A DNA stretch of 22,095 bases, taken from a virus. The notes beneath the pieces were generated by a model. It saw only the letters and a program-made list of their open reading frames with translations. It was not told where the DNA came from and did no database searches. Positions 1 through 22,095 of this stretch are shown one piece after another. Every line of letters begins with the position of its first letter. Within the stretch, counting starts at the first letter, position 1. The stretch spans positions 1-22,095 of IMG/VR virus record IMGVR_UViG_3300009149_003820. One strand, written 5' to 3'. The position numbers were made by a program, and so were the translations under genes.

Positions 1-1292
1 ACATCATACCAGTTATTTTTAATCGGGGCATAAATATACTTTGTGTTTGGTGAAAGATTTAACCATTCTTTATCGTGTTCCACAGAATATACTTTATAGT
101 CTTTCGCTAAATCTATTGTTCCTCCTCCGCTTCCCAATTCCAGTATAGTGCTTCCTTTACGAATATTTCTTTTTATCCACTCATAAGTTTCTTTATCAAT
201 TAACCAGTTCAAGATTTTGTTAATAGAAAATTGTTTGTTCTTTGTATTTTGTTCTCTAATAGATTTAGGAACATCGGCCATAGAATCGATTTTATTGCAA
301 ACTCTAATTGACTCCGCATATTTCCCCACATAATAAAGAGCAATTGAATACTCAAATAACATTAAATAATTATAAATATTATGCTCAACAAACAATACAT
401 CAGATTTAGGATACTTGATACCAATTCCTATTTTGGAAAACTCGTAAGCCAGTTGTCTTTGTCCGAGATTACGATAAAGGAGGGCTAATTTAAAAATGGC
501 TTCGGCTCTTGTTGGTCTATAATTGTATGCCTTTAAATAACTGGTGATGGCTTTACTGTGGTCTTTGAGTAATAAATAGCAGTTACCAATCTGATATAAA
601 CTGCGATAAACTTCCTCCTGCCAACCTCCAAAATTTACTCGTTTCTGATAATACCTGATAGCCTGCTGGTATCTGCCATCTTCTCGCAAAGACTGTGCCA
701 AGTAAAATGTATATCGCACCTTATTCTCTGGGTCTGTCTTTATTGCATTTTTCAAAATATCAATATCCTTCTTAATCTTTTCAGAATAGTTCATTGCCCT
801 TTTGCCATCGTGCAAGTCTATAAATCTGATATTATTCAGTTGTCCAGTAGTCACATTGCCAGTGGATAAAAAGTTATGGATAATGCCCTTGTATTTACAA
901 CCACAATCAGGCTTGAAAATTTTAGGAAAATGATGTTGCAATGTGGGATATTTCACGATACAGTTATAAATGTCTTTGTCCAGTTTACTTTTGTCAAAAT
1001 CATCGTCAACTTCTAATACTTGGTCGGCATCCATTACTAAGATATAATCTGATTTGCCCTTTGTTGCCTCAATGTAATAGTTTCGAGTTTCGCCAAATCC
1101 AGCCCAGTCCTTTCTGATTATTTCCCCTGGGATACTCTTGAGAACATCACGAATAATCTCAACAGTATTATCGGTGGATTTAGAATCCTCTATTATTACA
1201 TAGGAGTCGATAATGCCCTTGACAGAATCGAGGCAACGCCTTATCACTCTCGATTCGTTTTTGACTATCATTGCTAAACATATAGTATTCAT
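1..1292 (-). CDS. Glycosyltransferase family 2 - TPR - methyltransferase-like fusion (3' end cut by window)
   Basis: The frame is open from ATG at 1292 to the window edge, giving 430 residues with no stop. It begins MNTICLAMIVKNE, the usual start of family 2 glycosyltransferases. DSKSTDNT (about 36-43) matches the nucleotide-sugar loop of this family, and DAD (88-90) is the metal-binding DxD. A helical middle part (about 190-340) has tetratricopeptide-like pairs such as AIRYYQKRVNFGG and AITSYLKAYNYRP. The visible C-terminus changes character: TILELGSGGGT followed by VYSVEHDKEW is a class I SAM-methyltransferase motif I plus an acidic ribose-binding strand. The family transfers sugars to proteins or glycans. 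A methyltransferase that caps or modifies the same product is inference. The start overlaps the stop of the upstream gene (ATGA). Confidence 0.85.
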   Translation of the reverse strand, partial: MNTICLAMIVKNESRVIRRCLDSVKGIIDSYVIIEDSKSTDNTVEIIRDVLKSIPGEIIRKDWAGFGETRNYYIEATKGKSDYILVMDADQVLEVDDDFDKSKLDKDIYNCIVKYPTLQHHFPKIFKPDCGCKYKGIIHNFLSTGNVTTGQLNNIRFIDLHDGKRAMNYSEKIKKDIDILKNAIKTDPENKVRYTFYLAQSLREDGRYQQAIRYYQKRVNFGGWQEEVYRSLYQIGNCYLLLKDHSKAITSYLKAYNYRPTRAEAIFKLALLYRNLGQRQLAYEFSKIGIGIKYPKSDVLFVEHNIYNYLMLFEYSIALYYVGKYAESIRVCNKIDSMADVPKSIREQNTKNKQFSINKILNWLIDKETYEWIKRNIRKGSTILELGSGGGTIDLAKDYKVYSVEHDKEWLNLSPNTKYIYAPIKNNWYD

Positions 1293-1519
1293 TTATTTTT
1301 CTTTCTTTCATCCATCAATTTTTTAATAAATTCTGCAATATCTCTTAAACAACTTTGTGAATATATCGTATCATTATTAGGAATAAAATTATATTGTCTC
1401 CAGAGTGGATTCCATTTAATAACACCAAGTCCAACATCATTCTTTTTATTTTCAACAACCCATATCGATGTCTTATATCCTTGTTCTACTAATATAAATC
1501 TAAGCCATTTACTTTTCAT
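1289..1519 (-). CDS. Small hypothetical phage protein with WRQY motif
   Basis: 76 residues, function unknown. The core WNPLWRQYNFIPNNDTIYSQ followed by CLRDIAEFI resembles a small protein often seen in phage genomes, where a W-x-P-x-W-R-Q-Y segment precedes a conserved C-x-x-D-I helix. That resemblance is from memory, not a search. The tail is Lys-rich. It is translationally coupled on both sides: its ATG overlaps the stop of the 84-residue gene upstream and its TGA overlaps the ATG of the glycosyltransferase. Confidence 0.75.
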   Translation of the reverse strand: MKSKWLRFILVEQGYKTSIWVVENKKNDVGLGVIKWNPLWRQYNFIPNNDTIYSQSCLRDIAEFIKKLMDERKKNK

Positions 1520-1770
1520 TCCACATCCCCATTATTTTTTCTGGCTTCATTTTCCCTCTTATCCAAATATCTACGCCTAAATTCATCCGAACAATGTTGT
1601 GCGGCATAAACCGTATCGTGCAAATTACTATACTTAAATTTCCTCGTTTTCATATAGATTTTCTGCAACTTAAAAATACAATACTCTAAATCGCCCTTGG
1701 TTTCTATCTCATAAATGTGGTCGAGTAGTATATTATATTTTCTTCTTTGGGATTTCTCAATGTAGGGCAT
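1516..1770 (-). CDS. Hypothetical protein, 84 aa, charged
   Basis: Not recognised. The protein is basic and rich in Tyr, Arg and Lys (MPYIEKSQRRKYN at the start, RRRYLDKRENEARKNN near the end), with no membrane segment. A strong ribosome binding site (AAGGAGG) 8-9 bases before the ATG lies inside the last codons of the 47-residue gene upstream, which supports this start and suggests coupled translation. Confidence 0.65.
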   Translation of the reverse strand: MPYIEKSQRRKYNILLDHIYEIETKGDLEYCIFKLQKIYMKTRKFKYSNLHDTVYAAQHCSDEFRRRYLDKRENEARKNNGDVE

Positions 1771-1772
1771 TT

Positions 1773-1916
1773 TTAATCCTCCTTCAATGTAAGTTTTTCT
1801 ATCGCTTCAATTAACTTTTTAATTTTTCTAATAATAGTTATATCACAAATCGCAACAGTCGCAACGCAAGCAAAAATTGCCAATATAATTATTATGATTT
1901 GAGCCCAAGTCAACAT
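1773..1916 (-). CDS. Small single-pass membrane protein, 47 aa
   Basis: Short gene read directly from the sequence: ATG at 1916 immediately after the TAA of the upstream gene, stop TAA at 1773. Residues 5-24 (AQIIIIILAIFACVATVAIC) form one transmembrane helix. A short charged cytoplasmic-type tail follows (RKIKKLIEAIEKLTLKED). The position exactly between two genes without spare bases supports reality. Function unknown; phage genomes often carry such mini membrane proteins. Confidence 0.6.
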   Translation of the reverse strand: MLTWAQIIIIILAIFACVATVAICDITIIRKIKKLIEAIEKLTLKED

Positions 1917-2156
1917 TTATTTCTCCAATGTTGTTCTATGTAATAACTTCATTCTTTCGGGTTCATCAGGTATTCCTATTCCAGAAAATTCACCATCACA
2001 AAAATAAAATCCAATACCTTTAATACCAGTTTCTTTTTCCATCTGTTTTTCTAATTTACCAATAGCACCATAATACTTTCCTTCAATCTTACTAAAAAGT
2101 TTAGTATATGCTCTTAATATCTTTAATAATTTAGGAGTCATTTTTACTTTTTCCAT
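1917..2156 (-). CDS. Hypothetical protein, 79 aa
   Basis: Not recognised. The first half is a Lys-rich helix (MEKVKMTPKLLKILRAYTKL). The second half is predicted strand/turn (GIGFYFCDGEFSGIGIPD). The ribosome binding site AAAGGAGAATAA precedes the ATG. It lies 14 bases after the metallophosphoesterase stop codon. Confidence 0.65.
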   Translation of the reverse strand: MEKVKMTPKLLKILRAYTKLFSKIEGKYYGAIGKLEKQMEKETGIKGIGFYFCDGEFSGIGIPDEPERMKLLHRTTLEK

Positions 2157-2170
2157 TTATTCTCCTTTTA

Positions 2171-3388
2171 TTAAATATCAGCCAAATCAACTGCATAACT
2201 AAATGTCAAAATCCTATCCTTAGACACACCCCATACCAACTGAATTGGGTCTGCCTCTTTAGCCAGTGACTCGGCAAACTCATCTGCCCCAATGGGCGAG
2301 CCTCCTCTAAATACCCTAACACCATTCGCATCAAAAATTCCGAAATGATGGTAATGGCCATAGACTATGGCATCTGCATTGTGCATACCAGCCCATCCGC
2401 CAAACTTTGCCCTGCCTGCCGATGTATCTGATTGTTCTGGTGCTATGTGCCTAATATGATATTTCCAGCCCTCTATCTCAAAATTGAGGTAGTCGAGTTT
2501 TGAATAATTTATTTCCACCTTTTTACTATTCGCATACGCCCAATGTTTGAGAATAAGGTATATCATAATATCCCAGTTGGAATTAGGGTCTTTATCCTTG
2601 CCCAAACGACCGTGATTCCCCTTCACCCCATAAAACTTGACATTCAATTTTCTATCAAGCAATGCCTGAATCAATTTGGTAAATACCTCAACAACAAGCA
2701 TAACCTGATATGGCGGTGCTAATTCCTGCTCATACGCCTGTGTCGCATAAATATCCTCGCCATTTGCATTATCACCAGTTGAGATAATGACCACATCATT
2801 AATCTTTGTGCCCTTCTTGATATGATTATCCAACAGTTTCAATATCTGTGCACAAAACTTATCCATTCTCCGCTTGAATACAGTCTCGTTATACAGGATA
2901 TTACCCTGTTGGTCTTTAACTACTTTCCCAGCGTGCCAGTCAGTTAACTGGATTACCAATGTTTCGCCAGTGATGTGTGAGTGTGTTTTAGCTGCTTCAT
3001 AGGGTTTTATATCCTTTGTGAGTTCATGTAGTGATTCTACCAAAAGTTTAGAGTGGGTAGTAGAATCGATAACATTGTATTCTTTACATAGTCTGGTAAT
3101 AGCTGATTTACCTACACCCAGTTTTTCTGCTACAGCAGTCTTCGTTTCATAAAGAGCCAATAGCTTCAACAATTCCTTTTGACTCACGATTTCTTTACTA
3201 TCGGTCTTTCCAAAAACTTTTGACTTGGTTGTGTATTTTTTATAATCAATAAGCCCCTTTGCTCTAAAACGAGCAGCTGTTTTCTCAATAGTCCTATCAT
3301 GGACACCGTATTTTTCTGCAAGTTGAATATTCGTTAGACCATTATTATAGTCTTTTATAAACATTTCTTTGTCTATTTTATTTCTCAT
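2171..3388 (-). CDS. Calcineurin-like metallophosphoesterase with two N-terminal helix-turn-helix units
   Basis: 405 residues. The metallophosphoesterase signature is complete: DWH (150-152), GDN (205-207), GNH (257-259) and GHYHH (344-348), the ligands of a two-metal site. The family includes Mre11/SbcD nucleases and phosphodiesterases. N-terminal to it are two helix-turn-helix segments: about 15-43 (LTNIQLAEKYGVHDRTIEKT) and 74-104 (ETKTAVAEKLGVGKSAITRL). Together this suggests a DNA-binding nuclease or phosphatase acting on DNA ends or regulatory sites. The substrate is inference. A good Shine-Dalgarno (GGAGGTG) lies upstream, and the gene starts 16 bases after the protease gene. Confidence 0.85.
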   Translation of the reverse strand: MRNKIDKEMFIKDYNNGLTNIQLAEKYGVHDRTIEKTAARFRAKGLIDYKKYTTKSKVFGKTDSKEIVSQKELLKLLALYETKTAVAEKLGVGKSAITRLCKEYNVIDSTTHSKLLVESLHELTKDIKPYEAAKTHSHITGETLVIQLTDWHAGKVVKDQQGNILYNETVFKRRMDKFCAQILKLLDNHIKKGTKINDVVIISTGDNANGEDIYATQAYEQELAPPYQVMLVVEVFTKLIQALLDRKLNVKFYGVKGNHGRLGKDKDPNSNWDIMIYLILKHWAYANSKKVEINYSKLDYLNFEIEGWKYHIRHIAPEQSDTSAGRAKFGGWAGMHNADAIVYGHYHHFGIFDANGVRVFRGGSPIGADEFAESLAKEADPIQLVWGVSKDRILTFSYAVDLADI

Positions 3389-3404
3389 TTTAAAAACACC
3401 TCCA

Positions 3405-4229
3405 TTATTTAACTTCCAGAAACTCTTTTATAACTCTTAATCTTATAGCCAAGCCCATACTACTTTCAGGAGTAGTAGGAGAGTACCCTGGTACTTTTGA
3501 ACATATTCCGATTACATTTCCATCAGTATTAAATAAAGCACCCCCACTATTTCCAAACGTAACAGTAGCAGTTGTCATCAGATACGAAAAAGCATTTACA
3601 TTGCTAACTATCCCTTCTGTAATTGTCCAATGAGTTCCTAATGGATGCCCTACTGCAAAAACTCTGTCCTTTACTTTTGGTTCTTCATTAGCCAGTTTAA
3701 CTATTGAAAGACGAGTATTCTCGCACTTTCTCACTCTTACTAAAGCTAAATCTATATTGGGGTCTTCTTTAAGAACTTCGCCAGCATAAGTTAGTTTATC
3801 CCTTGTTCTAACAGATATAACATTGCCCAATCTTGGCACAACTACATGCTGTGCTGTCAATATATAATAATAGTCCATGTCCTCATTTATACAAACACCA
3901 GCACCGCTATCACCCATAGTAGTAATCTCAACAGTCGCTGTTAGTAATTTTTCAACATCTGGTTCTTTCTGTGGTTTGGTTATCATATTTAATATAGCAA
4001 GATTTATACTCTGCTCCAAAATTAGTCTTTGCTGTCCTTCTACTGATTCGATTACCTCATCCAAATTAGAATTAACACCTTCCATATATTTTTCTACTAA
4101 AACAATGGTCTCCAATAAATCTTGCTCCAATTTCACAGTATATTTTTGCTGTATAACATTTGTGGTTACATTAAATAAAACTACAGCAATTAATAAATAT
4201 AGTGCAAATTCTTTTAATAGATTTTTCAT
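3405..4229 (-). CDS. Membrane-anchored trypsin-like serine protease (HtrA/DegP-type catalytic domain, no PDZ)
   Basis: 274 residues. Residues 8-25 (FALYLLIAVVLFNVTTNV) form an N-terminal membrane anchor or uncleaved signal. A helical linker of about 60 residues follows (coiled-coil-like, 30-85), then the protease domain. The catalytic triad is visible: His128 in LTAQHVV, Asp160 in NIDLALVRV, and Ser228 in TFGNSGGALFN. The glycine-rich oxyanion loop is as in the HtrA family. The chain ends directly after the protease domain, so the PDZ domains usual in DegP are absent. The domain should face the periplasm or cell exterior. Coupled to the upstream 90-residue membrane protein by an ATGA overlap. 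Its job in the phage (surface protein processing, exclusion, lysis control) is unknown. Confidence 0.88.
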   Translation of the reverse strand: MKNLLKEFALYLLIAVVLFNVTTNVIQQKYTVKLEQDLLETIVLVEKYMEGVNSNLDEVIESVEGQQRLILEQSINLAILNMITKPQKEPDVEKLLTATVEITTMGDSGAGVCINEDMDYYYILTAQHVVVPRLGNVISVRTRDKLTYAGEVLKEDPNIDLALVRVRKCENTRLSIVKLANEEPKVKDRVFAVGHPLGTHWTITEGIVSNVNAFSYLMTTATVTFGNSGGALFNTDGNVIGICSKVPGYSPTTPESSMGLAIRLRVIKEFLEVK

Positions 4230-4498
4230 TTCATTCTCCTTTTATCAGTTAAAGTAAATCCTGTAACAAAATCAATTTCAAAAATTAATTTAGCACGATT
4301 TTCACCAGTATATCTCGCCAAATAAATTAGTCTACCTTGTCTATTATATGTTTTAATAAAATTAGTATCTGTTTTTCCATCATAACTTACTATGTTTAAA
4401 GTAGGTAAATATCCAATTCTTATAAAATAAGGACTTACCAAAAAAATAGTCAAAGCACCCAAAATACTAATCACTAATACCAATTTTTTATAATTCAT
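4226..4498 (-). CDS. Small N-terminally anchored exported protein, 90 aa
   Basis: Not recognised. Residues 5-23 (KLVLVISILGALTIFLVSP) are a membrane anchor or signal sequence. The rest is a small predicted beta-rich domain (SYDGKTDTNFIKTYNRQGRL, then RAKLIFEIDFVTG). It sits between the deformylase and protease genes and overlaps both by ATGA, so the three are co-translated. A partner or substrate relation to the protease is possible but only inferred. Confidence 0.7.
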   Translation of the reverse strand: MNYKKLVLVISILGALTIFLVSPYFIRIGYLPTLNIVSYDGKTDTNFIKTYNRQGRLIYLARYTGENRAKLIFEIDFVTGFTLTDKRRMK

Positions 4499-5037
4499 TT
4501 CAATTCTCCTTTTACCACAAAACCATGTTCAACACCATCGTGCCTCTTATATTTCACATTACAGGTAGCACACCGTTCATTTCTGCCTATTTTCCTGCTC
4601 GGCCTCGTATATGGTTTGGCTTGCCTATCAGTAATCAGCAATCCATTTAGGTGGTCTATCTCGTGTTGGCAAGCAATCGCCTCCATACCATATAAAACAT
4701 ATTTACCCTTATCAAATCCATTCTCAATAGTTATCTCTCTATATCGTTGAGTTGTTACTGGCTTTTTTAAATCTGGTAAACTCAAGCAACTCTCCTGATA
4801 AAATACTATCTCTTTACTATAGTCAATTATTTTTGGGTTGATTAAATCAATCTTTTCTTTATCTGGAATTCGGATAACAGCAACCTTAACATCTAAACCA
4901 ATTTGATTTGCTGCCAAACCTATTCCAGTGGGATGTTGTGCCAATTCTGCCTCAAGTTGTTGGGTAACACTTTCTACTTCTTCTGGCAGAACTTCACGAC
5001 AGGATTTGCGTAGTTTATTGATATCAAATTCAATCAT
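4495..5037 (-). CDS. def: Peptide deformylase with C-terminal Cys/His tail
   Basis: 180 residues. It removes the formyl group from the N-terminal methionine of new proteins. All three family motifs are present: GIGLAANQ (38-45), ESCLS (82-86, Cys84 as metal ligand) and QHEIDHL (124-130, His125 and His129 as ligands, Glu126 as catalyst). Cellular enzymes have EGCLS, so Ser83 replaces the usual Gly. After about residue 148 there is an extra tail, GRNERCATCNVKYKRHDG, resembling the start of a SEC-C metal-binding motif. Phage-encoded deformylases are known from marine phages. The gene starts within the stop of the upstream small gene. Confidence 0.93.
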   Translation of the reverse strand: MIEFDINKLRKSCREVLPEEVESVTQQLEAELAQHPTGIGLAANQIGLDVKVAVIRIPDKEKIDLINPKIIDYSKEIVFYQESCLSLPDLKKPVTTQRYREITIENGFDKGKYVLYGMEAIACQHEIDHLNGLLITDRQAKPYTRPSRKIGRNERCATCNVKYKRHDGVEHGFVVKGELK

Positions 5038-5234
5038 TATTTATCCTCTTTTATCTGCCCCGCTTCTGCAACAAGTAAATGAGCTACCTTATCTAACTCG
5101 TTTACACATTTTAGAATAATGTCCCTAAACTCTTTATGATTAGGGTGTGATAATTCCATTTCAAGTAAGGCTTCTTCATCCTCTTTCAATTTTAAGTAAA
5201 TGTTCACAAGTTTACGACTATCTCTATTCTGCAT
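5037..5234 (-). CDS. Hypothetical acidic helical protein, 65 aa
   Basis: Not recognised. Mostly helical and Glu/Leu-rich (LVNIYLKLKEDEEALLEMEL, then IILKCVNELDKVAHLLVAEA), with no membrane segment. The ribosome binding site TAGGAGATTAAA overlaps the end of the primase-helicase region. The stop TAA overlaps the deformylase ATG. Confidence 0.65.
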   Translation of the reverse strand: MQNRDSRKLVNIYLKLKEDEEALLEMELSHPNHKEFRDIILKCVNELDKVAHLLVAEAGQIKEDK

Positions 5235-5247
5235 TTTAATCTCCTAT

Positions 5248-8200
5248 CTATTTCTGAAAATCTTGAAAGTACGTTTCCATTTCTTCTCTTGTACACTCCA
5301 CGATTTTGGAAATATCTTTATAAAATTTATAGTATAACTTGCCCTTAAATCCACCTGTCTTATTTTTAATGATGGCCATCTCAATTATAGGCTGAGATTC
5401 ACCACTATTGTCCACAAAATACAAAGTAGAATCATCTTTTAAATAAAAATCGTTATAAAGCAGTACCGTTAAATCTGAATCAAATTGTAAATCTTTAACC
5501 TCTTTTATATCGTCGCCAGTTGGTCGGCGTAAGGAGTTTATCTTCTTGATTTCAGCAGTAGCAACTACTGGAACATCATAATCAGTCTTCCATCTTTTTA
5601 GCGTGTCGGAAATATACATATATGTTTCCCTTGTGGAAGCAAACCTTAATTCTGTTTTAATCCTGTGCAAATTATCCACGATAACTACTAATTGTTTTTT
5701 GCCCGCTATTTCTTTATAGATACGAATATATTTTTCCATTTCTTCTATGCTACGAATATCATTTTCCTCTTTTATAGCAAAGGAGTTAGCCAATCCTTTC
5801 AAATCATTTACAGCATTTTCACGAATCTTGAGGAGTTCTTCAACTTTTTCTGGTGCAAGTTCCTTGTTATACTTAATTTTAAATTTAGGATTTGCTATAG
5901 TATTTATTTCCAAATCTGTGGTAGTAGCAAGCAATCTTGGCAAAACTTGTCGCACATTATCATCAATGGAAAAGAACAATACGAAAACATCATTGCCATT
6001 ATCTTTAATTAAATTTAAAGATAGATTGAGTAATAGAGCCGAATTATGAACAATGATATTATTGGCGATAAAATTATGGGCCTTTGGCACTGTGATATCA
6101 AATGTCTCTTCTTTTCCAATATACCTGATTGTTTTTATTTTATCCCAAAAAATTGGTAATTCTAATAAATTTAATAAGTATTCATCCTCAAAGAAAGTAG
6201 CAAATTTATATAACATCTGTTTAGATAATGATGTTCTCTTTAATTTTTCAAATCGTTTAAGGAAGCCTTTACCTGCACTTCTAACATTATGACAATATTT
6301 TGCAAACTCTCGCCAAGTTTTGTTAGAATTTTTATGGATATTGTATATATGATTTATTAAATTTTCATCAACAGGAATTATATCAGCTTTACCATTTGGG
6401 TATTCACTCTTATGTTTTTTTAATAACTCTATAGCTTTCTTCTGCTTGGTAAAAAAGCCTATTTCTCTGATAAATTTTCTAATTGATTCAATATCCAACA
6501 ATGTAATAATATAAGCAACCTGTGGTTTATTATTAAATCGAAACTTCTTAGCACGAAATTTAGTATGCAAACCAAACTTCAGCAATAAATTTTGAACATC
6601 GCTGGCTAATTTTTCTGAACTAACTCCAAACTCTATCCTAATATAACCGTTACTTTCAAAAATACTGCCATCACAATCAAATAAGTGTCGAAGAAATAAA
6701 GCTGTATCTTCCTTTGAACATCTATATAAAGAATCTGGAACAAACTTATCTCTCGATAATTTTCCATATATACCTTGTAGAATTAAGAAATCTTTTAATT
6801 TTCTATTATTAGTAAGTGTATAAGTTATATCTTTATAATTCTTTATCAAAATTTCTGGATAAGATTGTTTTATGCTTTGACAAAAATCATTAACAATTTG
6901 TTTGTTCGTGTTAGTAAAATCTATCTTACGATGCTTAAGACTGAAACATCCTTCAGCTATTAAATAAGCTAAAATTTTTATTTGTTCTTTCGTAATAGGC
7001 GATTTAGAATTGAAGAAAGATAATTCCTGTGGAACTGCTATCCCCTCTTCTACTTTTAAATTTTTTAGGCTCTTCCATCCATCAATAGTAAAAAATGGAT
7101 GATTAGCTGTTGCTTTTATTCTTTTACCATTAGTAGTTGTTAATTCATAAACATTCTTTATTCCATTGTTATAAAATTTAGTCATTTTGGTTTGTATATA
7201 TTTTTTCTTTTTTAAATCAAACCCAATAAGTTGGGTTCCCTCGAAATTTTTTAGCTCTTTTATTGGTATAGTTTTACCTGTCGCAAGTGTTATTCTGGTA
7301 TCACCACAAAGGCACTTTCCAATATTTGTGTCCCCAGCAAGTAGATAAAAAGCATTTTGTAGCCCATCCAGTTTCTTTGTAAGTATAGGATATCCAGTTT
7401 CAAGCCCTAATAAACTATTGCCCCTCGACCATGCCCAAGATTCGAAATTGTTTACCTCATTTTCCAGAGATGCCTTTTCTTTCAGTATATCCCTTGAGGT
7501 CAACAAATATTTCCCACGCCCCAATTTACGATTTCGTTCCACCTCTTTTTTCAGTGCATCAAAAGTAACATCCAGTGCATCGGATAAATCTCGTATCATC
7601 TGCTCGGTAGTTATATAATCTTCCTCATTTACTATCAACTGGATTAAATCGTTTTTCAGAAACTCATTCTCTTTATTCTTTTTCAGGTCTTGAAGTTTCC
7701 AGTCAAAAATAGTAAACTCTGGTAAATTAAAAAATTCTTTTGTGCTATGGTTTTGCAGATATTCATCTGGGTCTTTCGCTTCATCGAGTTCCTTAATTGT
7801 TACTTCTATATCTGCTTTGTTTTTTAGTTTTTCCTCGACAATCCTGATAGTTGCCTCTTTTCCTGCTTCATCATTGTCAAGATTTAAACATAGTTGCTTA
7901 ATGCGATTATAAACTAAAAGGTCATATTGTTTATCGCTAAATCCCAAACCACACAAGGCAATTACATTATCTATCCCCCGCAAAGATAATGCCCACACAT
8001 CGCTATATCCTTCAACTATGTAGACCTTTGGATGGTTTTTTGCCTCTTTTAAATTATACAATATATCTGCCTTCCTATATAAATTAGTTGCTCTAAAATT
8101 GAGATATTTTGTTTCGCCATTTTTATCTTCCAATCTTCTGCTGGCAAATCCAACTATCCTGCCATACCCATCTCTAATAGGAAATACTAATCTATTATTT

Positions 8201-8817
8201 AAAACACCTTTGGCACTGTTCTGGTTTTTCTCGTTCTCCTTATCCATTAAGCCAGCCATTTCTAGTTGCTCATTAGTGTATCCTCGTTTCTCAAGATTCG
8301 CAATTAGTTTATCATAAAGGCAATAGCCAAATTCAAACTTGTCTATAATTTTTTCCCACCGTCTTTTCTTAATATAGTCCTGAACCTTTTGTAGAGATGG
8401 GTGATTTTGTTTTATTACTGCTCGCATCATTTTATTTGCTATCTCAAGTAATTCCCTTAATTGCCCAGTTTGTTTTTCTTTCTCACTAATATCCTCTATC
8501 TCATAAGGAATACCAAACTTTTTAGCAAGGTATAAAACATTATCGCTGATAAACTCCGAGCCAGTAAGAGGCTTACCTTCCAAAAAATAAGCACAAGCAA
8601 ATATATCAGCATTGATTACCTCGTCGCAAACGAAACATTTAATATGCTCGTCATCGGGGAAGAAGCTCGCCGAGGGAGTATTATCATCATTTCTGTGTGC
8701 AGATTTATTAGGACAAGTGAGATGATTTCCCTCGAACTTGGTGTCGTGTTCTTCCAAGTAATCTCGCAAGTATGGTCTTATTTTATTTTTTAGTTCTTCT
8801 AATTGTTTTATTCTCAC
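5248..8817 (-). CDS. DnaG-DnaB type primase-helicase containing an intein
   Basis: 1189 residues as written, 765 after removal of the intein (502-925). Start is GTG at 8817, overlapping the upstream stop (GTGA). A zinc-binding domain comes first (C35, H41, C61, C64). The primase core and TOPRIM fold follow: VEGYSD with Glu269, and LDNDEAG with Asp314/Asp316. Then a linker, then a RecA-like DnaB helicase domain. Walker A is GDTNIGK-S, split by the intein after Lys501. Walker B is LVVIVDNLH (Asp1048). A later RRPTGDDIKEVKD segment resembles the H4 region of DnaB. It makes primers and unwinds DNA at the phage replication fork, like T7 gp4. The stop is TAG, with a TAA three codons on. Confidence 0.92.
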   Translation of the reverse strand: MRIKQLEELKNKIRPYLRDYLEEHDTKFEGNHLTCPNKSAHRNDDNTPSASFFPDDEHIKCFVCDEVINADIFACAYFLEGKPLTGSEFISDNVLYLAKKFGIPYEIEDISEKEKQTGQLRELLEIANKMMRAVIKQNHPSLQKVQDYIKKRRWEKIIDKFEFGYCLYDKLIANLEKRGYTNEQLEMAGLMDKENEKNQNSAKGVLNNRLVFPIRDGYGRIVGFASRRLEDKNGETKYLNFRATNLYRKADILYNLKEAKNHPKVYIVEGYSDVWALSLRGIDNVIALCGLGFSDKQYDLLVYNRIKQLCLNLDNDEAGKEATIRIVEEKLKNKADIEVTIKELDEAKDPDEYLQNHSTKEFFNLPEFTIFDWKLQDLKKNKENEFLKNDLIQLIVNEEDYITTEQMIRDLSDALDVTFDALKKEVERNRKLGRGKYLLTSRDILKEKASLENEVNNFESWAWSRGNSLLGLETGYPILTKKLDGLQNAFYLLAGDTNIGKCLCGDTRITLATGKTIPIKELKNFEGTQLIGFDLKKKKYIQTKMTKFYNNGIKNVYELTTTNGKRIKATANHPFFTIDGWKSLKNLKVEEGIAVPQELSFFNSKSPITKEQIKILAYLIAEGCFSLKHRKIDFTNTNKQIVNDFCQSIKQSYPEILIKNYKDITYTLTNNRKLKDFLILQGIYGKLSRDKFVPDSLYRCSKEDTALFLRHLFDCDGSIFESNGYIRIEFGVSSEKLASDVQNLLLKFGLHTKFRAKKFRFNNKPQVAYIITLLDIESIRKFIREIGFFTKQKKAIELLKKHKSEYPNGKADIIPVDENLINHIYNIHKNSNKTWREFAKYCHNVRSAGKGFLKRFEKLKRTSLSKQMLYKFATFFEDEYLLNLLELPIFWDKIKTIRYIGKEETFDITVPKAHNFIANNIIVHNSALLLNLSLNLIKDNGNDVFVLFFSIDDNVRQVLPRLLATTTDLEINTIANPKFKIKYNKELAPEKVEELLKIRENAVNDLKGLANSFAIKEENDIRSIEEMEKYIRIYKEIAGKKQLVVIVDNLHRIKTELRFASTRETYMYISDTLKRWKTDYDVPVVATAEIKKINSLRRPTGDDIKEVKDLQFDSDLTVLLYNDFYLKDDSTLYFVDNSGESQPIIEMAIIKNKTGGFKGKLYYKFYKDISKIVECTREEMETYFQDFQK
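6043..7314 (-). mobile_element. LAGLIDADG intein in the Walker A motif of the helicase
   Basis: 424 codons in frame (residues 502-925 of the precursor). The N-terminal splice junction is K/CLCGDTRI. Block B is TANH (570-573). Two LAGLIDADG-type helices follow, LAYLIAEGCFS (616-626) and LRHLFDCDGSI (709-719), each with an acidic metal ligand, so homing endonuclease activity looks possible. The C-terminal junction is IIVHN/S, with terminal Asn925 and Ser926 as the +1 nucleophile. Excision restores GDTNIGKS, a proper P-loop. All residues needed for protein splicing are present. Confidence 0.93.
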
Positions 8818-9026
8818 TTATCTAATTTCTCCTCTTGTGCTTTGAATATGACTGTTGCTGTTTCATACCAACTAATCTTTCCGTTTAGTAAATAATGATA
8901 TATTTCTACCACACTCAATCTTCTTTTCTTATAGTATGCTTCAATCTCATCAAGAGTTCTGTCAAAACTAAATTCCACTGAAAATTCTTTTAATATCCCC
9001 CTCAAACTCAACTCTTTATTCTTCAT
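8814..9026 (-). CDS. Hypothetical protein, 70 aa
   Basis: Not recognised. Predicted helical, with LDEIEAYYKKRRLSVVEIYH near the middle; no membrane segment or Cys pair. A very strong ribosome binding site (GGGGGGGAGGTAATT) precedes the ATG. Its TGA overlaps the GTG start of the primase-helicase, so the two are translationally coupled. It could be a replisome accessory factor, by position only. Confidence 0.68.
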   Translation of the reverse strand: MKNKELSLRGILKEFSVEFSFDRTLDEIEAYYKKRRLSVVEIYHYLLNGKISWYETATVIFKAQEEKLDK

Positions 9027-9028
9027 AA

Positions 9029-9253
9029 TTACCTCCCCCCCTCTCTATTTGTTGCAAAATGTTTATATACCTGACTTTTTAATTCGTAAAATTGTCGGTC
9101 TATCATACGCTTTATTAAATCTTTATCTTTACAAAATCCTTTATCTATTAGTTCTGTTATTTCAAAACGCCTCATACCATCATCAAAGTATGTTCTAATT
9201 TCTATTCTCCCAGCATCCATATACCACGGGCAAGTTTCAATAGTTAATTTCAT
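9029..9253 (-). CDS. Hypothetical protein, 74 aa
   Basis: Not recognised. Alternating strands (ETCPWYMDAGRIEIRTYFDD, then RRFEITELIDKG) are followed by a helix with RMIDRQFYELKSQVYKHF. Strong Shine-Dalgarno GGGGAGGTAAGAG before the ATG. It lies three bases upstream of the next gene. Confidence 0.68.
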   Translation of the reverse strand: MKLTIETCPWYMDAGRIEIRTYFDDGMRRFEITELIDKGFCKDKDLIKRMIDRQFYELKSQVYKHFATNREGGR

Positions 9254-9256
9254 CTC

Positions 9257-9327
9257 TTACCTCCCCTTAATTAACTTCTTCTCTACCTCATTTTCCAAAT
9301 AGTTTAATATGAACGATTGGGGTTCAT
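9257..9327 (-). pseudogene. Possible frameshifted mini-gene of about 23 codons
   Basis: An excellent ribosome binding site (AAGGAGGAAAAG) precedes ATG at 9327, but that frame ends after seven codons (MNPNRSY). The next frame is open from just after the ATG to TAA at 9257 and reads PQSFILNYLENEVEKKLIKG, a sensible helix. One extra base next to the start codon would join ATG to this frame. This may be a natural or assembly frameshift, or chance. Confidence 0.3.
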
Positions 9328-9365
9328 CTTTTCCTCCTTCTCATTGTTCAGCTTCCCTCAAATCT

Positions 9366-9485
9366 TCAATAAAAGTGGTGGACAGTTGGAGGGGTGAGGT
9401 AATTGCCGACACCTAACTTACTCACAGCTTGCCTATCGGTTACTTGTCGCATACCCGCTTCAGCTTTATCCCTTCCCTTTTTCAC
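9366..9485 (-). CDS. Possible small protein, 39 aa, GTG start
   Basis: GTG at 9485 has GGAGG eight bases upstream. The product begins MKKGRDKAEAGMRQVTDRQA and ends LTPPTVHHFY. Not recognised; no membrane segment or Cys. The stretch is richer in G+C than its surroundings and also contains a hairpin, so it may instead be an RNA or regulatory element rather than a gene. Confidence 0.35.
   Translation of the reverse strand: MKKGRDKAEAGMRQVTDRQAVSKLGVGNYLTPPTVHHFY
9394..9425 (-). other. Candidate RNA hairpin in a G+C-richer gap
   Basis: GTGAG at one end pairs with CTCAC at the other, and after a two-base internal loop AGTT pairs with AATT, leaving a ten-base loop (AGGTGTCGGC). It lies inside the possible 39-residue gene. 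No U-run follows, so it is not a typical terminator. Folding was judged by eye. Confidence 0.25.
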
Positions 9486-9522
9486 TATGCCTGCCTCCAC
9501 ACATAGAATAGCTCCTCTCAAA

Positions 9523-9759
9523 TTATATTTCTTCTATTGTGATACGAACTCTTTTCTTTTTATTACAAAACGGATAAGGATGAACACAACCTTGCATAGG
9601 ACGCTTATTTCTATAAATCAAAGGAACTTTTAATTCGGAATGCCTTAATGCATCTATCCATTCATTTTCTTTAGTACGATTTCTTCGTCTTGTGAAAAAC
9701 TTAAACCTTTCTTTCCATTGAGTATCAGCCCACCCTACCAAACTTTTCTTCTTCTTCAT
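9523..9759 (-). CDS. Hypothetical basic protein, 78 aa
   Basis: Not recognised by function. Very basic N-terminus (MKKKKSLVGWADTQWKERFK), a middle part with RRRNRTKENEW, and an ending typical of small phage proteins (KKRVRITIEEI). A C-x7-C spacing (CVHPYPFC) is present. It has no membrane segment. It follows the 134-residue gene with a ribosome binding site GAGGTGGAGGG in the 12-base gap. Confidence 0.65.
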   Translation of the reverse strand: MKKKKSLVGWADTQWKERFKFFTRRRNRTKENEWIDALRHSELKVPLIYRNKRPMQGCVHPYPFCNKKKRVRITIEEI

Positions 9760-9771
9760 CCCTCCACCTCT

Positions 9772-10176
9772 CTAATTCTTGGCACTATTTATCTCTAATA
9801 GCATTTTCCCTGCGGCGTTTTCGGGAGTGTTGGCTTCTACTGCATATTTAATATTATATTCTAAATCTTGATAACCTACCCAATAAGGATTTTTGTCATA
9901 ATATCCGTGTTTAGACCATCGTTTCGTAATGTGCAATGAAAATTCAACTTTTCCTGTATTATCTCTTATGGCATCAGGCAACTCCCTCACCAATTCCCCT
10001 AAAGTTGGGGCGGGGATAACTTCCATATCACCTTGCCCTTGAGGGACATAAACGGCTTCTTTTTTATCTCTTAATTCCCAATTATTATAAACACTACACC
10101 ACCACCACTCCGTATCAATCTTAATCCCTGCTTTATCTAAGGCTTTACTAACCTCTAAACTTGCGGTATGTATCAT
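9772..10176 (-). CDS. Conserved-looking phage hypothetical protein, 134 aa
   Basis: No named family recognised. Trp-rich N-terminal half (TEWWWCSVYNNWELRDK), then PAPTLGELVRELPDAIR and a closing ANTPENAAGKMLLEI. The pattern is that of small cytoplasmic phage proteins that carry a P-x-P-T-x-x-E-L segment (from memory). Start supported by CGGAG seven bases upstream of the ATG. It lies directly downstream of the putative diversity-generating target gene. Confidence 0.7.
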   Translation of the reverse strand: MIHTASLEVSKALDKAGIKIDTEWWWCSVYNNWELRDKKEAVYVPQGQGDMEVIPAPTLGELVRELPDAIRDNTGKVEFSLHITKRWSKHGYYDKNPYWVGYQDLEYNIKYAVEANTPENAAGKMLLEINSAKN

Positions 10177-10213
10177 TGTGTGGCTCCGTTTCGTTTAATT
10201 GTCAAAATATCAA

Positions 10214-10354
10214 TCACTGGCCACCTCGAACAGGCCGCACATAGCAAGAGAAAGCCTTACCGCCGTAGTACACGAGGCCATTGTAGAAATAGACGAACCA
10301 GGCGCCGGCGGTGTAGTCAGCGTAAGTAGTGTTGGACCAGTAGAGGTCGGACTG
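10214..10354 (-). repeat. Putative variable repeat (VR) of a diversity-generating retroelement
   Basis: About 140 bp at the 3' end of the DUF1566 gene with sharply higher G+C than its flanks. NNC codons fall at the positions where known templates carry AAC runs. The invariant parts (TGGTCC near the start, GTGCGGCCTGTTCGAGG near the end) would be the conserved anchors, the latter the mutagenic-homing initiation site. No second copy (template repeat) and no reverse transcriptase are seen in the window. The left border is approximate. Confidence 0.65.
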
Positions 10355-10630
10355 GTATTCTTTTATGCCGTCAATAACAGCAGGTTCATATTTAGAATAA
10401 TCAATAATGCTGATAAGTTCTTTTATTGTGGGTAATCGCCAATCCTTATAACCGCCTGTTGCCAGTTTTTTACACGCCTGCTTTGCCTCATCCCAAGTCA
10501 TCTTCTTCGGCAATGTCTTGCCCCACATTAAATTACCCTGGATAACAATCTCACTTTTTATGGGGGCAGTTACTGGCTTTAGAGCATCCCTGATTTCTTT
10601 CAAGATTGATAATATTGTTTCTTTTTTCAT
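10214..10630 (-). CDS. DUF1566 / C-type-lectin-fold protein, probable diversity-generating retroelement target
   Basis: 138 residues, no signal peptide. After a helical N-terminus comes the DUF1566 core: LMWGKTLPKKMTWDEAKQAC (34-53), GGYKDWRLPTIKEL (59-72), then YWSN (97-100) and a closing YVRPVRGG (130-137). This formylglycine-enzyme/C-type-lectin-like fold is the usual scaffold of variable proteins of diversity-generating retroelements. Codons 92-138 are rich in NNC (TAC, GAC, ACC, GCC, GGC, TTC, CTC) and G+C, unlike the AT-rich first 90 codons. That is what adenine-specific mutagenesis of AAC codons leaves. The role would be a variable ligand-binding protein, for example on the virion. Start has GGATAGGGAG upstream. 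Confidence 0.85.
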   Translation of the reverse strand: MKKETILSILKEIRDALKPVTAPIKSEIVIQGNLMWGKTLPKKMTWDEAKQACKKLATGGYKDWRLPTIKELISIIDYSKYEPAVIDGIKEYQSDLYWSNTTYADYTAGAWFVYFYNGLVYYGGKAFSCYVRPVRGGQ

Positions 10631-10634
10631 CTCC

Positions 10635-10938
10635 CTATCCTTTCTTTTTTATCCCAAGGTTCTTAAGGGCTTGCTTGCGATATTGTTTAATGCCTTCTTT
10701 TATACCCTTCTCTAATCCTTTAACATAAGGTTCTTTATATCCACCTCGCATAATGGGAGAAATACCTTCGGGTAATTTGATTGCGTCAATACTTATATCT
10801 TCACTTGGCAATAACCCAACTATCTCAGATTTGGCTTGGGTAATAGTATCTTTCATCCCGTACCAAACAGTGCCGTCAGCCAATAAATTCTCATCTATTG
10901 CTTTTTTTCAATATCTCATCTAATCCTTTTGGGGTCAT
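10635..10938 (-). CDS. Hypothetical protein, about 100 aa, frameshift in an A7 run
   Basis: ATG at 10938 with a strong GGAGGAGCC site starts MTPKGLDEILKK, but the frame closes after 15 codons. A run of seven A (10902-10908) lies in between. Omitting one A gives one continuous 100-residue protein: ...DEILKKAIDENLLADGTVWY..., ending KQALKNLGIKKKG. Without the shift, the second part (10635-10883) could only start at TTG 10883, which lacks a good ribosome binding site. Causes may be sequencing or assembly error, mutation, or slippage used for regulation. Function unknown. It lies just upstream of the DUF1566 gene, with the ribosome binding site of that gene overlapping its stop. Confidence 0.65.
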
Positions 10939-11087
10939 TTTGGCTCCTCCACCTTTATATGCAATCGTTCCAAAATAATATCCACAACAAAATATTCCAA
11001 AGCAATATCGTATTCCTCATTGGCGTTTATTCGTTTCTCCACAAGATTAACTAACTTTTTATATTTCTTTTTGCTAATATATCTCAT
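10935..11087 (-). CDS. Hypothetical small protein, 50 aa
   Basis: ATG at 11087, stop TGA overlapping the next ATG at 10938. Basic start (MRYISKKKYKKLVNLVEKR), then an acidic/hydrophobic helix (ALEYFVVDIILERLHIKVEE). The ribosome binding site of the next gene lies in its last codons. Its own start lacks a clear Shine-Dalgarno. It would be the first gene of the unit that contains the DUF1566 and primase-helicase genes. Confidence 0.55.
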   Translation of the reverse strand: MRYISKKKYKKLVNLVEKRINANEEYDIALEYFVVDIILERLHIKVEEPK

Positions 11088-11099
11088 AATTTAATTGGT

Positions 11100-11129
11100 G
11101 CTGAGTTTCAGATTCTTTTATATCTCAGC
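11100..11129 (-). promoter_or_regulatory. Six-base-pair inverted repeat in leader
   Basis: GCTGAG and CTCAGC flank an 18-base AT-rich loop, 12 bases before the ATG at 11087. It could form a leader hairpin or be an operator. No U-run follows, so it is not a classical terminator. Confidence 0.3.
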
Positions 11130-11149
11130 TAATCTTCTTGTTTGCTCTC

Positions 11150-11177
11150 GGCAAATATATTGCCCTCATTAATTATA
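11150..11177 (-). promoter_or_regulatory. Candidate promoter with downstream operator-like palindrome
   Basis: A perfect TATAAT (11172-11177) is followed at 11150-11164 by the perfect inverted repeat GGCAA-TATAT-TTGCC. The -35 region is poor (TTCTAA at 17 bp spacing), which would suit an activator or a phage-specific factor. It sits in the 140-base gap after the replication-initiator-like gene, where a new transcription unit is expected. Confidence 0.35.
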
Positions 11178-11227
11178 ATAATATAGGGGCAAGTTTAGAA
11201 TCCAAGAAGGTGAGGAGAAGGCGCATT

Positions 11228-12088
11228 CTAATCAGCCTCCTTTTTATTTAAGAACTTATGCCCATCTATATTTTCCCTGAACTTCTGTTTCCTTTTTATC
11301 TTATCAATATCCTTAATAATATAATCATTAGCCAGATACCGCAATAGCCCTATCTGTATCCGCATTTTTCTATCTTCTGCCTGCTCAAATGCCCAGTCCA
11401 AAAATATAGGTATATCCTTCGCTGTCATATTATTTTTTTCAAATTGCCTGATAAGATTGTTCATCTTGATACAATCCATAGCCCAATTTGGCGTATAGCT
11501 TTTTCCATATAGTTTATTAAATTTTGACATAAATACCTTAACTAAGTATGGGGCATTTATTCTGTCCACAATATCTTTCGCATTACCATTGTTGCCTTTC
11601 TTCTTAACTTTTATTAGCTCACTCAAAAATTTATTCTCTGTAAATCTCTGGACTAATCTAGTTAAGGTTTTTCTTAATTTACTATAAGAAGAATATTTCC
11701 AAGTATCCACAACTGGATTGAATACATAAATCTTTGCTTCTTCCTCAATGAAAAATCCAGCCCTGTTAATTGCCTGTTTAACTAAATTCTTCTTGCCCTT
11801 TAAAGTAGCCAAAAAATTCCTATTAAAATGTTGTGCTATCTCTTTCTTCACAGCACTCTCTTTCAAAACGATAGAACCCAAAATATTATAATCCACCAAG
11901 CTATCCAAAGTGATCGAGCCGACTGTGCTATCCAATCCTAATTGTAAGCTAAAATCTTTCAGATTAACTCTGTCTGGAGTTTCCTTCTGATAAAGATAAT
12001 AGGTATAGCACATAAGGACAGCGAGAAACTGTCGCTTGTTAAGACGCATTAAACTTAGTGCTATGAGTAGGTCTTGATAATCGGTCAT
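11228..12088 (-). CDS. Winged-helix replication initiator / helicase-loader-like protein
   Basis: 286 residues. The N-terminal part looks like a winged helix (LNKRQFLAVLMCYTYYL, 16-32, then LQLGLDSTVGSITLDSLVDY). The middle is basic. The C-terminal part, FNKLYGKSYTPNWAMDCIKM with a following ITAKDI-like helix and RIQIGLLRYLANDY, recalls the conserved region of phage replication organisers and DnaD-like loaders. This is family-level similarity by eye, not proof. Location upstream of the primase-helicase fits a role in origin recognition or helicase loading. Stop is TAG. A good AAGGAAAATAAA site precedes the ATG. Confidence 0.5.
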   Translation of the reverse strand: MTDYQDLLIALSLMRLNKRQFLAVLMCYTYYLYQKETPDRVNLKDFSLQLGLDSTVGSITLDSLVDYNILGSIVLKESAVKKEIAQHFNRNFLATLKGKKNLVKQAINRAGFFIEEEAKIYVFNPVVDTWKYSSYSKLRKTLTRLVQRFTENKFLSELIKVKKKGNNGNAKDIVDRINAPYLVKVFMSKFNKLYGKSYTPNWAMDCIKMNNLIRQFEKNNMTAKDIPIFLDWAFEQAEDRKMRIQIGLLRYLANDYIIKDIDKIKRKQKFRENIDGHKFLNKKEAD

Positions 12089-12098
12089 TTTATTTTCC

Positions 12099-12260
12099 TT
12101 ATTTAATTAACTTTGAAAAAGGTTGCACATAAAGAAATAGATATAAAAATACCAATGAGAGATTTAATCCCATAAAATCCCATTGTTTATTTATACCTGA
12201 AATAATACTAAGCCCTATAAAACAAGCAATTGCTAAATATTCTAAAATAGACTGTAGCAT
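12099..12260 (-). CDS. Small two-helix membrane protein, 53 aa
   Basis: ATG at 12260 (MLQSILEYLAIACFIGLSII), stop TAA 12099. Two hydrophobic stretches (about 5-21 and 32-48) are separated by a short polar turn with NKQWDFMG. Shine-Dalgarno AAGGGGATGG lies just upstream. Function unknown. Confidence 0.55.
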   Translation of the reverse strand: MLQSILEYLAIACFIGLSIISGINKQWDFMGLNLSLVFLYLFLYVQPFSKLIK

Positions 12261-12272
12261 ACCATCCCCTTT

Positions 12273-12440
12273 TTATTTTAAAGTATCCCCACTATAAGCA
12301 TACTTTCCCACTATCATAATATAGGAATAATCTTTATGGATACCACTTCCATTGCAGACTTTACAATCATTATTTTTATCTTGACAAAAATTACATTGTC
12401 TTTTAGTTACTCTTTTTATTACCTCAAGTTTTTTATTCAT
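12273..12440 (-). CDS. Small zinc-finger-like protein, 55 aa (DnaJ-type CxxC pair)
   Basis: ATG at 12440, TAA at 12273. CNFC (16-19) and CKVCNGSG (26-33) form a four-cysteine metal site of the DnaJ zinc-finger type (CxxCxGxG). The rest is short: N-terminus MNKKLEVIKRVTKRQ and a C-terminal tail with SYIMIVGKYAYSG. It likely binds zinc; partner unknown. Confidence 0.6.
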   Translation of the reverse strand: MNKKLEVIKRVTKRQCNFCQDKNNDCKVCNGSGIHKDYSYIMIVGKYAYSGDTLK

Positions 12441-12444
12441 TGTA

Positions 12445-12633
12445 TTATCCTATTTTAATGTTCCTTCCTTTTAATAATTGAACCAATAAATATAAACTTA
12501 ATGCTTGTAAGTATGTAAAAGTAAAAACTCCATAACAACCAAATACATAATTAAGAAAAAATCTAATCGGAATTGCTATTACCAAAGCGTAAAGTAACTG
12601 AAGCAACAACAAAAGTAAAATTTTAATTATCAT
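12445..12633 (-). CDS. Small membrane protein, 62 aa
   Basis: Very hydrophobic: MIIKILLLLLLQLLYALVIA, then a second helix (FTFTYLQALSLYLLVQLL) and a short basic end (KGRNIKIG). Two transmembrane helices. Ribosome binding site AGAGGTAAATAAA precedes the ATG. Together with the neighbouring 53-residue protein it makes a pair of mini membrane proteins. A holin-like role is possible but nothing else supports it. The following gap (12634-12806) shows no convincing gene, only a direct repeat of gttattc at about 12671 and 12688. Confidence 0.6.
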   Translation of the reverse strand: MIIKILLLLLLQLLYALVIAIPIRFFLNYVFGCYGVFTFTYLQALSLYLLVQLLKGRNIKIG

Positions 12634-12806
12634 TTTATTTACCTCTAGTTTGATAATGCAGATAAGATTAGTTATTCGCTAGTCTCCGTTATTCCCCACT
12701 ACAAATACTTCAAGAAATAACTTTGACAATATGGAATTCCCAAATAACCTACCACCATATCTAATAGTTCTTATCTGTTTAAAGATATAGAAGACATAAA
12801 GCCATC

Positions 12807-12995
12807 TTATTTTCCTTTGAATAAGAAGAGAATACCCACTACTACCTGTCCCCAAAATCTCTGCATACTTTTCAATATATGATTTGGGATATCATCAGCC
12901 AATCCAATACCAAATAAATCTCTCCAGTGAGCATTTATCTGTCCTGTGTTAGTTTCAAAATGTATTCCATATTTGCTAAAGGTTATCCTTCTCAT
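12807..12995 (-). CDS. Hypothetical protein, 62 aa, hydrophobic C-terminus
   Basis: Not recognised. N-terminal strands (RRITFSKYGIHFETNTGQIN), then a helix and a C-terminal hydrophobic stretch (FWGQVVVGILFLFKGK) that could anchor it to the membrane. AAGAGGAGCTAAA precedes the ATG. Confidence 0.6.
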   Translation of the reverse strand: MRRITFSKYGIHFETNTGQINAHWRDLFGIGLADDIPNHILKSMQRFWGQVVVGILFLFKGK

Positions 12996-13010
12996 TTTAG
13001 CTCCTCTTTT

Positions 13011-13280
13011 TCACAAAAGACTCAAAAACAAATTCCCGATAGTATCAGGATTATCGCTCTTTTTTCGCCTGCTTAAATGTATTTTATCCCTGATAATAAT
13101 TGCAGTATCAATCAGTTTGTTCCAGTTTTTTCGTAAACTCTTTTGAGTGCTAAACTTATATCCTTCGTTAGTCAACTGAATAAGAGCCAACCTAAATACA
13201 CTTGGCGGATTTTCCCGCTCAAACATATTATAGATAAACTCGTCAACCTCTCTATTTGTAACAGGATATGTCTTTTTCAT
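13011..13280 (-). CDS. Hypothetical basic protein, 89 aa, first gene after a strong promoter
   Basis: Not recognised. Helical and basic: VTNREVDEFIYNMFEREN, then a Lys/Arg-rich middle (STQKSLRKNWNKL) and KIHLSRRKKSDN. It is the first gene downstream of the promoter at 13295-13323, so it heads a transcription unit. A DNA-binding role is possible from charge only. Confidence 0.6.
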   Translation of the reverse strand: MKKTYPVTNREVDEFIYNMFERENPPSVFRLALIQLTNEGYKFSTQKSLRKNWNKLIDTAIIIRDKIHLSRRKKSDNPDTIGNLFLSLL

Positions 13281-13289
13281 TGTTTTATG

Positions 13290-13323
13290 CCCTCATAATA
13301 GAGGGATTTTAGGGGTTTGTCAA
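13290..13323 (-). promoter_or_regulatory. Strong sigma-70-type promoter overlapped by an operator-like inverted repeat
   Basis: -35 TTGACA (13318-13323), 17-base spacer, -10 TATTAT (13295-13300). The -10 lies exactly in the centre of a perfect inverted repeat CCCTC-TATTAT-GAGGG (13290-13305), as expected for a repressor site. The -35 box is also flanked by direct repeats of AACCCC. It reads into the 89-residue gene and starts just after the sigma-region-4 gene. Confidence 0.75.
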
Positions 13324-13329
13324 GGGGGT

Positions 13330-13656
13330 TTATACCAACTTTTTTAAATTTTTTATTGCTTGCTTTAAATAATAATCAATTGCTTGCTTCGTAACAGCTA
13401 ACTTTTTGGCTATATCTGTTATTCTCATATTTCGCAAAAAGTATAACTCAATGCACTGCCTTTGCCTTTTGGATATTTTTGTTAGGGCCTTCCTAATTCT
13501 CTTGGTAAAATGCTTATACTTTCTTTCTAAAGCATCTTCCTCCTCTGCCTCAATGAGAATATCAACAGGAGTTTTTGGTTTTCGTTCTTCCTGTAAAAGC
13601 TCCAGAGTACTCGCTGTTTTTCCAGACCAAATTTGTTTCTTATACTGCCTAGTCAT
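13330..13656 (-). CDS. Sigma-70 region 4 (helix-turn-helix) transcription regulator
   Basis: 108 residues. The C-terminal half is a clear sigma region 4: LTKISKRQRQCIELYFLRNM, then ITDIAKKLAVTKQAIDYYLK, the helix-turn-helix that binds -35 elements. The N-terminal half is charged (EAEEEDALERKYKHFTKRI) and has no region 2, so it is not a complete sigma factor. Phage proteins of this kind usually activate later genes or work with host RNA polymerase. It lies immediately upstream of the operator-bearing promoter at 13.3 kb, which it may control. That link is inference. Confidence 0.8.
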   Translation of the reverse strand: MTRQYKKQIWSGKTASTLELLQEERKPKTPVDILIEAEEEDALERKYKHFTKRIRKALTKISKRQRQCIELYFLRNMRITDIAKKLAVTKQAIDYYLKQAIKNLKKLV

Positions 13657-13657
13657 T

Positions 13658-13894
13658 TTATTTCTCTCTAAGATAGGTTATAAGTTTAACACATCCAGTA
13701 GGAATAACAAATGGTTCATCTTCTGGATGACCAAACATTCTTTTCAATATAATCTTCTTCTTGTCTTTATGCCATAGAAAACCGATCACACCTATTTCAG
13801 CAGGATTCAAATCTTTAACATCCCATATATCTCGTGGGAAAGACATTAAATCCACACAAGTAACAATGACGGGTTTTAGTTTTTTAGTTTTCAT
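13658..13894 (-). CDS. Hypothetical protein, 78 aa
   Basis: Not recognised. Predicted beta-rich: PVIVTCVDLMSFPRDIWDV, then EIGVIGFLWHKDKKKIIL, ending with FVIPTGCVKLITYL. Its ribosome binding site AGGAGAGATAAAA lies within the end of the zinc-ribbon gene upstream, which it overlaps by 11 bases. Confidence 0.62.
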   Translation of the reverse strand: MKTKKLKPVIVTCVDLMSFPRDIWDVKDLNPAEIGVIGFLWHKDKKKIILKRMFGHPEDEPFVIPTGCVKLITYLREK

Positions 13895-14024
13895 TTTTAT
13901 CTCTCCTAAAAATTTTTTTACACTCTCGGCATAGCATAACTCGTTGTTCCTGCTTGTTCGAAAATCTTATTACTATATCTTCGGTTTTATCGCTTTTGCA
14001 GTAAGGACAATTTTTATTTTTCAT
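13884..14024 (-). CDS. Zinc-ribbon mini-protein, 46 aa
   Basis: ATG at 14024 (MKNKNCPYCKSDKTED), TAA at 13884. CPYC (6-9) and CREC (32-35) make a classic zinc ribbon of transcription-factor type. The end is basic. It overlaps the next gene by 11 bases. AAAGGAGACATA lies upstream of the start. Confidence 0.65.
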   Translation of the reverse strand: MKNKNCPYCKSDKTEDIVIRFSNKQEQRVMLCRECKKIFRRDKNEN

Positions 14025-14034
14025 TATGTCTCCT

Positions 14035-14703
14035 TTATATGTCTATGCCTAATATTTCTAATTTCTTTTTACTAAAAACTTTTATTCTTACTTTTGGATA
14101 TAATCTTTTAAATAAGTTAAATTTCTTTTCCCAGCTTTTCCATTTATAGCCCTTAATTTCTATATATAAATCCCATATAGGAATATAAAAATCTGGAGTA
14201 TAGGTTGTATTCTTTAAGTTAAATCTTTTTGGTTCATAAAACCATTTATATCCACTCAAATCTAAAAAACGAGCAAATTTAATTTCCCAAGTAGAACGCA
14301 TCCATATATTTTTATAATAGGCTCCATTACCTTTACAGATATAACCTCTCTTAAATATAGGATTGTTTTTTCTCATCCTCTCACTTGCATCAGGTCTTTT
14401 TCTGCCTTTCATTCTTTTACTAATATCTGGTCGTATTTTTCCTTTTAATGCCTCAGCAGTAGTTCGCCTTCGGATACTATATTTAAGTAGATTATTATGA
14501 ATTGTGCTCGCACTACAATCAAATTCTTTAGCTATTTGTGCTTCCGATTTTTTATCTTCCACATACTTTTGAAGTAAAAAATTTTTTGAAATATTAAATT
14601 TAAAGTTTGGATTATTTGAACCATTAAAATCTGCATGATTTTCTCGCATTTTCCTGCGAGTTTCTTCTGTATGATGTTTTCTTAAAAAAGGACAATTTTT
14701 CAT
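14035..14703 (-). CDS. Free-standing homing endonuclease, PD-(D/E)XK type with NUMOD3 and HTH motifs
   Basis: 222 residues. HHTEETRRKMRENH (10-23) is a NUMOD3-type DNA-binding motif, repeated more loosely at 87-117 (ALKGKIRP, GRKRPDASERM). A helix-turn-helix lies at about 44-75 (EAQIAKEFDCSASTIHNNLL). The C-terminal nuclease core has Glu140 (RSTWEIKFARFL), Asp171 in TPDFYIP and Glu182-x-Lys184 in YIEIKG, the PD-(D/E)XK active site. It is closely related to the gene at 15633-16445. Such enzymes cut phage DNA lacking the gene and spread by recombination. Shine-Dalgarno AAAAGGAGCTAGT upstream. Confidence 0.82.
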   Translation of the reverse strand: MKNCPFLRKHHTEETRRKMRENHADFNGSNNPNFKFNISKNFLLQKYVEDKKSEAQIAKEFDCSASTIHNNLLKYSIRRRTTAEALKGKIRPDISKRMKGRKRPDASERMRKNNPIFKRGYICKGNGAYYKNIWMRSTWEIKFARFLDLSGYKWFYEPKRFNLKNTTYTPDFYIPIWDLYIEIKGYKWKSWEKKFNLFKRLYPKVRIKVFSKKKLEILGIDI

Positions 14704-14718
14704 ACTAGCTCCTTTTTA

Positions 14719-15288
14719 TTATCTGTTAGTATTTGTATTTCTATTATCATTAGTATTATCATTTGTATTAGTGTTTATTGTTGAAGTTGTAGCACTACCA
14801 CCCTGCCCACCTGTTCCTCCATTAGCTCTATTAGTAATTGCCCCTGTCTTTGCACTAACATTTCCTACTTTAGATGTTCCACCAGTTGCAGTAGCATTAC
14901 CACCTTTAGAAGTAGAATAAGATTTAACATCCCCAATAAATACACTTTGTTTAACCCTTGTTTCTTTAAGGACATCTGCTATTTCTCGTAAAGGCATACT
15001 TTGGGCAATTAAATAATCTTTCATTGCTTGTGCTTTAATTGTTTCTATTTTTAATTCTTGATTTCTTTTTAATTTTGCATTAACTTGTATTGCTCTTTTA
15101 CTCATTCTTTCCTTATAATACTCTAAATCTGCTGTTAATTCCTTTTCTGTTAAATTGCCTACCAAATAAATACAACCATTTTTCTCATAATATTCACCTC
15201 TTAAATTCATTACTTCTGCATAAACTACTGAATTTATAGACAACAAAATATTTATAATTATTAGCACCCTAATTAATTTTGTAATCAT
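14719..15288 (-). CDS. Exported protein with coiled-coil and Gly/Thr/Asn-rich tail, 189 aa
   Basis: Residues 1-24 are a signal peptide or anchor (LIRVLIIINILLSINSVVYA, possible cleavage after VYA). A helical, charged part follows (55-115: EYYKERMSKRAIQVNAKLKR and similar). The last 60 residues are low complexity: GGNATATGGTSKVGNVSA, GGTGGQGGSATTS, then a Thr/Asn/Asp repeat tail. The gene stands between two homing nucleases and has GGGGGAG before its ATG. A run of 11 C lies about 30-40 bases upstream. Function unknown; a secreted or surface-exposed phage product is likely. Confidence 0.7.
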   Translation of the reverse strand: MITKLIRVLIIINILLSINSVVYAEVMNLRGEYYEKNGCIYLVGNLTEKELTADLEYYKERMSKRAIQVNAKLKRNQELKIETIKAQAMKDYLIAQSMPLREIADVLKETRVKQSVFIGDVKSYSTSKGGNATATGGTSKVGNVSAKTGAITNRANGGTGGQGGSATTSTINTNTNDNTNDNRNTNTNR

Positions 15289-15317
15289 TTTGCTCCCCCT
15301 AGTATTAAAATACAGCT

Positions 15318-15328
15318 GGGGGGGGGGG
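15318..15328 (-). repeat. Homopolymer of 11 C (11 G on the plus strand) upstream of the exported protein gene
   Basis: Eleven consecutive C on the coding strand in an AT-rich genome, 30 bases before the ATG at 15288. AT-rich sequence on both sides (TTATTT before, TATTTTAAT after) could be weak promoter boxes whose spacing the tract would set. Such tracts change length during replication and can act as on/off switches. Length is also prone to sequencing error. Confidence 0.6.
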
Positions 15329-15344
15329 TAGAAATAATATCATT

Positions 15345-15446
15345 TTATCCTCTCCTTTCACTCGGTTTATATTCTTCTTTTTCTTGGCAAACACAATATA
15401 ATACACCAAGTAATAAGACTGCCAAAATTAATTCACAAATTATCAT
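15345..15446 (-). CDS. Small single-pass membrane protein, 33 aa
   Basis: ATG at 15446 with a perfect GGAGG five bases before it; TAA at 15345. MIICELILAVLLLGVLYCVC is one membrane helix. The tail QEKEEYKPSERRG is charged. The ribosome binding site lies in the last codons of the upstream gene. Function unknown. Confidence 0.6.
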   Translation of the reverse strand: MIICELILAVLLLGVLYCVCQEKEEYKPSERRG

Positions 15447-15447
15447 T

Positions 15448-15633
15448 CTATACCTCCTCAATAATAGTTATATCTGGAAATGTGGGTACAGGTTTTTTAT
15501 TCAATCTTTGAGCCAATGTCCTCAATCGCTTTCTTTTTGACACAGACTTCTTTCGCTTGCTTCTATTCCTATGACCAGCTACGGATTTATGCCTTCCTTT
15601 ACGAATAGTTTTTAATCTCTTTCGATTAGCCAT
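15448..15633 (-). CDS. Very basic small protein, 61 aa
   Basis: Starts at ATG 15633, overlapping the TGA of the nuclease gene. About 40 percent Lys/Arg: MANRKRLKTIRKGRHKSVAG, then RSKRKKSVSKRKRLRTL, with a hydrophobic acidic end (PTFPDITIIEEV). Such composition suggests nucleic-acid binding. A GTG one codon upstream (15636) is an alternative start. Confidence 0.6.
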   Translation of the reverse strand: MANRKRLKTIRKGRHKSVAGHRNRSKRKKSVSKRKRLRTLAQRLNKKPVPTFPDITIIEEV

Positions 15634-16445
15634 CACAGCACCCCCAGTTTTTCCAGTTTATTTTTATTTATTATAACTATATTAGTTTTTAGATACTGCT
15701 TTTTGAATAATCTAAATTTTTCTTTAGCATCTTTTCTCCACCAACCTTTTATCTCAATATAACAATCCCATTCTGGGATATAGAAATCTGGTATATAAGT
15801 AGAATGTTTTAAATCAAAGGCTTTAGATTCGTATAACCATTTGATCCCACTCAAATCTAAAAAATAAGCAAATTTAATTTCATAAGAAGAACGCATAGCT
15901 ATTCCATTATATCTAATTTTCCTACCACAAGCCATTGAATTTCTGTAGTCCTTATTCTTCCAGTTCAATCTACTAGCACAAGAACGACATTTTTTCTGTC
16001 CATATATACCATTGCTTACAGAAATTCTTTTATCACAGTTTATACAATAATATTTTCTGCTAGCTCTCCCATCTAGATAACTGGGATGATTTTTAATATT
16101 TTTAGCTAATTTATTTATCAATATTTCACTAAATGTTCTAATATGAATATTGTGTCTAATCAATCTATTTCTTATAGGTGCCTCACTACAATCTAATTCC
16201 TTAGCAATTTGTGACATAGTTTTTTTATTTTCATTATATTTTCTCAGAAGAAATTGTTTTGTAATCTTACAATCGTTCTCCAGTCTATTAGCCATATCTA
16301 TAGTTCTAACTGGAATGTTATATTTCTTTAACCTATTTCTTATGGCTTTCCTACTACAACCCAATTTCTTTGCTATCTTTTCAATAGGTTCTACTTTATA
16401 TTCCTTTAATAATAATTTTTTTGTTATAAAATCGTATTTTTTCAT
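15633..16445 (-). CDS. Second PD-(D/E)XK homing-type endonuclease with two HTH units and a zinc finger
   Basis: 270 residues. Two helix-turn-helix repeats (about 20-45 and 76-101) share the pattern IAKKLGCSRKAIRNRLKKYN / IAKELDCSEAPIRNRLIRHN. Next comes a four-cysteine zinc finger (C134, C137, C153, C156). The C-terminal nuclease core has Glu189 (RSSYEIKFAYFL), Asp220 in IPDFYIP and Glu231-x-Lys233 in YIEIKGWW. It shares most core residues with the nuclease at 14035-14703, but its DNA-binding half is built differently (no NUMOD3). AAGGAAA precedes the ATG. Confidence 0.8.
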   Translation of the reverse strand: MKKYDFITKKLLLKEYKVEPIEKIAKKLGCSRKAIRNRLKKYNIPVRTIDMANRLENDCKITKQFLLRKYNENKKTMSQIAKELDCSEAPIRNRLIRHNIHIRTFSEILINKLAKNIKNHPSYLDGRASRKYYCINCDKRISVSNGIYGQKKCRSCASRLNWKNKDYRNSMACGRKIRYNGIAMRSSYEIKFAYFLDLSGIKWLYESKAFDLKHSTYIPDFYIPEWDCYIEIKGWWRKDAKEKFRLFKKQYLKTNIVIINKNKLEKLGVL

Positions 16446-16466
16446 TTTCCTTCTATATTAGCCATT

Positions 16467-16679
16467 TTATTTTTCCTCCAATTTATATTTATAAATCCTT
16501 TTAATCATCCTCATATCAATATATTTTTTATGGCCTCTTGCCTTTCCCCTTAGTCTTATTACAGTAGTGGGATAAGTAATCTTATAATTATCAGGCACAG
16601 ACATAACTTTTCTATATCCAGTTTTGTATTCTAAAATTAATATTGTAACCAATAAGAGTATAAGCCAGTTTTTATTCAT
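16467..16679 (-). CDS. Small membrane-anchored basic protein, 70 aa
   Basis: I start it at ATG 16679, right after the TAG of the zinc-ribbon gene, because a longer reading would overlap that gene throughout. MNKNWLILLLVTILILEY is an N-terminal membrane helix. The rest is basic (VIRLRGKARGHKKYIDMRMI, ending KRIYKYKLEEK). Function unknown. Confidence 0.58.
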   Translation of the reverse strand: MNKNWLILLLVTILILEYKTGYRKVMSVPDNYKITYPTTVIRLRGKARGHKKYIDMRMIKRIYKYKLEEK

Positions 16680-16680
16680 C

Positions 16681-16869
16681 CTAATCCTTCCAAGATTTGA
16701 TATGCCCGCACTCATTACAATAAATATAAATCTCCTCATTAACCCTGCCACATTGGATACATTTCCAGAATTTAGTATCCCTATTTTTGTAAGAGATAAT
16801 TTGTTTAAATTTTCTAATAGTTCTATTGATATAGTCCTCAATAGTTATATTGTTTTTGGTGTATATCAT
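16681..16869 (-). CDS. Zinc-ribbon protein, 62 aa
   Basis: MIYTKNNITIEDYINRTIRK is a basic helical start. Then CIQC (37-40) and CNECGHIK (51-58) form a zinc ribbon. ACAGGAGGAGAATAAA before the ATG is one of the best ribosome binding sites in the window and lies in the end of the metallopeptidase gene. Stop is TAG. Confidence 0.7.
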   Translation of the reverse strand: MIYTKNNITIEDYINRTIRKFKQIISYKNRDTKFWKCIQCGRVNEEIYIYCNECGHIKSWKD

Positions 16870-16870
16870 T

Positions 16871-17344
16871 TTATTCTCCTCCTGTGATCTTATTTAATTT
16901 TCTAATCCATCTAATCGCAAATAAATCGCATTTCCTTTCATCCAATGTATCTAATACATTATGAGCAATTTCGTGCAGAAATAAAAACTTAATCTTATTT
17001 TTAGTTAAATACAAAGTGTTTTCTAAAGATACTAAAATAGAGCTACTTCCCATCATAGCAATATCAAAAGCTGTATACTTTTCTTTTTTAATAGTTCGAT
17101 AATACTTTGTATCTATATAGGTAGCCTTTTCTGTATTATTAAGATATTTGGTATAGTAATTTACTCTATTTTTATATGTGGTTCTTTTTCTTCTTGCGAC
17201 ACTCATAAGTATGCCTCTTATAGTCTTAAAACATTTAATAGGTATTTTATATCTTTCTGGAAGATGTTTTATTAAATCAATATAAACTCTTTCGACTTTG
17301 TTAGGTTTTGGTATTTTTTGCTTAAAATCTTTGTGCTTCTTCAT
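16871..17344 (-). CDS. HExxH zinc metallopeptidase-like protein, 157 aa
   Basis: FLFLHEIAHNVLDTLDERKC (about 122-141) holds the HExxH zinc motif (HEIAH). Glu and Asp follow in ERKCDLFA, where the third ligand of gluzincin/IrrE-like peptidases usually lies. The N-terminal half is basic and unrecognised (KKHKDFKQKIPKPNKVERVY). No signal peptide, so cytoplasmic. In phages and mobile elements such peptidases often cleave repressors or sit next to regulators. Nothing here names the substrate. It overlaps the next upstream gene by ATGA. Confidence 0.68.
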   Translation of the reverse strand: MKKHKDFKQKIPKPNKVERVYIDLIKHLPERYKIPIKCFKTIRGILMSVARRKRTTYKNRVNYYTKYLNNTEKATYIDTKYYRTIKKEKYTAFDIAMMGSSSILVSLENTLYLTKNKIKFLFLHEIAHNVLDTLDERKCDLFAIRWIRKLNKITGGE

Positions 17345-17502
17345 ATCTCCCTTATCTCCACAATTCCTATACCCTTATTCCTACAATCTAAAATTTCCCA
17401 ATTTAGCTCGTTACCATTGCCCTCAAAAAGTTTGGTAAGTAAGCCCTCTTTAGTCATATAGATAATCTGGTATTCAACTTCTTTTTTCAAATAATCAGAC
17501 AT
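17341..17502 (-). CDS. Hypothetical protein, 53 aa
   Basis: ATG at 17502 lies inside the end of the HNH gene (8-base overlap); TGA overlaps the metallopeptidase start. The sequence MSDYLKKEVEYQIIYMTKEG, LFEGNGNELNWEILDCRNKG looks like a small beta domain. Not recognised. Confidence 0.5.
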   Translation of the reverse strand: MSDYLKKEVEYQIIYMTKEGLLTKLFEGNGNELNWEILDCRNKGIGIVEIREI

Positions 17503-18145
17503 TTTTCTTCTTTCTTTTATTTCTTGACTTTATTCTGTTTTCGTGAACTGATAAAGGTTGTAAATTGGTATAATGAAAACATTCTCTTTGTTCTTTAGGT
17601 TTGGATAAATCAAAACTTGCACAAGGTTTAATGTGGTCTATTTCCCAAACTTTACCATAGTTTTCCCAAGTCATACCAAATTTAAATTTATTTTCCAGAT
17701 ACTTTCTTAATTCTGGTATAGAACAACCTAATAATTTTATGGTAGAATTAGATTTGACATTACCTTTAATCCCATGCCACAATCTCAATCTTAAATTACA
17801 TTTTAGTTTATAATTAATATCGTTTTTTCTACGATTTTTTAAATATTTTAATATTTTTTCTCTATTCTTTTGGTAATATTTTTTACTATATTCTTTAAAC
17901 CACTTACTATGCTCTCTTTTCCGCTTTATCATATATTTTTTTAATTTATTTTTATTTTTTTCTCTCCATAATTTAATCAATTTCTTTATTTTGTCTTTGT
18001 TTTCTTCTCTGTATTTTTTCTAATATAGTAGTATTTTATTTTTACTCTTATCAGGCATTTGTTTTACCCACTCTGCATATTTTACTTTGAAATATTCTTT
18101 ATGTTTCTGATAATATTTTTTCGTATATCTTTGTCTATTAAACAT
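17495..18145 (-). pseudogene. HNH homing endonuclease interrupted by an in-frame amber codon
   Basis: ATG at 18145 with AAGGGA upstream opens a frame of 217 codons (stop included) whose codon 42 is TAG (18020-18022). Before it: MFNRQRYTKKYYQKHKEYFK. After it, the same lysine-rich repeat pattern continues (KKYREENKDKIKKLIKLW, YYQKNREKILKYL). The C-terminus is a standard HNH domain: LGCSIPELRKYLE, GMTWENYGKVWEIDHIKPC and FHYTNLQPLSVHENRIKSR. The metal-binding DH pair and the final Asn are intact. A TTG at 17980 could restart translation of the catalytic part (161 aa). The TAG is probably a nonsense mutation, since TAG serves as a normal stop elsewhere here. Confidence 0.8.
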
Positions 18146-18158
18146 TTTGTGTCCCTTT

Positions 18159-18392
18159 TCAATCTCTAAAAATTACTTTAACCCCATCCTCGTAATAAGC
18201 CTCATCAATATGCTTTCTACAATAACCATAGTCAACTCCAAAGTCACTGAAGCAGGAAAACAAGGTAAGACATCTCGGACACCTGCCCATTGATACACAG
18301 AATTTTGTCCATAGAGTTTCGATCAAACCATAGCAAATATCTAAAAACCAGATTACCACAAATATAATATATATTAACAAAAATTTATTCAT
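18159..18392 (-). CDS. Membrane-anchored cysteine-rich protein, 77 aa
   Basis: MNKFLLIYIIFVVIWFLDIC is an N-terminal membrane helix. A short domain follows with C32, CPRC (38-41), C47 and C58. The cysteines and a His (CRKH) could bind zinc or form disulfides depending on topology. Good AAGAGGAAGAATAAA site. Function unknown. Confidence 0.62.
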   Translation of the reverse strand: MNKFLLIYIIFVVIWFLDICYGLIETLWTKFCVSMGRCPRCLTLFSCFSDFGVDYGYCRKHIDEAYYEDGVKVIFRD

Positions 18393-18410
18393 TTTATTCT
18401 TCCTCTTTAC

Positions 18411-18683
18411 TTAAAGCCACCCATTTTGAAAGTGGTCAATCCTACCAAATTTTATTTGTTCTTTAGTGAGTTCTATCAATTTTATATTTTGCCCAACAGC
18501 ATACTTTCTATGGCATTTAGGACATTCAAAGTAATAGAAAAAATCTCCATCAAAATGGTCGTGATAACCACATTTACAATGTAAATCAATACAAACATTT
18601 GTCCCCTTCCATTGTATCCAACCATATGCATCTCCTTCAGGATTATCTTGAGAGTAAACTTCTCTATAAAAATTCTTCTTCAT
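18411..18683 (-). CDS. Conserved-looking phage zinc-ribbon protein, 90 aa
   Basis: YGWIQWKGTNVCIDLHCKCG, HDHFDGDFFYYF, then CPKCHRKYAVGQNIKLIEL. The four cysteines in CKC and CPKC make a zinc ribbon. I recall this layout (WIQWKGT, CxC, CPxC, AVGxxVKL) from many phage small proteins of unknown function, but could not search. It is the first gene after the promoter at 18701-18728, with TAGGAGGATAAG before its ATG. Confidence 0.75.
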   Translation of the reverse strand: MKKNFYREVYSQDNPEGDAYGWIQWKGTNVCIDLHCKCGYHDHFDGDFFYYFECPKCHRKYAVGQNIKLIELTKEQIKFGRIDHFQNGWL

Positions 18684-18700
18684 CTTATCCTCCTATCTAA

Positions 18701-18728
18701 AGTATACCACATAAATCACGATTGTCAA
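18701..18728 (-). promoter_or_regulatory. Sigma-70-type promoter with extended -10
   Basis: TTGACA (18723-18728), 16-base spacer, TGG-TATACT with -10 at 18701-18706. The transcript start would fall just before the ribosome binding site of the 90-residue gene. Shares TGGTATACTT with the promoters at 20.37 and 20.96 kb. Confidence 0.8.
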
Positions 18729-18988
18729 GGGTGTATTTTAAGATTTTTTATTCTGCCCATAAGTCTTTTATTTTAAGTAAGTTAAGACAAATTATTAAAT
18801 TATACATTTACTATAAATTGTAGTATTTGCTCATTTCAAGAAATCGGAAACTCGCAAAATCGCTCAATTTTAAATCGCAACTCGTAAGTATTAAAACAGT
18901 TAGATAAATCTTCAACAAAATATAGCAAGTTTCAGTATATATTATATACTATATTATCTTAATACTAGTAACTATATAAACGATTAAA
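18729..18988. other. AT-rich intergenic region with palindrome and short repeats
   Basis: 260 bases without a convincing gene. It holds a cluster of AAATCG / AACTCG repeats on the plus strand (about 18840-18890), a TTTTAAGTAAGTTAAGAC stretch (about 18771), and a perfect 17-base palindrome AGTATATA-T-TATATACT (18934-18950). It may be a regulatory region or replication origin. No hairpin with U-run was found. Confidence 0.45.
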
Positions 18989-19177
18989 CTATGCCTTCTT
19001 TTTAAAATGTTGATCTCTAGCAATTTTTCTTTTGTAAGTTTCTTCAGCTTTTTCTGCAAGTGCTAAAAAGTATTCTGCCCTTTCCTTGTTGCCCTCAAGT
19101 TCGTATTGGGCAGCTTTCTTTAAAGCAAGATCAACCAGCATTTTACAGTAAGCCATATCAAACTCCTTGTCTGTCAT
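18989..19177 (-). CDS. Hypothetical helical protein, 62 aa
   Basis: Not recognised. One long charged helix hairpin: LVDLALKKAAQYELEGNKER, then AEYFLALAEKAEETYKRKIA, reminiscent of a single TPR-like helix pair. Its ATG overlaps the TGA of the upstream zinc-finger gene. Confidence 0.6.
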   Translation of the reverse strand: MTDKEFDMAYCKMLVDLALKKAAQYELEGNKERAEYFLALAEKAEETYKRKIARDQHFKKKA

Positions 19178-19329
19178 TTTATTTCTTCTACTTCTCCAGT
19201 TCCGTTACATTTATCACATTTAGGAGCATTTCTATTTATACTGTTAATTATTGCGGGAGTTAAAATTATATAAGGATTAGGATATTTGGGAAGATAGCCA
19301 AAGCCCCCACATCTAGGACAAGTTTTCAT
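19174..19329 (-). CDS. DnaJ-type zinc-finger mini-protein, 51 aa
   Basis: ATG 19329, TGA 19174. CPRCGGFGY (4-12) and CDKCNGTGE (38-46) are the two halves of a DnaJ-type CxxCxGxG zinc finger, with a hydrophobic linker (PNPYIILTPAIINSINRN). Overlaps both neighbours by ATGA-type junctions. Function unknown; it likely binds protein or RNA. Confidence 0.62.
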   Translation of the reverse strand: MKTCPRCGGFGYLPKYPNPYIILTPAIINSINRNAPKCDKCNGTGEVEEIK

Positions 19330-19451
19330 TCTCTTATCCTCCATTTTAGATTAGCATACTGTTGCCAATCAGGGGCTTGTTCTTCCTCTAATTCTTGTGC
19401 TAATAATTGTTCTAATTCTTTTAATTCGTTTTCTTTATCAAGCCAATTCAT
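19326..19451 (-). CDS. Acidic helical mini-protein, 41 aa
   Basis: ATG 19451, TGA 19326. ENELKELEQLLAQELEEEQA is an acidic coiled-coil-like helix, followed by PDWQQYANLKWRIRE. It overlaps both neighbouring small genes by ATGA. Not recognised. Confidence 0.55.
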   Translation of the reverse strand: MNWLDKENELKELEQLLAQELEEEQAPDWQQYANLKWRIRE

Positions 19452-19573
19452 TTTTTAATCCTTATTTCTCTTTTGCAAGTTCTACAATAACCAATGTATT
19501 CCTTTTCAGTTATTTCTAACTCTATAATTTCTTTACATTGTGAACAACTAAATACTTGATAATTAGTTTTCAT
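19448..19573 (-). CDS. Zinc-ribbon mini-protein, 41 aa
   Basis: ATG 19573 with GAGGAGAATAAA upstream, TGA 19448. CSQC (10-13) and CRTC (30-33) separated by 16 residues form a minimal zinc ribbon (MKTNYQVFSCSQCKEIIELE). Basic end KREIRIKK. Confidence 0.62.
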   Translation of the reverse strand: MKTNYQVFSCSQCKEIIELEITEKEYIGYCRTCKREIRIKK

Positions 19574-19588
19574 TTTATTCTCCTCGCT

Positions 19589-19801
19589 TTATTTTCTGCA
19601 AAGTAAACAAATATAATTCCTCAATACTTCCTCTGTATACAATTCTGGTCTATGTGTGGATATATTATAAGTAGTCTGACACTTGATACAAGTAAGTTTA
19701 ATTTTTTCTAATCCTAAGAAATGGTCTAGAGTAATTTCTTTTTTGTAAGTCTTGATTAGTTCCTTGTTCTTTTTTATGGCTCTTATCTTTTTTCTTTTCA
19801 C
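19589..19801 (-). CDS. Zinc-ribbon protein, 70 aa, GTG start
   Basis: GTG at 19801, with GAGGT seven bases before it inside the end of the upstream gene. A basic N-terminal helix (KRKKIRAIKKNKELIKTYKK) is followed by a zinc ribbon CIKC (38-41) ... CLLC (65-68) containing TYNISTHRPELYTEE. The layout of basic helix plus ribbon suggests nucleic-acid binding. Confidence 0.66.
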   Translation of the reverse strand: MKRKKIRAIKKNKELIKTYKKEITLDHFLGLEKIKLTCIKCQTTYNISTHRPELYTEEVLRNYICLLCRK

Positions 19802-19803
19802 TG

Positions 19804-20094
19804 CTATACCTCTGTTTTCGGAGTAATCCCGCCTGCTTCTAAAAATAGTTTCCTATAAGATAATCTTGTTTTAAAGTAGGCAAATCCTTCTATAATTTCC
19901 CATACTTTTGCGTGCCCCCTTTGATTTATTTGTCGTTCCATATGTTCTACGCTATCTTGTTTTACAATGCTAGATAATTCCTTCTTAGGTAAAACCATTA
20001 AGCCACCACATAGATCGCAAGTATCGTCCTTAACTAAATCACTTGGAAGACAATTTTTTATATGCCCACATTTCATACATTGTAGTTTAATCAT
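19804..20094 (-). CDS. Zinc-ribbon protein with helical C-terminus, 96 aa
   Basis: N-terminal zinc ribbon CMKCGHIKNC (6-15) ... CDLCGG (26-31), then a separate C-terminal helical part with ERQINQRGHAKVWEIIEGFA and KTRLSYRKLFLEAGGITPKT. Stop is TAG. GAGGTAAAA precedes the ATG. No family name recognised. Confidence 0.68.
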   Translation of the reverse strand: MIKLQCMKCGHIKNCLPSDLVKDDTCDLCGGLMVLPKKELSSIVKQDSVEHMERQINQRGHAKVWEIIEGFAYFKTRLSYRKLFLEAGGITPKTEV

Positions 20095-20096
20095 TT

Positions 20097-20312
20097 TTAC
20101 CTCGCTTTAATTACAATATAATCTCCATTTTCTTCTTGTGTAATAGTTTTATACTGCCCTTTTAAACTCTTTAATATTTCTTTAATTGCTTTAATGTCGT
20201 TCATTTTTTTGCCACTTAAAGTAGATGAAGGGCATCTTCCTGATTCCTCTTGTCTTTTTATACTTGCGGGTAATCTCCATTCTGCTCCAGTTTTTATTTT
20301 ACAAGTAAACAT
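20097..20312 (-). CDS. Hypothetical protein, 71 aa
   Basis: Start at 20312 is supported by AAGGAGCTGTTAAA. The first 36 residues (MFTCKIKTGAEWRLPASIKR...) look irregular. The second half, beginning at an internal Met (MNDIKAIKEILKSLKGQYKT), is a better-formed helix-strand unit and might be a second start. Not recognised. First gene after the promoter at 20366-20394. Confidence 0.55.
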   Translation of the reverse strand: MFTCKIKTGAEWRLPASIKRQEESGRCPSSTLSGKKMNDIKAIKEILKSLKGQYKTITQEENGDYIVIKAR

Positions 20313-20365
20313 TTTAACAGCTCCTTATTTTCTTAAAAAGTTAGTAAGTATAGCCTAACACCAGA

Positions 20366-20394
20366 AGTATACCATATAAAAGTCATTTTGTCAA
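20366..20394 (-). promoter_or_regulatory. Strong sigma-70-type promoter with extended -10
   Basis: TTGACA (20389-20394), 17-base spacer, TGG-TATACT (-10 at 20366-20371). This is near consensus with an extended -10. A second TATACTTAC lies about 20 bases downstream. Drives the gene at 20312 and followers. Confidence 0.82.
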
Positions 20395-20413
20395 GAGCAT
20401 ATTTTGAAATAGT

Positions 20414-20677
20414 TTATATTTTAACCCCTTCTTTGTTTACCTTGCCAATCAATTCTTGTATATCAATCTTTTTCCTATTTGTAATATAAGGAATATATTT
20501 ATCATAAACAAAGACAATACTATCAAAGTATGTTAAAAGTCCAGCGTCATCTCTTGTCTGTGAAAATTTATGAAAGCATTTATAAGGTATGCCATTATCA
20601 TATAAAAGCCTCAAAACTTTATTATAAGATATAATGTCAATCGTGCCTCTAAAAGTTATCTTGTGTATATGCTTCAT
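20414..20677 (-). CDS. Hypothetical protein, 87 aa
   Basis: Not recognised. Alternating strands and helices: KHIHKITFRGTIDIISYNKV, LLYDNGIPYKCFHKF, FDSIVFVYDKYIPYI. Cytoplasmic. Located between two promoters. Weak ribosome binding site (AGAGAGAAGC). Confidence 0.58.
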   Translation of the reverse strand: MKHIHKITFRGTIDIISYNKVLRLLYDNGIPYKCFHKFSQTRDDAGLLTYFDSIVFVYDKYIPYITNRKKIDIQELIGKVNKEGVKI

Positions 20678-20696
20678 TTTTAGCTTCTCTCTATTT

Positions 20697-20927
20697 TTAT
20701 AGATAAAAGTAATGTATATCTTTTGTAATATCGTGTAATATCAATAAGTTTTTAACTTTGCTGTATTCTGCCTGCTCTATCTTTTTATGTAAAGGTATAA
20801 CATCGGACATATTATAAAAGTCCCCTTTTAACATAGTTTTGGCATTTTCTACCGCATAAGCCATTTCTGTAGCATCGTTAAAAATCTCTGTATAACCTAC
20901 ACAATTGCAAGTATAGTTAGCTTTCAT
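20697..20927 (-). CDS. Hypothetical protein, 76 aa
   Basis: Not recognised. Starts MKANYTCNCVGYTEIFNDAT with a CNC motif, continues helical (EMAYAVENAKTMLKGDF) and ends HDITKDIHYFYL. AAAGGGGC upstream of the ATG. It is the first gene after the promoter at 20956-20987. Confidence 0.58.
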   Translation of the reverse strand: MKANYTCNCVGYTEIFNDATEMAYAVENAKTMLKGDFYNMSDVIPLHKKIEQAEYSKVKNLLILHDITKDIHYFYL

Positions 20928-20955
20928 TGTATTGTTGCCCCTTTAATTTAATGTA

Positions 20956-20987
20956 AGTATACCATAAAGAAGTCTAAAAAAAGTCAA
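20956..20987 (-). promoter_or_regulatory. Extended -10 promoter with distant -35
   Basis: TGG-TATACT (-10 at 20956-20961) followed by TAC, with TTGACT at 20982-20987. The spacing is 20 bases, longer than the optimum, so the extended -10 or an activator may compensate. Same TGGTATACTT core as the other early promoters. Confidence 0.6.
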
Positions 20988-20989
20988 GC

Positions 20990-21251
20990 CCCTAAATCAA
21001 AAAATATAATCAAAAAAATTGATAAAAACCACATAAGACAATCAACAAAAGTAAGTAACTGTAAGCACCCGTAAGCGTAAATCGTAGTCAAGTAAAACCT
21101 CGTAACCCTAACAGGTTAACAAAGTTAAGTAAGACTATTAAGTGGTGAGTGCATAAGTGGGGTAAGTGGCAGGCCAGCGACCCCCTCACTCATATATCAT
21201 ATAGCCACCTCGTCGGGGAAAGTGCTTTTTATTTTATTTATCGTCGAATTT
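20990..21251. other. Intergenic region with GTAAG direct repeats, possible iteron or operator cluster
   Basis: About 260 bases without a supported gene. On the plus strand, GTAAG recurs at about 21050, 21061 and 21071, with further GTAA/TTAAGTAAG variants to about 21135 and GGGGTAAGTGG near 21160. The nearest copies are spaced 10-11 bases, one helical turn. The flank toward 21000 is a very AT-rich stretch with A runs. A repeat cluster next to an AT-rich stretch resembles an iteron origin, but could equally be repressor sites. Confidence 0.4.
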
Positions 21252-21374
21252 TTATTCTGTTTCCTTTTTGCAATCATCGCACACTAAAACTAAATCACAA
21301 TCAGCTTGAGAAACATCGTTCCATCCTATCCTGCAACCACATATAGAGCAAAATATAGGCTCTAAGTCTTTCAT
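21252..21374 (-). CDS. Zinc-ribbon mini-protein, 40 aa
   Basis: ATG 21374 with GGGAGGTGATC upstream, TAA 21252. CSICGCR (9-15) and CDDC (32-35) form a minimal zinc ribbon; the linker is IGWNDVSQADCDLVL. Too small for a catalytic role; likely an adaptor or nucleic-acid binder. Confidence 0.62.
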   Translation of the reverse strand: MKDLEPIFCSICGCRIGWNDVSQADCDLVLVCDDCKKETE

Positions 21375-21410
21375 TTAAGATCACCTCCCAGCTTTTAAAA
21401 CCTGTGCTTT

Positions 21411-21433
21411 TACTATATTTTATAGTAAGTATA
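21411..21433 (-). promoter_or_regulatory. Operator-like palindrome next to a TATACTTAC box
   Basis: Perfect inverted repeat TACTATA-AAA-TATAGTA (21411-21427) directly downstream of TATACT (21428-21433). No good -35 is visible at 16-18 bases. It may be a repressor-controlled or weak promoter for the 40-residue gene. Confidence 0.4.
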
Positions 21434-21443
21434 CGTTTTATTT

Positions 21444-21644
21444 TTAAATCGCCTCGTAAGCCCTCGCTGTCACCCATTGTCCATTCAGGTATTGCTCCTC
21501 TGTTACTTTGTTATTGTAAGGCTCGCCATCCTCTTTTTTGCATCGGCTCAGCCATACCCTGATCTTAGCCGTCTCAAGTTTTAAGTCCTCCGCTTGGCCT
21601 ATGCTTAAAATAGGCAGTTTCTCAAGCTCTTTTAAGGTATACAT
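21444..21644 (-). CDS. Conserved-looking phage hypothetical protein, 66 aa
   Basis: MYTLKELEKLPILSIGQAED, then IRVWLSRCKKEDGEPYNNKV and QYLNGQWVTARAYEA. The P-I-L-S-x-G-Q-A, V-W-L-S-R and DGEPYNNKVT segments match my memory of a small protein common in phages and prophages, of unknown function. CGGAGGC precedes the ATG. Confidence 0.72.
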   Translation of the reverse strand: MYTLKELEKLPILSIGQAEDLKLETAKIRVWLSRCKKEDGEPYNNKVTEEQYLNGQWVTARAYEAI

Positions 21645-21661
21645 ATTTAGCCTCCGAGTAG

Positions 21662-21787
21662 TTAGGCTGCTTTTATCTTCCAGCCTTTAGGCTTATTCTT
21701 TAGGCTTCCTGTATAGACTATCTCCTCATAGTAGCCATCTTTATTTATTCGCCAAATCTTATGTTGTCTTAAATTATATACTTGCAT
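21662..21787 (-). CDS. Small hypothetical protein, 41 aa
   Basis: ATG 21787 with a perfect AAAGGAGGTGACAAA site, TAA 21662. MQVYNLRQHKIWRINKDGYY, EEIVYTGSLKNKPKGWKIKA: a compact basic beta-type sequence. Not recognised, but the ribosome binding site makes the gene credible. Confidence 0.62.
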   Translation of the reverse strand: MQVYNLRQHKIWRINKDGYYEEIVYTGSLKNKPKGWKIKAA

Positions 21788-21800
21788 TTTGTCACCTCCT

Positions 21801-21980
21801 TTATAGTTCGATTATAACAAACTTAAAAACCCTTTTGACTTTATACAGTGTATAGTTTTTATGTGCCTTTTTAAGTAAATTTATTTGAGCCTTGTTTCTT
21901 GTTATTATAGCAAGCTCAGAATTATAAGCTTCTCTATATCTCGGCTTTACTGTTTTAGCGTAAGATTGATTATAAGTCAT
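21801..21980 (-). CDS. Small basic hypothetical protein, 59 aa
   Basis: I choose ATG 21980 because it overlaps the stop of the upstream gene (ATGA) and has GGTGGAG just before it; an in-frame ATG at 21992 would add MVEK. MTYNQSYAKTVKPRYREAYN, then NLLKKAHKNYTLYKVKRVFK. Basic, no membrane segment, unknown. Confidence 0.58.
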   Translation of the reverse strand: MTYNQSYAKTVKPRYREAYNSELAIITRNKAQINLLKKAHKNYTLYKVKRVFKFVIIEL

Positions 21981-22095
21981 TTTCTCCACCATTCCCGCTT
22001 TAATGTTTCCTGGTAGTCCTCTATATCAAAGCCCAGCCATTTACCAGGGGTCTTTGTTTTTATCTTGTGTAAGTGCCTTTTATCATAACATTCCC
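21977..22095 (-). CDS. C-terminal end of a gene cut by the window edge
   Basis: Open frame entering from the right edge and stopping at TGA 21977. The visible 38 residues include KTKTPGKWLGFDIEDYQETL and end KREWWRK. Basic and Trp-rich. Not recognised; the start lies outside the window. Confidence 0.6.
   Translation of the reverse strand, partial: ECYDKRHLHKIKTKTPGKWLGFDIEDYQETLKREWWRK

Follow-up and report, generated by a model that had tools for sequence, protein, structure and literature searches.

A diversity-generating retroelement variable repeat in the early region of a tailed-phage fragment, apart from its retroelement

Introduction

Surveys of diversity-generating retroelements (DGRs) in metagenomes look around reverse transcriptases (RTs). 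The largest such survey is, by its own statement, blind to targets remote from the RT, and the viral targets annotated in it are mostly tail proteins (PMC8144416). DUF1566 is described as the commonest Pfam domain among DGR targets (PMC6642488). In the phage system of Bordetella phage BPP-1 (mtd), the variable repeat (VR) is C-terminal on a C-type-lectin fold, as it is in the locus described here, but the target is a tail protein, the RT is adjacent and a GC-rich hairpin with a GRNA loop lies downstream; the 24-bp element directly 3′ of the VR, which forms this hairpin, is needed for efficient retrohoming (PMC3240598). Remote and trans targets have been documented in bacteria: in Thiohalocapsa PB-PSB1 and in Trichodesmium, targets lie apart from RT and template repeat (TR), as here, although those are bacterial chromosomes in which the TR was identified, whereas the present locus is phage DNA for which no TR was found (PMC10907252, PMC8867640).

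The window, that is, the whole stretch of DNA analysed, is an IMG/VR record of 22,095 bases, a linear virus fragment from a tailed phage. A first-pass annotation, made from the sequence alone, had marked the 3′ end of a DUF1566 gene as a DGR VR. The locus is compared below with three others in particular. L035 (IMGVR_UViG_3300035660_001145), a phage contig whose ORFs resemble integrase, repressor and ParB, shares with the window a target that begins KKETxLSxxKEIxDxL, has an Lcl_C domain and no evident signal peptide, carries a VR at its 3′ end with a similar 3′ flank, and is placed after early genes such as RusA (the RusA match being weak); unlike the window, it continues directly downstream with a second target, followed by Avd, TR and RT. 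L034 (IMGVR_UViG_3300045116_000383) has a TR colinear with the window VR over 138 bp, and a VR flank of similar type, but the start of its target is signal-peptide-like, the target lies beside apparent structural genes, and Avd, TR and RT are adjacent. L020 (JAUWWP010000003.1, from a Deltaproteobacteria MAG) resembles the window in its homologous 173-aa target, near-identical 3′ flank, surrounding early phage genes and lack of any RT that could be found, and differs from it in that a second VR gene lies nearby, together with an Avd-like gene (locus at 3135–3590 (+) / 3587–3922 (-), where both VR genes share one TR). The two L020 VRs differ at 15 sites, none of them at codon position 3.

Results

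The features on which the comparison turns are listed in Table 1. The target protein has YVRPVRGGQ as its C-terminal end, and the VR occupies the 3′ terminus, running to the stop codon; the Pfam match bears out the earlier description of a C-type-lectin-like scaffold ending YVRPVRGG, DUF1566 being the former name of Lcl_C. No signal peptide is evident at the N-terminus of the 138-aa protein, again as first described, and the protein is apparently cytoplasmic. Its N-terminal KKETxLSxxKEIxDxL is common to the DGR targets of L020 and L035 (173 aa and 154 aa), to which it is ~39% identical over the full length. Protein searches of viral contigs and phage records returned no close relatives, no other contig of this phage with the gene came to light, a PDB profile search gave a single weak match (HbP1, 8q4e, E=6.5e-4), and an AlphaFold model, with a mean pLDDT of 42, was too poor for use.

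Table 1. Positions of the variable repeat, its target gene and neighbouring features in the window.
Feature	Position	Strand	Details
Primase-helicase	5248-8817	(-)	PHROG primase and DnaB-like helicase matches; syntenic in relatives; replication-module marker
Accessory insertion	8837-10946		~2 kb, holds target; ~0.3 kb in relatives
134-aa gene	9772-10176	(-)	Directly 3′ of target; no Pfam/PHROG match; weak homologue elsewhere in G001
Non-coding flank	10197-10213	(-)	TTGATATTTTGACAATT; directly after stop codon
Lcl_C target gene	10214-10630	(-)	138 aa, C-type-lectin-like; Pfam PF07603, E=1.4e-27
VR	10217-10354	(-)	138 bp; ungapped and colinear with L034 TR; blastn 74 bits
VR core	10265-10312	(-)	48 bp; 28/28 non-adenine positions of L002 TR kept

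An abrupt switch to a G+C-rich run of NNC codons in the 3′-terminal part of the gene, the observation from which the locus was first recognised, is reproduced. NNC codons account for 52% of codons 89–138 and 14% of codons 1–88 or, counted over the last ~46 codons, for 57% compared with 13% earlier in the gene (Fisher 2.9e-7), and GC content is 0.56 at 10214–10354, whereas the remainder of the gene has 0.38 and the whole window 0.32. The other ORFs of the window have 10% NNC codons (5,294 codons), with a maximum of 35% in 3,960 sliding stretches of 46 codons. When 16 Lcl_C genes were ranked by the size of this jump, the window gene came first (+0.43), the runners-up were the DGR targets of L034 (+0.37) and L020 (+0.30), and non-DGR controls did not exceed +0.23. 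The jump is no requirement for a VR, since it is just +0.12 in some true DGR VRs (those of L002 and of the second L020 gene). The variable codons are NNY, the type derived from AAY, and are set on an otherwise conserved scaffold. That C-ending codons are confined to the VR, in an AT-rich genome, is easier to reconcile with a VR renewed from a template than with one imported and then frozen, but is no proof of renewal.

Pattern scans linked the segment to TRs of RT-bearing retroelements. A pattern representing the core, with N at those codons that would come from template AAY, had one match in 2.9 million viral contigs, which fell at the TR of L002, a DGR with VR gene, Avd, TR and a confirmed RT. 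When loosened, this pattern gave one extra match in the viral contigs, L002's own VR, and, across 257 Gb of genome sequence, three loci. A second pattern, built on the segment's 5′ portion, matched in the viral contigs only 3300045116_000383, the L034 contig, again at the TR; its DGR was also reached independently via Avd, and an RT was found there. The L034 TR is colinear with the window, with no gaps, from 10354 to 10217 (138 bp), and position 10354, the limit originally drawn for the segment, is exactly where this colinearity starts. By blastn against the L034 TR, the window scores 74 bits, the DGR VRs of L020 and L035 score 40–65 and non-DGR Lcl_C genes at most 42, so that, as in the pattern scans, VR–TR homology at the nucleotide level goes beyond protein homology. 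Stretches 78–82% identical to the L034 TR are also found in Bacteroides phage BS-TP1 (PQ571274.1) and Pseudomonas phage LPPA56 (OR188718.1), and the repeat family thus reaches cultured phages.

All 12 mismatches between the 48-bp core and the L002 TR lie at template adenines, as do 25 of the 40 mismatches between the window and the L034 TR (Fisher 1.7e-6). However, when non-DGR Lcl_C genes are compared with foreign TRs, mismatches at codon positions 1 and 2 are also mostly at adenines, a consequence of the invariant protein scaffold and of the AAC-rich composition of TRs. This makes adenine bias relative to foreign TRs a weak argument here, and it was dropped from the discriminating evidence, which consists of third positions (mismatches to the L002 TR at 0/16 in the window, compared with 3–6/16 in non-DGR controls), the blastn score against the L034 TR, the size of the NNC jump and the non-coding flank.

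These comparisons bear on whether the gene might simply be an ordinary Lcl_C gene that no DGR ever rewrote, its C-rich C-terminus having arisen by chance or from a codon preference of the family. The scaffold is indeed invariant across the family, the adenine bias against a foreign TR is shared by non-DGR members, and two of the three core-pattern matches in genomes (L021 and L022) are ordinary-looking and have no RT in their genomes. Those two loci are, however, G+C-richer (0.59 and 0.71) and without a comparable NNC jump, and the window groups with DGR VRs in its jump, its TR similarity and its non-coding flank, which makes this explanation very improbable. Scans matching true TRs beside RTs, TR homology exceeding that of ordinary Lcl_C genes, the NNC jump and a VR-specific 3′ flank together allow the segment to be identified with confidence as a DGR VR, in agreement with the first-pass annotation.

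A block similar to the window's non-coding flank follows CAG-TGA in five VR genes of L020, L034 and L035, that of the L034 VR being TTTGACAATTT, and is missing from the TRs of L034 and L035. The flanks of the window and L020 are identical at 21 of 24 bases; among 200,000 random pairs, none agreed as well. A flank pattern had no matches in viral contigs and, in 395 genomes from the phylum of the L020 MAG, recovered only two already-known VRs. The flank (block TTTTGACAATT) is a probable target-recognition element. No GC-rich hairpin of the BPP-1 type is present at the window flank, suggesting that the putative element is of another sequence type.

The retroelement itself was sought at several scales. 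There were no PF00078 (RT) matches in the 22,095-base record or in three related genomes, tblastn with the L035 Avd found no Avd in the window or relatives, and no TR or near-copy of the segment was present in the record or relatives. Inverted and direct repeats, sought across the whole window, gave nothing at the VR, and a TR-end pattern had no match in viral and genome collections (genomes of ~85,000 species). The absence of RT, accessory protein and near-copy from the 22 kb, as first reported, is thus upheld, and the related genomes, where a near-copy had been thought worth seeking, contained none in three out of three cases. RT, TR and Avd are all three missing from the vicinity of the target, and DGR machinery is absent within 10–12 kb of the VR. 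The record is a fragment; either this machinery lies at a distance of more than 10 kb, or it works in trans, or it has been lost.

Action in trans could mean that the phage itself carries no DGR, its VR being diversified by the DGR of a host or co-resident phage; this is a special case of the explanation favoured below, and the probabilities of the two overlap. The absence of RT from all relatives found is consistent with such an arrangement, and among bacterial DGRs those of Thiohalocapsa offer a documented case of trans action (PMC10907252). A matching TR end was, however, present in none of the genomes of ~85,000 species, and the unassembled rest of the phage could carry an RT, so that dependence on a foreign DGR appears quite unlikely.

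Most of the window has syntenic counterparts in the three relatives (82, 106 and 35 kb), whose primases are 83–84% identical to that of the window in the best segment. None of the three has an Lcl_C gene or an RT. The target sits in the 2.1 kb of window sequence that separates the primase from the conserved stretch following it, where the relatives have ~0.3 kb; this insertion, with the lack of DGR and Lcl_C in the relatives, indicates that the target was acquired as an accessory gene and that a DGR is not the default in this phage lineage. The insertion lies in a module marked by the primase-helicase, in keeping with the original assignment of the target to a replication region. The position directly 3′ of the target is taken by the 134-aa gene in the window, and by Avd or a second target in L034 and L035. 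The 106-kb relative (G002, IMGVR_UViG_3300008516_000204, L012–L017; 106,111 bp, classed as linear) repeats its first 99 bp exactly at its end, from which the genome looks complete, as it probably is; it encodes terminase, head-maturation protease, tape measure and DNA polymerase.

Location in an accessory insertion, and relatives without any DGR, would also accord with a relic, in which the target, complete with what had been a DGR VR, came from another phage and, with no access to RT or TR, the VR is now frozen. L020 likewise has two VRs and Avd but no RT that was found, and an HNH-like ORF occupies the expected place of TR and RT; neither RT nor TR was detected in the 3.3-Mb L020 MAG, which may be incomplete, and L020 may be a second case of a DGR target locus lacking an RT. 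(Elsewhere in that MAG, a 21-bp match on a different contig was rejected, having no VR or TR context.) Against a relic, the reading frame of the window target is intact, and its VR, at 0.56 GC and 52% NNC, has not drifted towards the 32% GC of the genome, while the rest of the gene is phage-like. We consider a frozen VR unlikely, if still a serious alternative.

The window has further features of its own. A stretch of ~1.3 kb within the primase-helicase gene (5995–7313) is missing in all three relatives, encodes CLCGDTRI...NNIIVHNS inside a nucleotide-binding-loop-like motif, and looks like an intein. Two related ORFs (14035–14703 and 15633–16445; nucleotide repeats 73–74% alike) resemble mobile endonuclease genes with helix-turn-helix repeats, and DNA similar to them is found elsewhere in the relatives. 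A phage-encoded peptide deformylase lies at 4495–5037 (PHROG 2890).

Discussion

The segment is the VR of a DGR target gene in a phage accessory insertion, and its RT and TR probably lie off the fragment. Their most likely location is the unassembled rest of the same phage, over 10 kb from the VR, or else a host or co-resident phage. In favour of this, a complete DGR in phage L035 has the same type of target. Against it, no RT, Avd or TR is present in the record or in three relatives, one of them apparently complete at 106 kb, and the viral and genome collections hold no matching TR end. We infer that the DGR would act on the VR remotely and may still be active.

Under this favoured explanation, TR RNA encoded off the fragment would be reverse-transcribed by a DGR RT–Avd complex with errors at adenines, and the resulting cDNA would replace 10354–10217, randomising about a dozen NNY codons. 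The residues rewritten would be those around F112, Y114, Y116, L119, Y121–G124 and A126–C129, and the conserved block that follows the stop codon would guide the replacement. A more particular proposal, in which a client VR sits in the early region of a retroelement-less phage lineage and an intracellular binding protein is diversified in trans, seems to us doubtful.

Systems of this kind are already known; what is notable is an early-region, signal-less target apart from its retroelement. The window VR was recognised without its RT, and an NNY run ending CAG-TGATTGATNTTTTGACAATT offers a signature for finding further VRs. The presence of signal-less targets among early genes in the window, L035 and L020 suggests that the proteins diversified by some phages act inside the cell.
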